From the NCBI RefSeq assembly GCF_024612015.1, contig NZ_CP102512.1, positions 6,944,001 to 7,008,000 of the forward strand: DNA of 64,000 bases, read 5' to 3'. Below are positions 1-64,000 of this stretch, piece by piece. The stretch's first letter is position 1. Every line of letters starts with the position of its first letter. The notes under the pieces were generated by a model. That model worked only from the letters and a program-made list of their open reading frames with translations, had not been told where the DNA came from and did no database searches. The stretch comes from Streptomyces sp. CA-210063 (lineage in GTDB: Bacteria; Actinomycetota; Actinomycetes; Streptomycetales; Streptomycetaceae). The position numbers were made by a program, and so were the translations under genes.

Positions 1-711
1 GTGCGAGACGGCGACCTGGACGAGGAGCGCCCGGGCCACGCGCAGTACGCCCTCCCGGTCGCCGACCACGCTGACGTTGCCCGCGCGGTCCAACGGCACG
101 GTGATCGGGCAGTCGTTGGCGACGGAGTAGCGGGCCAGCAGCGCCCGCGCCTCGTTCAGCATGAACGGGTCCGGCGGCGTCAGCACCCCGCCCTGGTTCT
201 GCCCGATGGCCAGGTGCGCCACGGGCACGTCACCGGTGCCGACCCGCACTCGCAGGAAGTCCGGGTCCCGCCGCCGCCGCTCCCAGAGCCGGGCGGGGTC
301 ACGCGCGAGGTCGTACAGCGCCTCCGGGGGCGGATCGAGCACCCGCGCCAGCTGCCGCCGCGCCCGCTCGTCGGTCCCGAACTCCTCGCGCAGCTCCTCC
401 AGATACTCCAGATACCGCTCGCGCTGCGTACGCCGGGTGCGCTGGGCCTTGCCGCGCTGGGAGAGGAAGAGGGCGACCGCGCCGAGCAGCGCGAAGACCA
501 GCACGATCGCGCCGAGCGCGGCGAACTGGCTGTTCCGGATCACGGTCATCATCACGACCGAGCCCATGACCCCCGCCATCGGCAGCAACGCCGTCGCCGC
601 CGTCCCCGCCTTGCCCTCCGGGAGGTTCGGCGGCGGCTCGATCGTCCGGGCCCCGGCGGCCCCGAGCGGACGTGTGCTCCGCGCGGGCCGGTGGATCAGC
701 TGCTGGGTCAC
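1..711 (-). CDS. eccC: Type VII secretion ATPase EccC, N-terminal part (runs off the window)
   Basis: The visible 237 codons start at a GTG (TQQLIHRP follows) and continue past base 1, so the FtsK/SpoIIIE motor domains lie outside. What is visible is the typical EccC N-terminus: a short cytosolic lead, two adjacent hydrophobic segments (about residues 42-57 and 64-83), then a charged region with YLEYLEELRE and the start of the first cytosolic domain (DPFMLNEARALLARYS). EccC is the hexameric motor that recognises and drives ESX substrates through the membrane. It is the last visible gene of the operon that begins with the two Esx genes, about 37 bases after the SCO5717-like ATPase. Family assignment rests on the N-terminal layout plus the neighbouring eccD and esx genes. 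Confidence 0.85.
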   Translation of the reverse strand, partial: MTQQLIHRPARSTRPLGAAGARTIEPPPNLPEGKAGTAATALLPMAGVMGSVVMMTVIRNSQFAALGAIVLVFALLGAVALFLSQRGKAQRTRRTQRERYLEYLEELREEFGTDERARRQLARVLDPPPEALYDLARDPARLWERRRRDPDFLRVRVGTGDVPVAHLAIGQNQGGVLTPPDPFMLNEARALLARYSVANDCPITVPLDRAGNVSVVGDREGVLRVARALLVQVAVSH

Positions 712-748
712 GGACGGACCCCTTCTCGGCTTCGAACTCGACGGGTGT

Positions 749-2320
749 TCATCGCATCCTCACCGCCCGCGTCATCGCCTCCGCCGCCAGCTTGATCGCC
801 GCGTCACGGGTCTCCTGGCCCAGCAGGGCGGTGCGGATGGGGCCGCCCTGGGCGAGGTGGCGGTCGTAGGGGACGGGGACGACATGGACGCCGGACTCCT
901 TGAGGTGGGCGACGGCCGTCTTGCGGTCCAGCGTGACGTCGGGGGAGTTGGCGGTCAGCGCGACGACCGTCGAGGCGAGCGCGGAGTGCGGCAACTGGCC
1001 GAGCCAGTCCAGGACCTGGCGGGTGCCGTTGACGCCCTCGGCGGTCATCGGCGCGACGACCACGCGCGCGTGGGCGGTGTCCATCGCCGTACGGGCCACC
1101 TCACCCGGCAGCGTCTCGCAGTCCACCACGGTCACCGCGAAGTAGCGCCGCAGCGCGAGGGTCACCGTGCGGTACGTACGGATGTCCAGCGGGGCGCCGA
1201 CCCGGCCCTGGCTCCCGGGCAGCAGCCAGCCGCCGTCCGACACCGGCACCAGGTAGCCGGTGACATCGGTGAGTTGCATCGCCGGGTTCAGGATCCGCGC
1301 GAGATCGCCCGCCGCCCAGCGCACCGAGTCGGCCCCCATCCGCACCGGCAGCGTGCCGAGCGCCGCGTCCGCCTCCATCGTGAGCACGGGGTCGTGCCGG
1401 TAGTGGTTGAACGTCCGCCCCAGCAGCGCGGCCATCGTCGACTTCCCGACCCCGCCCCGGATCGACGTCACGGCGATCACCCGCCCCGTCGTCACCGGCT
1501 GCTGCAACTCCCGCGCGATCCGCGTCTCCTCCGCCACGTCCTGCGAGGCGGACGCCGTGAGCTTCCGGATCGAACGCCCCGTACGCCGAGCCACCGAGTC
1601 ACCGTGCTGCGGCCGCCCGAGCGCATGCGCGAGCCGGGGGTCGATGGTGGGGACGGAGTCGGGGGTACGCATGGGGGACTGCGGCGAGCGCGAGCCGCGG
1701 GGGGCGGGGGCGGCCGGGGAGGTCCCGGGTGCCGGAGAAGTCTCGGGTGCCGGGCGGGGATCGCCGCCGGGCTGCCCGGGCGCCGGATCACCGGGCGCGC
1801 CCGGTGGCTGCGCTGCGGCCTGGGGGTGCCCTACGCGGGGGTCTGCGGTGGGTACGACCGGGGTGGGCATGACCGGCGGTGGTACGACGGGGTGCACCAG
1901 TGGGGGCATGGCAGGCGGCATGGCGGGCCGCACCGGCTGCTGCACGACGGTCACCGGCTGATGCGGCGCCGGCTGAACCGGCAGCGGCTGAACAGATGCC
2001 GGCTGAACCGGCAGCGGCTGAACAGATGTCGGCTGAGCGGGCGTCGGCCGCACGGGCCGGTCACCCCCGGCCTCCTCCACAGGCCCCGCCGGTCCCGACG
2101 ACTCCGCACGCTCCGACGGCACCGACCGCACCAACCTCAGTGTCGGTTCCACGCGTCCGCCCGGAGCCCCGGAGGCCCCTGCCGAACCGGATGCCGGATC
2201 GGCCGCTCCACCAGCACCGTCGCCGCCACCCACCCCGGAATCGCCGCGCGCCCCCGCCCCGTCCCGCCCCAGCTCGCGCAGCACATCCCGCTGCCAGTCC
2301 CCTGCCCCTGCCTGCGCCAT
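749..2320 (-). CDS. SCO5717-family growth-regulating P-loop ATPase (ParA/MinD-like)
   Basis: A 523-residue protein with two parts. Residues 1-250 are a Pro/Gln/Ala-rich, low-complexity arm containing a decapeptide-scale repeat (VQPLPVQPAS type, about residues 99-120). Residues 280-523 are a ParA/MinD-like ATPase with a Walker A GGVGKST at 289-295 and an ALGTLP switch region. In streptomycetes this family sits inside the ESX cluster and resembles the EspI/MinD-like ATPases of mycobacterial ESX loci; the accepted family name refers to growth regulation. It lies between eccD (17 bases upstream) and eccC and is probably co-transcribed. A role in regulating or localising the secretion machine is inference from context. 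Confidence 0.85.
   Translation of the reverse strand: MAQAGAGDWQRDVLRELGRDGAGARGDSGVGGGDGAGGAADPASGSAGASGAPGGRVEPTLRLVRSVPSERAESSGPAGPVEEAGGDRPVRPTPAQPTSVQPLPVQPASVQPLPVQPAPHQPVTVVQQPVRPAMPPAMPPLVHPVVPPPVMPTPVVPTADPRVGHPQAAAQPPGAPGDPAPGQPGGDPRPAPETSPAPGTSPAAPAPRGSRSPQSPMRTPDSVPTIDPRLAHALGRPQHGDSVARRTGRSIRKLTASASQDVAEETRIARELQQPVTTGRVIAVTSIRGGVGKSTMAALLGRTFNHYRHDPVLTMEADAALGTLPVRMGADSVRWAAGDLARILNPAMQLTDVTGYLVPVSDGGWLLPGSQGRVGAPLDIRTYRTVTLALRRYFAVTVVDCETLPGEVARTAMDTAHARVVVAPMTAEGVNGTRQVLDWLGQLPHSALASTVVALTANSPDVTLDRKTAVAHLKESGVHVVPVPYDRHLAQGGPIRTALLGQETRDAAIKLAAEAMTRAVRMR
1971..2030. repeat. 30-base tandem duplication inside the SCO5717-like gene
   Basis: Bases 1971-2000 are repeated at 2001-2030 with one mismatch. 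The copies are in frame and encode the duplicated VQPLPVQPAS-type peptide of the low-complexity arm, so repeat number could vary without breaking the gene. Confidence 0.9.
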
Positions 2321-2336
2321 GTGCGGTCCCCAGCTC

Positions 2337-3725
2337 CTACGCGAAGGTGTCGAGCAGTCGTCCGTACACGCCGAACACGCCGATGAGCAGCGGGAACAGG
2401 GTGATGACGCCGATGGACTCCAGTGTGTCGCCGAAGCGCCGGAGCCGTACCCGTACGTGTTCGGCGGGCTGCACGGCGAGCACCAGCAGCGGCAGTACGG
2501 CGAGGACGACGAGGACGGCGAGCGGGCCGGCCGCGTCGCCGGAGTGGTCCAGCCAGACTGAGACCAGCCGCACGGCGAGCACGGCCGCCGCGCCGAGCAG
2601 CACCACGACCTCGGCGACCAGCGGGAACGCCCGGGCGCGCAGCGCGAGGACGACCATGGTGAGGACGGCCAGCAGAACGGTCCACTTGGTGGGCGCGCGC
2701 AGCGCCAACACCCCGGCCACGGTCGCCGAGACGGCCATGGTGACCGTCGCGAGGACCAAGCCCCGGTGCGTGGCGGTGAGGGCCGCCGACACCTGGTACC
2801 GGCTCACCGAGGCACCCCCGGAACGCCGGTCGTCGAGGCCGGAGAGCCCCGACGCCATCAGCGCGAGCCGCGGCAGCAGCCCGAGCACGATCACGGAGAC
2901 CACCGCGAGGACGGCCCCCACCTCGGCCTGGTCCGTCACCGACGACGACACCGCGCCCGACACGAACGCGGCGACCCCCAGCCAGCACACGGCCGCCCCG
3001 GCCAGCGCCCCGGCCCCGACCAGCCCACCCCGCCCGAGCGGGGTGAACAGACCGAGCAGGGCGAGGGTGCAGACCCCGGCCCCGGCCATGGCCGCGACCT
3101 GCGGGGTCGCGGACCAGTTCTGAGCTTCCGCCAGCGTCGAGGCCCCGAGCAGGCCCAGCGCACCGGCCGTCGCGATCAACGTCGTCGCCGGCCCCGCCTT
3201 CTTGATCCGCCCCAGCAGCGCACCCGCGAGCGCGGCCACGACGGCCACGGCGAGCAGCGCGCCCGCGACGGCCCCGGGCTCGTACGCGCCCCGCGCGAAC
3301 GTCCCGGCGGCCAAGGCCCAGCCGACCGTGGCGATCCCGGCCGTGATCCGGCGCGTGGCCGGACGCCAGCGCCAGCCGCGGGCGTCGAGGTCCTCGGCCG
3401 CCTCGTCCGTGACGTCGTGCACGACGGGCGCCGACGGCGCGTCCTCGGCCCGGACGAGCCGCAGCACGGCGCCGTCCGGGACCCCGGCCGACTCCAGCGT
3501 GCTGTCGTGCGCCAGCGCGGAACCGTCCGCGGTGACGAGATGCCGCAACTCGGGCCGTCCGCCGACCTGGTCGTCGAGCAGCCGCATGATCTCCGGCAGC
3601 AGCAGCCCGACCGGTTCCCGCGAGGGCAGCACGAGATCCACGCGCCGCCGCTCACCCACCAGCGTGACCCGGCTGAGCGCCGTACGCCCGCCGTCCGTGG
3701 TCTGCCCCAACGTCCCCGTAGACAT
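2337..3725 (-). CDS. eccD: Type VII secretion integral membrane protein EccD
   Basis: The 462-residue product has the EccD architecture: an N-terminal ubiquitin-like (YukD) domain of about 90 residues (begins MSTGTLGQTTDGGR, with VDLVLPSREPVGLLLPEI), a short linker, and about eleven closely spaced hydrophobic helices from residue 130 to the end. EccD forms the transmembrane vestibule of the ESX inner-membrane complex. I start it at the ATG at 3725 because the ubiquitin-like domain begins there; a GTG immediately upstream is in frame, and a longer reading frame to 3866 would add residues overlapping the next gene. It is flanked by the SCO5717-like ATPase and a small membrane protein, as in other streptomycete ESX loci. 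Confidence 0.92.
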   Translation of the reverse strand: MSTGTLGQTTDGGRTALSRVTLVGERRRVDLVLPSREPVGLLLPEIMRLLDDQVGGRPELRHLVTADGSALAHDSTLESAGVPDGAVLRLVRAEDAPSAPVVHDVTDEAAEDLDARGWRWRPATRRITAGIATVGWALAAGTFARGAYEPGAVAGALLAVAVVAALAGALLGRIKKAGPATTLIATAGALGLLGASTLAEAQNWSATPQVAAMAGAGVCTLALLGLFTPLGRGGLVGAGALAGAAVCWLGVAAFVSGAVSSSVTDQAEVGAVLAVVSVIVLGLLPRLALMASGLSGLDDRRSGGASVSRYQVSAALTATHRGLVLATVTMAVSATVAGVLALRAPTKWTVLLAVLTMVVLALRARAFPLVAEVVVLLGAAAVLAVRLVSVWLDHSGDAAGPLAVLVVLAVLPLLVLAVQPAEHVRVRLRRFGDTLESIGVITLFPLLIGVFGVYGRLLDTFA

Positions 3726-3741
3726 CACGATTTCGAACCTA

Positions 3742-4035
3742 TCACCGGGTAGAAGTGCTGGTAGGAGCTGTGGAAACGGTCGGCGAGGGTGTGACCGAGG
3801 GCTGCACGGAACCTCCGTACGGGCTCTTGCCGATGATGCGGTTCGACACGAAGGACCACCCCACACAACCCGCGCACAGCACCGCCGCGATGACGATTCC
3901 GGCGAACACCTTTCCGATCCGTTCGTCCACCGAGCGCCGCTGCCGCCCGGCCCCGAACAGCAGGGCGTCCCGCAGCCGTCGACGCCGCACCGACACCGAC
4001 TCCAGCAACTGGCTGTCGTAATCCTGCGCTGCCAC
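3742..4035 (-). CDS. Small single-pass membrane protein of the ESX locus
   Basis: A 97-residue protein starting at GTG (AAQDYDSQLLESV follows). It has a basic cytosolic stretch (RRRRLRDALLFGAGRQRR), one hydrophobic helix (about residues 43-64, FAGIVIAAVLCAGCVGW) and a Ser/Thr/Pro-rich tail (SVTPSPTVSTAPTSTSTR) predicted outside. I do not recognise a named family. Its place between the esx genes and eccD in a close-packed operon suggests an accessory component of the streptomycete T7SS; that is inference. Confidence 0.75.
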   Translation of the reverse strand: MAAQDYDSQLLESVSVRRRRLRDALLFGAGRQRRSVDERIGKVFAGIVIAAVLCAGCVGWSFVSNRIIGKSPYGGSVQPSVTPSPTVSTAPTSTSTR

Positions 4036-4074
4036 CGCTACGGGACCCCCGCCACCTCTGTCACCGACTCCGCG

Positions 4075-4386
4075 TCAGCCGATCTGGTCGACCGCCGCGC
4101 GGGCCTTGGCCAGCGTGGACTGGGCGGTGCCGTCGTTCTGTTCCAGCGTCGTGCGCACCAGACGGATGATCTCGCGGACCTCGCCCGCGGCCTTCTTCCA
4201 GCGCTCTTCCTTGCCGTGGTAGTCGTCCGAGACACCGTCGGCCTGGAAGTCGGTCATCGCGGCCTTGACGGCGGCGTCGCGGTCGCCGAGCACCCGCTCC
4301 AACTGCCCCACGATCGTGCCGAGCGCGGTCTGCACCTCGCCCGAGGCCCCGGTGTCGTACGAACGGCGGTCCTGGTTCTGAGCCAT
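4075..4386 (-). CDS. esxA: WXG100-family ESX protein (EsxA-like) with atypical turn motif
   Basis: A 103-residue, mostly helical protein of WXG100 size, with predicted helices on both sides of a central turn. The usual Trp-X-Gly is replaced by YHG at residues 56-58. Such proteins form helical-hairpin heterodimers secreted by the ESX machine; in Streptomyces the EsxA/EsxB pair affects sporulation. It lies 32 bases after the other Esx gene, matching an esxBA order. A purine-rich GGGGGA stands 8 bases before its ATG. Which partner is A or B is assigned only by order and is less certain than the family. Confidence 0.82.
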   Translation of the reverse strand: MAQNQDRRSYDTGASGEVQTALGTIVGQLERVLGDRDAAVKAAMTDFQADGVSDDYHGKEERWKKAAGEVREIIRLVRTTLEQNDGTAQSTLAKARAAVDQIG

Positions 4387-4418
4387 GTGGATGTCCCCCT
4401 GCTAATGCTCTCGGTGGC

Positions 4419-4751
4419 TTATCGGGCGCCGAAACGGGCCGCGTCGAAGTTGGCCAGGCCCATGTTCTGGTTGGCGTTGTCCTGGGATTCCACGTCACCG
4501 GTGCCGAACGCGTTGTCCATGCCGGACTGACCGCCCAGGATCGCGGCGAGCGAGCCGTTCAGATCGGCGGTGATCTCGTCCGCGCGGTTCTTGAACGAAT
4601 CGAACGCCAGCTTGCCCGCGCCGTTGAACTTGCCCTCCAGCGGTTCCGCCGCGCTGATCAGCAGCTGGATGAGCGTTCCCAGGTCGTCACTCGAACCGAC
4701 CGTGCTCTTCCCGAGCTCCGCCAGGGTCGTCGACCCCATGTCGAACTTCAC
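4419..4751 (-). CDS. esxB: WXG100-family ESX protein (EsxB-like) with FNG turn
   Basis: First gene of the visible ESX operon. I choose the GTG at 4751 (KFDMGSTTLAEL follows; 110 residues) because a GGGGGTGG ribosome site precedes it by 7 bases. An in-frame GTG at 4781 would add ten His/Gly-rich residues but has no evident ribosome site. The product is helical with a central FNG (residues 42-44) in place of WXG, followed by KLAFDSFKNRADEI and a Gly/Asn-rich tail. It should pair with the next gene's product as an ESX substrate dimer. The tail after the second helix is longer than in the minimal WXG100 fold. Confidence 0.82.
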   Translation of the reverse strand: MKFDMGSTTLAELGKSTVGSSDDLGTLIQLLISAAEPLEGKFNGAGKLAFDSFKNRADEITADLNGSLAAILGGQSGMDNAFGTGDVESQDNANQNMGLANFDAARFGAR

Positions 4752-4882
4752 GTCGTGTCCACCCCCGTGTGTCTGGGTCACCTACGTCCCGAACATGCTC
4801 TCCCACACCGCGTTGCACCCGCAACGCACTTGCCCGCGAAGTGACACCATCGGGACATAATTCGAACAGCCCTGTGGCGCGG

Positions 4883-5506
4883 TCACCGCCGACCGTCGCG
4901 GGTCTCTGCGGCGGCCTTCAGGTCGCGCAGCCACCCTTCGAGGCCCCAGCCGAGTGCCGCGGTCGCGGTGGGGACGTCCGCCTCGACCTGCGCGCCGGTC
5001 CAGGTCTCCTCGGTGTGCACGCGGACACCACCCTCGACCTTCTCGAAGCGCCACAGGTGAACTCCCTCGTCGATGCGCAGCCCTTCGCCGATCGCGGGCC
5101 CGCTCCACAGGACGCAGGCACCGCGCTGGAGCTGCCGGACGGTGGAGGTGATCTCCAGCATGGTGGCGGGGGTCGTGGGCGTGGCGGGCGCCGGCGTCGT
5201 CCACCGGAACAGTGAACCCTTCCGGAACGGGCCGTGATCGAGGCGCTCGTTGGTGAGCACGGGGGCCTGCCAGGACGGCCAGTCCTCCACGTCGGTCTGC
5301 AGCTTCCAGATGGTGCTCAGGGGCGCGTCGATGACGATGTCGGCCTGGTAGCGGATACGGGCGGCGGGGTCGACGCCCGCCCCGCGGCATACGGACGCGT
5401 CGCTGTGCTGGGCGGCCGGGGCGGCCTGGGCGTGCGGGAGGGCGGTCCCCAGGAGGCCCGCGACGGCGAGAGAGACGGTGAGCGCGGCGGTGCGCATGCT
5501 GAACAT
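4883..5506 (-). CDS. Exported SRPBCC-fold protein
   Basis: A 207-residue protein with a clear signal peptide (MFSMRTAALTVSLAVAGLLG, cleavage likely after AQA). The mature part matches the START/SRPBCC (polyketide cyclase/dehydrase-like) pattern: IRYQADIVIDAPLSTIW, DVEDWPSW, then an antiparallel sheet and a long C-terminal helix (GWGLEGWLRDLKAAAE). Members bind hydrophobic ligands in a deep cavity; the ligand here is unknown. A GGGAA ribosome site lies 4 bases before the ATG. An exported SRPBCC protein is somewhat unusual since most are cytosolic. It is a single gene between the ESX operon and a 19-base tandem repeat array. Confidence 0.75.
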   Translation of the reverse strand: MFSMRTAALTVSLAVAGLLGTALPHAQAAPAAQHSDASVCRGAGVDPAARIRYQADIVIDAPLSTIWKLQTDVEDWPSWQAPVLTNERLDHGPFRKGSLFRWTTPAPATPTTPATMLEITSTVRQLQRGACVLWSGPAIGEGLRIDEGVHLWRFEKVEGGVRVHTEETWTGAQVEADVPTATAALGWGLEGWLRDLKAAAETRDGRR

Positions 5507-5576
5507 GGTGTTCCCTTCGGGGGGTTGGCGGTGGCGGTGGTTGTCGCACGTGGTCGGTTCGAACGGTGAGAAGCCC

Positions 5577-5671
5577 TATGGACGACCGGAGGCCTTACGG
5601 GCGATGTGAGACCCTGCGGGCGACCGGAGGTCTTACGGGCGACCGAAGGTCCTACGGATGACGCCGAGCCG
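5577..5671. repeat. Five tandem 19-base repeats
   Basis: Five successive 19-base units (5577-5595, 5596-5614, 5615-5633, 5634-5652, 5653-5671) share a TACGGGCGACCGGAGGTCT-like core with drift in each copy. They fill the gap between the SRPBCC gene and the stop of the downstream oxidoreductase gene and do not lie in a credible reading frame. Confidence 0.85.
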
Positions 5672-5673
5672 TG

Positions 5674-6705
5674 CTACGGCTTGAGCACGACCTTCCCGGC
5701 GACCGTCCCGGACTCGGCCAGCCGCATGGCCTCGGCGATCCGGCTGAGCGGCAGTTGGGCGGCGATCCGGGCGGTGACGTCACCCCGCTGGAGGGCCGCG
5801 AAGACCTGGGTGAGGTCGGCGCGCAGCCGGGCCCGGAACCGCTTCTTGGCCAGCGAGCGCCCGGCCCAGAGGTTGAAGAAGTAGGCGCGGCGGCCGTTGG
5901 GCAGCGCGTTCCACAGCCACACCCGGCCGAGCAGCTTGAGCACGGGCCACTGCCCGGACCCCTCGTCGTCCCGGGTGGAGGCACTGCCGTAGGAGACGAG
6001 CGTGCCGCCGGGCGCGAGGAGGCGCCAGGAGTCGACGATGCCCTGGCCGCCGACGTGGTCGAAGACCGCGTCCACCCCGCCGGGGGCGAGCTCGCGGATC
6101 CGCGCGGCGACATCCTCGGCGCGGTAGTCGACGGGGGCGACGCCCTGTTCGCGCAGGGCGGTGTGGTGGCGCGCGGAGGCCGTGCCGATCACCTTCGCGC
6201 CCGCGGCCAGAGCCAGCTGGACCAGGATCGAGCCGACACCGCCGTTGGCGCCGAGCACCACGACGGTCTGCCCGGCGCGGACCCGTGCCGTGTGATGCAG
6301 CATCCGCCAGGCGGTGACGCCGTTGACCACCAGGGTCTCCGCCTCCGCGGCGCCGATCCCGTCGGGCACCGGCACCACGTCCGCCGCCTCGACGAGCACA
6401 TGGCTGGCCCAGCCGCCGACCTTGAGCAGCGCGGCCACCCGGCTGCCGGCCAGGCCCGGATCGACGCCCTCGCCGGTCGCCAGCACCGTGCCGACCAGGT
6501 CGTAGCCGGGCACGAAGGGGAACGCCGGCTGGTCGTAGTACCGGCCGCGGCGCATCTGCTGCTCGGCGAAGGAGATCCCGGTGGCTTCCATCCGGATCAC
6601 GACCTGGCCCCTCCCGGGCACGGGAACGTCTCCGTGCCGTATCCGCAACCCCTCCGGCTCGACCTTGCCCGGCAGTACGACCTCGACGAGTCCTTCGGTG
6701 TTCAT
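5674..6705 (-). CDS. Medium-chain NADPH:quinone reductase-like oxidoreductase
   Basis: A 343-residue zinc-independent MDR-superfamily enzyme. The GroES-like half contains GYDLVGTVLATGEGV, and the Rossmann half has the nucleotide-binding loop GANGGVGSILVQLA and the family signature ATGISFAEQQMRRGRY. Zinc ligands of alcohol dehydrogenases are absent, fitting quinone oxidoreductase/enone reductase relatives. The start at 6705 is chosen because GGAGG sits 6 bases before it; ATGs at 6717 and 6732 are in frame but lack this site. The gene is divergent from a TetR regulator across an 80-base operator region, so induction by the regulator's ligand (perhaps a quinone or electrophile) is likely but unproven. 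Confidence 0.85.
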   Translation of the reverse strand: MNTEGLVEVVLPGKVEPEGLRIRHGDVPVPGRGQVVIRMEATGISFAEQQMRRGRYYDQPAFPFVPGYDLVGTVLATGEGVDPGLAGSRVAALLKVGGWASHVLVEAADVVPVPDGIGAAEAETLVVNGVTAWRMLHHTARVRAGQTVVVLGANGGVGSILVQLALAAGAKVIGTASARHHTALREQGVAPVDYRAEDVAARIRELAPGGVDAVFDHVGGQGIVDSWRLLAPGGTLVSYGSASTRDDEGSGQWPVLKLLGRVWLWNALPNGRRAYFFNLWAGRSLAKKRFRARLRADLTQVFAALQRGDVTARIAAQLPLSRIAEAMRLAESGTVAGKVVLKP

Positions 6706-6732
6706 GACGACCTCCATGGTGGTCAGCGGCAT

Positions 6733-6813
6733 GGTTAGCGGCTTTCGCTGTCGTTAGAAGTTGTAACCGCTCACGCCTGCGACTGTCAATAACAACAGTG
6801 ATAGCCTCTAACC
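6733..6813. promoter_or_regulatory. Divergent promoter/operator region of the MDR-tetR pair
   Basis: For the minus-strand oxidoreductase, a consensus TTGACA (complement of 6784-6789) is followed after 18 bases by TACAAC (complement of 6760-6765). For tetR, TAGCCT (6802-6807) stands exactly 6 bases before the ATG, the spacing of a leaderless transcript. GGTTAG at 6733-6738 is mirrored by CTAACC at 6808-6813, and TAACC also occurs at 6764-6768, giving candidate half-sites for TetR binding over both promoters. Confidence 0.65.
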
Positions 6814-7398
6814 ATGACGGAAGCCGAGGACGCGAAGACCCCCCGCGAGCGCTACCGCGCCCAGGTCCGCGCGGAGGTCAAGAAACACGCGTGGGAGCAG
6901 ATCGCCACAGCGGGCGCCTCCGCGCTCTCGCTCAACGCGATCGCCAAACAGATGGGCATGAGCGGCCCCGCGCTCTACCGGTACTTCGCCGGCCGGGACG
7001 AACTGATCACCGAGCTGATCCGGGACGCGTACCGAAGCCTCGCCGACACCTTCCGCGCCACCTCCGAGGCCGGTGCCGACGTGGCCGCGCTGGCGACGGC
7101 CCTGCGCGAGTGGGCCCTGGCCGACCCCCACCGGTACTTCCTCGTCTACGGCACCCCCGTGCCCGGCTACCACGCGCCCCGCGAGATCACCACGATCGCG
7201 TCCGAGATCATGGCGGACCTGCTCGAGGCCTGCGCCACACTGCCCGCGGACGGACCCACGCCCCTCCACCGGGCCCTGACCTTCTGGACCCGCCTGCACG
7301 GCGTCCTGTCCCTCGAACTCGCGGGCCACTTCGACGGAATGGGGTTCGACCCCGCGCAGTTCTACGCGGCCGAAGTCGACGCCCTCCTCACTCCCTGA
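6814..7398 (+). CDS. TetR/AcrR-family transcriptional regulator
   Basis: A 194-residue regulator. The N-terminal HTH is typical (SALSLNAIAKQMGMSGPALYRYFAGRDELITEL, about residues 32-65) and the C-terminal part is a helical ligand domain of the WHG/TetR_C type (HRYFLVYGTPVPGY, FWTRLHGVLSLEL). It probably represses the divergent oxidoreductase gene and itself. No ribosome site precedes the ATG, but a TANNNT hexamer ends 7 bases upstream, so a leaderless message is likely. Confidence 0.88.
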   Translation: MTEAEDAKTPRERYRAQVRAEVKKHAWEQIATAGASALSLNAIAKQMGMSGPALYRYFAGRDELITELIRDAYRSLADTFRATSEAGADVAALATALREWALADPHRYFLVYGTPVPGYHAPREITTIASEIMADLLEACATLPADGPTPLHRALTFWTRLHGVLSLELAGHFDGMGFDPAQFYAAEVDALLTP

Positions 7399-7535
7399 AG
7401 GGGCGTTGGCCTACGAAAAAAATTCTCAGGAGACCGTGCAACCCTCTCCGCACCCGGTGGGTCGTACTTGGCATCAGGACTTCTCGGAGGGGGATCCGGG
7501 GGGATCGCGGGGGTTCTGATACGGAGGGGAAAGCC

Positions 7536-7566
7536 GAGGGGCCCGGTCCACTGGACCGGGCCCCTC
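7536..7566. terminator. Perfect GC-rich hairpin between convergent tetR and rbsD
   Basis: Arms 7536-7550 and 7552-7566 are perfectly complementary over 15 bases with a single-base centre. It lies between two convergent genes and can serve as a bidirectional terminator. Confidence 0.8.
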
Positions 7567-7594
7567 GAAACATGTTCAGCACTTGCTCAGCCGC

Positions 7595-7984
7595 TCAGAA
7601 GAACACCCCGCACCGCAACAGCACATTCGCGTACGGCCGCGCCTCCCCGGTCCGTACGACCAGCCGCGCCCCCGCCGACAGCTCCTTCAGCCTCTCGTGG
7701 GAGACCAGCACCAGCTCGGGGAAGCGGTCCTCCAGCAGCGCCCCGGCCTCCGGGTTCGCCCCGTGGACCTCGCGCGCGGCGGTCGCGCCCTCGACCACGA
7801 GCTCGTCGAGCAGCCCGTCCAGCACCTCCGCGAAGGACGGCACCCCGGCCCGGAACGCGAGGTCGACCACCCGTGGCCCCTCCGGTACGGGCATCCCGGC
7901 GTCGCACACCAGCACCCCGTGCCCGTGCCCCAACTCGGCGATGGCACCGGCGAGATGGCGGTTGAGTATCCCGGCCCGCTTCAC
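7595..7984 (-). CDS. rbsD: D-ribose pyranase RbsD
   Basis: A 129-residue protein matching RbsD, which interconverts ribopyranose and ribofuranose before phosphorylation. Recognisable segments are the N-terminal KRAGILNRHLAGAIAELGHG with the catalytic His, DAGMPVPEG and the C-terminal VVRTGEARPYANVLLRCGVFF. The GTG start overlaps the stop of rbsK by four bases (GTGA), indicating translational coupling. It is the last gene of the ribose operon, and the perfect hairpin at 7536-7566 closes the operon. Confidence 0.95.
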   Translation of the reverse strand: MKRAGILNRHLAGAIAELGHGHGVLVCDAGMPVPEGPRVVDLAFRAGVPSFAEVLDGLLDELVVEGATAAREVHGANPEAGALLEDRFPELVLVSHERLKELSAGARLVVRTGEARPYANVLLRCGVFF

Positions 7985-8880
7985 AGCGCGGCGACCTCCT
8001 CGGCGGTGGGGAACGACACCTGTGCCCCGGCCCTGGTGACGGCGGCGGCCCCGACCCGGGCCGCGTACGCGGCGGCCTCGGCAGGCTCCGCGCCCGCGCC
8101 CAGCTTCCACGCCAGCGCCGCGGTGAACGCGTCCCCGGCCCCCGTGGTGTCCACGGCGTCCACCTTCACCGCCGCCACCCGCGCACTGCCCTCGGTGTCG
8201 GCGACCAGCGCCCCCTCCGCGCCCAGCGTGACGACCACCGAACGCGGCCCGAGCGCCAGCAGCGCCCGCGCCCAGTCCTCCGGCGAACCCGCCAGCTCAC
8301 CCCCGACGATGACCTGCGCCTCGTGCTCGTTGACGATCAGCGGATCACAGGCGGCCAGCACCTCCGCGGGCAACTCCCGGGGCGGCGACGGGTTCAGCAC
8401 GAAACGCGTGCCGTCCGGCAGCCGCCGGACGACCTCCACCACCGTCTCCAACGGGATCTCCAACTGCGCCGAGACCACCCGAGAGGCCCGCAACAGCGCG
8501 TCGGCCGCCCGTACGTCCTCGGGGGTCAGCCTCCCGTTGGCGCCGGGCGACACCACGATGCTGTTGTCGCCCGACGGGTCCACCGTGATCAGCGCCACCC
8601 CGGTGGGCGCACCGCCGACCAGCACCCCCGCCGTGTCGACCCCGGCCGCGCGCTGCGAGTCGAGGAGCAGCCGGCCGTGCCCGTCGTCACCGACCCGCGC
8701 CAGCAACGCCGTACGCGCCCCGAGCCGGGCCGCCGCCACCGCCTGATTGGCACCCTTGCCGCCCGGATGCACGGCCAGATCCGAGCCGAGCACGGTCTCG
8801 CCCGCCCCCGGCCGGCGCTCGACACCGATCACCAGGTCGGCGTTGGCCGACCCCACGACCAGGAGGTCGTAGTCGTACAT
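7981..8880 (-). CDS. rbsK: Ribokinase
   Basis: A 299-residue PfkB-family sugar kinase. It has the N-terminal GSANADLVIGVERRPGAGET, the GGKGANQAVAAARLG substrate loop, NEHEAQ, and the C-terminal DTTGAGDAFTAALAWKL with the catalytic Asp. Ribokinase converts D-ribose to ribose-5-phosphate. GGGAGAT stands 5 bases before the ATG. It follows the transporter gene by 64 bases and overlaps rbsD, matching ribose uptake and entry into the pentose phosphate pathway. Confidence 0.95.
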   Translation of the reverse strand: MYDYDLLVVGSANADLVIGVERRPGAGETVLGSDLAVHPGGKGANQAVAAARLGARTALLARVGDDGHGRLLLDSQRAAGVDTAGVLVGGAPTGVALITVDPSGDNSIVVSPGANGRLTPEDVRAADALLRASRVVSAQLEIPLETVVEVVRRLPDGTRFVLNPSPPRELPAEVLAACDPLIVNEHEAQVIVGGELAGSPEDWARALLALGPRSVVVTLGAEGALVADTEGSARVAAVKVDAVDTTGAGDAFTAALAWKLGAGAEPAEAAAYAARVGAAAVTRAGAQVSFPTAEEVAAL

Positions 8881-8944
8881 GAACCATCTCCCTGTGCAGG
8901 TGGGTTGGAGCTGCTCTCAGCCGTCGGTCGTCAGCCGTCGGTCG

Positions 8945-10897
8945 TCAGCCGCCGAACTCGGCCACGTTCTCCGACGTGACCACCTTCACCGGCACCATCA
9001 CCGACTTCTCGACCTTCTCGCCCTCGGCGGCCTTGACCGCGTTGCGCACGGCGATCCTGCCGAGTTCGGCGGGCTGCTGCGCGACCGACGCGTACAGCGT
9101 GCCTTCCTTGACGGCCTTGAAGCCGTCGGCGGTGCCGTCGAAGCCGATGACCTGGACGGACTTGCCGGCCTTGGCGCCGAGGGCCTTGATCGCGCCGAGG
9201 GCCATCTCGTCGTTCTCGGCGAAGACGCCGTCGATGTCGGGGTTGGCCTGGAGGAGGTTCGTCATCACGTCGAGGCCCTTGGTGCGGTCCCAGTCGGCGG
9301 GCTGCTTGGCGAGGACCTTGATGCCCGGGTAGGCCTTCAGACCCTCGGTGAAGCCGGCGCCGCGCTCACGGCTGGCGGAGGTGCCCGCCTGGCCCTGGAG
9401 GACGACGATCTCGCCCTTGCCGCCCAGCTTCTCGGCGAGCGCCTTCGCGGCCAGCTTGCCGCCGCTGACGTTGTCGGAGGCGACGAGCGCGGCCGTGTTC
9501 GCGCCGTTGACCGCGCGGTCGACGGCCACCAGCGGGATGTCCGCCTTGTTCACGGCCTTCGCCGCCGGGGTCACCGCGTCGGAGTCCACCGGGTTGACGA
9601 TGATCGTGCCGAGGCCCTCACTGGTGAAGTTCTGCAACTGGTTGGCCTGCTGCGAGGCGTCGTTCTGCGCGTCGGTGACGGACAGGTCCACGCCCAGCTT
9701 CTTCGCCTCGTCCTGCGCACCGGCACGGATCTGCACGAAGAAGGGATTGTTGAGGGTCGACAGCGAGAGCCCGATCTTCTCGCTCTTCGCCACCGACGAC
9801 CCGCTGTGCAGGAAAGACGTCGCCCCCACGACGGCCACCGCGACCACCGCGGCCAGCACATACGTCACCGCCTGCTTGCGCCGCTCCCCGGAGCCCCCGG
9901 CACCGGCCGGCAACGCGGTCGCCCCGGCCTTCCGGCGGACCGTGTCCACCAGTACCGCCAGCGCGATCACCACACCGATGACGACCTGCTGCCAGAAGGC
10001 GGAAACGGACAGCAGATTCAGCCCGTTCCGAAGCACCGCCAGGATCAGCGCGCCGATCAGCGTCCCCGACGCCTTGCCCGTACCGCCGGCCAGCGAGGCA
10101 CCGCCGATGACGACCGCGGCGATCGCGTCCAGCTCATAGCCCTGCGCGGCCTGCGGCTGCGCGGAGGAGAGCCGGGAGGCGAGCACGATGCCCGCGGCGG
10201 CGGCGAACAGACCGGACAGGGCGTAGATCGCGAGCTTCTGCCGCTTCACCCGCAGGCCGGAAAGGCGGGCCGCCTCCTCGTTGCCACCGATCGCGTACAT
10301 GGCCCGCCCGATGTACGTACGCCCGAGGATCACGGCCGTGACGAGCCCCAGGACCACCATCACCAGGACCGGCACCGGCAGCCAGCCGCCGAGGTTGTCC
10401 CCGAGGTGCGACACCGACTCCGGGAACGCGATCGGGCTGCCCTGCGAGATCACCAGCGACAGACCGCGCCCCACCGACAGCATGGCGAGCGTCGCGATGA
10501 ACGGCGGCAGCTTCCCGTACGAGATGAGGAAGCCGTTGACGAGACCGCACGCGATGCCGGTGGCGATCGCCAGGATCACGGCTATCCAGACCGGTACGCC
10601 CTCCGAAGTGGCGCTCCAGGCGAGGACGGTGGCCGAGAGGGCCGCCACCGAGCCCACTGACAGGTCGATGCCCGCCGAGACGATCACGAAGGTCACGCCG
10701 AAGGCGAGGATCGCGGTGACGGCGGCCTGGACGCCGATGTTGAGCAGGTTGTCGGCCGTCAGGAAGTCGCCGGACAGCACCGACATCACGACGACGAGGA
10801 CGATGAGGGCGCTCAGCGCGCCGTTGTCGAGCAGGAGCCGGCGAAGCCCCGAGGCGCCACTCGCGCCCGTCGTGCTCTTGAGCGTGTCAGCGGCCAC
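8945..10897 (-). CDS. rbsC: Fused ribose ABC permease and substrate-binding protein (RbsC-RbsB)
   Basis: A 650-residue protein joins two normally separate transporter parts. Residues 1-325 are an RbsC-type permease with about ten hydrophobic helices and the EAA-like loop NEEAARLSGLRV. After a linker (about 326-342) and a single transmembrane helix (about 345-364, AVTYVLAAVVAVAVVGATSF), residues 375-650 form a periplasmic-binding fold of the RbsB/LacI type (IGLSLSTLNNPFFVQIRAGAQ, DRAVNG, GFDGTADG). The binding domain is thus tethered outside instead of being a lipoprotein. The GTG start overlaps the rbsA end by 11 bases. No separate rbsB exists nearby, so the fusion should supply both functions. 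Confidence 0.9.
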   Translation of the reverse strand: MAADTLKSTTGASGASGLRRLLLDNGALSALIVLVVVMSVLSGDFLTADNLLNIGVQAAVTAILAFGVTFVIVSAGIDLSVGSVAALSATVLAWSATSEGVPVWIAVILAIATGIACGLVNGFLISYGKLPPFIATLAMLSVGRGLSLVISQGSPIAFPESVSHLGDNLGGWLPVPVLVMVVLGLVTAVILGRTYIGRAMYAIGGNEEAARLSGLRVKRQKLAIYALSGLFAAAAGIVLASRLSSAQPQAAQGYELDAIAAVVIGGASLAGGTGKASGTLIGALILAVLRNGLNLLSVSAFWQQVVIGVVIALAVLVDTVRRKAGATALPAGAGGSGERRKQAVTYVLAAVVAVAVVGATSFLHSGSSVAKSEKIGLSLSTLNNPFFVQIRAGAQDEAKKLGVDLSVTDAQNDASQQANQLQNFTSEGLGTIIVNPVDSDAVTPAAKAVNKADIPLVAVDRAVNGANTAALVASDNVSGGKLAAKALAEKLGGKGEIVVLQGQAGTSASRERGAGFTEGLKAYPGIKVLAKQPADWDRTKGLDVMTNLLQANPDIDGVFAENDEMALGAIKALGAKAGKSVQVIGFDGTADGFKAVKEGTLYASVAQQPAELGRIAVRNAVKAAEGEKVEKSVMVPVKVVTSENVAEFGG

Positions 10898-12422
10898 GGG
10901 GGGCCTCCTTCTCAGCGGTGAGGGTGGTGGGGTGGGAGACGGCGAGCGCCATCACGGCGTCCTGGGTGGCCTCGGCGGCGGGCAGTTCGCCCGCGATCCG
11001 CCCCTGGGCCATGACCAGCACCCGGTCGCTCATGCCGAGCACCTCGGGCAGGTCACTGGAGATCATCAGCACGGCGGCACCGGCGGCCGTCAGCTCGTTG
11101 ATCAGCTCGTAGATCTCGACCTTCGCGCCGACGTCGATCCCGCGCGTCGGCTCGTCGAGGATCAGCACCTTGGTGTCCGCCAGCAGCCACTTGCCGATGA
11201 CGACCTTCTGCTGGTTGCCACCGGAGAGCGTGCGTACGTGCTGGTGCAGCCCGGCCATCCGGACCCCGAGCTGCCCCGCTACCCGCGCCGCGCTCTCCCG
11301 CTGCCCCTTGAGGTCGACGAACCCGCCCCTGGTGGCGCCCCGCAGGGTCACCAGACCCAGGTTCTCCTCGACGGACGCGTCCAGCACCAGCCCCTGGCCC
11401 TTGCGGTCCTCGGGGACGAGCCCGATCCCGGCCGTCATCGCCGCGTTGACGTCGTCCTTGGGAACCGGGGCCCCGGCGACCCTCACGGCCCCCTTGTCGT
11501 ACGGGTCGGCGCCGAACACGGCCCGCACGACCTCCGTACGACCGGCCCCGACCAGCCCGGCGATGCCGACGACCTCACCGGCCCGCACCTCGAAGCTCAC
11601 GTCATGGAAGACGCCGTCCCGGGTGAGCCCCTCGACGACGAGCAACGCCTCCCCGGCGCCGGAGTCGCCCTGCTGCCGCGGATACTGCTGCTCGATCGAC
11701 CGCCCGACCATCAGCCGTACGAGCTCGTCCTGGGACGTGGAGGCGGGCACCTGCCCGACGCTCTTCCCGTCGCGAATGACGGTGACCCGGTCACCGAGCG
11801 CGGCGATCTCCTCCAGATGATGGGTGATGAAGATGATCCCCACCCCGTCCTCGCGCAGCCGACGCACGATCGAGAAGAGCTTCTCGACCTCCTCGGTCGT
11901 CAACACGGCCGTCGGCTCATCCATGATCAACACGCGGGCGTCGAGACTCAGCGCCTTCGCGATCTCGACCATCTGGAGCCGAGCGATACCGAGTTCACGC
12001 ACGCGCGCGCGTGGGGACACGTTCACGCACACCCGCTCCAGCAGCTCGGCGGCCTCGGCCTCCATCCGCTTGCGGTCGATCAGCCCGAAGCGGCGCGGCT
12101 GCCGCCCCAGGAAGATGTTCTCGGCGACCGTCAGATCGGGTACGAGGTTGAACTCCTGGTAGATGGTCGCGATCCCGAGGCGCTCGGAGTCCTGCGCGCC
12201 ATGGATGCGCACCTCCTCGCCACCGGCCAGGATCCGCCCGGCGTCGGGCGTGTACGCACCGGAGAGCATCTTGATGAGGGTGCTCTTGCCGGCGCCGTTC
12301 TCACCGAGCAGTACGTGCACCTCGCCCCGGCACAGATCGAAGTCGACGCCGTCCAGCGCGACCACACCGGGGAAGGATTTCCGTATGCCTTCGATGCGCA
12401 GCAACTCGTCCGGGTTGCTCAC
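10887..12422 (-). CDS. rbsA: Ribose ABC transporter ATP-binding protein RbsA
   Basis: A 511-residue tandem ABC ATPase of the monosaccharide class (CUT2), energising ribose import. The first half has Walker A GENGAGKST and Walker B VLIMDEPTAVL. The second half has the degenerate LVGAGRTE Walker A normal for this family, signature LSGGNQQK and Walker B VLILDEPTRGID. The GTG start at 12422 overlaps the regulator's stop by four bases. An upstream reading frame extends further but overlaps the regulator, so the coupled GTG is preferred. Confidence 0.95.
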   Translation of the reverse strand: MSNPDELLRIEGIRKSFPGVVALDGVDFDLCRGEVHVLLGENGAGKSTLIKMLSGAYTPDAGRILAGGEEVRIHGAQDSERLGIATIYQEFNLVPDLTVAENIFLGRQPRRFGLIDRKRMEAEAAELLERVCVNVSPRARVRELGIARLQMVEIAKALSLDARVLIMDEPTAVLTTEEVEKLFSIVRRLREDGVGIIFITHHLEEIAALGDRVTVIRDGKSVGQVPASTSQDELVRLMVGRSIEQQYPRQQGDSGAGEALLVVEGLTRDGVFHDVSFEVRAGEVVGIAGLVGAGRTEVVRAVFGADPYDKGAVRVAGAPVPKDDVNAAMTAGIGLVPEDRKGQGLVLDASVEENLGLVTLRGATRGGFVDLKGQRESAARVAGQLGVRMAGLHQHVRTLSGGNQQKVVIGKWLLADTKVLILDEPTRGIDVGAKVEIYELINELTAAGAAVLMISSDLPEVLGMSDRVLVMAQGRIAGELPAAEATQDAVMALAVSHPTTLTAEKEAPRGR

Positions 12423-13474
12423 GTCTGGCTCCTGTTCGTTACGGGGGACGGCTCTGGGGAAGCCGGTCGCTCTGGGGGAGCGGGCTCGCCGCATGAGCGG
12501 CGTACGACGAGACGGGCGGGGAGGGTGACGGACTGCGGGGGCCGCCCCTCGATACGGTCGACCAGTGCGCGTACGGCGGCGCGCCCCAGCTCACCCGTGG
12601 GCTGGGCGATCGCGGTGATCGGCGGATCGGTGTGCACGAACCACGGGATGTCGTCGAAGGCGGCCAGCGCGAGATCGTCCGGAACACGCATCCCCCGCGC
12701 GCGTACGGCGTCCAGCGCGCCGAGCGCCATCAGGTTGTCCGCCGCGAACACGACCTCGGGCGGTTCCGGCAGATCGAGGAAGCCCTCGGTGACCCGGCGC
12801 CCGCTCTCGGCCTGGAAGTCGCCCTGCCCTATGTAGGCGTCGGGAAGTTCGAGACCGTACGCGCGCAGCGCCTCCCTGAAGGCCGCCACACGCTCCTGAC
12901 CGGTGGTGGTCGCCGCAGGCCCCGCGATGATCGCCAGCCGCCGGTGCCCGAGCCCGTGCAGATGCGCCACCAGATCCCGTACGGCTCCCCGCCCGTCCGC
13001 CCGGACGACCGGCACCTCCATCCCCGGGATCCACCGGTCCACGAACACCATCGGCGTCCCCGCCCGCGCGGCGTCCAGCATCAGCGGGGAGCCGCCGTCG
13101 GTGGGGGAGACCAGGAGCCCGTCGATCCGCCGGTCCAGCAGGGTCCGTACGTGGTGGTCCTGCAGATCCGGCCGCTCGTCGGCGTTGCCGATGATCACGC
13201 TGTAGCCGAGCGCGCGGGCCTCCTCCTCCACGGAGCGGGCCAGTTCCGTGAAGTACGGGTTCATCACGTCACTGATGACCAGGCCGAGGGTGCGGGTCTG
13301 GTCGGTGCGCAGGGAGCGGGCGACGGCGTTCGGGCGGTAGCCCAGCGTGCCGACGGCGGCCAGCACACGCGCGCGTGCGTCGGCACTGACCGACGGATGG
13401 TCGTTCAGGACCCGCGACACCGTGGCGACGGACACACCCGCCTCGGCAGCGACGTCCTTGATGCTCGCCATCAC
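12419..13474 (-). CDS. rbsR: LacI-family repressor of the ribose operon
   Basis: A 351-residue regulator with an N-terminal LacI HTH (SIKDVAAEAGVSVATVSRVL, then NDHPSVSADARARVLAA) and a periplasmic-binding-like effector domain (TLGLVISDVMNPYFTELARSVEEEA; AFDDIPW near the end). It is the first gene of the rbs operon and overlaps rbsA by four bases. Two copies of an operator-like sequence lie 16-65 bases upstream, consistent with autorepression of the whole operon and induction by ribose. GTG 13474 and ATG 13471 are adjacent starts; GGAGGTGGAG lies just upstream. The symbol is inferred from operon position. Confidence 0.88.
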   Translation of the reverse strand: MMASIKDVAAEAGVSVATVSRVLNDHPSVSADARARVLAAVGTLGYRPNAVARSLRTDQTRTLGLVISDVMNPYFTELARSVEEEARALGYSVIIGNADERPDLQDHHVRTLLDRRIDGLLVSPTDGGSPLMLDAARAGTPMVFVDRWIPGMEVPVVRADGRGAVRDLVAHLHGLGHRRLAIIAGPAATTTGQERVAAFREALRAYGLELPDAYIGQGDFQAESGRRVTEGFLDLPEPPEVVFAADNLMALGALDAVRARGMRVPDDLALAAFDDIPWFVHTDPPITAIAQPTGELGRAAVRALVDRIEGRPPQSVTLPARLVVRRSCGEPAPPERPASPEPSPVTNRSQT

Positions 13475-13489
13475 CGCTCCACCTCCTCG

Positions 13490-13504
13490 TGGAATCGATT
13501 ACAT
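13490..13504. promoter_or_regulatory. LacI-type operator, copy 1
   Basis: TGGAATCGATTACAT, a pseudo-palindrome centred on the CG typical of LacI/GalR operators, 16 bases upstream of the repressor start. Confidence 0.75.
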
Positions 13505-13521
13505 CGATGTGTAGGGAGGAT

Positions 13522-13536
13522 TGGAATCGATTACAT
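13522..13536. promoter_or_regulatory. LacI-type operator, copy 2
   Basis: An exact second copy of the 15-base site, with a 32-base centre-to-centre distance (about three helical turns), so two dimers could bind the same DNA face. Confidence 0.75.
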
Positions 13537-13642
13537 GGCGATGCGGCAAGGGCGCGGCAGTGGCTGAAATCCAATTGTGACCGAGGCGTCGTGACTGGGA
13601 TGCGCGGTGTGCCCAGGCTCAGGAGACGCGGGCATTGGCGGA

Positions 13643-14478
13643 TCAGTCTTCGTTGGGCCGCCACAGCCAGCGCAGAGCGTCCGGCAGCAGGACGCCGCCG
13701 TGGTTGGGGCTGTGTCCGCCGTCTCCCAGGACAAGGCGGAAGTCATAGCCCGCTTCAGCGAGAGCGGCTGCCACGCGCAGGTTTTCGGCGAGCCAGTTCC
13801 ACTGTGGCTCATTCCAGTGCAGGTCGCGGTGGCCGCCTTGCATGAAGACGCGCAGCGGCTTGCGGGGCACGCGGGAGATGAGGTCTGGGTAGGGGTTGCC
13901 GTCCGGCATCTGCGCGAAGCTGGACAGGTATCCGATGACGCGGCGGAACTTGTCCGGACGCAGCCACGCGACGGTAAAGGCGCAGTTGCCGCCGCTGCTC
14001 CCGCCGCAGATGCCCCACCTCTCGGGCGACTTGGCGAGGGTATAGCGCTCCGCAACCTGCGGGATGATCTCGGTGAGGAGGAAGGTGACGTACCGGTCGT
14101 CGAAGGCGTCGTACTCGTTGTTGCGGTTCTTCGGGTTCTCCGCATCGAGGAAGACGCCAGGATCGACGAACACACCGATGGTGACGGGGATGTCGCCGCG
14201 GTGAACGAGGTTGTCCAGGACGATCGCGCCGCGTACTTCCCCTGCGGGGTCCAGGTACCACCATCCGTCCTGGAACACCATCAAGGATGCCGGTTCCGCC
14301 GGGTCGTACTGTGCAGGCACGTGTACCCAGAACTTCCGGAAGGTTCCCGGATAGACCTCGCTGTCCCCCCAGTCGAACGCGACCGTCTCGCCAGCAGGCA
14401 CGCCCGGCTGTGGACGGAATCGGGTCCGTGGACGTAGCGCACGTCCGACTGGTCGATCGGAAGTGGCTGGTAGGGCAT
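13643..14478 (-). pseudogene. Esterase (enterochelin esterase-like), N-terminal frameshift
   Basis: The body (GTG at 14401 to 13643, 252 residues) is an alpha/beta hydrolase of the esterase D/Fes-like type: FWVHVPAQYD, the nucleophile elbow GGSSGGNC, the Asp region RVFMQGGHRDLHW and a C-terminal GDGGHSPNHGG. Upstream, another frame from the ATG at 14478 encodes MPYQPLPIDQSDVRYVHGPD, which reads as the natural N-terminus. The two join exactly if one C is restored in the CCGGG run near 14402-14406 (HSPGVPAGET). Either the gene is a recent pseudogene, translation starts at GTG 14401, or the base is a sequencing error. It stands alone, opposite to the following regulator set. Confidence 0.7.
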
Positions 14479-14536
14479 CTCGATGGTCACGGGGAGCAAC
14501 CGTAGGACGATCACCACCCTCGACCGCAAGGAGTTT

Positions 14537-14950
14537 TCAAGAGGGCCCTACGCCGCCGCCGGCTCGCACCACACGTACTTGCCCGGGCTGCGATCTGGCC
14601 GACGGCATCCACCCCCAGTACTTCGTGCAGGCCGCGACGAGACCCAGCCCGCGCCCGCCCTCCTGCTCACCCACCCGCTCCAACGGCCGTGGTGGCTCCG
14701 GCGGTTCGGGATCGGACGTCCCACGCCCCGATCCACACCATGCCCTCCGCCGACCGCCGCACCCGGAGCGCGGCGGGCCCCTTCGTGTGCAGTGCGGCAT
14801 TCGGACCAACTCGGTCGCAAGCAACTCCGCGGTGTCCACGAGGCCGGTGAGGCCGTGCATGGTGAGCATCAGGCGCAGGGTGCGGCGGCAGATGGTCACG
14901 GCTCTGGGGTCGTTGGGGATGTGGAGGGTGTAGTCCCAGGTTTCGGGCAT
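14537..14950 (-). pseudogene. RsbW-like ATP-binding protein with compensated double frameshift
   Basis: The open frame gives 137 residues. The start (DYTLHIPNDPRAVTICRRT, LMLTMHGLTGLVDTAELLATELV) and the end (PEPPRPLERVGEQEGGRGLG, LVAACTKYWGW) are those of the small GHKL/anti-sigma-factor-like ATPases found beside XRE-DUF397 genes. Between them the frame is wrong. The proper N-box region (NAALHTKGPAALRV, then MVWIGAWD) is encoded one frame over, from about 14803 to 14716. A lost base near 14800-14804 and a gained base near 14714-14721 explain this and keep the frame open, but scramble the ATP-binding N-box. True loss and sequencing error are both possible. Confidence 0.72.
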
Positions 14951-15131
14951 GGGTCATCAACTCCGGTGAATGAAGGGGGATTTCCGCGCACGGTGGCATT
15001 GCCGACGCCGTCGTGGCAGGACGGAGCGGTGCGCTTCCGTAACGTGTTCGTCGCGTCACAGACGCTATGGGTAACCTGTAACCCGAATCAAGCCGGTCGC
15101 GGGATCCGGCCCCGAAAGAGGAGAGCAAGGC

Positions 15132-15971
15132 ATGGTCCAGAGGCGTGAACCAACGGCTCGTCAGGTACGCCTGGGCATCGAACTGCGCAGGCTCCGCGAG
15201 GCCGCCGGCCTGACAGCCATCCAGTCGGCGGCGCTTCTCGGAGCAAACAGAGTGCAGATCAGTCACATTGAGTCGGGGCTCATCGGGGTGAGTGAGGAAA
15301 GACTGCGCCGACTCGCGTCCCATTACGCCTGCACGGACGTGGAGTTCATTGACGCACTGGTCGCTATGGCCACGGACCGGACGCGGGGTTGGTGGGAGGA
15401 GTACCGGGGGAGGTTGCCAACGCCGTTTCTGGACCTGTCGGAACTTGATCACCATGCGGCGTTCCAGCGGGATGTGGCCATCCTGTACGTACCGGGCCTC
15501 CTCCAGACAGAGGACTACGCTCGTGCGGTCTTTTCATCCAGGCTGCCTGAACTCACGCCCGGCGAACTGGAGTTGCGCGTACGCCATCGAATGGCTCGAC
15601 AGGGGAAGGTCGATTTCCCCCACGAGATCGTGATCCATGAGGCCGCGCTCCGCATCAGGGTCGGTGACCGCGCTGCCGCCAGGGCTCAACTCGCCCGGCT
15701 CCTTGAGCTTTCCGAAGAGGACCGCATCACATTGCGTGTCATCCCCTTCGACTTGGACGGCTTCGCCAGGGCCTCAAGCGCCATGACTTACGTCGGTGGC
15801 CCTGTATCCAAGCTGGACACCGTGGTGCGCGACGCCCCTCATGGCTCGATGCTCATCGATTGCGAGGCTCAACTCACCAGTTATCGAATGCGTTTCCGTA
15901 GGGTGGAGGCGGTATCACTCGAACCGGATAGGTCGCGTGACTTCATCAACCGCTTGGCGAAAGAGTTGTGA
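15132..15971 (+). CDS. XRE-family regulator with DUF5753 domain (WhiJ/Scr1-like)
   Basis: A 279-residue protein. The N-terminal helix-turn-helix (LGIELRRLREAAGLTAIQSA, ALLGANRVQISHIESG) is followed by a DUF5753 domain (AILYVPGLLQTEDYARAVF; RIRVGDRAAARAQLARLLEL; FARASSAMTYVGG). Such regulators are greatly expanded in Streptomyces and usually pair with a DUF397 protein and an RsbW-like ATPase, exactly the neighbours here. WhiJ, a member, affects development; Scr1 members are described as antitoxin-like. AGAGGAG lies 9 bases before the ATG. Codon use is slightly less GC-biased than flanking genes, suggesting accessory character. Confidence 0.9.
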   Translation: MVQRREPTARQVRLGIELRRLREAAGLTAIQSAALLGANRVQISHIESGLIGVSEERLRRLASHYACTDVEFIDALVAMATDRTRGWWEEYRGRLPTPFLDLSELDHHAAFQRDVAILYVPGLLQTEDYARAVFSSRLPELTPGELELRVRHRMARQGKVDFPHEIVIHEAALRIRVGDRAAARAQLARLLELSEEDRITLRVIPFDLDGFARASSAMTYVGGPVSKLDTVVRDAPHGSMLIDCEAQLTSYRMRFRRVEAVSLEPDRSRDFINRLAKEL

Positions 15972-16165
15972 GGCCCTCGATGAGCAACTGGCGAAAGTCG
16001 TCCTACTCCGGCGACGGCGATGGCGACAACTGCGTGGAGATAGCCACCACCGCCACCCACATAGCCGTCCGCGACTCCAAGAGCCCCACCACCCGCACCC
16101 TCGCTTTCCCGGTCGCCGCCTTCACTCCCTTCCTCGAAGCCCTGAAGGCACATCCCCGCCACTGA
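15968..16165 (+). CDS. DUF397 small protein
   Basis: A 65-residue protein with the DUF397 core NWRKSSYSGDGDGDNCVEIA, HIAVRDSKSPTTRTLAFP and the C-terminal AFTPFLEALK. The GTG start overlaps the regulator's stop by four bases; an ATG 12 bases in could also serve. In characterised systems the DUF397 partner interacts with the XRE protein and modulates its activity; some are treated as toxin-like. Pairing here is from context. Confidence 0.9.
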   Translation: MRPSMSNWRKSSYSGDGDGDNCVEIATTATHIAVRDSKSPTTRTLAFPVAAFTPFLEALKAHPRH

Positions 16166-16269
16166 TGCCCGCACCCCTGCCAGACCCTGGATGTGCCCTG
16201 GTCTTGGGGCTGTCCGGCACTGGTGGAAACTCAGGTGGCCTCAGCGCACGATCTGGGTAGAGTCGGGCG

Positions 16270-16764
16270 ATGCCCGAGCTGAAGCGGCTGCATGCCGGCC
16301 ACGCCCCGGCGGTTCTGGCCTTCGAGCTGGCGAACCGCGCCTACTTCGCTGCCTCGATCTCCGACCGCGGCGACGACTTCTTCGACCAGTTCACCGACCG
16401 GTACGACGCTTCGCTGGCCGAGCAGAAGGCCGGCATCTGCGCGTTCTACGTGCTCGTCGCCGAGGACGGCTCGGTACTCGGCAGGTTCAACCTGTACGAC
16501 TTGGAGGGCGGCACTGCCAGACTCGGCTACCGGGTCGCGGAGCGGGTCGCCGGCCGCGGCGTGGCGACCGCGGCCGTCCGGGAGCTGTGCCGGATCGCGA
16601 CCACGAGGCACGGCCTGCGCACACTGCGGGCGGCCACCTCCCACGACAACGCCGCGTCCCAGAAAGTCTTGACCAAGGCCGGGTTCGTCCCGGTCGGCCC
16701 TGCCACCCCGGCCGATCTCGGCGGCAAGTCAGGTACCTGGTACCAGCGCGACCTCCAGCCGTAG
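16270..16764 (+). CDS. GNAT-family N-acetyltransferase (RimJ/RimL type)
   Basis: A 164-residue acetyltransferase with the usual fold: FYVLVAEDGSVLGRFNLYDL, the acetyl-CoA loop RVAERVAGRGVATAAVREL, and SHDNAASQKVLTKAGFVPVG. It likely acetylates an amine on a protein terminus or small molecule; no substrate can be read from context. TAGAGT (16258-16263) ends 7 bases before the ATG and no ribosome site is seen, so the message is probably leaderless. Confidence 0.85.
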   Translation: MPELKRLHAGHAPAVLAFELANRAYFAASISDRGDDFFDQFTDRYDASLAEQKAGICAFYVLVAEDGSVLGRFNLYDLEGGTARLGYRVAERVAGRGVATAAVRELCRIATTRHGLRTLRAATSHDNAASQKVLTKAGFVPVGPATPADLGGKSGTWYQRDLQP

Positions 16765-16890
16765 ACCTTGATCGTGCTCGTGGGTCGGCTGTCGTAGGCG
16801 CGACAAGCGAGTCCCACCAACGGACTGGGCGGACCGAAAACACCCCGGAAGGCGTCCGCCGCGGCCCTTGGGACGGACCGCGGCGGACGA

Positions 16891-16959
16891 CCGGTCAGGA
16901 GGCGCCGGTCAGGAGGTGCCGGTCAGGAAATGCCGGTCAGGAGGTGCCGTCAGGAGGTG
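16891..16959. repeat. Five tandem 14-base repeats at the 3' end of the glycosidase gene
   Basis: Units CCGGTCAGGAGGTG repeat at 16891, 16905, 16919 and 16933, with a fifth copy from 16947 that lacks one G. The last copy covers the glycosidase stop codon; the others lie in its 3' flank. Each unit can encode a TCA/TGA stop on the minus strand. Confidence 0.88.
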
Positions 16960-19900
16960 AACGGTGTGGACCCGTCCTCCGCGACGATGCTCCACAGATG
17001 GTCGGCGGTGCCGTTGTCGTCCCACTGCAGGGCCTGCGCCCCGGACGACTTGGACATTCCGTCGATGCCCAGCACCAGCCCGCTGTTCTTGTTGACGAGC
17101 TTGGCGTAGCCGCCCCCGGCGTCCACCACGGACCACAGATGGTCGGCGGTGAGCGTGTCACCCCACTGCAACGCCGTCGCACCGGCGGTCGTGGAGGCGC
17201 CGCTGATGCCGAGCACCCGCCCGCTGTGGGTGTTGAAGATCTTGTAGTAGCCGTTCTCGGCCGGGGCGATCTTCCACCAGTGGTTGGCGGTGCTGTCGGT
17301 GGTCTGCTGCTGTACGGCGCCTCCGGGGGCGATCGAGGAGCCGGCGACACCGAGCTCCAGGTTGCTGTTCTTGTTGGTGATCTTCACCCGTGGTGTCTCC
17401 GGGTACCAGGACTCCAGCTCGGTGACGCCGACGAACTTGCCCGCCTGCGGGGTGAAGACGACCCGGAACTGCGAGGTCGTGATCGTCGGGAAGGTGACCT
17501 CGTTGGGGTTGTTGGCGACCGGCGCCGCCGGGCTCTTCGTCTGGCTCGGGACGTTCACCCACGCGCCGTCCTTGAGGTACTGGACGGTGTAGCTCGCCGG
17601 GACGCGGATGTTCGCGCCGTCGTCGTAGGTGTAGAACTTCACCTCGTTGATCTTGCGCGGCGCGCCGAAGTCGACGCCGAGGTGGTCGGTGGCGTTCGGT
17701 GAGCCGGAGTTGGTCCACCGGTCGTCGGGGATCTTGTCGTAGCGGATCCAGCCATCCGTCGCCCGCAGCGGGGCGTCGAAGGTGGTCGGCTTGCAGGTCT
17801 GGCCGCTGTGGCAGTGCGGGCCGTTGGAGACGGTGTTGGTGTAGGAGGCGAAGGCCTTCGGGTAGGGCTGGGTGATGGCGCGGCCCAGCCAGTCCTGCTC
17901 GGCGGTGAGCGGGTTGGCCGCCACGTTCATCATCCGCGCGGGCTGCGCCGGGGTGACGGGGGCGGCCACGTTCACGGTGGTGTTGCCGGCGGTCGAGGAC
18001 TGGTGGATGCGCTGGCCGTCCTGGAAGACCTGCAGGCCGCTGCCCTTGCCGTAGTGCGAGCCGTCCCGGTCCCAGCGGATCGAGAGGGTGTGCCCGTGGT
18101 AGGGCACGTTCTCCACCGCGAAGTAGTCCCAGCCGGACGGGATCAGCGGCTTCAGCACCAGCGTGTTGCCCGCCTGCGGCTTGATGCCCAGCAGACCGGT
18201 GAGCACCAGGTCGTTGAAGCTGGAGTGGTTGTAGTGCTCGCTGAAGTTGAACCCGTCGTAGATCCACTCGCCGGTGTCACCGTTGGCGGCCTCGGCGACG
18301 TAGGGCTTGCCGTCCTTGTGCTGGAGGTCGGCGAACTGGGCCAGCATCGTCTGGTAGTCGGCCTTGGTGACGAAGTTCTGCGCGGGGTAGTCCTGGAGCA
18401 GGTTGGCGAGGCCGGTCAGGATCTGGCTGGTCTGGTAGGGCCAGCTCGGGCCGTTCCAGTGGCAGCAGTTGGCGTCGTCGCGCTTCTGCTCGGCGGGGAT
18501 CGCCTCGTAGTTGAAGTACGGGTTCGCGGTGATCCGGTCGAGCTCGGCGAAGCCCGTTCCCTTGGCGAACTTCAGCGTGTTGGCCCCGGCCTTCATCGGG
18601 ACCTGCACGGTGACGGACTTCGACTCCGAGAACTGGCCCCAGCTGCCGCCCAGGGCGTAGCTGACGGTGAGCGGGTTGGCGGTGTCGCCGTTCACGACGA
18701 CCTTGTGGGTCGACGTGGCGGAGGTGGCGTTGGCGTAGTGCACGGTCACCGGGTACGTGCCGGTGCCGGGCGCGTCCACGGTGAAGGTGACGGAGCTGTC
18801 GTCGAAGTCGATCTGCCCGACGTACTTGCCGTTGGAGGCCGTCGAGGAGTTCTGGGTGTTCGCATGGACGACGGTGGCCTGCTCGGCCTCGAAGTCGTGC
18901 ACCCGCTCCAGCGTCGTGGGCCCGAACGGCGCCTTGAACCGCTTGGAGTCGGTCAGGTACTTCCACGCCGAGGAGTACTGCGCGTCCGGCAGGTTGAACG
19001 CCCAGGGGGCGAAGCCCATGGCCTCGCGCCAGGTCGTCCTGGTCTGCTTCAGGGTGCCGTTGGTGCTGTCCGTGTTGTAGACCTGCATGAAGAAGTCGCG
19101 CTGCGGGTCCCACAGCGAGTTCTGCACGGCGGCCTTGAGCTGCGCGGCCTTGGCGTCGTACTCGTTCGCGGTCGCCGTGTCGCCGTTCAGCGTGGAAATC
19201 CTGCTGATCGCCTGGGCGGCGCTGAACATGTACGCGTTGATCGTGGGCCGGAAGCCACGGCCGCCGCTGAACCAGTTGCTGCTCTTCATCGACGTCTCGG
19301 TGTACTCCGTGGCGTCGGACAGCGGGGTCTGGTGGTACAGGTCGCTGGTGGACTGCGTGCCGTTGACCGTGATGTCGGTGGTGAAGTTCGAGTCCCACCG
19401 CTTGTACAGCGCGATGAGGTGGGGGAGCGCGGACTTGATCTGCGCGGCGTCCCCGGTGACGAGGTAGCGCTGGTACGCGGCGCTGGTGATCCACTCGCTG
19501 AAGTTCCGCGCGCCCGAGTTGCCCGCCCCGCGCAGCCAGAAGTCCAGGTAGTCGCCCGCGTAGTCGCGGTTGTGCAGCCAGCGCCCGTCCAGCAGGTGAT
19601 AGCCGGTGGCGTCCGGGAGCGCGGTGTACGGGTTCCCCGCGTAGCCGATCGGCACGTCGTACTCCGTCGACACGTACCCGGTGCCCGGCACCGTGTAGCG
19701 CAGCGCGCGCTTGAAGGTGCTCCACCGGTAGTAGTAGACGTCGTCGATGTCGTTGTCGGGCGTGTCCAGGAACGGGATGTTGTCCTTGTACCACTTGCGC
19801 TCGTCGAGCTGCTGGGCGGCGAGGATCGCGTCCTTGTCCAGCGCGACCGCGTTGGGGTCGTCGGCGGCTCGGGCCTCGGATGCCCCCGGCCCTGCCGACA

Positions 19901-19973
19901 AGAGGCTGATGGACAACACCGAGCCGCACAGGGCGGCCAGCGCGCGGCTGCGACGTCTGAGGCGGTAACGCAT
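16950..19973 (-). CDS. Secreted multi-domain glycoside hydrolase with CBM and ricin-type lectin domain
   Basis: A 1007-residue exported enzyme. A signal peptide (MRYRLRRRSRALAALCG, cleavage after ARA) leads to an (alpha/alpha)6-barrel catalytic part of the MGH1/GH63-like kind (WLHNRDYAGDYLDFWLRGAG; CCHWNGPSWPYQTSQ), interrupted at about 350-475 by a CBM6/35-like beta-sandwich (ATVVHANTQNSSTASNGKYV). A discoidin-like F5/8 type C domain (about 725-865) and a ricin-type beta-trefoil (about 870-1005, three KITNKNSN/YKIFNTHSG/AKLVNKNSG repeats) follow. The exact GH family and sugar are uncertain. The ATG at 19973 has GGAGG 8 bases upstream. Two TGTTCGAAAT repeats in front suggest carbohydrate-responsive control. 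Confidence 0.82.
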   Translation of the reverse strand: MRYRLRRRSRALAALCGSVLSISLLSAGPGASEARAADDPNAVALDKDAILAAQQLDERKWYKDNIPFLDTPDNDIDDVYYYRWSTFKRALRYTVPGTGYVSTEYDVPIGYAGNPYTALPDATGYHLLDGRWLHNRDYAGDYLDFWLRGAGNSGARNFSEWITSAAYQRYLVTGDAAQIKSALPHLIALYKRWDSNFTTDITVNGTQSTSDLYHQTPLSDATEYTETSMKSSNWFSGGRGFRPTINAYMFSAAQAISRISTLNGDTATANEYDAKAAQLKAAVQNSLWDPQRDFFMQVYNTDSTNGTLKQTRTTWREAMGFAPWAFNLPDAQYSSAWKYLTDSKRFKAPFGPTTLERVHDFEAEQATVVHANTQNSSTASNGKYVGQIDFDDSSVTFTVDAPGTGTYPVTVHYANATSATSTHKVVVNGDTANPLTVSYALGGSWGQFSESKSVTVQVPMKAGANTLKFAKGTGFAELDRITANPYFNYEAIPAEQKRDDANCCHWNGPSWPYQTSQILTGLANLLQDYPAQNFVTKADYQTMLAQFADLQHKDGKPYVAEAANGDTGEWIYDGFNFSEHYNHSSFNDLVLTGLLGIKPQAGNTLVLKPLIPSGWDYFAVENVPYHGHTLSIRWDRDGSHYGKGSGLQVFQDGQRIHQSSTAGNTTVNVAAPVTPAQPARMMNVAANPLTAEQDWLGRAITQPYPKAFASYTNTVSNGPHCHSGQTCKPTTFDAPLRATDGWIRYDKIPDDRWTNSGSPNATDHLGVDFGAPRKINEVKFYTYDDGANIRVPASYTVQYLKDGAWVNVPSQTKSPAAPVANNPNEVTFPTITTSQFRVVFTPQAGKFVGVTELESWYPETPRVKITNKNSNLELGVAGSSIAPGGAVQQQTTDSTANHWWKIAPAENGYYKIFNTHSGRVLGISGASTTAGATALQWGDTLTADHLWSVVDAGGGYAKLVNKNSGLVLGIDGMSKSSGAQALQWDDNGTADHLWSIVAEDGSTPFTS

Positions 19974-20013
19974 AGAGGTGTCCTCCATTGGGCACTCATG
20001 CGGTGGCTCGAAA

Positions 20014-20042
20014 TGTTCGAAATGGCGAACACTGTTCGAAAT
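20014..20042. promoter_or_regulatory. Direct repeat of TGTTCGAAAT upstream of the glycosidase
   Basis: TGTTCGAAAT occurs at 20014-20023 and again at 20033-20042, period 19; each contains the palindrome TTCGAA, and a CTCGAAAT variant precedes them. This is a plausible operator about 40-70 bases before the glycosidase start. Confidence 0.6.
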
Positions 20043-20195
20043 TCTGCGCGACGGTAATGACAGGCCCGAAAGGAAGTCAAGAGGCGCGACAAGAGTGGGT
20101 CAAAGCGGCGCAAGCGGGCGGTGTGCCCACGGCCGGGGCACGGACTCGTGCCAGGGGCGGTCCGCTCTGTCGGACCCCGGCGGTAGCGTCGGATC

Positions 20196-22466
20196 ATGGT
20201 GGCGAATCAGACGGAGGGCGGGGAGCGTCGACTGGCCGTCCTCGAAGGCGTACTGGAGCGGATCACCTACGCCAACGAGGACAACGGCTATACGGTCGCG
20301 CGCGTGGACACCGGCCGTGGCGGCGGTGATCTGCTCACGGTCGTCGGCGCGCTCCTCGGCGCCCAGGTCGGCGAGTCCCTGCGCATGGAGGGCCGCTGGG
20401 GCTCCCATCCGCAGTACGGCAAGCAGTTCACCGTGGAGAACTACACGACGGTCCTGCCCGCCACCGTCCAGGGCATCCGCCGCTATCTCGGATCCGGCCT
20501 GGTCAAGGGCATCGGCCCCATCTTCGCCGACCGGATCACCCAGCACTTCGGCCTGGACACCCTGAAGATCATCGAGGAGGAGCCCAAGCGCCTCATCGAG
20601 GTCCCCGGCCTCGGCCCGAAGCGCACCAAGAAGATCGCCGATGCCTGGGAGGAACAGAAGGCGATCAAGGAGGTCATGCTCTTCCTCCAGACGGTGGAGG
20701 TGTCCACGTCCATCGCCGTGCGCATCTACAAGAAGTACGGCGACGCGTCGATCTCCATCGTGAAGAACCAGCCGTACCGCCTCGCCTCGGACGTCTGGGG
20801 CATCGGCTTCCTCACCGCCGACAAGATCGCCCAGTCCGTCGGCATCCCGCACGACAGCCCGGAGCGCGTCAAGGCGGGTCTCCAGTACGCCCTGTCGCAG
20901 GCCACCGACCAGGGCAACTGCTACCTCCCGGAGGAGCGGCTGATCGCCGACGCGGTCAAGCTCCTCCAGGTCGACACGGGCCTCGTCATCGAGTGCCTGG
21001 CCGAACTCGCCCTGCCCGACGAGGACTCCGGCGAACCCGGTGTCGTCCGGGAGAAGGTCCCCGGCGAACACGGCGAGCCGGTCACCGCGATCTACCTCGT
21101 CCCCTTCCACCGCGCCGAACTCTCCCTCTCCGCCCAGCTGTTGCGCCTCCTGCGCACGGACGAGGACCGCATGCCCGGCTTCCGGGACGTGGCCTGGGAC
21201 AAGGCGCTCGGCTGGCTCAAGGGCCGTACGGGCGCGGAGTTGGCCCCCGAGCAGGAGGCGGCCGTCCGGCTCGCGCTCACCGAGAAGGTGGCCGTCCTGA
21301 CGGGCGGGCCGGGCTGCGGCAAGTCCTTCACCGTCCGCTCGATCGTCGAACTGGCCCGCGCCAAGAAGGCGAAGGTCGTCCTGGCCGCCCCCACCGGCCG
21401 CGCCGCCAAACGCCTCGCCGAACTGACCGGTGCCGACGCCTCCACCGTCCACCGCCTCCTCGAACTGAAGCCCGGCGGTGACGCGGCCTACGACAAGGAC
21501 CGCCCCCTCGACGCCGACCTGGTGGTCGTCGACGAGGCCTCCATGCTCGACCTCCTCCTCGCCAACAAGCTGGTGAAGGCGGTGCCTCCGGGGGCGCACC
21601 TGCTGTTCGTCGGGGACGTCGACCAACTGCCCAGCGTCGGCGCCGGCGAGGTCCTCCGCGACCTGCTGGCCGACAACAGCCCCATCCCGGCCGTCCGCCT
21701 GATGAAGGTCTTCCGCCAGGCCCAGCAGTCCGGGGTGGTGACCAACGCGCACCGGATCAACTCCGGGCACCACCCGGTCACCGAGGGCATGAAGGACTTC
21801 TTCCTCTTCGTCGAGGACGACACGGAGGAGGCCGGGCGGCTCACGGTGGATGTGGCGGCCCGTCGTATTCCGGCCAAGTTCGGGCTCGACCCCCGCCGGG
21901 ACGTGCAGGTGCTGGCGCCCATGCACCGGGGGCCGGCGGGCGCGGGCAACCTCAACGGGCTGCTCCAGCAGGCGATCACGCCCGCCCGGCCCGACCTGCC
22001 CGAGAAGCGGTTCGGCGGCCGCGTCTTCCGCGTCGGCGACAAGGTCACCCAGATCCGCAACAACTACGACAAGGGCGAGAACGGCGTCTTCAACGGCACC
22101 GTCGGCGTGGTCACCGCCCTCGATCCGGTCGACCAGCGGCTGACCGTCCGCACCGACGAGGACGAGGAAGTGGCGTACGAGTTCGACGAACTGGACGAGC
22201 TGGCGCACGCCTACGCGGTGACGATCCACCGCTCCCAGGGCAGCGAGTACCCGGCCGTGGTCATCCCCGTCACCACGGGGGCGTGGATGATGCTCCAGCG
22301 CAATCTGCTCTACACAGCGGTGACCCGGGCGAAGAAACTGGTCGTCCTCGTCGGCTCCCGCAAGGCGATCGGCCAGGCGGTGCGCACGGTGTCCGCGGGC
22401 CGGCGGTGCACGGCCCTCGACTTCCGGCTCGCGCCCCGGGCCCTGCAGCCCGCAGGATCGTCATGA
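20196..22466 (+). CDS. recD2: RecD2-like SF1B DNA helicase
   Basis: A 756-residue helicase of the RecD2 class found in bacteria lacking RecBC partners. An N-terminal OB-like region (LERITYANEDNGYTVARVDT) and helix-hairpin-helix block (SGLVKGIGPIFADRITQHFG, VPGLGPKRTKKIADAW) precede the SF1B motor: Walker A GGPGCGKS at 370-377, motif II VVVDEAS at 443-449, VFRQ, and motif VI YTAVTRAKKLVVLVG near the end. It probably unwinds DNA 5'-3' in repair. TAGCGT at 20184-20189 is exactly 6 bases before the ATG, pointing to a leaderless transcript. Two hairpins lie just upstream (20137-20152, 20159-20176). Confidence 0.93.
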   Translation: MVANQTEGGERRLAVLEGVLERITYANEDNGYTVARVDTGRGGGDLLTVVGALLGAQVGESLRMEGRWGSHPQYGKQFTVENYTTVLPATVQGIRRYLGSGLVKGIGPIFADRITQHFGLDTLKIIEEEPKRLIEVPGLGPKRTKKIADAWEEQKAIKEVMLFLQTVEVSTSIAVRIYKKYGDASISIVKNQPYRLASDVWGIGFLTADKIAQSVGIPHDSPERVKAGLQYALSQATDQGNCYLPEERLIADAVKLLQVDTGLVIECLAELALPDEDSGEPGVVREKVPGEHGEPVTAIYLVPFHRAELSLSAQLLRLLRTDEDRMPGFRDVAWDKALGWLKGRTGAELAPEQEAAVRLALTEKVAVLTGGPGCGKSFTVRSIVELARAKKAKVVLAAPTGRAAKRLAELTGADASTVHRLLELKPGGDAAYDKDRPLDADLVVVDEASMLDLLLANKLVKAVPPGAHLLFVGDVDQLPSVGAGEVLRDLLADNSPIPAVRLMKVFRQAQQSGVVTNAHRINSGHHPVTEGMKDFFLFVEDDTEEAGRLTVDVAARRIPAKFGLDPRRDVQVLAPMHRGPAGAGNLNGLLQQAITPARPDLPEKRFGGRVFRVGDKVTQIRNNYDKGENGVFNGTVGVVTALDPVDQRLTVRTDEDEEVAYEFDELDELAHAYAVTIHRSQGSEYPAVVIPVTTGAWMMLQRNLLYTAVTRAKKLVVLVGSRKAIGQAVRTVSAGRRCTALDFRLAPRALQPAGSS

Positions 22467-22503
22467 GGACCCTCTCGCGACGCCTCGGCGACACGTGAGT
22501 GAA

Positions 22504-22519
22504 ATTTGATCGATCAAAT
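22504..22519. promoter_or_regulatory. Perfect 16-base palindrome upstream of citrate synthase
   Basis: ATTTGATCGATCAAAT is a perfect palindrome, AT-rich against the background, 188 bases before the citrate synthase start and 38 bases after recD2. It looks like a dimeric repressor site. Confidence 0.6.
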
Positions 22520-22706
22520 GAGTCGTAAAGGTCACACAGCCCTTCCAGATGTCGAACGGAGGGGGCAGGATGAGCAAGTTGGCGGCACTCAGTGCCGCCG
22601 ATAGGCCCGATGGTCGACCCCGAGTGCACTCTCCTGAGCCAATTGGGGGATGGTAGAGACAGTCAGGGCACCTCGAAGATGAGGCACTACGTCGGTGAGG
22701 GAAGAC

Positions 22707-23996
22707 GTGAGCGACAACTCTGTAGTACTGCGGTACGGCGACGGCGAGTACACCTACCCGGTGATCGACAGCACCGTCGGCGACAAGGGCTTCGACATCG
22801 GGAAGCTCCGGGCCCAGACCGGTCTGGTCACCCTGGACAGCGGATACGGCAACACCGCTGCTTATAAATCCGCCATCACCTATCTCGACGGCGAGCAGGG
22901 CATCCTGCGCTACCGCGGCTACCCGATCGAGCAGCTGGCCGAGCGCTCCACCTTCCTTGAGGTGGCGTACCTGCTCATCAACGGTGAGCTTCCGACCGTG
23001 GACGAGCTCTCCACTTTCCAGGGCGACATCACGCAGCACACCCTGCTGCACGAGGACGTCAAGAACTTCTACCGGGGCTTCCCGCGTGACGCCCACCCGA
23101 TGGCGATGCTGTCCTCCGTGGTCAGCGCCCTGTCGACGTTCTACCAGGACAGCCACAACCCGTTCGACGAGCGGCAGCGCAACCTCTCCACGATCCGCCT
23201 GCTCGCCAAGCTGCCGACCATCGCGGCGTACGCGTACAAGAAGTCGATCGGTCACCCGTTCGTCTACCCGCGCAACGACCTCGGTTACGTCGAGAACTTC
23301 CTGCGCATGACCTTCTCGGTCCCGGCCCAGGAGTACGACCTCGACCCGGTCGTCGTCTCCGCGCTCGACAAGCTGCTGATCCTGCACGCGGACCACGAGC
23401 AGAACTGTTCGACCTCCACGGTCCGCCTGGTCGGCTCCTCGCAGGCGAACATGTTCGCCTCGATCTCCGCGGGTATCTCCGCGCTCTGGGGCCCGCTGCA
23501 CGGCGGCGCCAACCAGTCCGTCCTGGAGATGCTGGAGGGCATCCAGGCGAACGGCGGCGACGTCGACTCCTTCATCCGCAAGGTGAAGAACAAGGAGGAC
23601 GGCGTCCGCCTGATGGGCTTCGGCCACCGGGTGTACAAGTCCTTCGACCCGCGCGCCAAGATCATCAAGGCCGCCGCGCACGACGTCCTCTCCGCGCTCG
23701 GCAAGTCCGACGAGCTGCTGGACATCGCGCTGAAGCTGGAGGAGCACGCGCTCTCCGACGACTACTTCGTCTCGCGCAACCTCTACCCGAACGTGGACTT
23801 CTACACGGGTCTGATCTACCGCGCCATGGGCTTCCCGACCGAGATGTTCACGGTCCTCTTCGCCCTCGGCCGCCTGCCGGGCTGGATCGCCCAGTGGCAC
23901 GAGATGATCAAGGAGCCGGGCTCCCGCATCGGCCGCCCGCGCCAGATCTACACGGGTGTCGTCGAGCGCGACTTCGTGCCGGTCGAGGCGCGTTAG
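22707..23996 (+). CDS. gltA: Citrate synthase
   Basis: A 429-residue type II (hexameric) citrate synthase, condensing oxaloacetate and acetyl-CoA at the entry of the TCA cycle. Features: N-terminal LRYGDGEYTYPVIDSTVG, active-site HADHEQNCSTSTVRLVGSSQ, LHGGANQSVLEML, and FGHRVYKSFDPRAKI with the catalytic Asp region following. I choose the GTG at 22707 (SDNSVVLRYG follows), with GTGAGG 6 bases upstream; a GTG at 22695 would add four residues. Length is normal. It is a single-gene unit, with a long non-coding stretch after it. Confidence 0.95.
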   Translation: MSDNSVVLRYGDGEYTYPVIDSTVGDKGFDIGKLRAQTGLVTLDSGYGNTAAYKSAITYLDGEQGILRYRGYPIEQLAERSTFLEVAYLLINGELPTVDELSTFQGDITQHTLLHEDVKNFYRGFPRDAHPMAMLSSVVSALSTFYQDSHNPFDERQRNLSTIRLLAKLPTIAAYAYKKSIGHPFVYPRNDLGYVENFLRMTFSVPAQEYDLDPVVVSALDKLLILHADHEQNCSTSTVRLVGSSQANMFASISAGISALWGPLHGGANQSVLEMLEGIQANGGDVDSFIRKVKNKEDGVRLMGFGHRVYKSFDPRAKIIKAAAHDVLSALGKSDELLDIALKLEEHALSDDYFVSRNLYPNVDFYTGLIYRAMGFPTEMFTVLFALGRLPGWIAQWHEMIKEPGSRIGRPRQIYTGVVERDFVPVEAR

Positions 23997-24036
23997 CTCC
24001 GCTGGTAGGGCCGAGTTCGTCTGCGGGTGTGTGGGG

Positions 24037-24063
24037 GCTGGTCGCGCAGTTCCCCGCGCCCCT
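24037..24063 (+). repeat. Dispersed repeat A, copy 1
   Basis: The 27 bases beginning GCTGGTCGCGCAG and ending CCGCGCCCCT recur in reverse at 30617-30643 with one mismatch. Both copies lie in intergenic DNA downstream of genes. Confidence 0.85.
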
Positions 24064-24185
24064 TTCGGGCCTTCGGCCCTCAATCGGGCCGCCACTCCTT
24101 CCGGCAACCGGGCCGTGACCCCTTCGGGTCGCGGCCCTCTTGCGGTCCCGGGGCCTCTTGCGGGTCGCGGGCCCTCATGCGCATA

Positions 24186-24480
24186 GAAGAAGGCGCCCTG
24201 CAACGCTGGTCCCCCCACGGGCCGGCGAGCAGGGCGCCTTCCCATGTCCCGGTGCGGATTCCCCCCACGGGATCCGGCCGGGCGTCTGGTGGGCCAGCGC
24301 CTGAATCGCTGGGCAGAACGAGCAGAACTCGTCGTACCACTGTGTTGTGCTGTGTACCTTTTACTGCGGTCTGCCGGGACGCGTACGTACGGGAGGGCCG
24401 CTCAAAGCTCCCCGGTGCACGTGCCCCGGCAACGCAATTCCGGGAACGTCCCCCAAGACATCCCCAGATGCCAGTCACGC
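24186..24480 (-). ncRNA. Possible minus-strand small RNA (end defined by hairpin)
   Basis: Read on the minus strand, the 13-base-pair hairpin at 24189-24241 is followed by TTCTTCT, the form of an intrinsic terminator, yet no gene lies upstream on that strand until copA is already terminated 450 bases earlier. The intervening DNA is less GC-rich than coding DNA. The 5' end is a guess. It may instead be the copA 3' UTR. Confidence 0.35.
24189..24241 (-). terminator. 13-bp hairpin followed by T-rich tail (minus strand)
   Basis: Arms 24189-24201 and 24229-24241 (GAAGGCGCCCTGC and its complement) are perfect, with a 27-base loop. Only on the minus strand is a T-rich tail present. It can also slow transcription arriving from citrate synthase. 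Confidence 0.65.
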
Positions 24481-24696
24481 CCCCCAAGACGCTTCTGACA
24501 TCGCCAACTTAGACTCACGAACCCCTTCGGTGGTTACGTTCCCGTCACTGTGATCTGCGTCTCTTGCCATATGTCCTGAAGATGCGCAAGAGACCCGATA
24601 CGGCGATCGAGACCCCAGCGTAAGGATGATGCGTGAGCCTTGTGAAGAGCTTATGTGAGGCTACTTCCGGACTCTAGAGGCACTTTTGCCCGGCGG

Positions 24697-26958
24697 TCAT
24701 GAAAATGTCCTGAGTCGCAAGCTGTTCGTTACCACGAATACGGACGAAAAGGCCATTGCGGCCCCCGCGATCATCGGGTTCAGCAGCCCGGCGGCGGCCA
24801 GCGGCAGCGCGGCCAGGTTGTATCCGAACGCCCAGGCCAGATTGCCCTTGATGGTGGCCAGGGTCCGCCGCGACAGCCGGATGGCGTCGGCGGCCACCCT
24901 CAGGTCCCCGCGGACAAGCGTCAGATCGCCCGCCTCGATCGCCGCGTCCGTCCCCGTGCCCATGGCGAGCCCCAGGTCGGCCACGGCCAGCGCGGCCGCG
25001 TCGTTCACCCCGTCCCCGACCATCGCGACCGTACGGCCCTCACGCTGGAGCCGGCGGACGACGTCGACCTTGTCCTGCGGCAGCACCTCGGCGATCACGT
25101 GCTCGGGGGAGACGCCGACCGCCGCGGCCACGGACCGGGCCACCCGCTCGTTGTCCCCCGTCAGCAGCACCGGTGTGAGCCCGAGCGCCCGCAGCCGCCG
25201 CACGGCCTCGGCGCTGGTCTCCTTGATCGCGTCGGCGACCGTGACGACACCGAGTGCCACCCCGTCGCGGGCGACCACGACCGCCGTGTGCCCCTCGTGC
25301 TCGGCGGTCTTCTTCGCGCTCTCCAGGGCCTCGGGGAGCGGGCCGTCGAGGATCCGGCCCACCTGGACCTCGTAGCCCCCCACGAGGCCGCGTACGCCCT
25401 TGCCCGGCAGGTTCTCGAAGCGCTCGACGGCGGGCAGTGCGCCGAGGCGGTCCTCGGCGCCCGCGGCGATCGCCCGGCCGACCGGGTGTTCGGAGGCGTG
25501 TTCGACGGCGCCCGCGAGACGCAGGACGTCCTCTTCGAGGGCGTCCTCGGCGGCGTACACCTTCCGGAGGGTCATCCGGCCGGTGGTGACGGTGCCGGTC
25601 TTGTCCAGGACGACGGTGTCGACGCGGCGGGTGGACTCCAGGACCTCGGGGCCCTTGATGAGGATGCCGAGCTGGGCGCCGCGGCCCGTGCCGACCAGCA
25701 GGGCGGTCGGGGTGGCGAGGCCGAGCGCGCAGGGGCAGGCGATGATCAGGACCGCGACGGCCGCCGTGAAGGCGGCGGTGGTGTCGTCCGTGACGCCGAG
25801 CCAGGCGCCGAAGGTGGCGACCGCGACGAGGAGGACGGCCGGGACGAAGACGGCGGAGATCCGGTCGGCGAGCCGCTGCACCTCCGCCTTGCCGTTCTGC
25901 GCGTCCTCCACCAGCCGCGCCATCCGCGCCAGCTGGGTGTCCGCGCCGATCCGGGTCGCCTCGACGACGAGCCGGCCCCCGGCGTTCACGGTCGCGCCCG
26001 TGACGCCGTCCCCGACGGCCACGTCCACCGGTACCGACTCGCCGGTCAGCATGGACGCGTCGACGGCGGAGGAACCCTCGACGACGGTCCCGTCGGTGGC
26101 GAACTTCTCCCCGGGCCGTACGACGAAACGGTCGCCGACCGCGAGCCGCCCGACCGGGATCCGCACTTCACGCCCCTGGCGGAGCACCGAGACGTCCTTG
26201 GCGCCCAGCTTCAGCAGCGCCCTGAGCGCGGCGCCCGCGCGGCGCTTGGAGCGGGCCTCCAGATAGCGGCCCAGCAGGATGAACGCGACGACGCCGGCGG
26301 CCACTTCGAGGTAGATCGTCGACGAGCCCGTCGTACGGGCCACCGAGAACTCGAAGCCGTGCCGCATCCCCGGCATGCCCGCGTGTCCCCAGAACAGGGC
26401 CCACAGGGACCAGCCGAAGGCGGCGAGGGTGCCGACCGAGACGAGTGTGTCCATCGTGGCCGCGCCGTGCCGGAGGTTGGTGAACGCGGCGCGGTGGAAG
26501 GGCAGCCCGCCCCATACGACGACCGGCGCGGCGAGCGTCAGCGAGAGCCACTGCCAGTTGTCGAACTGCAGGGCGGGGATCATGGACATGAGGATCACGG
26601 GCGCGGCGAGCAGCGCCGAGACGGTGAGCCGTTGCCGCAGGGAGACGAGTTCGGAGTCCGCCGCCTCGGCCCCGGCGGGCTCGTCCTGGACGTCCTCCGG
26701 GGGAGCCGGGGGCGGTGGCTCCTCGGCCGTGTAGCCCGTCTTCACCACGGCGGCGATCAGATCGGCCACCTCCACCCCGGCGGGATAGGAGACTTTCGCC
26801 TTCTCCGTCGCGTAGTTCACCGAGGCGGTGACCCCGTCCATGCGATTGAGCTTCTTCTCGACGCGGGCCGCGCAGGAGGCGCAGGTCATCCCGCCGATGG
26901 TCAGCTCGACCTCATGGACGGGGTCGCTTATGGGGGCGACTGCCGTGGTGCTGGTCAT
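24697..26958 (-). CDS. copA: Copper-exporting P1B-type ATPase CopA
   Basis: A 753-residue P-type ATPase that expels Cu(I) from the cytosol. An N-terminal heavy-metal domain carries GMTCASC (23-29). Then come eight transmembrane helices, the actuator TGES (305-308), the transport-site CPC (408-410), the phosphorylation loop DKTGT (452-456) and the C-terminal [10 protein letters not shown] hinge. It follows copZ by 34 bases, and both are downstream of a CsoR-type operator, so copper derepression is expected. Confidence 0.95.
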
Positions 26959-26992
26959 GTCCGTGTCCGTGCTGACCTCGTCCGTGCTGACC

Positions 26993-27232
26993 TCAGGCCT
27001 TGCCGACCAGTTCGAAGCCCGCCTCGTCGACGGCGGCGCGCACGGCCTCCTCGTCGAGCGGGGCGGCCGAGACCACGGTGACCTCGCCGCTGGAGGCGAC
27101 GGCCTTCACGGACGAGACACCGTCGAGCTCCGTGATCTCGCTCGATACGGCGCCCTCGCAGTGCCCGCAGCTCATCCCGCTCACCTTGTAGACGGCGGTG
27201 ACGGAACCCTGGGTGTCGGTCTCGGTGGTCAT
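26993..27232 (-). CDS. copZ: Copper chaperone CopZ
   Basis: A 79-residue heavy-metal-associated protein with the Cu(I)-binding GMSCGHC loop and the beta-alpha-beta-beta-alpha-beta fold ([35 protein letters not shown]). It carries Cu(I) to CopA. The ATG at 27232 has GAGGAG 7 bases upstream; an ATG at 27247 is in frame but lacks such a site. It is the first gene of the copZ-copA unit. Confidence 0.93.
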
Positions 27233-27290
27233 GTCGTTACTCCTCATCGGGGCATGTGGGGTTCGGGTAACCCTTCAGGACGCCTACCTT

Positions 27291-27307
27291 ATACCCCCTA
27301 GGGGTAT
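27291..27307. promoter_or_regulatory. CsoR-type copper operator
   Basis: ATACCCCCTAGGGGTAT (arms ATACCCC/GGGGTAT) is the classical actinobacterial CsoR box, 59 bases before copZ. The csoR gene itself is not next to it. Confidence 0.85.
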
Positions 27308-27410
27308 GAATCCAAGAGGGGGGTGGGGCGGGCGTGGTGGGGTGCCGGGGCGTCCGGGGGTGTCCGGTGCGCGGCGGGGATTCATGGACCCCGCCGGGGA
27401 GTCGCCGGTC

Positions 27411-28079
27411 TCAGCGGGTGGGGGCGGGGGCGGCGCCGGAGGGCCTGGCGGCGGGTCTGTCGCCCACCAGCGGTTCCAGGTAGCGCAGGACGACGTTCTT
27501 CAGCTCCTGGATGTACGCGTCGCGCTCGGCGCCCTCGTGGGCGAGCACCAGCTCCAGGCCCGCCATGTACACGCTGATGCAGACCCGGGCGGTGCGCGTG
27601 ACGTCGGCGGCCGGCTTGTCGGGCAGCAGCGGCGCGAGGAGGGCCTCGACCCGTGCGACCAGGGTCGTGTGCAGGGTGTCGTGCTGCTCGGCGATACGGC
27701 CGGGGACGTCCGGGCCGTGCATCAGGGCGAAGAACACCGGGTGTTGGCAGTTGAAGTCGATGAAGCGGTCGACGGCCGCCGCGACGGCCTCCTCCAGCGG
27801 GGTGGCCGGGTCGACCGGGGCGAGCGCCTCGCCGTACGCCGCCTGCATCTCGTGCATGAGCCGCTCGCCCAGCTCGATCGCGATCGCTTCCTTGTTCGGG
27901 AAGAACTGGTACAGCGTGCCCGGCGAGACCCCCGCCTCGCGGGCGATGGCGTTGGTGCTGGCGGCGGTGTACCCGGTCGAGGTGAACACGGCGGCCGCGG
28001 CTTCGAGGAGTTGGGCGATACGGCGCTCGCCGCGGGCCTGGCGGCGGCGCGGCTGCTCCTTCTCCTGGTTGGTGGCCAC
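27411..28079 (-). CDS. TetR-family regulator of the divergent MMPL exporter
   Basis: A 222-residue regulator. The N-terminal HTH is clear (RRIAQLLEAAAAVFTSTGYT, AASTNAIAREAGVSPGTLYQ, FFPNKEAIAIEL), with a helical ligand domain (FIDFNCQHPVFFALMHGPDV; ISVYMAGLELVLAH). GTG start with GGGGATA upstream. It is divergent from the MMPL gene, and a symmetric CGAGTG/CACTCG element lies 38 bases from its start, so repression of the exporter and itself is likely. Its C-terminus (AARPSGAAPAPTR) is unstructured. Confidence 0.88.
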   Translation of the reverse strand: MATNQEKEQPRRRQARGERRIAQLLEAAAAVFTSTGYTAASTNAIAREAGVSPGTLYQFFPNKEAIAIELGERLMHEMQAAYGEALAPVDPATPLEEAVAAAVDRFIDFNCQHPVFFALMHGPDVPGRIAEQHDTLHTTLVARVEALLAPLLPDKPAADVTRTARVCISVYMAGLELVLAHEGAERDAYIQELKNVVLRYLEPLVGDRPAARPSGAAPAPTR

Positions 28080-28116
28080 GCGGTTATCCCCAGCTTTCCG
28101 GACGTGATTGACAAAC

Positions 28117-28132
28117 GCGAGTGGTCACTCGC
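28117..28132. promoter_or_regulatory. TetR-type operator
   Basis: GCGAGTGGTCACTCGC: 7-base arms GCGAGTG/CACTCGC with a 2-base centre, 38 bases from the tetR start. A GCGAG half-site repeats at 28145-28150. Confidence 0.75.
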
Positions 28133-28195
28133 ATTCTGGTGAAACGCGAGCGATCTCTCGTGTTTGCCAGTGTATGGCTTGGCTTTCCCATGCTG

Positions 28196-28279
28196 CCTTG
28201 CCGCGCACAGCACGGTTCAGATGCCTTGCCGCGCACAGCACGGTTCAGATGCCTTGCCGCGCACAGCACGGATCAGATG
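28196..28279. repeat. Three tandem 28-base repeats in the MMPL leader
   Basis: Units at 28196-28223, 28224-28251 and 28252-28279 are identical except for one base in the last. Each starts CCTTGCCGCGCACAGCACGG and can form a small imperfect hairpin (CCGCGC/GCACGG). They end 25 bases before the MMPL start codon. Confidence 0.92.
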
Positions 28280-28304
28280 ATCAGAGTGAAGGGGACACCG
28301 CACC

Positions 28305-30563
28305 ATGACCGAAGTCAACCGGCCACCCCGAGTCGGAGGCTGGACCAGGTTCGTGACCGCGCGCCCCCGGCTCTCCCTGCTCGTCGCCCTGGTGCTCACC
28401 GCCCTCGCGGTCGTGGCGGGCAGCGATGTCGCGGACCGCCTCGGCAGCGGCGGCTGGGAGGACCCGGGCGCCCAGTCCACCTACGCGACGAAGGCCCTGG
28501 AGCGCGAGTTCTCCGACTCCAACCCGAACTTCCTGCTGCTGGTCGACGCGGGCGGCGCCTCGGTCGACGATCCGGCGGTCGCCGCCGAGGCGAAGAAGCT
28601 GACCGACCGGCTCGCCGCCGAGAAGGGCGTCACGGGCGTCGGCTCCTACTGGCAGACCGGCGCACCGGCCCTGCGCGCGGAGGACGGCAAGGAGGCCCTG
28701 ATAGCGGCCCGCCTCACCGGTGACGAAACCGCGGTGAACAAGACCCTGGACCGCATCGCCCCCGAGCTCCGCGGCACACACGGCCCGGTCGACGTCAAGG
28801 TCGGCGGCATCATCGCCGTGCGGCACGAGATGCAGACGATCATCCAGGAGGACCTGCTGCGGGCCGAGATGATCGCCCTGCCGGTGACCCTCGTCCTGCT
28901 GGTCATGGTCTTCGGCAGTGCGGTCGCCGCCCTGCTGCCCCTCGGCGTGGGCATCGTCGCGATCCTCGGCACCAACGCGATCCTGCGCGGCCTCACGGAG
29001 GTCACGGACGTCTCGGTCTTCGCCCTGAACCTCACCACGGCGATGGGCCTGGGCCTGGCGATCGACTACGCCCTGTTCATCGTGCGCCGCTTCCGCGAGG
29101 AACTCGCCTCCGGCGCCGAACCCCTGCCCGCCGTGGCCACGACCCTCCGCACCGCCGGCCGCACGGTCCTCTTCTCCGCCCTCACGGTCGCCGTCTCCCT
29201 GGCCGCGATGATGGTCTTCCCGCAGTACTTCCTGAAGTCCTTCGCCTACGCGGGGATAGCGGTGGTCCTCCTGGCCGCGGCGGCCGCCCTGATCCTCCTC
29301 CCCGCGGCCCTGGTGCTGCTGGGCGACCGGGTCAACGCGCTGGACCTGCGCAAGCTGTTCAAGCGCCGCAAGACGTCCGACACCGCAGCAGGCTCTCCGC
29401 CCGTGGAGGAAGGCGCGGCCTGGGGCCGCATGGCAACCCTCGTCATGCGCCGAGCCCCCTACTTCGCCATCGCCACGACAGCCGGCCTGGTCCTCCTGGG
29501 CCTGCCCTTCCTGGGCGTGAAGTTCGGTACGGCCGACGACCGCCAGCTCCCCTCGACCGCCGAGTCCCACGTGGTGCAGCAGCACATCCGGGAGGGCTTC
29601 CCTGGCACCCCCGGCGGCGGCCTGGAGGTCCTCGCCGAAGGCAAGGCGACGGAGGCCCAGTACGCCGCGTACAAGGAGCGCATAGCCGACCTGCCCGAGG
29701 TGCTCCGCGTGGAGGGCCCCCTGGTGAAGGGCGACTGGGCCTACTTCACCGTGCAGCCGAAGGGCGAGGCGGTCGACGAGGGCGCGCAGAGCCTGGTGGA
29801 CGACATCCGGGCGATGGACGCCCCCTTCGACACCTCGGTGACGGGCACGGCGGCGGTCCTGGTCGACACGAAGTCGGCGATAGCGGAAGGCCTTCCCTGG
29901 GCCCTCTCCTTCATCGCGATAGTCACCCTGCTCCTGGTGTTCCTCCTGACCGGCAGCGTCCTGATCCCCCTCCAGGCGGTCCTGCTCAACGCGCTCAGCC
30001 TCACCGCGATGTTCGGCGCGCTGGTCTGGGTCTTCCAGGACGGCCACCTCTCCGGACTCCTCGCCTTCACCAGCCCGGGCTCCATCGAGACCACCCTCCC
30101 GGTCCTGATGTTCTGCGTGGCCTTCGGACTCTCCATGGACTACGGCGTCTTCCTGCTCTCCCGCATCAAGGAGGAGTACGACCACACCGGCGACCACACC
30201 GCCTCCGTCCGCTTCGGCCTCCAGCGCACCGGCGGCCTCATCACCGCGGCCGCCGTCATCCTGGCCGTGGTCATGGTGGCCATCGGCACCTCCCGAGTGA
30301 CCAACACCAAGATGCTCGGCCTGGGCATAGCCCTGGCCGTCCTCATGGACGCCATGGTCATCCGCAGCCTCCTGGTCCCGGCGGTCATGCGCCTGACCGG
30401 CCGCGCCACATGGTGGGCACCGGCCCCGCTGAGGAGGTTCCACGAGCGTTTCGGACTGAGCGAGGGGGAACCGGCGCCTACGGCGCCCCCACAGCCCCAC
30501 GAAAACACGGACAAGCCGGAGCCGATCTCCAGCCACTCCGAACCTGAGGCACTGAGGCGCTGA
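28305..30563 (+). CDS. MMPL-family RND-type membrane exporter
   Basis: A 752-residue transporter with the MMPL layout: one N-terminal helix, an extracytosolic domain (about 45-190), five or six helices including MGLGLAIDYALFIVRRFREE, a repeat of this plan in the second half with CVAFGLSMDYGVFLLSRIKEEYD, and a short Pro-rich cytosolic tail. The conserved Asp-Tyr pairs in the two GLAIDY/GLSMDY motifs are the proton-relay residues of the family. MMPL proteins export lipids or hydrophobic drugs by proton motive force; the substrate is unknown. GGGGA stands 9 bases before the ATG. Expression is probably controlled by the divergent TetR. Confidence 0.92.
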   Translation: MTEVNRPPRVGGWTRFVTARPRLSLLVALVLTALAVVAGSDVADRLGSGGWEDPGAQSTYATKALEREFSDSNPNFLLLVDAGGASVDDPAVAAEAKKLTDRLAAEKGVTGVGSYWQTGAPALRAEDGKEALIAARLTGDETAVNKTLDRIAPELRGTHGPVDVKVGGIIAVRHEMQTIIQEDLLRAEMIALPVTLVLLVMVFGSAVAALLPLGVGIVAILGTNAILRGLTEVTDVSVFALNLTTAMGLGLAIDYALFIVRRFREELASGAEPLPAVATTLRTAGRTVLFSALTVAVSLAAMMVFPQYFLKSFAYAGIAVVLLAAAAALILLPAALVLLGDRVNALDLRKLFKRRKTSDTAAGSPPVEEGAAWGRMATLVMRRAPYFAIATTAGLVLLGLPFLGVKFGTADDRQLPSTAESHVVQQHIREGFPGTPGGGLEVLAEGKATEAQYAAYKERIADLPEVLRVEGPLVKGDWAYFTVQPKGEAVDEGAQSLVDDIRAMDAPFDTSVTGTAAVLVDTKSAIAEGLPWALSFIAIVTLLLVFLLTGSVLIPLQAVLLNALSLTAMFGALVWVFQDGHLSGLLAFTSPGSIETTLPVLMFCVAFGLSMDYGVFLLSRIKEEYDHTGDHTASVRFGLQRTGGLITAAAVILAVVMVAIGTSRVTNTKMLGLGIALAVLMDAMVIRSLLVPAVMRLTGRATWWAPAPLRRFHERFGLSEGEPAPTAPPQPHENTDKPEPISSHSEPEALRR

Positions 30564-30579
30564 GCTGAGGAACTGAGGC

Positions 30580-30619
30580 CCTGAGGCACGACCGGCCCGA
30601 AGGGCCGTCGTGCCTCAGG
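30580..30619. terminator. Long hairpin after the MMPL gene
   Basis: Arms of about 18 pairs with one bulged base (left CCTGAGGCACGAC.., right ..GTCGTGCCTCAGG, GAA loop), 17 bases after the stop. Direct CTGAGG repeats precede it. Confidence 0.8.
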
Positions 30620-30643
30620 GGCGCGGGGAACTGCGCGACAAGC
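30617..30643 (-). repeat. Dispersed repeat A, copy 2 (inverted)
   Basis: Reverse complement matches 24037-24063 at 26 of 27 bases. It abuts the terminator hairpin at 30580-30619. Confidence 0.85.
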
Positions 30644-30700
30644 CACGACGCTCCGACACGTACAAACGCACACCGGGCCCCCAGATCCCGCAGCGGGGGC

Positions 30701-30780
30701 CTGGGGGCGGCAGCCCCCAGAAAGGGGGTCGAAGGGGCGCAGCCCCTGGGTGATGGGACGGGTAGGGGCGGCGGGGGCGA
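30701..30780. repeat. Dispersed repeat B, copy 1, with two hairpins
   Basis: Two short hairpins (30701-30708/30713-30720, CTGGGGGC; 30733-30738/30742-30747, AGGGGC) are followed by a segment, 30755-30780, whose last 17 bases (AGGGGCGGCGGGGGCGA) recur at 40400-40416. Intergenic, between the MMPL and dehydrogenase genes. Confidence 0.7.
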
Positions 30781-30856
30781 GAAACCCCATACCGACAATG
30801 CGATGCTGACCGGGGTCCGAAAGGGACCAACGGCCCCGAACCGAAAGGTGGGACAC

Positions 30857-31900
30857 ATGCGCGCGGTGGTGTTCGAGCAATTCGGAGAGCCGGCCGAGGC
30901 AAGAAACGTCCCGGACCCCACCCCCGCCCCGCACGGCGCCATCGTCCGAGTCGAAGCCACCGGCCTCTGCCGCAGCGACTGGCACGGCTGGAAGGGCCAC
31001 GACCCGGACATCACCCTCCCCCATGTCCCCGGCCACGAACTCGCCGGAGTCGTCGAGGCGACCGGCACGAGGGTGACGGCCTGGCACCCCGGCGACCGCG
31101 TCACCGTCCCCTTCGTCTGCGCCTGCGGCACCTGCGCGGCCTGCGCGTCCGGCGACCAACAGGTGTGCGAGCGACAGACCCAACCGGGCTTCACCCACTG
31201 GGGCTCGTTCGCCCAGTACGTGGCCCTGGACCACGCCGACGTGAACCTGGTGGCACTGCCGGAGGAGTTGTCGTACGCCACGGCGGCCTCCCTGGGCTGC
31301 CGCTTCGCCACGGCGTTCCGCGCGGTGGTGACACAGGGCCGCGTAGCGGCGGGGGAGTGGGTGGCCGTCCACGGCTGCGGCGGAGTGGGCCTCTCGGCCG
31401 TGATGATCGCGGCGGCCTCGGGCGCCCGGGTGATCGCCGTCGACGTATCCCCCCGGGCCCTGGACCTGGCCCGCAAGTTCGGCGCGGTGGAATGCGTGGA
31501 CGCGTCGACCGGAGCGGACACGGCCGAGGCCGTGTCCGACCTCACCGCCGGCGGCGCCCATCTCTCCCTCGACGCCCTCGGCTCCCCCGTCACCTGCGCG
31601 GCCTCCGTCAACAGCCTCCGCCGCCGAGGCCGCCACATCCAGGTGGGCCTGCTCCCGTCCTCGACGGGCACCACCCCCGTCCCCATGGCCCGCGCCATCG
31701 CCCTGGAACTCGAACTCCTGGGCAGCCACGGCATGGCGGCCCACGCCTACCCCCAGATGCTGGAGCTGGTCCGGGCGGGCATCCTCCGCCCCGACCTCCT
31801 GGTGACCGCGACCATCCCCCTGGACGAGGCCCCCGCCGCCCTGGCGGCGATGGACACGGCCCCGGGCAGCGGAGTGACGGTCATAGAGCCGTGGAGCTGA
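30857..31900 (+). CDS. Zinc-dependent alcohol dehydrogenase
   Basis: A 347-residue medium-chain dehydrogenase. Catalytic zinc ligands are visible ([13 protein letters not shown] with Cys; PGHELAG with His-Glu), the structural zinc site is [17 protein letters not shown], and the NAD(P) loop is [13 protein letters not shown]. It oxidises an alcohol or polyol, or reduces an aldehyde; substrate not evident. AAAGGTGG lies 7 bases before the ATG. It is preceded by repeat B and followed by a convergent small HTH gene 16 bases away. Confidence 0.88.
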
Positions 31901-31916
31901 TTTGGTGCGAGGCGGG

Positions 31917-32120
31917 TCAGTCGACCTTCTTGCGCCCCCGGTTGCCCGGTCTGGAGGCGACCCAGGCGCGGACCGTGTCGGCGTACCAGTAGGGCTTGCC
32001 GCCCTCCACATGGTCGGGCGGCGGCAGCAGCCCGTGTTTGCGGTACGAGCGGACGGTGTCGGGCTGCACACGGATGTGCGCCGCGATGTCCTTGTACGAC
32101 CAGAGGCATCGGTCGGTCAT
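31917..32120 (-). CDS. Small MerR-like helix-turn-helix protein
   Basis: A 67-residue DNA-binding protein (MTDRCLWSYKDIAAHIRVQP, then DTVRSYRKHGLLPPPD) with a winged-HTH of the MerR/excisionase class and a basic tail (PGNRGRKKVD). It lacks an effector domain. Start at 32120 has GGGAGG 6 bases upstream; an upstream in-frame start would add eight residues. Such proteins are common in Streptomyces and of unknown role. Confidence 0.75.
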   Translation of the reverse strand: MTDRCLWSYKDIAAHIRVQPDTVRSYRKHGLLPPPDHVEGGKPYWYADTVRAWVASRPGNRGRKKVD

Positions 32121-32336
32121 CAGTGGCCTCCCTGCGCGCACCACGGCGGCGGCCGGGACGACCGTCGGGGGAGCCGGGCACTGCGCTGGCGATCACAAGC
32201 CTGTGCCCGGTGAACGACACCCAGTGATCATCAGGAAGGCCCATGGGCCACAGGTGACGGAAGAACCGCATACATGTGACATGGGTGACAGGAGAGTGTC
32301 TTTTGTGGCAGAGGTGACGAATTGAGCGTCGCTCAG

Positions 32337-32364
32337 GCCCCGCGCCCCTTTAGGGGTGCGGGGC
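32337..32364. terminator. GC-rich hairpin downstream of iolE
   Basis: CCCCGCGCCCCT at 32338-32349 pairs with AGGGGTGCGGGG (32352-32363) with one mismatch and a TT loop. It lies 100 bases after iolE. The remaining 32121-32463 holds no gene; it includes the upstream region of the HTH gene. Confidence 0.7.
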
Positions 32365-32463
32365 TGTGTTCGACATGCGGCTCCGCCGCGTGGGCGCGAC
32401 CAGCCGCGAATCACCCGCAGCCTCGAACGATCCGCAGTCCCCCACCGCTTCCGAGCCGAAAAC

Positions 32464-33381
32464 CTACGCCCCGCAAGACCTCAGGAACGCCCGGGTTCGC
32501 TTGGCGATCGGCAGCGGAGCGTCCGGCTCGCACGGGTACATGTCCTGCTCGACGATCGCGAACAGGTCCACATCCAGCTTCTGCGCGGCGGCCAGTACCG
32601 GCCCCAGCTCGGGAACACCCCTGGGCGGCTCGCACATCACACCCTTGGCCACGGCCGGCCCGAACGGAATCTCGTTCGCGCGGACCTCCGCCAGGATCTC
32701 GGGGTCGACCTGCTTGAGATGCAGATACCCGATGCGCTCCCCGTACGTCTCGATCAGCTTCACGCTGTCGCCGCCGCAGTAGGCGTAGTGCCCGGTGTCC
32801 AGGCACAACGACACCACCGACGAGTCCGTGCCGTCCAGGAAGCGGACGACGTTCTCCTCGCTGTCGATGTGGGTGTCGGCGTGCGGGTGGACGACGATCT
32901 GGAGGCCGTACTTCTCCCGCACCTCCCGCCCGAGCCGCTCGGTCAGCTGGGTGAGGTGCCGCCACTGCTCGACGGTCAGCTCGCTCGGCTCCAGCACCTG
33001 GCCTGTCTTGTCGTCCCGCCAGAAGGAGGGGATGACGACGAGATGTTTGGCGCCCATCGCCTGCGCGAGCACCGCGTTGTCGGCCACGTGCGCCCAGGTC
33101 TTCTCCCAGATGTCCGGGCCGTGGTGCAGCCCGGTGAAGACCGTGCCGGCCGACACTTTCAGGCCGCGTTTCGCGGTCTCCTCGGCGAGGACCGCCGGGT
33201 CGGTCGGCAGATAGCCGTACGGGCCCAGCTCGATCCACTCGTAGCCGGAAGCGGCGACCTCGTCGAGGAAGCGCTGCCAGGGGACCTGCTGGGGGTCGTC
33301 GGGGAACCAGACGCCCCAGGAGTCGGGCGCCGAGCCGACTCGGATGCGCGAGAGTGAGGACTGAGGTGACAACGACGTCAT
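32464..33381 (-). CDS. iolE: Inosose dehydratase IolE-like TIM-barrel protein
   Basis: A 305-residue xylose-isomerase-like TIM barrel. Visible features: GSAPDSWGVWFPDDPQQVPW near the start, GYEWIELGPYGYLP, VVHPHADTHID and CLDTGHYAYCGGD, which carry metal-binding His/Glu/Asp residues. IolE dehydrates 2-keto-myo-inositol. The ATG at 33381 is preferred to the one at 33441, because the intergenic promoter elements fit it. Divergent from the iolC-iolA operon, which supplies the remaining steps of inositol breakdown. Confidence 0.88.
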   Translation of the reverse strand: MTSLSPQSSLSRIRVGSAPDSWGVWFPDDPQQVPWQRFLDEVAASGYEWIELGPYGYLPTDPAVLAEETAKRGLKVSAGTVFTGLHHGPDIWEKTWAHVADNAVLAQAMGAKHLVVIPSFWRDDKTGQVLEPSELTVEQWRHLTQLTERLGREVREKYGLQIVVHPHADTHIDSEENVVRFLDGTDSSVVSLCLDTGHYAYCGGDSVKLIETYGERIGYLHLKQVDPEILAEVRANEIPFGPAVAKGVMCEPPRGVPELGPVLAAAQKLDVDLFAIVEQDMYPCEPDAPLPIAKRTRAFLRSCGA

Positions 33382-33411
33382 GGGAGTCAGCTTCAGCCTC
33401 GAAGCGGAGGG

Positions 33412-33475
33412 TGTCAATAGGTAGTCCGAATGTCTGGACAAAGTATTGACAGGGTCGCTGGAACGCGACTAGACC
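33412..33475. promoter_or_regulatory. Divergent iolE / iolC promoter region
   Basis: TGTCAATA (33412-33419) and TATTGACA (33444-33451) form a symmetric pair; each contains a consensus TTGACA -35, one for each strand. To the right, TTGACA is followed after 18 bases by TAGACC (33470-33475) for iolC. To the left, TTGACA is 30 bases from the iolE ATG. Between them TGTCTGGACA (33431-33440) is a near-palindrome suited to a repressor that would block both. Confidence 0.7.
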
Positions 33476-33576
33476 TTGTGCGTGGCCGAACCCGGGGGTC
33501 ACGGGCCCGTAGGGACACGGACCCGCCCCGGTTCGGCCGTGGCGCGGCCGGCACGCAGCAACGCGAAGGGAAGTCG

Positions 33577-34527
33577 ATGGCGTACGACCTGATCACCATG
33601 GGGCGGATCGGTGTGGACCTCTACCCGTTGCAGACGGGGGTCCCGCTGCCGCAGGTCACGTCCTTCGGGAAGTTCCTCGGCGGATCGGCGACGAACGTCG
33701 CGGTGGCCGCGTCCCGCCTGGGCCGCTCCACCGCCGTCATCACGCGCACGGGCGAGGACCCTTTCGGTGACTACCTCCACCAGGCACTGCGCGACTTCGG
33801 AGTCGACGACCGCTGGGTCACCCCGGTCCCGGGCCTGGCGACCCCGATCACCTTCTGCGAGGTCTTCCCGCCGGACGACTTCCCGCTGTACTTCTACCGT
33901 CGGCCCAAGGCCCCGGACCTCGAAATCGACGCCCATGAACTGGACCTCGACGCCATCGCCGGGACCCGGATCTTCTGGGTGACCGGCACCGGCCTCAGCG
34001 AGGAGCCCAGCCGGACGGCGACGCTCGCGGCCCTCGCCCACCGCGCCAGGGCCGGTACGACGGTCTTCGACCTCGACTGGCGCCCCATGTTCTGGACCGA
34101 CCCGGCCGAGGCCCGCCCGTTCTACGAGGAGGCCCTGCGGCACACGACCGTCGCCGTCGGCAACCTCGACGAGGTCGAGGTCGCGACCGGCGTCCGCGAG
34201 CCGCAGGCCGCCGCCCGCGCGCTCCTCGACGCCGGGGTCGAACTCGCGGTCGTCAAGCAGGGCCCCAAGGGGGTCCTCGCGGTCAACAGCAAGGGCGAGT
34301 CCGCCGAGGTCCCGCCCCTCCCCGTGACCGTCCTCAACGGCCTCGGCGCCGGTGACGCCTTCGGCGGCTCCCTCTGCCACGGCCTGCTCGAAGGCTGGGA
34401 CCTGGAGAAGATCATGCGGTACGCCAACGCGGCCGGCGCCATCGTCGCCTCCCGCCTGGAGTGCTCCTCCGCGATGCCCACGGTGGCAGAGATCGAGTCG
34501 GCCGTAGCGGCGGGAGAAGTCCTGTGA
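33577..34527 (+). CDS. iolC: 5-dehydro-2-deoxygluconokinase
   Basis: A 316-residue PfkB-family kinase (LITMGRIGVDLYPLQTGVPL; GKFLGGSATNVAVAASRLG; VLNGLGAGDAFGGSLCHGLL with the catalytic Asp). It phosphorylates 2-deoxy-5-keto-D-gluconate in inositol catabolism. GAAGGGAAG precedes the ATG at 33577. Its stop overlaps the next start by four bases (GTGA). Relationship to IolC rather than another PfkB kinase rests on the DLYPLQ N-terminus and operon context. Confidence 0.93.
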   Translation: MAYDLITMGRIGVDLYPLQTGVPLPQVTSFGKFLGGSATNVAVAASRLGRSTAVITRTGEDPFGDYLHQALRDFGVDDRWVTPVPGLATPITFCEVFPPDDFPLYFYRRPKAPDLEIDAHELDLDAIAGTRIFWVTGTGLSEEPSRTATLAALAHRARAGTTVFDLDWRPMFWTDPAEARPFYEEALRHTTVAVGNLDEVEVATGVREPQAAARALLDAGVELAVVKQGPKGVLAVNSKGESAEVPPLPVTVLNGLGAGDAFGGSLCHGLLEGWDLEKIMRYANAAGAIVASRLECSSAMPTVAEIESAVAAGEVL

Positions 34528-35543
34528 CCGCCTCCGAGCCCGGCGGCCCCACCGCTGCCACCGCCCCCGAGCCCGGCAACTCCGGCGCCGAGCCGGTCCG
34601 TTCCGGCACCCCCGCCCCCGGCACCCCCGCCCCCGGCACCCCCGCCATCGGCCCCCTCAGCCCCGTCGACGTCTCGGCCCTCGTCCGTACCCGCGTCCAC
34701 CACCCCGAGGCGATCGCCGAGGCCGCCGCCCGGCGCACCCGGCGCCCCCTCGTCGGTGACAGCGGCCGGCTGATGATCGTCGCCGCCGACCACCCGGCCC
34801 GCGGCTCCCTCTCCGTGGGTGACCGCAAGCTCGCCATGGCGAACCGGGCCGACCTCCTCGAACGACTGTGCCTCGCGCTGTCCCGCCCCGGCGTGGACGG
34901 TGTCCTCGCGACCGCCGACATCCTCGACGACCTGCTCCTCCTCGGCGCGCTCGACGGCAAGGTCGTCATGGGCTCGATGAACCGCGGCGGTCTCGCCGGC
35001 GCCAGCTTCGAGCTCGACGACCGCTTCACCGGCCACCGCCCCGAGGACATGGAGCGCCTCGGCTTCGACGCCGGCAAGCTCCTGCTGCGCATCGACTACG
35101 ACGACCCGGGCTCCCTCAACACCCTGGAGTCCACCGCCCGTGCCGTGGACGCCATGGCCGAGCGCGGGCTCCCCGTGTTCGTCGAGCCGTTCATCAGCCG
35201 CCGGGACCCCGCGACCGGCAAGGTCAGGAACGACCTGGGCGCCGACGCCGTCACCAAGTCGATCGCCATAGCGGCCGGGCTCGGCGGCAGTTCGGCGTAC
35301 ACCTGGCTGAAGGTGCCCGTCACCGAGAACCCCGACGACATGGCCCGCGTGATGGAGACCTCGACGCTGCCCGCCGTCCTGCTCGGCGGCGATGTCGGCG
35401 AGGACCAGGAGGGCGCGTACGAGAAGTGGCGGGGCGCGCTGCAACTGCCCACCGTCCAGGGCCTGGTGGTCGGCCGCTCGTTGCTCTACCCGGCGGACGA
35501 CGATGTGACCGCCGCCGTGGACACCGCCGTAGGACTGTTGTGA
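34524..35543 (+). CDS. Cgl0158-family (beta/alpha)8-barrel aldolase of the inositol operon
   Basis: A 339-residue protein starting at a GTG coupled to iolC. A Pro/Gly/Thr-rich arm (residues 20-42, PGTPAPGT repeats) leads to a class I aldolase-like barrel (LMIVAADHPARGSLSVGDRK; LRIDYDDPGSL; AYTWLKVPV with the likely Schiff-base Lys; GLVVGRSLLYP). In actinobacterial iol operons this family takes the position of IolJ and is thought to cleave phosphorylated deoxy-keto-gluconate to dihydroxyacetone phosphate and malonate semialdehyde. That activity is inferred from position. Confidence 0.8.
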   Translation: MTASEPGGPTAATAPEPGNSGAEPVRSGTPAPGTPAPGTPAIGPLSPVDVSALVRTRVHHPEAIAEAAARRTRRPLVGDSGRLMIVAADHPARGSLSVGDRKLAMANRADLLERLCLALSRPGVDGVLATADILDDLLLLGALDGKVVMGSMNRGGLAGASFELDDRFTGHRPEDMERLGFDAGKLLLRIDYDDPGSLNTLESTARAVDAMAERGLPVFVEPFISRRDPATGKVRNDLGADAVTKSIAIAAGLGGSSAYTWLKVPVTENPDDMARVMETSTLPAVLLGGDVGEDQEGAYEKWRGALQLPTVQGLVVGRSLLYPADDDVTAAVDTAVGLL

Positions 35544-35550
35544 GGGCCGC

Positions 35551-36399
35551 ATGACACAGAAGACCGAGCTGTACGTACCCAAGGGCGCCACCGCGAACGA
35601 CCGGTACGTCGTCGACATCGACCCCGGGCGGGCCGGCTGGACCCACAGCAGCCTGCGCATCGTGGAGTTGGGGCCGGACGGCACGCACACGTTCACGACG
35701 GGGGACAGCGAGTGGATCGTGCTGTCCCTCAATGGCGGTTGTACGGTGCGGGTATCGGGCGAATCCGGTGAATCGGGCGGCGAAGAGGGCGCAGAGTTTC
35801 AGATCCTGGGCAGGGAGAGCGTGTTCGCCGGAGTCTCCGACTTCGTGTACGCGCCCCGTGACGCCCGGGTACAGATCGCCTCCGGCGCGGGAGGCCGCTT
35901 CGCTTTGGCAGGAGCGAAGTGCGAGCGACGACTCCCCGCCCGCTACGGCCCCGCGCCGGAGGTCCCCGTGGAAGACCGCGGCAGCGGCACCTGCGCCCGG
36001 CAGGTGCGCAACTTCGCCTCCGCCGACGCCTTCGAGTGCGACAAGCTGATCACCGTCGAGGTCATCACCCCCGGCGGCAACTGGTCCTCGTACCCGCCGC
36101 ACAAGCACGACGAGAACCGGCCGGGCGAGGAGACCGAGCTCGAAGAGATCTACTACTTCGAGATCGAGGGTCCGGGCGGCTTCGGATACCAGCGGGTGTT
36201 CCCCTCCCGCGAGGGCGGTTCCGACGTCCTCGCGGAGGTCCGTTCCGGTGACGCGGTGCTCGTTCCCGACGGCTGGCACGGCCCGTCCATCGCGCAGCCC
36301 GGCCACAGCATGTACTACCTGAACGTGATGGCCGGTCCGGGCTCCGAGCGGCAGTGGCGGATCTGCTTCCACCCGGAGCACACGGAGGGGTACCGATGA
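35551..36399 (+). CDS. iolB: 5-deoxy-glucuronate isomerase
   Basis: A 282-residue bicupin. The C-terminal cupin has the metal-site motif SSYPPHKHDE with a later Glu (ETELEEIYYFEI) and GWHGPSIAQPGHSMYYLNVM. IolB converts 5-deoxy-glucuronate to 2-deoxy-5-keto-gluconate, the substrate of IolC. It starts 7 bases after the aldolase gene and overlaps iolD by four bases (ATGA). A Gly/Glu-rich insertion (SGESGESGGEEG) lies in the first cupin. Confidence 0.93.
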   Translation: MTQKTELYVPKGATANDRYVVDIDPGRAGWTHSSLRIVELGPDGTHTFTTGDSEWIVLSLNGGCTVRVSGESGESGGEEGAEFQILGRESVFAGVSDFVYAPRDARVQIASGAGGRFALAGAKCERRLPARYGPAPEVPVEDRGSGTCARQVRNFASADAFECDKLITVEVITPGGNWSSYPPHKHDENRPGEETELEEIYYFEIEGPGGFGYQRVFPSREGGSDVLAEVRSGDAVLVPDGWHGPSIAQPGHSMYYLNVMAGPGSERQWRICFHPEHTEGYR

Positions 36400-38279
36400 G
36401 CACGACCCGGCTTACGGTCGCCCAGGCACTGGTCCGCTTCCTTTCCGCCCAGTACACCGAGCGTGACGGCGAGCGGCAGCGGCTGATCGGTGCCACCTGG
36501 GGCATCTTCGGCCACGGCAATGTCGCGGGCCTCGGCCAGGCGTTGATCGAGTACGCCGACGACATGCCGTACCTCCAGGGCCGCAACGAGCAGGCGATGG
36601 TCCACGCGGCCGTCGGCTACGCCCGGCAGTCGGGCCGCCTCTCCACGCACGCCGTGACGACGTCGATCGGCCCGGGCGCCACCAATCTCGTCACCGGTGC
36701 CGCACTCGCCACGATCAACCACCTCCCGGTCCTGCTCCTCCCCGGCGACATCTTCGCCACCCGGCCCGCGGACCCGGTTCTCCAGCAGCTCGAAGTCCCG
36801 TACGCGGGCGACATCAGCGTCAACGACTGCCTGCGCCCGGTGTCGAAGTACTTCGACCGGATCACCCGCCCCGAGGCCCTGATCCCGGCCGCGCTCCAGG
36901 CGATGCGCGTCCTCACCGACCCCGTCGAGACGGGCGCGGTCACGCTCGCCCTCCCGCAGGACGTGCAGGCGGAGGCGTACGACTGGCCGGAGGAGTTCTT
37001 CGCCGAGCGGACCTGGTACGTCCGCCGTCCGGCCGCCGACGCGAGCGAACTGGCCGCCGCCGTACGGGCGATCCGAGAGGCCCGCCGCCCCCTGATCGTC
37101 GCCGGTGGCGGCGTCCACCACGCCCGCGCCGAGGAGGCGCTCGCCGAACTCGCCGACGCCACCGGCATCCCGGTCGCCTCCACCCAGGCCGGCAAGGGCT
37201 CGCTGCGTCACGACCACCCGCAGGACGTGGGCGGCATCGGCCACACCGGCACCGCGACCGCGAACGAACTCGCCCGCACCGCCGACCTGGTGATCGGCGT
37301 GGGCACCCGGTACACGGACTTCACCACCGCCTCCGGCACCCTCTTCGCCGCCGACGGCGTCCGCTTCCTCAACCTCAACATCGCGCCCCACGACGGCCAC
37401 AAGCTCTCCGGGCTGCCGCTGATCGCGGACGCGCGAACGGGGCTGGAGGCGCTCACCGAGGCGCTGGCGCGGCATGGACACCGGGTCGCGGACGCGTACG
37501 TCGCCGAGTACGCGGAGGACAAGCAGCGCTGGGAGCACCGCGTCGACGCCTGCTACGAGGCCGACGAGCCGGACACCCGGCCCACCCAGGCCCAGGTCCT
37601 CGGCCTCCTCGACGAGATCGTCGACGAGTCCGACATCCTCATCAACGCGGCCGGTTCCCTCCCCGGTGACCTGCACAAACTGTGGCGGGCGCGGTCGCGG
37701 GACCAGTACCACCTGGAGTACGGCTACTCCTGCATGGGGTACGAGATCCCGGCCGCGATCGGCGTCCGTATGGCCGCCCCCGGGCGCCCGGTGTGGGCGC
37801 TGGTCGGCGACGGCACGTATCTGATGATGCCGACGGAGATCGTCACGGCCGTGCAGGAGAACATCCCGATCAAGGTGCTGCTCGTGCAGAACCACGGGTA
37901 CGCGTCCATCGGCGGCCTCTCGGAGACGGTCGGCGGTGAGCGGTTCGGCACCGCCTACCGGCACCGCAACCCCGACGACGGCCTGTTCACGGGTGCCCCG
38001 CTGCCCGTGGATCTCGCCGCCAACGCGGCCAGTCTCGGCCTGCGCGTCCTGCGCGCCAAGACGGTCCGTGACCTGCGCGCCGCCCTCGCCGAGGCGCGGG
38101 CGGCCGACACTCCCACATGTGTCTACGTGGAGACCGAAACGGCAGACACAGTGTCGGGCCCGCCTCCCGCGCAGGCCTGGTGGGATGTTCCTGTGGCCGA
38201 GACCGCGACCCGCTCGTCGGCGGTCAAGGCCCGCGAGGAGTACGACCGGCACGTCTCAACCCGACGCCGCCATCTGTGA
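36396..38279 (+). CDS. iolD: 3D-(3,5/4)-trihydroxycyclohexane-1,2-dione hydrolase
   Basis: A 627-residue thiamine-diphosphate enzyme of the acetohydroxyacid-synthase superfamily. The N-terminal Pyr domain has the catalytic Glu in GRNEQAMVHAAVGYAR, the middle domain is Rossmann-like, and the C-terminal PP domain shows VGDGTYLMMPTEIVTAVQEN then HGYASIGG. IolD opens the ring of the diketo-inositol to 5-deoxy-glucuronate. Start overlaps the iolB stop. Confidence 0.94.
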   Translation: MSTTRLTVAQALVRFLSAQYTERDGERQRLIGATWGIFGHGNVAGLGQALIEYADDMPYLQGRNEQAMVHAAVGYARQSGRLSTHAVTTSIGPGATNLVTGAALATINHLPVLLLPGDIFATRPADPVLQQLEVPYAGDISVNDCLRPVSKYFDRITRPEALIPAALQAMRVLTDPVETGAVTLALPQDVQAEAYDWPEEFFAERTWYVRRPAADASELAAAVRAIREARRPLIVAGGGVHHARAEEALAELADATGIPVASTQAGKGSLRHDHPQDVGGIGHTGTATANELARTADLVIGVGTRYTDFTTASGTLFAADGVRFLNLNIAPHDGHKLSGLPLIADARTGLEALTEALARHGHRVADAYVAEYAEDKQRWEHRVDACYEADEPDTRPTQAQVLGLLDEIVDESDILINAAGSLPGDLHKLWRARSRDQYHLEYGYSCMGYEIPAAIGVRMAAPGRPVWALVGDGTYLMMPTEIVTAVQENIPIKVLLVQNHGYASIGGLSETVGGERFGTAYRHRNPDDGLFTGAPLPVDLAANAASLGLRVLRAKTVRDLRAALAEARAADTPTCVYVETETADTVSGPPPAQAWWDVPVAETATRSSAVKAREEYDRHVSTRRRHL

Positions 38280-38295
38280 GCAAGGAGTTTCTGGC

Positions 38296-39798
38296 ATGAC
38301 GAAGATCGTCAACCACTGGATCGGCGGCAAGACCGTCGAAGGCGCGTCGGGTACGTTCGGGCCGGTCACGGACCCGGCGACCGGCGCGGTCACCACCAAG
38401 GTCGCCTTCGCGACCGTGGGCGAGGTCGACGCGGCGGTCCGCACCGCCAAGGAGGCCTTCGCCACCTGGGGCCAGTCCTCGCTGGCCCAGCGCACCTCCA
38501 TCCTGTTCAAGTTCCGCGCGCTGCTCGACGCCAACCGTGACGCGATCGCCGAGCTGATCACCGCCGAGCACGGCAAGGTGCACAGCGACGCGCTCGGCGA
38601 GGTCGCGCGCGGCCTGGAGATCGTGGACCTGGCCTGCGGCATCAACGTCCAGCTGAAGGGCGAGCTGTCGACGCAGGTCGCCAGTCGCGTGGACGTCGCC
38701 TCCATCCGCCAGCCGCTGGGCGTCGTCGCGGGCATCACGCCGTTCAACTTCCCGGCGATGGTCCCGATGTGGATGTTCCCGATGGCCATCGCGACCGGCA
38801 ACACCTTCGTGCTGAAGCCGTCCGAGAAGGACCCGTCGGCCTCGATCAAGATCGCCGAACTGCTGTCGGAGGCGGGCCTGCCCGACGGCGTGTTCAATGT
38901 GATCCACGGCGACAAGGTGGCGGTGGACCGCCTCCTGGAGCACCCGGACGTCAAGGCGATCTCCTTCGTCGGCTCGACCCCGATCGCCCGCTACATCCAC
39001 ACCACGGCCTCCGCCAACCACAAGCGCGTCCAGGCCCTGGGCGGCGCCAAGAACCACATGCTGGTCCTCCCGGACGCGGACCTGGACGCGGCGGCGGACG
39101 CGGCGGTCTCGGCGGCGTACGGCTCGGCCGGCGAGCGTTGCATGGCCATCTCGGCCGTGGTGGCGGTAGGCGCGATCGGCGACGAACTCGTGGACAAGAT
39201 CCGCGAGCGCGCCGAGAAGATCAAGATCGGCCCCGGCAACGACCCCACGTCGGAGATGGGCCCGCTGATCACCGCCGTGCACCGCGACAAGGTGGCGTCC
39301 TACGTCACGGGCGCGGCCGAAGAGGGCGCGGAAGTGATCCTCGACGGCACGGGCTACACGGTCGACGGCTTCGAGGACGGCCACTGGATCGGCATCTCGC
39401 TCCTCGACAAGGTGCCCACGACCGCGAAGGCGTACCAGGACGAGATCTTCGGCCCGGTCCTCTGCGTCCTCCGCGTGGACACGTACGAGGAGGGCATCTC
39501 CCTCATCAACGCCTCCCCGTTCGGCAACGGCACCGCGATCTTCACCCGCGACGGCGGCGCCGCCCGCCGCTTCCAGCTGGAGGTCGAGGCCGGCATGGTC
39601 GGCGTCAACGTCCCGATCCCGGTTCCCGTCGGCTACCACTCCTTCGGCGGCTGGAAGGACTCCCTCTTCGGCGACCACCACATCTACGGCAACGACGGCA
39701 CCCACTTCTACACCCGGGGCAAGGTCGTCACCACCCGCTGGCCCGACCCGGCCGACGCCCCCACAGGCGTGGACCTCGGGTTCCCGCGCAACCACTGA
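38296..39798 (+). CDS. mmsA: CoA-acylating methylmalonate-semialdehyde dehydrogenase
   Basis: A 500-residue aldehyde dehydrogenase of the MmsA/IolA subgroup. It has NHWIGGKTVEGASG, GITPFNFPAMVPMWMFPMAI, and the nucleophile Cys282 in GSAGERCMAIS, without the Glu that hydrolytic ALDHs use. It converts malonate semialdehyde (from inositol) or methylmalonate semialdehyde (from valine) to acetyl- or propionyl-CoA. GGAG lies 8 bases before the ATG. It closes the iol operon. Confidence 0.94.
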   Translation: MTKIVNHWIGGKTVEGASGTFGPVTDPATGAVTTKVAFATVGEVDAAVRTAKEAFATWGQSSLAQRTSILFKFRALLDANRDAIAELITAEHGKVHSDALGEVARGLEIVDLACGINVQLKGELSTQVASRVDVASIRQPLGVVAGITPFNFPAMVPMWMFPMAIATGNTFVLKPSEKDPSASIKIAELLSEAGLPDGVFNVIHGDKVAVDRLLEHPDVKAISFVGSTPIARYIHTTASANHKRVQALGGAKNHMLVLPDADLDAAADAAVSAAYGSAGERCMAISAVVAVGAIGDELVDKIRERAEKIKIGPGNDPTSEMGPLITAVHRDKVASYVTGAAEEGAEVILDGTGYTVDGFEDGHWIGISLLDKVPTTAKAYQDEIFGPVLCVLRVDTYEEGISLINASPFGNGTAIFTRDGGAARRFQLEVEAGMVGVNVPIPVPVGYHSFGGWKDSLFGDHHIYGNDGTHFYTRGKVVTTRWPDPADAPTGVDLGFPRNH

Positions 39799-39800
39799 GC
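39784..39800 (+). repeat. Direct repeat of the mmsA tail, left copy
   Basis: Seventeen bases, CCGCGCAACCACTGAGC, covering the last codons and stop of mmsA, recur at 40321-40337; over 26 bases the copies agree at 22 positions. The 520 bases between hold two hairpins and one small gene. Confidence 0.85.
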
Positions 39801-39805
39801 ATCTG

Positions 39806-39848
39806 CACATGCCCGCCGGCCAGGAAGCAGTAGGGCGGCGGGCATGTG
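39806..39848. terminator. 13-bp perfect hairpin after mmsA
   Basis: CACATGCCCGCCG at 39806-39818 pairs perfectly with 39836-39848 (loop 17). A second hairpin follows, AACGGCCCC at 39915-39923 with 39939-39947. Either can end the iol transcript; the latter has a GTTGTTC tail. Confidence 0.75.
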
Positions 39849-40027
39849 TGAGCCTGGTGGTGGCGCTGCAAATCCCGGGAGTGCACAACACCCGCTCCGC
39901 CCGGCCCGCATGCGAACGGCCCCCGTCCTCGTTGAGGCGGGGCCGTTGTTCGTCGCGCAGTACTGGTTAGCCTGGCCGGTATCGGGTACTTCGTCCGAAA
40001 ATACCCCACTTCGAACGGAGTGCCGGC

Positions 40028-40300
40028 ATGGTCATCCAAAAGATGCACGACATGGGCATCCGCAGCGAACACGCCTACCTCGCCGCCTTCGGCAGCATCG
40101 GCCTCTCCATCGCCACCTGGGTGACATCTCTCAAAGCCGAACCCGTCGGCGGCCTGGCCCGCGCAGACCGCTGGGGCATCTTCATCGGCGAATGGGCACC
40201 CACCTTCTTCGGCCTCGGCGTGGCCCTCTCCCACTACGAACAACAAGACGGCACCCTCACCGCCAGCGTCCACGAACTTCGCGAACAAAAGGCCGGCTGA
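40028..40300 (+). CDS. Small two-helix membrane protein
   Basis: A 90-residue protein with two hydrophobic segments (about 17-34, AYLAAFGSIGLSIATWV; about 50-66, FIGEWAPTFFGLGVAL) joined by a short basic loop, and an acidic/polar tail. No family recognised. ACGGAG stands 8 bases before the ATG. It lies within the segment bounded by direct repeats of the mmsA tail and uses more A-ending codons (GAA, AAA) than the iol genes, which hints at separate origin. Confidence 0.7.
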   Translation: MVIQKMHDMGIRSEHAYLAAFGSIGLSIATWVTSLKAEPVGGLARADRWGIFIGEWAPTFFGLGVALSHYEQQDGTLTASVHELREQKAG

Positions 40301-40320
40301 CTGCGGGTCATCCCGGGGGT

Positions 40321-40337
40321 CCGCGCAACCACTGAGC
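40321..40337 (+). repeat. Direct repeat of the mmsA tail, right copy
   Basis: Identical to 39784-39800. Followed by an 8-bp hairpin (40352-40359/40371-40378, CCGCGCCC) that may be the original downstream terminator of mmsA. Confidence 0.85.
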
Positions 40338-40386
40338 CGCACCGTCTCGGCCCGCGCCCTTGTGTTTCAGGGGCGCGGCCGCTGGA

Positions 40387-40416
40387 GGACGGGTCGGGCA
40401 GGGGCGGCGGGGGCGA
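40387..40416 (+). repeat. Dispersed repeat B, copy 2
   Basis: Shares its final 17 bases with 30764-30780, and looser similarity upstream. Again it follows a hairpin-rich AGGGGCGCG segment after a gene end. Confidence 0.7.
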
Positions 40417-40562
40417 CTTATCAGGTTGCTGTCAGGTCCGTTCCCCACCCCCGCATACCGCGACCGCTGTATGCCGAATTCCCCCCGTACGACCGTGGGA
40501 TGCCCCACTCTTCCCCCCTGAGGGGGCCATGAGGCACCGGCAGGGCCCCTTACCGTTGACGC

Positions 40563-43220
40563 ATGGATCTTCGACTGCCCGGACTGCGACTGCGCGCGGC
40601 GCTGCGGCGGAGGCCGCGGCGGGCCCTCGCCGCCGCGGCCGCCGTCGTCGTGCTCGTCGGCGCGGGCACCTGGACCGCCACCGCCTCGGACGAAGCGGCG
40701 CCGGTGAAGCGCACCGACCAGGCCATGGGCACGGCCGAGGGCGTGCGCATCGACACCTCGTACTTCACCTCCGGCACCGGCGGTCGCCGCCCCGCCGTTC
40801 TGCTCGCGCACGGCTTCGGCGGCAGCAAGGACGACGTCCGGCAGCAGGCCGAGGACCTCGCCCGGGACGGCTACGCGGTGCTGACCTGGTCGGCCCGCGG
40901 CTTCGGAGAGTCGACCGGCAAGATCGGGCTGAACGACCCGAAGGGCGAGGTCGCGGACGTCTCGAAGCTGATCGACTGGCTCGCGAAGCGCCCCGAGGTC
41001 CAGCTGGACAAGGACGGCGACCCCCGGGTGGGCGCCGCCGGCGCCTCGTACGGCGGGGCGGTGTCGCTGCTGGCCGCCGGATACGACGACCGCGTCGACG
41101 CCGTCGCGCCCGCGATCACGTACTGGAACCTGTCGGACGCCCTGTTCCCGAACGGCGTCTTCAAGAAGCTGTGGGCCGGCATCTTCTTCAACACCGGCGG
41201 CGGCTGCGACAAGTTCGAGACCCGGCTCTGTGAGATGTACCAGCGGGTCGCCGAGTCCGGGCAGCCCGACGCCGAGGCCGTGAAGCTCCTCGACGAGCGC
41301 AGCCCCGAGGCCGTCGGCGATCGTATCGACGTGCCCACGCTGCTGCTCCAGGGCCAGACCGACTCCCTCTTCCCGCTCGGCCAGGCCGACGCCGCCGCCG
41401 AGGCGATCAAGGCCAACGGCGCGCCCGTGGACGTCGACTGGATCTCCGGCGGCCACGACGGCGGCGACATGGAGGCGGACCGCGTCCAGTCCCGCGTCAA
41501 CGCCTGGTTCGACCGCTATCTGAAGGACGACAAGGGAGCGGACACCGGTTCGGCGTTCCGCGTCACCCGCACCCTCGGCACCGGCTCCGGGGACGGCGAG
41601 CCCCGCCTGAGCGGTACGATCGACGACGCGTACCCGGGCCTGGAGAGCGACCCCACGTCGATCGCCCTCGCCGGACGCGAGCAGAGCTTCGAGAACCCGG
41701 CCGGCGCCAACCCGCCCGCCGTGTCGGCCCTGCCCGGCCTCGGCGCCGCCGGCGGCCTCTCCCAGCTGTCCTCGCTCGGCGTCAGCATCTCCCTCGACTT
41801 CCCCGGCCAGTTCGCCGCGTTCCAGTCGGAGCCCGTCGCGGACGACCTCCAGATCACGGGCTCGCCCACGGCCACGGTCCATGTGAAGTCGACCAGCGAG
41901 GACGCCGTCCTCTTCGCCAAGGTCTACGACGTCGGCCCGAACGGCACCTCCCAGGTGCTCCCCTCGCAGCTCGTCGAGCCCATCCGGGTGGAGGGCGCCA
42001 AGTCCGGCAAGGACGTCGAGCTCACCCTCCCGGCCATCGACCACGAACTCGACGACGGCCACAGCCTGCGCCTGGTCCTCGCTTCCACCGACCTCGGCTA
42101 TGCCTCCCCGGCGACCCCGGCGACGTACACCGTCTCCCTGAAGGGCGACCTGGAGGTGCCCACGCCGCTCGGCCGGGCCGACCGGACGGACGTGCTGCCG
42201 GCCTGGGTCTGGTACCTGCCGATCAGCGGCGCGGTGATCGCCGCGATCCTGCTGGTCACCGGCCGCCGCCGCATCGTCACCCCCGCCCCCGATCCCGCGC
42301 TCGCCGAGGTCCCGCTCCAGATCACCGATCTGAGCAAGAAGTACAAGAACGGCGACCGCTACAGCGTCCGCGACCTCTCCTTCCGTGTCGAGAAGGGCCA
42401 GGTCCTCGGCCTCCTCGGACCGAACGGCGCGGGCAAGACGACGACCCTGCGCATGCTGATGGGTCTGATCCAGCCGGACGGCGGCCAGATCCGCGTCTTC
42501 GGTCACGCGATCGTGCCGGGCGCCCCGGTGCTCTCCCGGGTCGGCGCCTTCGTCGAGGGCGCGGGCTTCCTCCCGCACCTGTCCGGCCGCGAGAACCTGG
42601 AGCTGTACTGGCAGGCCACCGGCCGCCCCGCCGAGGACTCCCACCTGGACGAGGCCCTGGAGATCGCCGGCCTCGGCGACGCCCTGGCCCGCGCGGTCCG
42701 CACCTACTCCCAGGGCATGCGCCAGCGCCTGGCCATCGCCCAGGCCATGCTCGGCATGCCCGACCTGCTCATCCTCGACGAGCCGACGAACGGACTCGAC
42801 CCGCCGCAGATCCGCGAGATGCGCGAGGTCATGATCCGCTACGCGGCGGCCGGCCGTACCGTCATCGTCTCCAGCCACCTGCTGGCGGAGGTCGAGCAGA
42901 CCTGCACGCATCTCGTCGTCATGGACCACGGCAAGCTCGTCCGGGCGGGCCAGGTGAGCGACATCGTCGGCTCCGGCGACACGCTGCTGGTCGGCACGTC
43001 CGAGCCCCTGGACGAGCCCATGGTCGAGAAGATCGCCGCCCTGCCGGGTGTCGACTCGGCCGTGCGCGCCGCCGACGGCCTGGTGGTCCGCCTCGACGCC
43101 GACGGCAGCGCCCAGCGCCTGGTCGCCGAACTCGTCCGGCTGGAGGTCCCCGTGGAGTCGGTCGGCCCCCACCGCCGCCTCGAAGACGCCTTCCTCACCC
43201 TGATCGGAGAGTCCGCATGA
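40563..43220 (+). CDS. Membrane-spanning fusion: extracytosolic S15-like hydrolase plus ABC ATPase
   Basis: An 885-residue protein. Basic N-terminus and first helix (20-37), then an alpha/beta hydrolase of the X-Pro dipeptidyl-peptidase/CocE type (50-330) with likely triad Ser162 (GASYGG), Asp267 (QTDSLF) and His298 (GGHDGG), and its C-terminal jelly-roll (340-535). A second helix (548-566, VWYLPISGAVIAAILLVTG) returns to the cytosol, where residues 583-885 form an ABC ATPase: Walker A GPNGAGKT 619-626, signature YSQGMRQR 715-722, Walker B DLLILDE 734-740. Thus hydrolase outside, motor inside. The next gene, overlapping by four bases, is its permease. TACCGT ends 7 bases before the ATG, suggesting a leaderless message. 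Function unknown. Confidence 0.9.
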   Translation: MDLRLPGLRLRAALRRRPRRALAAAAAVVVLVGAGTWTATASDEAAPVKRTDQAMGTAEGVRIDTSYFTSGTGGRRPAVLLAHGFGGSKDDVRQQAEDLARDGYAVLTWSARGFGESTGKIGLNDPKGEVADVSKLIDWLAKRPEVQLDKDGDPRVGAAGASYGGAVSLLAAGYDDRVDAVAPAITYWNLSDALFPNGVFKKLWAGIFFNTGGGCDKFETRLCEMYQRVAESGQPDAEAVKLLDERSPEAVGDRIDVPTLLLQGQTDSLFPLGQADAAAEAIKANGAPVDVDWISGGHDGGDMEADRVQSRVNAWFDRYLKDDKGADTGSAFRVTRTLGTGSGDGEPRLSGTIDDAYPGLESDPTSIALAGREQSFENPAGANPPAVSALPGLGAAGGLSQLSSLGVSISLDFPGQFAAFQSEPVADDLQITGSPTATVHVKSTSEDAVLFAKVYDVGPNGTSQVLPSQLVEPIRVEGAKSGKDVELTLPAIDHELDDGHSLRLVLASTDLGYASPATPATYTVSLKGDLEVPTPLGRADRTDVLPAWVWYLPISGAVIAAILLVTGRRRIVTPAPDPALAEVPLQITDLSKKYKNGDRYSVRDLSFRVEKGQVLGLLGPNGAGKTTTLRMLMGLIQPDGGQIRVFGHAIVPGAPVLSRVGAFVEGAGFLPHLSGRENLELYWQATGRPAEDSHLDEALEIAGLGDALARAVRTYSQGMRQRLAIAQAMLGMPDLLILDEPTNGLDPPQIREMREVMIRYAAAGRTVIVSSHLLAEVEQTCTHLVVMDHGKLVRAGQVSDIVGSGDTLLVGTSEPLDEPMVEKIAALPGVDSAVRAADGLVVRLDADGSAQRLVAELVRLEVPVESVGPHRRLEDAFLTLIGESA

Positions 43221-44107
43221 GCACGCTGGCCGAGCGCGCCGAACGCGGCGACCCCGCGGCACCCGTGGAGGTCGCCGACGGCTACCGCGCGGGCCGCACC
43301 CTGCCCTTCAGGGTCGAGCTGGTCCGGCAGCTGAAGCGCCGGCGCACGATGGTCATGGGCGGCATCCTGTTCGCCCTGCCGCTCGTGCTGCTGATCGCCT
43401 TCCAGGTCGGCGGCACGCCCGGCGAGGGCAACAACCGGGTGAACCTGATGGACACGGCCACCGCGTCCGGCGCGAACTTCGCCGCGGTGAACCTGTTCGC
43501 CGCGGCGGGCTTCCTGCTCGTCATCCCCGTCGCCCTGTTCTGCGGCGACACGGTCGCCTCGGAGGCCAGCTGGTCCTCCCTGCGCTATCTCCTCGCCGCG
43601 CCCGTGCCACGCGCCCGGCTGCTGTGGTCCAAGCTCGCCGTGGGGCTCACGCTCAGCCTGGCGGCGCTCGTGCTGCTGCCGGTCGTCGCGCTCGCCGTCG
43701 GCACGGCCGCCTACGGCTGGGGCCCGCTGGAGCTGCCCACGGGCAGTGAACTCGCCCCGGGCGCCGCCGCCCAGGCCCTGCTGATCACCGTGGCGTACAT
43801 CTTCGTGTCCCAACTGGTCACCGCCGCCCTGGCGTTCTGGCTCTCCACGAAGACCGACGCCCCGCTCGGCGCGGTCGGCGGCGCCGTCGGCCTCACCATC
43901 GTCGGCAGTGTCCTCGACGAGGTGACCGCCCTCGGCGACTGGCGCGACTTCCTCCCCACGCACTGGCAGTACGCCTGGCTGGACGTCGTCAACCCGCAGC
44001 CGGACTACACTGACATGATCCAGGGCGTCTCCATCTCCATAACGTACGCGCTGGTGCTGTTCGCCCTGGCCTTCCGGGGTTTCAGCCGCAAGGACGTCGT
44101 CTCGTAG
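43217..44107 (+). CDS. ABC-2-type permease partner of the hydrolase-ATPase fusion
   Basis: A 296-residue protein with a cytosolic N-terminal arm and about six hydrophobic helices (FALPLVLLIAFQVGG, FAAAGFLLVIPVALFCGDTV, SLAALVLLPVVALAVG, and others), the plan of ABC-2 exporters, including the cytosolic SLRYLLAAPVPRARLLWSKL coupling region. Overlaps the fusion gene by four bases (ATGA), so the two form one transporter with export direction expected. Confidence 0.88.
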   Translation: MSTLAERAERGDPAAPVEVADGYRAGRTLPFRVELVRQLKRRRTMVMGGILFALPLVLLIAFQVGGTPGEGNNRVNLMDTATASGANFAAVNLFAAAGFLLVIPVALFCGDTVASEASWSSLRYLLAAPVPRARLLWSKLAVGLTLSLAALVLLPVVALAVGTAAYGWGPLELPTGSELAPGAAAQALLITVAYIFVSQLVTAALAFWLSTKTDAPLGAVGGAVGLTIVGSVLDEVTALGDWRDFLPTHWQYAWLDVVNPQPDYTDMIQGVSISITYALVLFALAFRGFSRKDVVS

Positions 44108-44188
44108 GTCAACGGAGGATCACCCACCGGTCTCGACGGGCCCCCGCCGTGGCCGCTTCGAGACGCATCCGCAACACCCCGTAGCGCA

Positions 44189-44269
44189 CATCCGGGCCCC
44201 CTCCGCCGTCACAGTCACAACAGTCGCCCACGGAAAGGCGACAGGTGACGTGGCTAGGGGGCCCGGATG
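44189..44269 (+). promoter_or_regulatory. Three nested stems covering the ribosome site and start of the VWA gene
   Basis: Outer stem: 44189-44202 with 44256-44269, 14 perfect pairs (CATCCGGGCCCCCT). Middle: 44207-44212 with 44245-44250 (CGTCAC). Inner: 44223-44228 with 44237-44242 (GTCGCC, loop CACGGAAA). The right outer arm contains both the AGGGGG ribosome site and the ATG, so folding would hide them. It could be a translational switch; a terminator for the ABC operon is the alternative. Confidence 0.6.
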
Positions 44270-45886
44270 CACACGTATCGCAGGACCAGGACCAGGACCA
44301 GGACGACCACGCGGCCGAGGCCGACGGCACGGCGACGGCTGAGCACCGCGCTCCTCGCCCTGGGCACGGCAGGCGCCCTGCTCCTCACCGGCTGCGGCGC
44401 GAGCGGCGGCGACAACTCGTCGTCGTACGACCGGGGACAGGCCGACAGCCGCCCCGACGACGGCTTCCCGGCCCCGGCCCCCGAGGGCACCGGCCCCGAC
44501 GAACAGCGGGGCGAGCAGCCGGACGACGAGTCCCGGGACATCGCCCCGTCCCCCGACCACCTCTCCACCTTCGCCCTCGACGTCGACACCGCCTCCTACG
44601 GCTACGCCCGCCGCACCCTGGACGACGGCGGCCTGCCCGACCCGTCGACGGTCCGGCCGGAGGAGTTCGTCAACAGCTTCCGCCAGGACTACGAGCGCCC
44701 CGACGGTGACGGCTTCTCGGTCACCGTCGACGGCGCCCGGACAACCGACGACAGCCATGACGGGGACTGGTCCCTCGTCCGCGTCGGCCTCGCGACCCGC
44801 GCCGCCGAGGGCGACAGTGAACGCCCGCCCGCCGCCCTCACCTTCGTCATCGACGTCTCCGGCTCCATGTCCGAACCGGGCCGCCTCGACCTCGCCCAGG
44901 ACGCACTGCGCACGATGACGAACCGGCTGCGCGACGACGACTCCGTCGCCATCGTCACCTTCAGCGACGAGGCCGAGACCGTCCTGCCGATGACCCGCCT
45001 CGACGACCACCGCGGCCAGATCCGTGAGGCGGTCGACGGCCTGGAACCCACCGACTCCACCAACCTCGCCGCGGGCGTCGAGACCGGCTACGAGACCGCC
45101 GTCGAAGGCCTGCGCAAGGGCGCCACCAACCGTGTCGTGCTCCTGTCCGACGCCCTCGCCAACACCGGCTCCACCGACGCCGACACCATCCTCGAACGCA
45201 TCGCGAGCGAACGCCGCGAGCACGGCATCACCCTCTTCGGCGTCGGCGTGGGCAGCGACTACGGCGACGCCCTGATGGAACAGCTCGCCGACAAGGGCGA
45301 CGGCCACACCACGTACGTCTCCACCGAGGAGGAGGCCGAGAAGGTCTTCTGCGAGGAACTCCCGCGCCATGTCGACCTCACGGCCCGCGACGCCAAGGCC
45401 CAGGTCTCCTTCGACCCGGAGACGGTCGAGGAGTTCCGCCTGATCGGCTACGACAACCGGCAGGTCGCCGACGAGGACTTCCGTGACGACCGCGTCGACG
45501 GCGGCGAGGTGGGCCCCGGCCACACCGTCACCGCCCTCTACGTCGTCCGCACCAAGTCCGGCGCCGAAGGCCACCTCGCCACCGCCACCGTCCGCTGGCT
45601 CGACCCCGACAGCCGCACCCCGCACGAGGAATCAGCCGACCTGGAGGCCTCCTCCCTGCACGGCGACCTGTGGGCCGCCTCCCCGTACGGCCTCCAAGTA
45701 GCCGCCGTGGCCGCCTACTTCGCCGACTCCCTCCGCCAGGAGGACACCCGCTGGTCCGGCCTCCCGGGCCGCCCCTCGATCCGCGAACTGGGCTTCCGCG
45801 CCGACGACTTGGCGAGGGCCCGCGAGGACAAGGACGTGTACGACCTGGCTGACACGATCGAGAGGGCGGACCGGCTGATGGGTTAA
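44267..45886 (+). CDS. von Willebrand factor A domain lipoprotein (YfbK-like)
   Basis: A 539-residue surface protein. Arg/Thr-rich N-terminus, hydrophobic signal and lipobox LLTGC (Cys43) predict a lipoprotein. Then a charged linker, a von Willebrand N-terminal domain (LSTFALDVDTASYGYARRTL), a VWA domain with MIDAS DVSGS at 196-200 (FVIDVSGSMSEPGRLDLAQD), and a C-terminal DUF3520-like region (ARDAKAQVSFDP; AAVAAYFADSLR). The family is thought to bind metal and partner proteins at the membrane; role unknown. The start lies in a strong hairpin. Convergent with the chorismate mutase gene, sharing stop bases. Confidence 0.88.
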   Translation: MHTYRRTRTRTRTTTRPRPTARRRLSTALLALGTAGALLLTGCGASGGDNSSSYDRGQADSRPDDGFPAPAPEGTGPDEQRGEQPDDESRDIAPSPDHLSTFALDVDTASYGYARRTLDDGGLPDPSTVRPEEFVNSFRQDYERPDGDGFSVTVDGARTTDDSHDGDWSLVRVGLATRAAEGDSERPPAALTFVIDVSGSMSEPGRLDLAQDALRTMTNRLRDDDSVAIVTFSDEAETVLPMTRLDDHRGQIREAVDGLEPTDSTNLAAGVETGYETAVEGLRKGATNRVVLLSDALANTGSTDADTILERIASERREHGITLFGVGVGSDYGDALMEQLADKGDGHTTYVSTEEEAEKVFCEELPRHVDLTARDAKAQVSFDPETVEEFRLIGYDNRQVADEDFRDDRVDGGEVGPGHTVTALYVVRTKSGAEGHLATATVRWLDPDSRTPHEESADLEASSLHGDLWAASPYGLQVAAVAAYFADSLRQEDTRWSGLPGRPSIRELGFRADDLARAREDKDVYDLADTIERADRLMG

Positions 45887-46509
45887 AGCTTGTCGTCACA
45901 CACGGACGGCAACGCCCGCGCCAGTCCCTCCCCATGCAGCCGGTCCAGCCGGTGTTCGAACGCCGACCGCACCGCCGCCACCCGCAGCCGAGGCTCGCAC
46001 GACGCCCCGGCTCGCAGGGGCTCCGTGTCCTGGAGCGCGGTCAGCAGCCGCGTGGTGATCCGGTCGAGGACCGGCCGGACGTCCTTCACGAGGTCGGGCC
46101 GCTCGGTCGGCCGCTCCTCCGGGTGAGCGTCCCAGCGGGCGTAAAGGCCGTGCTGCACCAGCTTGTTCGCCTCGATCTGATCCCGGAACACGGCGGTCAC
46201 GGCATCCGGATCGAGGCCGAGCCCCACCGCCCGAGCCGCCACGTCGTCCAGGATCGCCTTCTCCCGCACGGGATCGTCGATCGGCGTGGTCGTGCCGTAC
46301 TTGGCCGCCGCCACCTTGTCCGCGACGAGCAGCCGCTCCGCGAACAGATCCGTCAGCACGGTGAGCGACCGGGCTCCCGCAGCCGTACGAGGGGGAGCGG
46401 AGGAGGACTCGGCGACGGCCGGTACGGCACCGGGCAGAGCCACGGCGGACGCGACACAGACGGAGACACAGGCGGAGATCAGGACGGACCTGAGGCGGTG
46501 GGGGCGCAT
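45883..46509 (-). CDS. Exported chorismate mutase (AroQ-gamma type)
   Basis: A 208-residue protein with a signal peptide (cleavage likely after VAES or AVA) and an all-helical AroQ-gamma chorismate mutase domain: LTDLFAERLLVADKVAAAKY, IDDPVREKAILDDVAARA, VTAVFRDQIEANKLVQHGLY, ARW. These supply the Arg, Lys, Glu and Gln active-site residues. The enzyme converts chorismate to prephenate; exported forms occur in mycobacteria and some streptomycetes, where the purpose is unclear. Two Cys in the tail (ASCEPRL; SVCDDKL) could form a disulfide, as in the secreted M. tuberculosis enzyme. Confidence 0.88.
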   Translation of the reverse strand: MRPHRLRSVLISACVSVCVASAVALPGAVPAVAESSSAPPRTAAGARSLTVLTDLFAERLLVADKVAAAKYGTTTPIDDPVREKAILDDVAARAVGLGLDPDAVTAVFRDQIEANKLVQHGLYARWDAHPEERPTERPDLVKDVRPVLDRITTRLLTALQDTEPLRAGASCEPRLRVAAVRSAFEHRLDRLHGEGLARALPSVCDDKL

Positions 46510-46581
46510 GAACCACGCTTATCACACGCCCCCGACGGTCCTTCGCCCGTCCCCGGAGTCCGCCGCAACCATTGAAAATTC

Positions 46582-46597
46582 CTTACGCACCGGTAAG
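46582..46597. promoter_or_regulatory. Inverted repeat upstream of the acyl-CoA synthetase
   Basis: CTTACGCACCGGTAAG (arms CTTAC/GTAAG) lies in the 133-base gap between the divergent chorismate mutase and acyl-CoA synthetase genes, next to TTGACT. Candidate repressor site. Confidence 0.5.
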
Positions 46598-46642
46598 TTG
46601 ACTCGTCAGTAATGTAGGGGTCGTCGGCCTCGGGGAGCCGTG

Positions 46643-48565
46643 ATGGGCGTACACAAGGACTTGAACCGGGCGAAGCAGCACACCGATCTGGTCGACCGGG
46701 TCAGGGTCGAGGTCGCCAAGGACGCGCAGGGCGTCGTCCGCGAGGCACACACGCCCGCCCTCGCGCCCCGTCCCACGAGCGGCAGCATCGCGGACCTGCC
46801 CTTCGTCAACGCGACCGAGGCCCCCGACGCCGTGGTCCTGCGCCGCGCCGACCACCACGGCACCTATCACCCGGTCACCGCCACCGCCTTCGCCCGCGAG
46901 GTCACCGCCACCGCCAAGGGGTTGATCGCCGCCGGCCTCGAACCGGGCGGCCGCGTCGCGGTGATGTCCCGCACCCGCTACGAGTGGACGGTCCTCGACT
47001 TCGCCGTCTGGGCGGCCGGCGGCCGGTCCGTCCCCATCTACGCCACGTCCTCGCCGGAGCAGATCGAGTGGATCGTCCGGGACTCCGGTTCCCGCTTCGT
47101 GATCGTGGAGACCCCCGAGAACGCGGCCGCCGTCGCCACCGCCACCGCCCGCCACTCCCAGCCCCCGCACGTCTGGCAGCTGGACCAGAAAGCTCTGGCG
47201 CAACTCGCCGACCTGGGCCGGGGCATCCCCGACGACGAGGTCACCAAGCGCCGCGCCGCCCTCACCCCCGACACGGCCGCGACCATCTGCTACACCTCCG
47301 GCACCACCGGCCGCCCCAAGGGCTGCGTCCTCACCCACGCCAACCTCCACGCGGAGGCGGCGAACACGGTCGAACTGCTCCACCCGGTCTTCATGGCGGT
47401 CACCGGCCAGACCGCCTCGACCCTGCTCTTCCTCCCGCTGGCCCACATCCTCGGCCGTACGATCCAGATCGCCTGCCTGATGGCCCGCATCGAGATCGGC
47501 CACTGCCCGAGCATCAAGCCCGACGAACTCCGGCCCGCGCTCAAGAAGTTCCGCCCCACCTTCCTCGTCGGCGTCCCGTACCTCTTCGAGCGGATCCACG
47601 CCACCGGCCGCGCCACCGCCGAACGCATCGGCCGCGGCGCCTCCTTCGACCGCGCCCACCGCCTCGGCGTCCGCTTCGCCCGCGCCCACCTCGACAAGTT
47701 CCTGGACAGGGGCCCCGGCCCGACCCCCGCCCTGTACGCCGCCTGGGCCCTGTACGACCTGCTGGTCTACCGCCGCATCCGCAAGGAACTCGGCGGCCGT
47801 ATGCGCTACGCCATCAGCGGCGGCTCCCCGCTCGACCGCGACCTCAACCTCTTCTTCTACGCCGCCGGGATCATCGTCTACGAGGGCTACGGCCTCACCG
47901 AGACCACCGCGGCCGCCACCATCGTCCCGCCCCTCAAACCTCGCCCCGGCACCGTCGGCCAGCCCGTCCCCGGCACCGCGATCCGCATCGCCGACGACGG
48001 CGAGGTCCTCATCAAGGGCTCCATCGTCTTCGGCACCTACTGGAACGACCCGGCCGCCACCGGCGCCGCCCTCACCGACGACTGGTTCGCCACCGGCGAC
48101 CTCGGCGCGCTCGACGAGGACGGCTATCTCACCATCACCGGCCGCAAGAAGGACATCCTCGTCACCTCCGGCGGCAAGAACGTCTCCCCGGCCGTCCTGG
48201 AGGACCGCCTGCGCAGCCGCCCCCCGGTCGGCCAGTGCATCGTCGTCGGCGACAACCGCCCCTTCGTCGCCGCCCTCATCACCCTCGACCCCGAGGACGT
48301 CACCCACTGGCTCCACGTCAACGGGATGCCCGCGGACACCCCGCCGGCCGAGTTGGTCCACGACCCGAGGATGCGCGCCGACGTGCGGAAGGCCGTGGAG
48401 TACGCGAACCAGGCGGTATCCCGGGCCGAGTCCATTCGTGAGTTCCGACTGGTGGAGGGGCATTTCACCGAGGAGAACGGACTGCTCACACCGTCCCTCA
48501 AGATCAAGCGCCACCAAGTGACGGCGGAGTACGCGGCGGAGATCGAGGCGCTGTACGGCGCTTGA
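46643..48565 (+). CDS. Long-chain fatty acyl-CoA synthetase (FadD15-like)
   Basis: A 640-residue adenylate-forming enzyme. AMP-binding P-loop [57 protein letters not shown] and the C-terminal GRKKDILVTSGGKNVSP. It activates long-chain fatty acids via acyl-AMP to acyl-CoA for degradation or lipid synthesis. GGGGAG is 6 bases upstream of the ATG; a GTG three bases earlier is possible. Monocistronic. Confidence 0.92.
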   Translation: MGVHKDLNRAKQHTDLVDRVRVEVAKDAQGVVREAHTPALAPRPTSGSIADLPFVNATEAPDAVVLRRADHHGTYHPVTATAFAREVTATAKGLIAAGLEPGGRVAVMSRTRYEWTVLDFAVWAAGGRSVPIYATSSPEQIEWIVRDSGSRFVIVETPENAAAVATATARHSQPPHVWQLDQKALAQLADLGRGIPDDEVTKRRAALTPDTAATICYTSGTTGRPKGCVLTHANLHAEAANTVELLHPVFMAVTGQTASTLLFLPLAHILGRTIQIACLMARIEIGHCPSIKPDELRPALKKFRPTFLVGVPYLFERIHATGRATAERIGRGASFDRAHRLGVRFARAHLDKFLDRGPGPTPALYAAWALYDLLVYRRIRKELGGRMRYAISGGSPLDRDLNLFFYAAGIIVYEGYGLTETTAAATIVPPLKPRPGTVGQPVPGTAIRIADDGEVLIKGSIVFGTYWNDPAATGAALTDDWFATGDLGALDEDGYLTITGRKKDILVTSGGKNVSPAVLEDRLRSRPPVGQCIVVGDNRPFVAALITLDPEDVTHWLHVNGMPADTPPAELVHDPRMRADVRKAVEYANQAVSRAESIREFRLVEGHFTEENGLLTPSLKIKRHQVTAEYAAEIEALYGA

Positions 48566-48818
48566 GGCGTCCTACGACCTCGCCATGCCGACGTAGTCGT
48601 TGTGTCCGCTGCGCGGTGTTCGCATGCGATCCGCCGTTGTGCTGCGTTCGGGTGTCTCCGGTGCGGCGTTCGGGTGAATTCCCAAGCGCGCCATGTTCCG
48701 TGGTTTCTTCATTCGTCTATCCCTCGTTTACAGCCTGCAGGTCATGGTGCGAGCCGTTCAAGCTGTGCTCGCTCGGTTTCGGCCGTCATGGGTGCATGAC
48801 CGCAAAGAAGGGAAACAC
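48566..48818 (+). promoter_or_regulatory. Upstream region of the short chaplin gene
   Basis: This 253-base stretch holds no convincing gene. It is less GC-rich toward the start codon and presumably carries the developmental chaplin promoter and leader, but I cannot assign a sigma-factor match by eye. Confidence 0.5.
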
Positions 48819-49052
48819 GTGAAGCTCAAGAAGGGCGCTGCAGCCGCCGCCGGTGCGATCATGGTTATCGGCGCGGCCACTCCGGCCGTAGCCGACGCGG
48901 ACGCCAAGGGGTTCGCCGCCGGATCCCCGGGTGTTCTTTCCGGCAATGTGGTCCAGGTCCCCGTGCATGTTCCCATCAACGTGTGCGGCAACACCGTCAA
49001 TATCGTCGGACTGCTGAACCCGGCGGCCGGCAACGTGTGCATCAACAAGTGA
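48819..49052 (+). CDS. chpH: Short chaplin
   Basis: A 77-residue secreted hydrophobic protein that forms amyloid fibres on aerial hyphae. GTG start (KLKKGAAAAAG follows) with GGGAA 4 bases upstream; signal peptide to about residue 26 (VADADAKG). One chaplin domain (FAAGSPGVLSGNVVQVPVHV, PINVCGNTVNIVGLLNPAAG, NVCINK) with the two conserved Cys of disulfide-forming short chaplins. It is followed by a long chaplin, the chpH-chpC arrangement of S. coelicolor, which is the basis for the symbol. Confidence 0.9.
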   Translation: MKLKKGAAAAAGAIMVIGAATPAVADADAKGFAAGSPGVLSGNVVQVPVHVPINVCGNTVNIVGLLNPAAGNVCINK

Positions 49053-49160
49053 TGTAGCGGGGCAGCCACCCCGATTGTGTCTCGGCCGGCCTTGGCCCGT
49101 TTCTACGGTGCCAAGGCCGGCCTTTCCCCCTTCTGGAACAAGCAGGAAGACAACAAGATA

Positions 49161-50057
49161 GTGCGACAGACCCTGAGTAAGGGAATGGTGGCGGCGGCGG
49201 CCGCGACGGGCATTCTTTCCCTGTACAGCTCCTCGGCGCTCGCGGACTCGGGCGCGCACGGCGTGGCCGAAGGCTCGCCCGGCGTCCTGTCGGGCAACAA
49301 CGTCCAGGTTCCCGTGCACGTTCCCATCAACGCCTGCGGTAACACCGTCGACGTCGTCGGTGTCGGCAACCCGGCCTTCGGCAACGCCTGTGTCAACGAA
49401 AGCTCGACGTCACCGGAGTTCCACGAGGCTCCCGCCCACGGCACTTCCGGGCACGACGACGGGAAGGGAGCGCACGGACCCTCGGACGAGCACGGTCCCT
49501 CGGACGAGCACGGTCCCTCAGGCCCGCACAAACACGCGGGGGAGCATGGTCACGCTGAGGGGCACGCTCCCTGGGACGCGCCCGTCTCCGCGGAGGAGCA
49601 CGATTCCTCGGACTCGCACAAGGCCTCTGGTGCCTCGGCGCACGGCGTGGCCGAAGGCTCGCCCGGCGTCCTGTCGGGAAACAACGTCCAGGTGCCGGTG
49701 GACATCCCGGTCAACGTCTGTGGGAACACCGTGGACGTGCTCGCCGCGCTCAACCCCGCGTTCGGCAACGAGTGCGTCAACGCCGGGTCGCCGAAGGGTC
49801 CCGAGGCTCCCCCCACGGAGCACCGCGACACCCCGCCGGACGAGCCTCAGCACCAGCCGCCCACGACCCCTCGGGTGACTCCGCCCGCCAAGCCGCCCAC
49901 GACCCCACCGGGCAAGCCTGTCATCACCCCACCGGGGACGCCGACCATGGCGGAGACCGGCAGTGACGGTCTGCTCGCGACCTCGGCCGCCAGCGCCGCG
50001 CTGCTCGCGGGCGGGGCCATCCTGTACCGGCGGCGCCGAGTGTCCTCCCGCCGGTGA
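49161..50057 (+). CDS. chpC: Long chaplin, two chaplin domains with sortase signal
   Basis: A 298-residue protein. GTG start (RQTLSKGMV), signal peptide to about residue 29, chaplin domain 1 (31-79), a His/Gly/Ser-rich spacer with DEHGPS repeats, chaplin domain 2 (159-207), a Pro/Thr wall-spanning region (APPTEHRD to TPPGTP) and a sorting signal MAETG (263-267) followed by a hydrophobic helix and RRRRVSSRR. The LAXTG-like motif fits streptomycete class E sortases, which would anchor it to the wall so short chaplins can assemble. Domain copies share a 41-base identical DNA run. Confidence 0.92.
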   Translation: MRQTLSKGMVAAAAATGILSLYSSSALADSGAHGVAEGSPGVLSGNNVQVPVHVPINACGNTVDVVGVGNPAFGNACVNESSTSPEFHEAPAHGTSGHDDGKGAHGPSDEHGPSDEHGPSGPHKHAGEHGHAEGHAPWDAPVSAEEHDSSDSHKASGASAHGVAEGSPGVLSGNNVQVPVDIPVNVCGNTVDVLAALNPAFGNECVNAGSPKGPEAPPTEHRDTPPDEPQHQPPTTPRVTPPAKPPTTPPGKPVITPPGTPTMAETGSDGLLATSAASAALLAGGAILYRRRRVSSRR

Positions 50058-50110
50058 CGCCACGGGTGCCGGACGCTCAGCGTCCGGCACCCGAGGCCCT
50101 GCGGCCCGCC

Positions 50111-51379
50111 TCAACTCCGGATGACGACCCCGGTCCCGGCCAGCCGCACCCCGCCTCCCGGCGCCGGGATTCGGCTGCCCGAATCTCCCGAGCGCAGTCG
50201 CCGCCGTACCCCCCTTACCAGCGTCCCCGCCGTGAACGTCGCGCCGTGCACGAAGCGCATCGCGGGGCCGAAGCCGGAGGCCGTCGTCAGGCCCGCGAAG
50301 AACAGTCCGGGTACCGACGACTCGAAGTCCCGCCCGACCGCGGGCGAACCGTCGGACACGGCCTCCAGGCCTCCGCGAACATTCTCCGCCAGGAGTCCCA
50401 GCCGGCCGCAGGTGGCCCGGAAACCGGTGGCCGCGATGACGTGGTCGGTTTCCAGAGACGTCGGCTCACCACTCCGGCCCACCGTCTCCAGCCGTACGCG
50501 GCCGCCGGACTCGTACGCGGACGTGATCCGCTGCCCCAGCCGCACCTCGACGACCGGCTCGAACCGCTCGCGCACCCACCAGGCGCCCGCCGGGCCGAGG
50601 GCGGTCTCCGCGATGTGTGCCCGTCTGGCCTCCGGGAGGAGGCGGAACCAGGCCGGCCGCTCGGAGTAGAGCCAGTTGCGCCAGCCGCAGCCCAGACCGC
50701 TGAGCGGAGAGCGGACCGACTGCCATGGCGAGCGCTCCCGGGGCGAGGGAACGTCGTTCCAGTTCAGGTGCGGCGCCCGGGCCAACACCCGGGCTCGGGT
50801 GCCCTGTTCGGCGAGAATCGCGGCCGTCTCCAACGCCGCCTGTCCGCCGCCGATCACCGTGACGTCCCGGCCCCGGAAGCGCTCGAGGTCACTGTGGTCG
50901 CTGCTGTGCGAAACATGGATAGGCGTCAACGTTTTGAGTGTGGACGGCACTTCGGTGAACGGCAGGACGCCGATGGCCAGCGCCACCGTCCTCGCGCGCA
51001 GCGCCTCACCGTCGTCCAGGAGCGCTTCGAAACCGCCGGGGCAGAACCGGAGCGCCCTCACCATCCTTTCGTCGACGGGCGGTACGGCGTGGCGCGCGAA
51101 CCACAGGCCGTACGAGGCGAAGGTCTCGACCGGGATCGGCTCGCCGTGCCGGGCCGTCATGCCCTGCTCCGCGCAGTACACGTCCAGGCGCCACTTGCCC
51201 TGCGGGTCCGAGAGGTTGGAAGCCCACGGCTCCGACTTCAGGAACATGCCACGGGGCATGTGGTCGCGCCAGGACGCCATGGGCCGTCCGACGACGCGCA
51301 GGTTCAGCCCGGCGGCTGCGGCATGGGACGCGATGGACAGTCCATAGGGTCCGGCACCCACCACCAGCAGGTCGTACAT
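50111..51379 (-). CDS. FAD/NAD(P)-dependent oxidoreductase
   Basis: A 422-residue two-dinucleotide-binding enzyme. N-terminal FAD motif VVGAGPYGLSIASHAAAAG, second nucleotide motif VIGGGQAALETAAILAEQG, and a late ATGFRATCGRL FAD-contact region. It resembles monooxygenase-like (lysine/ornithine hydroxylase or lysidine-type) proteins but substrate is not evident. It follows the ATP-grasp gene by 33 bases on the same strand, so the two probably modify a common small metabolite or sugar. Confidence 0.8.
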   Translation of the reverse strand: MYDLLVVGAGPYGLSIASHAAAAGLNLRVVGRPMASWRDHMPRGMFLKSEPWASNLSDPQGKWRLDVYCAEQGMTARHGEPIPVETFASYGLWFARHAVPPVDERMVRALRFCPGGFEALLDDGEALRARTVALAIGVLPFTEVPSTLKTLTPIHVSHSSDHSDLERFRGRDVTVIGGGQAALETAAILAEQGTRARVLARAPHLNWNDVPSPRERSPWQSVRSPLSGLGCGWRNWLYSERPAWFRLLPEARRAHIAETALGPAGAWWVRERFEPVVEVRLGQRITSAYESGGRVRLETVGRSGEPTSLETDHVIAATGFRATCGRLGLLAENVRGGLEAVSDGSPAVGRDFESSVPGLFFAGLTTASGFGPAMRFVHGATFTAGTLVRGVRRRLRSGDSGSRIPAPGGGVRLAGTGVVIRS

Positions 51380-51412
51380 CAGCAGTTACTCGCTCTCTAG
51401 TCAGTCAGTCGG

Positions 51413-52687
51413 TCAGTCGGTCGGGGGCGTCGGGGACGTCGGGGACGGCAGGGAGGTCGAGGACGGTGGGGATGCCGGGGCGCCTGCCTGCCGTACGATC
51501 CGCACTTCGGGAGCGGGGCGCCGGTCCGACAGGCTCCGGGCCGCGTGCCGGCACCACAGCGCCCACAGCGCGAAGCTGGGCGCGAGGTCGTCCCGGGCGT
51601 GCCAGGCGAACTCGCGCCCCCGGCGCGGACGCAGCGCGGCCAGCGGCGCGTAGTTCTCGACGACGAAGTCCCGGCCGGGCAGCGGGTCTCCGTCCGGGAT
51701 CGGGCGGCGCGTCAGATCCAGATGCAGGGCTCGGACGACATCCACTCCGGCCGTGTCCGTGAAGAGCCGGAACTGGGCGCCGGGACGCGGGTTGAAGTCG
51801 AGCAGGTGGTACGCGTGCGTCGTGCCGTCCCTGCGGAAATCGAGGTCGAAGACTCCCCGGAAGCCGAGCGCGCCCACCAGTCGCTCTGCCAGCGCCTGTA
51901 CCTCGGGGTTCGGCGTCCAGCACCCCACGGTGGTCAGACCCGCGCCGCGCGGCCAAGCACGCTGTTTGCGGCCGGGGCCTCCGCCGCGTACCACGCCGGC
52001 CCGGTCGACGTACCCGTGGAAGAACCAGTCACGGTCCGGCCCCGGGGGCAGATACGCCTGGAGCAGCAGCCGGCTGCCCGCCTCTTCCGTCCGCCGGAAC
52101 AGTGCCTGAGCCTCCTCCGGGGAGTGCACCACCATCGTGCTGCGCAACCCCGACCCGCCGGGTACCCGCCATGGGCGGCTCCACTTCGCCACCAGAGGGA
52201 GCCCCAGCTGCCAGGCGAAGGCGGCCGTTTGGGCCACGCTGTCCGGGACCAGGGTCACCGGATGCGGAACGCCCACGCGTCCGCACAGGGTGGCGAGCTC
52301 CGCCTTGTCGGCCACCCGCTCGGCGAGACCGACGGGCTGGTCGGGGAGCAGATAGCCGTACGCGAGTTCCGCACCCAGGCGGCACACCGCGATGGCGCTC
52401 GCGTCGTCCATGGGGATCAGGACGGAGCGCCGGCCGATCCGGGCGGCCACCCGGCGCAGGACGGCGGCGATCTCCGCAGTCGACGCACCGGGCGCCGGCG
52501 GGGAGTGCGTGTCGGTCACGAAACGCGATCGGGTGTGGGGGCTGCCGGCGGAATCAGCGATCACGTGCACCTCCACACCGGCTCGGCCCAGGGTGCGTAC
52601 GGCCCCCAGCGTTCCGTGGTGGAAGGGATTCCGGTCGATCCGCAGCAGAACGGCGGGGACGCGGATGTCGAGCAGTGACACGGACAT
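51413..52687 (-). CDS. ATP-grasp ligase
   Basis: A 424-residue protein with an ATP-grasp fold: pre-ATP domain (AVRTLGRAGVEVHVIADSAG), ATP lid and Lys (QLGLPLVAKWSRPW), LLLQAYLPPG and the metal-binding LDFNPRPGAQFRLF. The family joins a carboxylate to an amine or similar nucleophile through an acyl-phosphate. A GTG at 52681 with AAGGA 7 bases upstream may be the real start, two codons inside the ATG at 52687. Pro/Thr/Ser-rich tail. A perfect 24-base inverted repeat begins 10 bases upstream. Confidence 0.82.
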   Translation of the reverse strand: MSVSLLDIRVPAVLLRIDRNPFHHGTLGAVRTLGRAGVEVHVIADSAGSPHTRSRFVTDTHSPPAPGASTAEIAAVLRRVAARIGRRSVLIPMDDASAIAVCRLGAELAYGYLLPDQPVGLAERVADKAELATLCGRVGVPHPVTLVPDSVAQTAAFAWQLGLPLVAKWSRPWRVPGGSGLRSTMVVHSPEEAQALFRRTEEAGSRLLLQAYLPPGPDRDWFFHGYVDRAGVVRGGGPGRKQRAWPRGAGLTTVGCWTPNPEVQALAERLVGALGFRGVFDLDFRRDGTTHAYHLLDFNPRPGAQFRLFTDTAGVDVVRALHLDLTRRPIPDGDPLPGRDFVVENYAPLAALRPRRGREFAWHARDDLAPSFALWALWCRHAARSLSDRRPAPEVRIVRQAGAPASPPSSTSLPSPTSPTPPTD

Positions 52688-52697
52688 TTCCTTTCAG

Positions 52698-52749
52698 GTC
52701 GTTCGGGTGGTCGGACCACCCGCACGGGTGGTCCGACCACCCGAACGAC
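52698..52749. repeat. Perfect 24-base inverted repeat between divergent genes
   Basis: Arms 52698-52721 and 52726-52749 are exact complements, loop GCAC. Each arm includes a GGGTGGTC/GACCACCC semi-palindrome, so the element has two levels of symmetry. It sits between the divergent ATP-grasp and GH26-like genes. Confidence 0.92.
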
Positions 52750-52866
52750 GGAGCTTCGGCTGGCGGACTCCGTATTCATATGACTGTGTGTCAGTAGGTG
52801 AGAAGCAAAAGCAGTGGAAGCGGAAGCAGCCGGGGGACAGCGCAGGAGCGGCGGAAAGGAGTGGAC

Positions 52867-54126
52867 ATGGCCCTACAGCGGCGGCGACGCCGGAGCGGAC
52901 GGTCGGCGTGCGTCGCGGCTGGTGTCGTTGCATGGCTCGTCCTCGTCTCGGGACCCGGGTACGCCGTCGGCGCCGGGCCGGTGCGGGTCGGCGACCCTCC
53001 GGTACCCAGGCCGACCCCGCTGACGACCCCGGGAATTCAGACAAGGCCGGTCCCGGTGCCCTCGCCGCCGGCGTCTGCCGCGCCCGCTGCCCCAGGGGCC
53101 GAGCCCGACAAGGAGTTCCCGGCCTTCGGCGCCTACGTCGGCTACGGTCCCCTGGGCACAGCCCGGATCGCCCAGCTCAGCGACTGGCTGGGCGGGGCCG
53201 ATCTGCGCGTGGCGCACACGTATCTGCCGGGCGACCGGTGGAGCAACATCGAGGGCCGGCTGGAATTCCTCGATGTGTGGGCGGACTGGCGGCGGGCGAG
53301 GGACGACCGGATGTTCGTCCTCAACGTGCCCATGATGGAGCGCAATGAGGAGCGTGTCTCCGACGCCGAGGTCCGCGGACTGCTGCGGCGCGCGGCGGTG
53401 GGCGAATTCGACCACCACTTCCGCAAGCTGGCCGAGCGGCTGGTCGAGCTGAAGCTGCCGGACACCGTCATCGTGCTCGGCTGGGAAATGAACGGCATCA
53501 CGTACACCCATCGCTGCGGGCCGGACCCGGAGAACTGGAAGCGGTACTGGAACCGGATCGTCGCCACCATGCGAACGGTGCCGGGCCAGAAGTTCGCGTT
53601 CGACTGGACGCCGAACCGTGGCCGGGACGCCATCCCTTGGACCCGGTGCTATCCGGGGGACGGTACGGTCGACATCATCGGCATGGACTCGTACGATCAG
53701 CCGCGCGGACGGTCATTCGACGAGCAGGTGACGGAGCCGTATGGGCTCCAGGCGCACGTGGATTTCGCGAAGGCCCATGGCAAGCCCATCTCGTATGCCG
53801 AATGGGGGCTGTTCCACAACGGGGACAACCCGGAGTACATGAGGGGCATGCTCGCCTGGATGGACAAGCACAAGCCGCTCTACAACACGCTCACCGACTA
53901 CTGCCCGCACGGTGTGTGGCAGTGCAAGGCCAACCCGAAGGCGTCCGAGGTCTACCGGTCCGTGCTGTCCGGGCGCACCGACCCCGTGCCGACGACTCCG
54001 CGGCCCACGCCCACCATCCCGGGGCTCTGGCCCCACTGCTGGCCGCTGGACCTGGGGGAGTGGGTCGAGTACTGGCTCGGTGGGAAGCTCTGCCTGCGCT
54101 TCGCCTGGTGGTCGCGCGACCGGTGA
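52867..54126 (+). CDS. Secreted GH26-like glycoside hydrolase
   Basis: A 419-residue exported protein. Signal peptide ([20 protein letters not shown], cleavage near AVG), a Pro-rich linker (residues 43-80), and a (beta/alpha)8 catalytic domain of the GH26 (beta-mannanase-like) kind: likely acid/base Glu in LGWEMNG, DWTPNRGRD, DIIGMDSYDQ, and nucleophile Glu in ISYAEWGL. The C-terminus has a Thr/Pro linker and a short Cys-containing segment. GGAAAGGAG precedes the ATG. Beside a polysaccharide cluster, it may trim or release that polymer; this is inference. Confidence 0.82.
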   Translation: MALQRRRRRSGRSACVAAGVVAWLVLVSGPGYAVGAGPVRVGDPPVPRPTPLTTPGIQTRPVPVPSPPASAAPAAPGAEPDKEFPAFGAYVGYGPLGTARIAQLSDWLGGADLRVAHTYLPGDRWSNIEGRLEFLDVWADWRRARDDRMFVLNVPMMERNEERVSDAEVRGLLRRAAVGEFDHHFRKLAERLVELKLPDTVIVLGWEMNGITYTHRCGPDPENWKRYWNRIVATMRTVPGQKFAFDWTPNRGRDAIPWTRCYPGDGTVDIIGMDSYDQPRGRSFDEQVTEPYGLQAHVDFAKAHGKPISYAEWGLFHNGDNPEYMRGMLAWMDKHKPLYNTLTDYCPHGVWQCKANPKASEVYRSVLSGRTDPVPTTPRPTPTIPGLWPHCWPLDLGEWVEYWLGGKLCLRFAWWSRDR

Positions 54127-55293
54127 CGCGGTGGCGGGCCGGTCACGGCCCGCCCCACCGCGTTCCCGCCAGCGACGGACCAGCTTCTTGCCCCGACTGC
54201 GCGCGGTCGCGTCCCAGACGACCGCCGACACCAGCGGTGCCGTACGCCGCCGGGCGAGGAGGAACCGCTGGTTGACCACGGTGTCCGGGCGCCAGGCGAA
54301 CTTGTACGACTCGGCCCCGCGCAGCATGCTCAGCACCCGGCGGTCGCTGTTGCCCACGCGCTCGGCGCAGGCATGCAGCACCATCGTGGCGACGTCCGCC
54401 TTCCACTCCCGCAGTCGGGGATGGGCGCCGTACAGATAGCCGCCCGCCAGCTGTTGGGACAGCAGGGTCACGTCGACGGCCAGGACCTCACCCCCGACCC
54501 CGAACTCGGTCACCACGGCGTCCCCGGACCTGACCATCGGGCCGATCGAGCGGGCCAGGTGCTCGTGGAACCGGGGCCTGAGGTGCTCGGTGGTCACCTT
54601 GCGGCCCTGCCACTGCAACCGGTGCAGGTCCAGCATGGTGTCCAGGGCCGTGTCCACCTCGTCGTGCGGTACGACACGCGGTTCGACGCCGAGGCCGCCG
54701 AGCTTACGGATCTTGGCCCGGACGCGCTGGGCCCGGGCGGTCGGCAACCGCGTGAGCAACTCGTCCATCGGCCGGGCCGGCAGCTCCAGGCACACCGAGT
54801 CGGCGACCCGCCGCCGGGGACCGCGCCACCTCTCGTACACGTGCTCCACCGCGGCGCCGGGCCGCACTTCGCGGAAGTCGATCAGCGCGGTGCGGGCCAG
54901 GGCGAACAGCCCCTCGGTCAGCGCCGCCGCCGCGCGGTCGGTGTGCTCGTCGTCGATGAGGACGTCCGCGTAGTCGGAGATCGTGCCGCCGAGGGGGATC
55001 AGGGCGGGCAGCGGCAGCGCGGTGAGTGTGAGGGGAGCGGCGGCGAGCAGTTCCTCGCCGTCGCGTACCAGCATGATCCGGAGCCGGCCGCGCTTGCCGT
55101 ACGACAGCCACCACGAGTGGAGCCAGGCGTGGCTCTGGAACGGTGTGGCGGCGGAGCACCGCCGGTGGAGGCGGGTCCAGGCGGGACCGAGCGTGGCGAA
55201 CTCGCGTTCGTCGGTGCAGAGCTCGGCGTGCAGGGCGTTCTCCGTGCGGATGCTGTCGTTGCCGTCGTCCACGGCTCGGAGCGCGCCGGTCAC
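53713..55293 (-). CDS. CelD/BcsL-like GNAT acetyltransferase with long antisense-overlapping tail
   Basis: A 526-residue frame from a GTG coupled to the Wzz-like gene (GTGA). Residues 15-390 match the CelD/FemAB-like GNAT group (RCSAATPFQSHAWLHSWWLS; RVRAKIRKLGGLGVEPRVV; LHRLQWQGRK; AVDVTLLSQQLAGGYLYGAH). Such enzymes in polysaccharide clusters probably transfer acyl groups to sugar or lipid carriers. The last 140 residues continue antisense through the GH26-like gene for 414 bases and look like translation of a non-coding frame. A stop or frame may have been lost near 54130-54160. Confidence 0.75.
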   Translation of the reverse strand: MTGALRAVDDGNDSIRTENALHAELCTDEREFATLGPAWTRLHRRCSAATPFQSHAWLHSWWLSYGKRGRLRIMLVRDGEELLAAAPLTLTALPLPALIPLGGTISDYADVLIDDEHTDRAAAALTEGLFALARTALIDFREVRPGAAVEHVYERWRGPRRRVADSVCLELPARPMDELLTRLPTARAQRVRAKIRKLGGLGVEPRVVPHDEVDTALDTMLDLHRLQWQGRKVTTEHLRPRFHEHLARSIGPMVRSGDAVVTEFGVGGEVLAVDVTLLSQQLAGGYLYGAHPRLREWKADVATMVLHACAERVGNSDRRVLSMLRGAESYKFAWRPDTVVNQRFLLARRRTAPLVSAVVWDATARSRGKKLVRRWRERGGAGRDRPATASPVARPPGEAQAELPTEPVLDPLPQVQRPAVGPEPRDGGRGPRSRRHGVGAPGQHGPVDLGRLRVGLALPHTVRAVVGERVVERLVLVHPGEHAPHVLRVVPVVEQPPFGIRDGLAMGLREIHVRLEPIRLRHLLVE

Positions 55294-55973
55294 AGGTGCC
55301 GGTGTGCGTCGGCGGAGGTGGCCGGGCCCGGCACGGCGGCCAGCAGGGGGGCGTCCGCGGTGCGTCGCGGGCGCACCAGCAGGAGCAGTCCGCCGAGCAG
55401 TCCACCCGCACTTGCGCCCACCAGGCCCGTCACCGTCGGCGAGGCCGAGGACGCCTCGTTGGGCTTGGTGGCGCGCGCGAACTGCTGGAGCTCGACGTGT
55501 GTGCTTTTCTCGGCGGACTTCGCGTGCCGGGTGAGGGCGCGCGACACGGCGTTGGCCATGTCGGCGGCGAGGTCGCGCCGTGTGGAGGTGGCCGAGACGG
55601 CGACCATCGGCGCGTCCGGGGAGGTCGCCGTCCGTACGCTGTTCCGCAGGGTGGTGACCGGCACTCTGGCCCACACCTGCGCGTCCCCGAGCACCGCGAG
55701 CTGTGTGGCCACCCGCCCGTACGCCTGCGCGAAGCCCAGCGCGGCCTGCGGGTCCGACTCCTTGGCGGGCACCGCGACGACATAGCTCGTGGCTGTGTAG
55801 GCCGGAGGCGTGACGACGCCGTACGCGCCCCCGAGCCCCCCGCCGAGCAGGACGCCGACCGCGAGCAGGGACCAGGGCGGCAAGGACTTCACTCGGGCGA
55901 GCGGGCCGGCCTCCTGTGGGTTCCCGGGAGCCCGGTCGGTCGTACGGTCTGTCTGGTCGGCGATGTCGGTCAT
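55290..55973 (-). CDS. Wzz-like polysaccharide chain-length/co-polymerase protein
   Basis: A 227-residue membrane protein: cytosolic N-terminus, helix 1 (about 32-54, WSLLAVGVLLGGGLGGAYGV), an outside domain (TSYVVAVPAKESDPQAALGF, AQAYGRVATQLAVLGD) with a helical arm, and helix 2 (about 184-203). This is a reduced Wzz/Wzc topology lacking a kinase. It should control polymer length with the O-antigen polymerase-like protein. ATGA overlap with the preceding glycosyltransferase, GTGA with the acetyltransferase. Confidence 0.82.
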   Translation of the reverse strand: MTDIADQTDRTTDRAPGNPQEAGPLARVKSLPPWSLLAVGVLLGGGLGGAYGVVTPPAYTATSYVVAVPAKESDPQAALGFAQAYGRVATQLAVLGDAQVWARVPVTTLRNSVRTATSPDAPMVAVSATSTRRDLAADMANAVSRALTRHAKSAEKSTHVELQQFARATKPNEASSASPTVTGLVGASAGGLLGGLLLLVRPRRTADAPLLAAVPGPATSADAHRHL

Positions 55974-57115
55974 ACGGAACTCACTCCCAAAGACAGGCTT
56001 CCGGAAGGCGTGCTGGAGACGGCCGCGTACACGTCCATGAGCTGGGCGGCGCTGCGAGTGATGCAGTAGTGGTGGGCGGCGGCGGGAACGGCCCGGGACC
56101 GTGGCCCCTCGGCACGGGCGTCGAGGAGAGCGTGTACGAATGAGTCCGCGCTCCCCTGTACGCGCCGGGCGCCGTCGGCCCTGTCCTGCGGCAGGTCCTC
56201 GATCGCGGGGCAGGAGACGTAGAGCACAGGCAACCCGGCCGCCATGGCCTCCACGACCGCCAGTCCGAAGGCCTCCTCGGTGCTGGGCGAGGCGAGGACG
56301 TCCATGGCGGTCAGCAGCGACGGCAGATCGGCGCCCGGGCGGCCGCCCGCGGCCCGCTCGCCGGTGAGCAGCACCCGGTCGGCGACCCCCACCTGTTGGG
56401 CGGCCCGCCGCAGGACGTTCTCCTCCGGGCCGCCACCGACCAGCAACAACCAGCAATCCGCGGGGAGCTGGGCGAGCGCCCGGACGAGGACGTCGAACCG
56501 CTTGCCCGCCGCGAGCCGTCCGACGCCGCCCACGACGTACGCGCCCTCCGGCAGCCCGAGCCGCCTGCGGGTGCGTTCGCGCAAGTCCGGGTCGAAGCGG
56601 AAGCGGGCGAGATCGATGCCGTTCGGCACCACCTCGATGCGCGGTCCCGGCACGCCCCACAGTCGCAGCCGTTCGGCGACCGTGGGGGAGACGGCGACCG
56701 TGGCGCGGCCCAGGCGTTCGCTGGCGAGGTACAGCGCGCGGACCCCGGCGGAGAGCCGGTGCCCCTCCATCTGCGATTCGCCCAGGGAGTGTTCGGTGGC
56801 CACGACGGCCCGCACACCGGCCAGGCGCGCGGCGGTCCGGCCGTACACGCACGCCCGGTACAGATGCGTGTGTACGAGGTCGTAGCCGCCCGCACGGATC
56901 AGCCGCACCAGGCGGGGGAGGGCCGTGAGGTCGCGATTGCCGGACATGCCGAGGTGGGTGACGCGTACGCCGTCGGCCGTGAGGCCGTCGGCGACCGGGC
57001 CCGGGTTGGTGAGCGTCACGACCTCGCAGTGGAGCGGCAGGTGCCGCAGCAGCAGCCGGAGTTGCTGCTCCGCGCCGCCGACCCCGAGGCCGGTGATGAT
57101 GTGCAGTGCCTTCAC
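55970..57115 (-). CDS. Group 1/4 glycosyltransferase
   Basis: A 381-residue GT-B enzyme of the GT4 type: KALHIITGLGVGGAEQQLRL at the start, VVPNGIDLARF, VGRLAAGKRFDVLVRAL, LLVGGGPEE and the donor-site PSTEEAFGLAVVEAMAAGLP. It adds a sugar to the lipid-linked repeat unit at the cytosolic face. GTG start with TGAGGAC upstream. Four bases after the deacetylase gene. Confidence 0.88.
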   Translation of the reverse strand: MKALHIITGLGVGGAEQQLRLLLRHLPLHCEVVTLTNPGPVADGLTADGVRVTHLGMSGNRDLTALPRLVRLIRAGGYDLVHTHLYRACVYGRTAARLAGVRAVVATEHSLGESQMEGHRLSAGVRALYLASERLGRATVAVSPTVAERLRLWGVPGPRIEVVPNGIDLARFRFDPDLRERTRRRLGLPEGAYVVGGVGRLAAGKRFDVLVRALAQLPADCWLLLVGGGPEENVLRRAAQQVGVADRVLLTGERAAGGRPGADLPSLLTAMDVLASPSTEEAFGLAVVEAMAAGLPVLYVSCPAIEDLPQDRADGARRVQGSADSFVHALLDARAEGPRSRAVPAAAHHYCITRSAAQLMDVYAAVSSTPSGSLSLGVSSV

Positions 57116-57119
57116 GTCC

Positions 57120-57887
57120 TCAGGCCCCCTCGACGGGGCGGCGGCGCATGCGGTGCAGCCGGTGCTTGAGGTAGAGACGCACGGCGGTGTCCTGCTCGCC
57201 CATGTGGACGCGGGGGAGGGCGTACGGGCCGTACTGCGGGCCGGGGTCGATGGCACAGGCATACGCGTACCCGGCGTCCCGTACGGCGTCGACGGCTCGC
57301 TGGTCGACGGTGCCGTACGGGTAGCAGAAGCCCTGTACCGGAGCGCCGATCAACTCCGAGAGCAGCGCTCTGCTCCCGGCGACCTCGGCGCGCAGCGTCT
57401 CGTCGTCCACCTTGGTGAGGTCGATGTGGGCGAGCCCGTGCGAACCGATCTCGATGCCCCGCGTGGCGGCGGCCAGCAGGATGCCCCGCTTGCCCAGCAG
57501 GCGCTTGCGCGGGCCGAGCGGATCCCAGTGGTTCTCGCCGTCCAACTGTCCGGGAAGGACGAAGACGGTGGCCCCGCAGTCGTGGTCACGCAGCAGAGGC
57601 AGGGCGCCGTCGAGGAAGTCCGCGTACCCGTCGTCGAAGGTGAGCCCCACCAGTTTCCGCCCTTCGCCCCGTGCCCGGGCGGCGAGCAGGTCGGCCACGC
57701 TCACCCCGCGCAGCCCCCTGCGGCGCAGCCAGGCCAGATGCCGGCCGAGGCGGTCGGGGGAGACGGTGACGCGGTACGGGTCGTCGGTGCAGTCGCCGAC
57801 GGAGTGGTACATCGCCACCCACAGGCTTGTGCCGAAGGCGGGTCTGGTGCGGCCGGTGGGTGGGGTCGGTTCAGCGGTTACGGACAT
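57120..57887 (-). CDS. Polysaccharide deacetylase (NodB-like)
   Basis: A 255-residue carbohydrate esterase family 4-like protein: MYHSVGD, TFDDGYADFL with the catalytic and metal Asp, SHGLAHIDL with metal His, and FCYPYGTVDQRAVDAVRDAG. No clear signal peptide, so it may act on precursors in the cytosol or use an uncleaved N-terminus. It removes N-acetyl groups from amino sugars. Overlaps the flippase gene by 17 bases. Confidence 0.88.
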   Translation of the reverse strand: MSVTAEPTPPTGRTRPAFGTSLWVAMYHSVGDCTDDPYRVTVSPDRLGRHLAWLRRRGLRGVSVADLLAARARGEGRKLVGLTFDDGYADFLDGALPLLRDHDCGATVFVLPGQLDGENHWDPLGPRKRLLGKRGILLAAATRGIEIGSHGLAHIDLTKVDDETLRAEVAGSRALLSELIGAPVQGFCYPYGTVDQRAVDAVRDAGYAYACAIDPGPQYGPYALPRVHMGEQDTAVRLYLKHRLHRMRRRPVEGA

Positions 57888-59523
57888 ACGGGAGCCTTCG
57901 TGTGACGGAGTGGAGTGCGGGTGTGAAGCCGGCGGCCCCCAGGGCCCGTGCCAGCGCGACGAAGACGACGGACACCACCGCGGACCCCACGGCGAGCCCG
58001 ATCACGGGTGTGTCCACGCGGCTCGCGCAGAACAGTCCGAGTGCGGCGGCGACCACGGCCGCACACACCGGCCGGCTCATCTCGGCCACCACCTGCCGGA
58101 CGCGGATCGGCACCCCGCGCCCGCCGACCCCGTACAGCAGGAGCAGGGCCGTGACGGTGATCCCGGTGGCGTTGGCGGCGGCGATCCCGAGCACGCCCCA
58201 ACTGCCGGCGGTGAACGCGCCGATGCAGGAGGTCACCAAGATCCCGGTGGCCATGGCGGCGAGCGGGTACCAGCTGGGGCGCCGGGTCGAGAAGTACGAA
58301 CGGACCAGCGCGCCCACCATCGCGTGGCCCAGCAGCCCGAGGGCGTACACACGCATCACGCTGGCCGTGGCGGCGGTGTCGTGGCCGGTGAACGCGCCGC
58401 GTTGGAAGAGGAGTTCGATGATCTGCGGCGCGCAGGCGACGATCACCGCCGCGCCGAACAGCACGATGCAGGAGACCAGCGCCAGATCCTTCTCCACCCG
58501 GCTGCGGGCCCGCTCGGCGTCGCCCGCGGCCAGCGCTTGCGCCACCACCGGGAAGGTGACGGTGCACAGCATCAGCGAGAACGTCATCGGGATCTGGGCC
58601 ACCTTCTGCGCGTAGTTGAGGTGCGAAATGGCCCCGGCCGGGAGCGTGGAGCCGAGGAAACGCTCGATGAGTACCTGGGACTGACGGCACAGTCCGAAGA
58701 GGAGGACGGTGCTGACGAGAGCGAGATCCATCGGACGCTCCGGCTCCGCCGCCTCGATGACCGTGGCCGACTTGCGTCTCAACACCTGGAGGAGAGAAGG
58801 CAGTTGGGACATGATCATCAGTCCGCCGCCCACCGCGACCCCGATCGCCGCCGCGCGCACCCCCCAGCGCCCGCCGAGGACGAACATCGCCGCGATGATC
58901 CCGGTGTTGTACGCCACGTAGATCGCCGCGGGCGCCATGAACCGGTGGTGGGCCCGCAGCGCCGCGCTGCAGTACCCGGCGAGCCCGAAGGTGAACACAC
59001 AGGTCGCCGTCAGCCTGGTGCAGTCCACCGCGAGCCCCGGATCGGGCAGCCCGGGCGCGAGCACCTTCACGAGGTAGGGCGCCCCGGCGATCAGAGTCGC
59101 GGCCGCCGCCATGAAGGCCAGCGACAGCCGGGGCAGCGTGGTGGCGACCAGCGAGCGGACCGGGTCGCCGGGGGCGCCCTGCGCGCGGCGGGCCACGGCC
59201 ACACTGATCATCGGCACCAGCACGATGGCCAGCCCGTCCTCGATGAGCAGCGTCGCCGCGAACTCCGGCACGGTCCAGGCGACCAGGAAGGCGTCCGTCT
59301 CGGGGCCGGCCCCGAACAGGTACGACAGCGCTTGGTCGCGGCCGAGGCCCAGCAGCGACCCGACGGCCGTGAGCGCGGCTGTGACGAGGGTTGCCTTGGC
59401 GAGGAACCGGCTGGTCGGCGGGGCGACGTCAGTGGGTCTGTCAGCGGCTCGGGCGGCGGGCGCGGGCGAGGGCCCGGGCACCGCGGGGGTTCCGTCGGTC
59501 GTCCGAGGAGGCGTCATCGTCAT
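57871..59523 (-). CDS. MurJ/MviN-type lipid-linked oligosaccharide flippase
   Basis: A 550-residue integral membrane protein with about 14 helices in the MOP-exporter plan. Features include LGLGRDQALSYLFGAGPETDAF and the MurJ-like GAFTGHDTAATASVMRVYALG. It is shorter than the actinobacterial MurJ kinase-like forms and sits in a polysaccharide operon, so it is probably the Wzx-like flippase for the repeat unit. ATGA overlap with the polymerase gene. Confidence 0.87.
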   Translation of the reverse strand: MTMTPPRTTDGTPAVPGPSPAPAARAADRPTDVAPPTSRFLAKATLVTAALTAVGSLLGLGRDQALSYLFGAGPETDAFLVAWTVPEFAATLLIEDGLAIVLVPMISVAVARRAQGAPGDPVRSLVATTLPRLSLAFMAAAATLIAGAPYLVKVLAPGLPDPGLAVDCTRLTATCVFTFGLAGYCSAALRAHHRFMAPAAIYVAYNTGIIAAMFVLGGRWGVRAAAIGVAVGGGLMIMSQLPSLLQVLRRKSATVIEAAEPERPMDLALVSTVLLFGLCRQSQVLIERFLGSTLPAGAISHLNYAQKVAQIPMTFSLMLCTVTFPVVAQALAAGDAERARSRVEKDLALVSCIVLFGAAVIVACAPQIIELLFQRGAFTGHDTAATASVMRVYALGLLGHAMVGALVRSYFSTRRPSWYPLAAMATGILVTSCIGAFTAGSWGVLGIAAANATGITVTALLLLYGVGGRGVPIRVRQVVAEMSRPVCAAVVAAALGLFCASRVDTPVIGLAVGSAVVSVVFVALARALGAAGFTPALHSVTRRLPYVRNR

Positions 59524-60923
59524 CGCGCTCCGCCCCCCTCCGGTACGGCGGTCCCGGCCCGTTCCTCGGCGGACGCGCGGGAGGAGGAAGTGATGTCCGC
59601 CAGCGCCCACCACGCCACCAGCCCGAAGGCCACGGCGGTCAGCACGGTCGAGGGCCCGCCGATGTCGGCGTACACGAAGTCGACCAGCACCCACACGAGA
59701 ACCCCGCACGCGACGAGCCCGCAATCGAGCCCACGGGAGCCGGGCGCGAGCCCGCCAGGTCCAGGGACGAGCTCACCAGGTCCACGGACGGGCCCTCCCG
59801 GCTCACGCCGTACCCGCACGAGCCCCCGCACCGCGCACACCAGGAGCGCCAGCCAGCTCCCCGCCAGGGTCAGCAGTCCGACGAGCCCCTGCTCGCTCAG
59901 TACGAGGAGGTACATGTTGTGCGGCGACAGCAGGGGCTGCTTGTGGTACGTGGTGCCGACGCCCCCGATGTCGCTCCCGGACGACAGCGCCAGCGAGGCG
60001 TGCCCGTCCCGGAACTCGGGGAAGCCCTTCAACCCCACGCCGGTCAGCGGCTGTTCGTGCCACATGTCGACGGCCGCCGCCCACATCGTGTACCGGTCGG
60101 TGACCGACCGGTCGGGGCTGTCCGTGACCTGGGTGATGCTACTGATCCGCTGCTGGAACATCGCGGAGCCGATGCCGAGCCCGCCCACGAGGACCACGCC
60201 CACGGCGGCCACCGCCGCGAACACCGTGACCGCCCGCCGCAGCCCTGCCAGTACCACCTGGAGCCCGCACGCCACCGCCGTGGCGATCCACGCGCCCCGG
60301 CTGAACGACACCGCGAGCGGCAGCACGAGTACCACCGCGCAGAGCCCGGACGCCGCCCGCTGCCCGGCGGCGTGCGGCCGCAGCGCCAGCCCCACCGCGC
60401 ATACCATCCCCAACGACACGACCGTCGCCATCCCCATGACGTCCGTCGGCCCGAAGGTCCCCACAGCCCGGATGTCCTCACCCGCGTACGAGGCCCCGGT
60501 ACCGGTGGCGTACTGGTGCACGCCCACGGCCCCCTGCCACAGCGCCAGCCCGACGAACGCCCAGGCCACCACCCGGAAGTCCGCCCGGCCCCGCATGCTC
60601 AGCAGTACCGCCGCCGGCACGAGCACGAAGATCTGCAGATACCGGGCGAGCCCGGAGACCCCGATCCCCGGCGAGGCCGCCCCGGCCGCCGCCAGGGCGA
60701 GTCCCACGACGGGCAGCCCCAGCACCACGGCAGCCGTCCGGGACAGCGGGCGCCGCCGTTCCCGTAGCAGGCGGATCCCGCACCACAGCACGAGCAGCCC
60801 GGAGACGGCGTCGGCCGCGGTCGCCCCGTCCTTGCCCTCGGGGAGGACGGGCAGCGCGAGCATGGCCATCATCGCCGGCACCGGCAGAACGGACGATGTG
60901 GCACTGGCACCCAGCCGGGTCAC
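59520..60923 (-). CDS. O-antigen polymerase/ligase-like membrane protein
   Basis: A 467-residue protein with about ten hydrophobic helices and a large outside loop (RISSITQVTDSPDRSVTDRY, TMWAAAVDMWHEQPLTGVGL, KGFPEFRD) holding the WaaL/Wzy-type signature of Arg and His residues (KQPLLSPHNMYLLVLSEQG). It likely joins repeat units or transfers the polymer to an acceptor. A Pro/Gly repeat (GPGELVPGPGG) sits in a cytosolic loop. GTG start, three bases after the sugar transferase stop. Confidence 0.85.
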   Translation of the reverse strand: MTRLGASATSSVLPVPAMMAMLALPVLPEGKDGATAADAVSGLLVLWCGIRLLRERRRPLSRTAAVVLGLPVVGLALAAAGAASPGIGVSGLARYLQIFVLVPAAVLLSMRGRADFRVVAWAFVGLALWQGAVGVHQYATGTGASYAGEDIRAVGTFGPTDVMGMATVVSLGMVCAVGLALRPHAAGQRAASGLCAVVLVLPLAVSFSRGAWIATAVACGLQVVLAGLRRAVTVFAAVAAVGVVLVGGLGIGSAMFQQRISSITQVTDSPDRSVTDRYTMWAAAVDMWHEQPLTGVGLKGFPEFRDGHASLALSSGSDIGGVGTTYHKQPLLSPHNMYLLVLSEQGLVGLLTLAGSWLALLVCAVRGLVRVRREPGGPVRGPGELVPGPGGLAPGSRGLDCGLVACGVLVWVLVDFVYADIGGPSTVLTAVAFGLVAWWALADITSSSRASAEERAGTAVPEGGGAR

Positions 60924-60926
60924 GGC

Positions 60927-62375
60927 TCAGCTCCCCGTGGGCCGGACGAGCGCGGCCGCCGTGCGCAGCAGGACGCAGACGTCCTGCCACAGCGACCAGT
61001 CGTCGATGTACGCGTTGTCGAAGCGGGCGCGGTCCTCGATCGAGGTGTCACCGCGCAGCCCGTGGATCTGGGCGAGGCCGGTGATGCCGGTCCGCATCCG
61101 GTGCCGGTCTGTGTAGCCGGGGTACGTCTGACTGAACTTGCCGACGAAATAAGGCCGTTCGGGGCGAGGTCCGACCAGGCTCATGTCGCCGCGCAGCACG
61201 TTCCACAGCTGGAGCAGCTCGTCCAGTGAGGTGCGTCGCAGAAAACGGCAGAACCAGCGCATCTCCTGCTCGTTCGCCACGCTCCACCGGGTCGCGGCCT
61301 CGTGCGCGTCGGCCGGGCGGTGCGTACGGAACTTCAGCAGCGTGAACGGCCGCCCGCCCCTGCCGATCCGCTCCTGCCGGAACACCACCCCGGGTCCGTC
61401 GCTCAGCCGCAGAACGACGGCGGTGGTCAGCAGCAGCGGGCTGACCAGGAGCAGTAGGGTCCCGGAGACGACGATGTCCAGCGCCCTCTTGCCGACACCT
61501 TCGTAACGCGGTGTCAATTCCAGTCGACGGCACGGGAATCCGGCGAGACGCTCACTGCTTCGGTCGTATGACGGCGACTCCGCGTCCACCTGCCACAGCA
61601 CGCAGCCCGCCTCGGCCAATGCCCGCAGCAGCGGTCCGCGTTCGGTGCGGGAGCCCACGACGAGGACGGTCTGGACGCCGTTCTGGACGAGCGCCCGCCG
61701 CACCTCCTCGTCCGTGGCCAGCACCGGCAGGCCTTCGCCCCCGGCTGCCTGGTCCGCGACGACGCCCACGGGCCGCAGTCCGCACCCCGGGCGCCGAAGG
61801 AACGCGGCGGCCACGCGCTGCGCGGTCGCCGCGGGACCGACCACCAGGGCCGCACCGGGCCTGCGGACGAGCGCCCGGCGGCGCTGCCAGTGCACCGTGC
61901 CCCGGCCCGCGCAGCTCGCCGCCGACTGCAGGACACAGCCGAGGGCCAGGGCGTCGACGGACAGGGAGTGGTCCGGGGAGTAGGCCGCCACCGCCGCCGC
62001 GAGCACGCACCAGCAGACGACGATCCGCGCACAGATCGCGGGCAGTTCGTCCAGTACGGCAGGCACAGCGGGCGGCCGGTACAGCCGTGCCCGCGCGTTC
62101 AGGCACACGACGGCCAGCAGCAATCCGGCGACCAGCAGCGGATGCCCTGGTGTCCGGGCGTCGGTGAGCGCCTGCGCGACGAGGAGTGCCGCGCCCGCGT
62201 CCACCGCGAGCAGCGCGAGCGCCGAGGAGTGCCGCCGTATGGCGGGCCGCGCGGCCGGGAATCCGGAGCCGTCGTCGGCCCCGCGTGGCGTGATGACCGA
62301 GACGCTTGAGACGCTTGAAGATCCGTGCCCCTGTGCCTGTCCGCCAGGGGAGGGAACGGTGCTTTCCGCAGTCAC
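60927..62375 (-). CDS. Initiating polyprenyl-phosphate sugar-phosphate transferase (WbaP/CpsE-like)
   Basis: A 482-residue protein. N-terminal four hydrophobic helices, a Rossmann-like CoA-binding type domain (VVADQAAGGEGLPVLATDEE), another helix (KRALDIVVSGTLLLLVSPLL), and the C-terminal catalytic domain FRQERIGRGGRPFTLLKFRT, RRTSLDELLQLWNVLRGDMS, LVGPRPERP. It transfers a sugar-1-phosphate onto undecaprenyl phosphate, the first step of repeat-unit synthesis. GTG start overlaps the preceding glycosyltransferase by four bases. Confidence 0.9.
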   Translation of the reverse strand: MTAESTVPSPGGQAQGHGSSSVSSVSVITPRGADDGSGFPAARPAIRRHSSALALLAVDAGAALLVAQALTDARTPGHPLLVAGLLLAVVCLNARARLYRPPAVPAVLDELPAICARIVVCWCVLAAAVAAYSPDHSLSVDALALGCVLQSAASCAGRGTVHWQRRRALVRRPGAALVVGPAATAQRVAAAFLRRPGCGLRPVGVVADQAAGGEGLPVLATDEEVRRALVQNGVQTVLVVGSRTERGPLLRALAEAGCVLWQVDAESPSYDRSSERLAGFPCRRLELTPRYEGVGKRALDIVVSGTLLLLVSPLLLTTAVVLRLSDGPGVVFRQERIGRGGRPFTLLKFRTHRPADAHEAATRWSVANEQEMRWFCRFLRRTSLDELLQLWNVLRGDMSLVGPRPERPYFVGKFSQTYPGYTDRHRMRTGITGLAQIHGLRGDTSIEDRARFDNAYIDDWSLWQDVCVLLRTAAALVRPTGS

Positions 62376-63655
62376 GTGAGGATGGACTTCCTGTACTCGG
62401 TGGGTTCCCCGCACGGGGCGTGCCCGACGGATGCGGAGCCCGGCGCGCGACCGCCGCGTGACGCGCCCGCGCCTCTCGCACCGTTTCCGTCGGCCAGCAG
62501 TTCGCGGTACACGTCCGCCACGGCTTCGGCCGTGTGCCGCACGTCGTGGCTGGTCAGGACGTGGCGGCGCCCTTGGTGGCCGAGAGACTCGCGCCGCACC
62601 GGATCGCGCAGCAGCCCGGTGATGGTGCGGGCGAGCGCTGCGGGATCCTCGGGGGGCACGGGTTCCTGACCTGGCGGCAGACTCTCGCGGGCACCGTCCA
62701 CGTCCGTGATCACGACCGGCCGGCCGCACGCCATGGCTTCCAGCGGCGCCAGCGCCATGCCCTCCCAGCGGGACGGCAGGACGACGAGATCGGCGGCCTG
62801 GTACCAGGGCACGGCATCGGCGGCGGCTCCGGCGAACAGCACCTCGTCGGGTGCGAGCCCCCGCAGCGCCTGAGTGTCCGGCCCGTCGCCGACCAGCACG
62901 AGCCGGGCCCCCGGCACCTGCCTGACGACCGTGCTCCACGCCGCCAGCAGGATGTCCTGCCCCTTCTGCCGGCACAGCCGCCCCACACACACGACCAGCG
63001 GAACGTCGGCACCGATACCGGCGAGCAGCGGAATTTCGGCCCGTACGGCACCGGGGGCCGCGGGATGGAAGCGCCCCGGATCGACGCCGTTGGCGATCAC
63101 CCGCCACCGGGCCCGCACCCCGGCACGCTCCCCGGTGAGCCGCTCGGCCTCGCTCACGCAGACCACGCGGTCGGCCCAACGCGCGCCCCACCGCTCCCAT
63201 TTCAGGGCGAGCGAGGCGGTGACCCCGCCGACCGCCTCGAACGACCAGGCGTGCGGCTGGAACACGGTCGGAATCCGCCCGCGTACGGCGAGCCGCGCGG
63301 CCAGCCCGGCCTTGGCGCTGTGCGCGTGGACCAGGTCGGGCCGCACGTCGGAGAGGACGCGCCGGAGGTGTCGGACCTCATGGAGGAGAGTGGGCCCCGG
63401 CGAGCGTGTCGCGTGCCAGTGCCGTACGTTCGCGCCGAGCGCCCGGAGAGCGGGGGTGAGACCACCACCGCCGGGACAGGCGACGGTGACGTGCAGTCCG
63501 TCGGCGAGTTGTGCCCGCATCAGGTCGGTCACGACCCGGGCCACCCCGCCGTCCACGGGCTGGGTGATGTGCAGGATGCGCGACGGAGGGTCCGTGGGTG
63601 GCAGGTGCATGGGGCTTCCTTGCGCACGGTCGCGACGCGGGTCGGTGTGCGTCAT
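62372..63655 (-). CDS. Glycosyltransferase family 4 enzyme
   Basis: A 427-residue GT-B glycosyltransferase: ILHITQPVDGGVARVVTDLM, DLVHAHSAKAGLAARLA, VIANGVDPGRF, VGRLCRQKGQDILLAAW, and PSRWEGMALAPLEAMACGRP. It extends the lipid-linked sugar chain. The ATG at 63655 overlaps the preceding stop (ATGA); an ATG at 63610 has a better ribosome site (GGAAG) and could be used. The C-terminal 40 residues are Gly/Arg-rich and probably unstructured. Confidence 0.88.
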   Translation of the reverse strand: MTHTDPRRDRAQGSPMHLPPTDPPSRILHITQPVDGGVARVVTDLMRAQLADGLHVTVACPGGGGLTPALRALGANVRHWHATRSPGPTLLHEVRHLRRVLSDVRPDLVHAHSAKAGLAARLAVRGRIPTVFQPHAWSFEAVGGVTASLALKWERWGARWADRVVCVSEAERLTGERAGVRARWRVIANGVDPGRFHPAAPGAVRAEIPLLAGIGADVPLVVCVGRLCRQKGQDILLAAWSTVVRQVPGARLVLVGDGPDTQALRGLAPDEVLFAGAAADAVPWYQAADLVVLPSRWEGMALAPLEAMACGRPVVITDVDGARESLPPGQEPVPPEDPAALARTITGLLRDPVRRESLGHQGRRHVLTSHDVRHTAEAVADVYRELLADGNGARGAGASRGGRAPGSASVGHAPCGEPTEYRKSILT

Positions 63656-64000
63656 GGCTTGGCGTCCACGGCGACGAAGAGCACTCCGACCCAGGCGGCG
63701 TCCCGCTGCGAAGCGATCCGGAACGCCAACTGGTCGCCGCCGGGCCGGATTTCCTCGCTCAGATCGAGGATGTCGGAGTCGTAGCCGAGCGTGTTGGGAT
63801 AGGCGGGCGCCCGCCCCGGGCCGGTCGCACCCGGATCGCTGATCGTCGAGTTCAGAACGTCATTCCGCGGGTTGGCCGCGTCGCCCAACGCGATCGGCTT
63901 CCCGTGACCGGTGGAAACGGTGAGCGTGTCGCCGGGTGCACCGCGGTCCCCGTTGTAGGCGACCAGTCCGACCCGCCCGCCCGCGCTCTTCGGGAACGCC
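63652..64000 (-). CDS. Secreted or surface protein, C-terminal part (enters from beyond the window)
   Basis: Only the last 115 codons are present, without a start. The sequence (VGLVAYNGDRGAPGDTLTVS, KPIALGDAANPRNDVLNSTI, SYPNTLGYDSDILDLSEEI-like stretch, WVGVLFVAVD) is a beta-rich fold like the DUF3344-type domains of exported actinobacterial proteins. It is read with the polysaccharide operon and overlaps the next start by four bases. Function unknown. Confidence 0.65.
   Translation of the reverse strand, partial: AFPKSAGGRVGLVAYNGDRGAPGDTLTVSTGHGKPIALGDAANPRNDVLNSTISDPGATGPGRAPAYPNTLGYDSDILDLSEEIRPGGDQLAFRIASQRDAAWVGVLFVAVDAKP

Follow-up and report, generated by a model that had tools for sequence, protein, structure and literature searches.

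The motor subunits of ABC transporters are as a rule confined to the cell interior, and the enzymes that process the cargo which these transporters export are usually separate or cytosolic. Peptidase-containing ABC transporters (C39, PCAT) carry enzyme and motor on one polypeptide and couple export to cargo processing; their peptidase is a cytosolic cysteine enzyme, the exporter has a fused membrane domain, and the N-terminal C39 domain is defining. In NosDFY and FtsEX, an ABC motor acts on an extracytoplasmic partner that is a separate protein. The system described here differs from PCAT in having a serine-type enzyme, probably outside, on an ABC-2 ATPase subunit, and from NosDFY and FtsEX in that the partner is covalently attached and no solved chain matches the permease in sequence.

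The nisin resistance system of Streptococcus agalactiae, SaNSR plus NsrFP, likewise pairs a membrane-anchored outer serine hydrolase with an efflux pump; as far as the excerpted text of PMC5786555 goes, it consists of separate genes for a serine protease and a BceAB-type pump with a large outer loop, whereas our system has one chain, an alpha/beta hydrolase and an ABC-2 permease. LanFEG and CprABC, in the same excerpt (PMC5786555), likewise combine an ATPase with six-helix permeases. Their models rank with the best NCBIfam matches to the two halves of the pump, at scores that miss the cut-offs, but unlike the fused system they carry no attached enzyme.

A hydrolase and an ABC ATPase on one chain

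The window, meaning the whole stretch of 64,000 nucleotides of Streptomyces sp. CA-210063 that was analysed, carries on its plus strand, as do all features given below, an 885-residue open reading frame at 40563..43220, defined from the ORF list, Pfam, homologues and motifs. Its parts run in the order export signal, alpha/beta hydrolase, PepX_C jelly roll, membrane helix and ABC ATPase. Pfam places Peptidase_S15 at residues 60-267 (75 bits, cut-off 23), PepX_C at 418-521 (41814..42125; 56.9 bits, cut-off 22.5) and ABC_tran at 603-743. Taking Pfam, motifs and alignment together, the hydrolase domain spans about residues 60-320 (40740..41522), the end at 320 being approximate, and contains HGFGG and all of the triad: Ser162 (in GASYGG), Asp267 and His298. 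The ATPase, delimited by Pfam, NCBIfam, motifs and alignment, occupies residues 583-885 (42309..43217), including a C-terminal extension, and has every motif sought (Walker A at 619, the SQGM signature at 716, Walker B at 735 and the H-loop at 770). All 50 aligned rows (49 distinct genes) keep the triad and the ATPase motifs unchanged; in one of them Ser replaces Thr626 of the ATPase. Domain matches, triad and ATPase motifs thus bear out an earlier note on this DNA, which had read a complete hydrolase and a complete ABC ATPase on one 885-residue chain.

The same note had called the enzyme an S15 peptidase, a label that the comparisons do not support. We reject the S15 dipeptidase name because Xaa-Pro dipeptidyl-peptidase models are missed widely (NF003780, 55.5 of 642 bits; NF003781, 11.8 of 881 bits) and because Pfam finds no match in the fused protein to the N-terminal PepX family, a domain that PepX carries. 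TIGR00976, a CocE/NonD hydrolase subfamily, is matched at 100.2 bits, above its cut-off of 66.3, and the closest solved chains are those titled 'Lipase' (8yzn/8yzo), followed mostly by esterases, cutinases and PET hydrolases. These sequence comparisons place the hydrolase with the CocE/NonD type, a solved 'Lipase' being its closest structure; a search for literature on structure 8YZO found none. The 'Lipase' chains, CocE/NonD and PepX share the alpha/beta hydrolase and jelly roll with the fused protein, but without an ABC ATPase. Across ten printed rows from other families, identity to the window is 36-57% in the hydrolase and 58-77% in the ATPase core.

The N-terminus has an Arg-rich start, a hydrophobic core at about residues 21-39 and then an AxA-like site (Kyte-Doolittle); we mark residues 13-39 (40599..40679) as a predicted signal peptide or anchor. 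Among relatives, L033 has a lipobox (LTLGAC), and L031, L032, L034 and L036 have AxA sites. The second hydrophobic stretch, at residues 547-565 (42201..42257; hydropathy), is followed by the basic TGRRR; judged by hydropathy, this helix and the signal-type starts of some relatives fit an outside hydrolase. Two transmembrane helices had been proposed: the helix at 547-565 stands, while the first may instead be a signal peptide, given the AxA-like site and the lipobox and AxA sites of relatives. The layout proposed along with them, hydrolase outside and motor inside, is supported and holds whether the first stretch is signal or anchor; we regard it as probable. Cys215 and Cys223 (41205..41231), a predicted disulphide that marks the fused clade in cysteine counts of the aligned rows, make up 96 of the 97 cysteines found in the hydrolase region of the 50 rows, and this clade-specific pair also suggests that the hydrolase is outside.

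Between jelly roll and ATPase, Asp510 and Leu590 lie 77-87 residues apart in 45 of the 50 rows, with only 19-35% identity to the window in the ten printed other-family rows. A near-constant length despite low identity is what would be expected of a mechanical link.

Spread of the fusion and its permease

The fusion is conserved far beyond the source genome and is no local oddity. At least 120 homologues match at 81-100% identity over 95-100% of the query, and organism names among the best 120 rows are Actinomycetota where a name is given, many rows being nameless. A search for the fused architecture across actinobacteria, with neighbours recorded, found it widespread. Orthologues, which the earlier note had allowed might always be two genes, are mostly one: the fused state occurs in 77 of 80 loci in a named scan that is biased to close relatives. 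Within the same bacterial family, 49 of 61 genomes retain the gene and 12 have no strong match; it is also present in two genomes of about 1.35 Mb. In the hydrolase tree, an unfused clade of 13 rows is nested among fused ones, and the hydrolase and ATPase trees support a single old fusion followed by one loss of the motor; the fusion has apparently been kept since an early actinobacterial ancestor. The unfused clade keeps triad and Cys pair in 13 of 13 rows, and no ATPase or permease homologue was found beside its loci. That this lineage dropped the motor and retained the hydrolase indicates that the enzyme can be of use by itself. A paralogue in the source genome at 1721182 (L065) was considered as a split version and rejected: it comprises a 533-residue hydrolase and an ABC ATPase on the opposite strand, with no permease homologue.

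The stop of the fused gene overlaps the start of the next gene by 4 bases (ATGA at 43217), with GGAGAG just upstream. This gene (43217..44107; ORF list, Pfam, hydropathy) encodes 296 residues with six hydrophobic stretches and matches ABC2_membrane_4 (36 bits, cut-off 27) and ABC2_membrane_2 (35.2 bits, cut-off 27.2), in agreement with the overlapping ABC-2 permease that had been proposed. All 71 fused loci that were picked by coordinates, which cover many actinobacterial families, have a permease as the next gene; they were chosen for a long frame, which selects the fused state and not the permease. In the named scan it is next in 74 of 80 loci, the exceptions being five contig ends and L169. 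One protein of 1196 residues, P0187, joins hydrolase, ATPase and permease on a single chain, which suggests that the three work together.

Other neighbours are less constant. Within the genus, synteny recurs for inositol genes, a VWA protein, a ligase and a chaplin. Across families, two of the best 30 neighbour clusters were an acyl-CoA-ligase-like protein (10 loci) and an MFS-like protein (5 loci); the clustering also produced many spurious antisense clusters. Among 37 fused loci from other families, 80 named loci and 30 unfused loci, the ligase turned up in 2, 1 and 1 respectively, and the MFS protein in 2, 2 and 0. On this comparison we rejected both as real partners. No neighbour conserved across families beyond the unfused-locus level was found, and gene context therefore names no cargo.

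For the transporter half, the best NCBIfam matches all fall below cut-off: drrA (179.8 of 312.45) and galliderm_ABC (176 of 309.75) for the ATPase, MutG (24 of 117.2) and MutE (21 of 145.2) for the permease. The drrA and lantibiotic-protection families move amphipathic compounds outward, and so, in the excerpt of PMC5786555, does LanFEG. NosF is the best-scoring bacterial chain among the 60 solved chains listed, and a permease profile run against solved chains found no match at E values up to 1, NosY included. Pfam finds no C39 peptidase domain in the fused protein, the hydrolase matching Peptidase_S15/Abhydrolase_1. From the ATPase motifs and the ABC2_membrane permease, the fused protein and permease are most likely an ABC-2 type exporter. 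A related plan is found in the L209 set of the source genome, where outer domain, ATPase and permease are likewise adjacent but are three genes, the outer protein being LolA-like/DUF2092 (weak matches) and not an enzyme; its ATPase and permease are 42% and 28% identical to their fused-system counterparts, and its ATPase clade is one of those beside the fused clade in the ATPase tree. A defence-system identity was set aside, PADLOC models matching the half with the ATPase and, weakly and once, the permease (18.9 bits), and SCO3110-3111 of S. coelicolor, considered as an analogue, was judged from passages of PMC3123327 to be a different transporter type.

Possible couplings of motor and enzyme

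The reading that we favour, quite possible though short of probable, is an ABC-2 exporter whose ATPase subunit covalently bears an outer, esterase-like enzyme, so that cargo would be pushed out and then cleaved or transferred. The earlier note had suggested that export might be coupled to cleavage or acyl transfer of the cargo, or be gated by hydrolysis; each of these is still a proposal. From the general ABC-2 build, the working complex would be two fused proteins and two permeases. ATP-driven movement would push an amphipathic cargo, probably one with an acyl group or an ester, out of the cell via the permease or along it; the alpha/beta hydrolase, kept close to the outer mouth by the membrane helix and short linkers, would act on the cargo as it emerges, cleaving or transferring one of its esters or amides. 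We counted for this reading the invariance of both active sites, the permease association (71 of 71 and 74 of 80 loci), the three-in-one chain P0187, the signs of an outside hydrolase, the near-constant link, the best matches of the transporter and hydrolase halves and the L209 set with its like plan in separate genes, and against it the motor-less lineage (13 rows), the 12 of 61 family genomes without a strong match, a context that names no cargo and a permease profile with no solved-chain match. We also put forward, tentatively, a phylum-wide ABC class with a membrane-spanning ATPase subunit, in which one stroke would both move cargo and present it to, or switch on, the outer enzyme. With its motor joined across the membrane to an outer enzyme, the system lends itself to the question whether ATP hydrolysis is relayed through the membrane to an enzyme or export and processing form a single step.

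A rather unlikely alternative is a defence pump that expels and cuts, its permease extracting foreign membrane-active compounds out of the membrane and its tethered hydrolase inactivating them; the targets envisaged are lantibiotic-, lipopeptide- or ester-type antibiotics. The transporter half scores best, below cut-off, against lantibiotic-protection and daunorubicin-resistance models, and a changing target could explain why the hydrolase varies more than the ATPase core. Precedent comes from the serine protease SaNSR, which is anchored in the membrane and encoded alongside the efflux pump NsrFP (PMC5786555, in the excerpted text); the proposed pump would resemble this pair, but as one molecule. 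However, retention in 49 of 61 family genomes and in the two 1.35-Mb genomes looks more like housekeeping, no neighbour is conserved across families, and the PADLOC matches are confined to the ATPase half and the 18.9-bit permease match.

Equally improbable in our judgement is mechanotransmission without transport, in which ATP hydrolysis would move helix and permease and so switch or power the outer hydrolase. FtsEX acts in this way on cell-wall hydrolases and NosFY on NosD, NosF being part of NosDFY, which acts on this periplasmic protein. The near-constant link from jelly roll to ATPase and the place of NosF as best-scoring bacterial chain among the 60 solved chains listed are consistent with such a role, and force would pass directly through the covalent linkage; yet an ABC-2 permease and best matches of drug and lantibiotic type suggest real transport, the permease profile found no NosY chain, and motor-less relatives of the hydrolase exist.

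Mere co-localisation, with a nutritional hydrolase that cleaves unrelated substrates outside and a pump that exports independently, seems more doubtful still. The nested unfused clade argues in its favour, since an enzyme whose triad and Cys pair are retained in all 13 rows, with no adjoining ATPase or permease homologue, does work alone, but a loose pairing should have split more often than one apparent origin, near-constant spacing and a single loss on the tree would suggest.

Integrity of the frame and its names in databases

An assembly or frameshift error, a chance long frame in GC-rich DNA or a split gene is ruled out to near certainty, for although minus-strand frames are also long here (up to 984 residues), many independent genomes share the fusion, as do 77 of the 80 named loci, and codon-position GC is coding-like throughout. 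Every 100-codon window of the fused frame has a GC3 of 92-99%, and at the junction the value is 96-97%. The earlier note had raised an internal stop or separate start dividing hydrolase from ATPase; the sequence holds no stop there and no convincing start. No ATG lies between residues 520 and 605, and the three GTG codons of that stretch, at 532, 544 and 558, have no good ribosome site that we could see before them. Residues 535-590 are free of Met in 44 of 50 aligned rows; one Met is present in the other six, which may have an internal start. A sigma-70-type promoter scan of 40200-44400 found none.

Our literature search for a hydrolase-ABC fusion found no paper. Some database records title the fused protein 'putative X-Pro dipeptidase/ABC transporter'; many read just 'alpha/beta fold hydrolase' or 'CocE/NonD family hydrolase' and others 'ABC transporter ATP-binding protein', and either kind of single-function name hides half of the protein.

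A hydrolase-ATPase fusion followed by a permease

The fused gene (40563-43220, + strand) is an open reading frame encoding 885 aa with Pfam domains Peptidase_S15 (residues 60-267), PepX_C (418-521) and ABC_tran (603-743). It overlaps by four bases (ATGA) an ABC-2 permease (43217-44107, + strand, 296 aa, Pfam ABC2_membrane models), with GGAGAG just 5' of the permease start. Ser162, Asp267 and His298 are all present, as are the motifs of the ATPase, and GC3 is 92-99% in every 100-codon window, including those over the junction. The window lies within a single 10.86-Mb contig, and the closest named homologues of the fused protein come from Streptomyces. Given the reading frames, domains, motifs and even GC3, the earlier observation of one hydrolase-ATPase gene overlapping a permease therefore stands.

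Both active sites are conserved across an alignment of 50 fused homologues, representing 49 distinct genes because L025 and L048 are one gene. No row departs from the triad, Walker lysine, signature, Walker B or H-loop; Thr626 is replaced by Ser in one row, and the HGFGG motif of the hydrolase keeps its His in 47 rows and its last Gly in 48. The ten other-family rows that were listed share 36-57% identity with the window in the hydrolase, 19-35% in the helix and linker and 58-77% in the ATPase core. Despite this low linker identity, the Asp510-Leu590 spacing is nearly constant at 77-87 in 45 of 50 rows, the other five measuring 93, 98, 106, 113 and 118. The linker of the fused gene in the window contains no ATG and three GTG codons, and a Met falls in this stretch in six of the 50 rows.

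Strong matches (E 1e-80 or better) occur in 49 of 61 genomes of the same family, as one long open frame in 48 and split over two contigs in genome G038; the 12 genomes lacking a strong match include one of ten from the same genus. Searches of 246 class and 296 phylum genomes returned long-frame matches in many families, also beyond the class. Coordinates gave us 71 fused loci (the window plus sets of 40, 20 and 10). Because the choice required a strong match in a long frame, it favoured the fused state by design, whereas the presence of a permease played no part in it; a permease comes directly after the fused gene in 71/71.

That orthologues might always be two genes was not what a hydrolase-only alignment query found: among the best 80 of at least 546 relatives, a cut that biases the scan to close relatives, 77 are fused and 74 also have the permease. 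Three fused loci (L129, L142, L150) reach a contig end ahead of any permease, and two others (L140, L173) end within the gene. At L169 (145-2199), on a 4083-base Geodermatophilaceae metagenome contig, the hydrolase frame stops and no ATPase was found on the remainder of the contig, which may reflect a real split or a sequence error. Named carriers in the scan include Williamsia, Rhodococcus, Micromonospora, Geodermatophilus, Actinomadura, Amycolatopsis and Lentzea; matching loci also occur in Salsipaludibacter albus (L070) and Euzebya rosea (L075). The fused gene is likewise carried on a 1.35-Mb contig of 'Actinobacteria bacterium IMCC25003' (L030), presumably a freshwater isolate, and by two of five genomes listed for its family, a listing from which 31 match-less genomes of the class set are absent. 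A 386-kb Tsukamurella plasmid (L247, NZ_LR134452.1 219332-222591) carries the fused gene and permease with the same four-base overlap, annotated as 'alpha/beta fold hydrolase' and 'ABC transporter permease'.

Nature and placement of the hydrolase

The earlier label 'S15-like' is not borne out in the sense of an X-Pro dipeptidyl peptidase. The hydrolase falls under the cut-offs of the NCBIfam Xaa-Pro dipeptidyl-peptidase models and passes CocE_NonD (100.2 bits, cut-off 66.3). In single-sequence and profile searches, the nearest solved chains are 8yzn/8yzo, deposited as 'Lipase' (a literature search found no paper on 8YZO), followed mostly by esterases, cutinases and PET hydrolases. Through its C-terminal part, cocaine esterase 1l7r matched as well. 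These matches lead us to expect an enzyme of the esterase or lipase type rather than a dipeptidyl peptidase.

The hydrolase had been placed outside the membrane between two transmembrane helices. Hydropathy analysis shows an N-terminal hydrophobic stretch and a second ahead of the ATPase in 50/50 rows, but the first resembles a signal peptide in some, with a lipobox in L033 and AxA sites in L031, L032, L034 and L036. Of the 97 cysteines in the hydrolase region, 96 are Cys215 and Cys223, a pair shared by 48 of 50 rows; in both remaining rows this region is cysteine-free. Among the tree rows, all 54 fused proteins and all 13 nested unfused relatives carry the pair, against none of 17 others; in ten of these 17, the first position is a gap. 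Such a clade-specific pair is what a disulphide of an exported domain looks like, and together with the hydrophobic stretches it supports, short of proof, an outer hydrolase.

Origin of the fusion

Beside 30 unfused hydrolase loci (20 + 10), we found no permease homologue; four (L050, L065, L066, L073) have an opposite-strand ABC ATPase nearby, at 28-32% identity. The hydrolase tree (54 fused and 30 unfused rows) contains two changes of fused/unfused label, and within its fused group a 13-row unfused clade (L049-L058, L067, L068, L076) groups with fused row L071. These 13 keep the triad and Cys pair, 11 have extra cysteines, and none has an adjoining ATPase or permease homologue. In the ATPase tree, 22 fused proteins including L071 form one clade (99% SH-aLRT) separate from 28 other ATPases, with three long-branch pairs joining outside it and row L242 only a quarter filled. 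A single old fusion followed by a single later loss would explain both trees, which are quick trees with a midpoint root.

The genome's closest ATPase outside the fused gene belongs to a row of LolA/DUF2092-like protein, ABC ATPase and ABC-2 permease genes (L209:2350-5661, - strand, about 4122349-4125660 in the genome). The first protein has an N-terminal hydrophobic stretch and scores 22.5 bits for DUF2092 (cut-off 21.2) and 25 of 112 for lolA. LolA-like genes occur in 30/31 family genomes; an ATPase match lies beside 10 of 12 fetched family loci (one partial), and none was found within the stretch examined at the other two. ATPases of these sets form one of the clades adjoining the fused clade. 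The plan of outer domain, motor and permease therefore occurs in a fused form as well as with separate genes. One database protein, P0187 (1196 aa, 17.9-kb contig), has hydrolase, ATPase and permease in one polypeptide, the permease following a proline-rich linker that still contains its apparent old start (MITGYRR). As a single case, it may have lost its stop through a sequencing error.

Possible mechanism and neighbouring genes

Among NCBIfam models, the ATPase comes closest to drrA and lantibiotic-protection and the permease to MutG/MutE, all below cut-off; a permease profile (27 sequences), searched against solved chains, had no match with an E-value of 1 or less. Whereas the anatomy of the hydrolase-ATPase-permease system is firmly supported, its mechanism we can only infer. 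On the best reading, an ABC-2 exporter would present its cargo, which would be amphipathic and probably acylated, to the tethered outer hydrolase. A rival is a defence pump that expels and cuts. Alternatively, the motor merely drives or gates the outer enzyme, or hydrolase and pump are merely co-localised. Conserved neighbours, compared as clusters and then checked, point to no cargo.

Some database records already name the fused protein 'putative X-Pro dipeptidase/ABC transporter', so annotators have seen the architecture; we found no description of it in the open-access papers searched, most subscription journals and preprints lying outside the search. Parallels include C39 peptidase-containing transporters, NosDFY and FtsEX. 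The nearest described is SaNSR with NsrFP, which differ in being separate proteins with another permease (PMC5786555).

Upstream of the fused gene lie inositol-catabolism-like genes (35551-39798, + strand), including one of the KduI/IolB family and one for a thiamine-pyrophosphate enzyme. The frame after the latter we take to be aldehyde-dehydrogenase-like. Downstream, a VWA/YfbK-type gene (44267-45886, + strand) shares four bases at its 3' end with the end of a convergent chorismate mutase type II gene (45883-46509, - strand), which has a signal-peptide-like start. Further on, a protein with two ChpA-C (chaplin) stretches (49077-50057, + strand) ends in an AETG-helix-RRR tail resembling a sortase signal.
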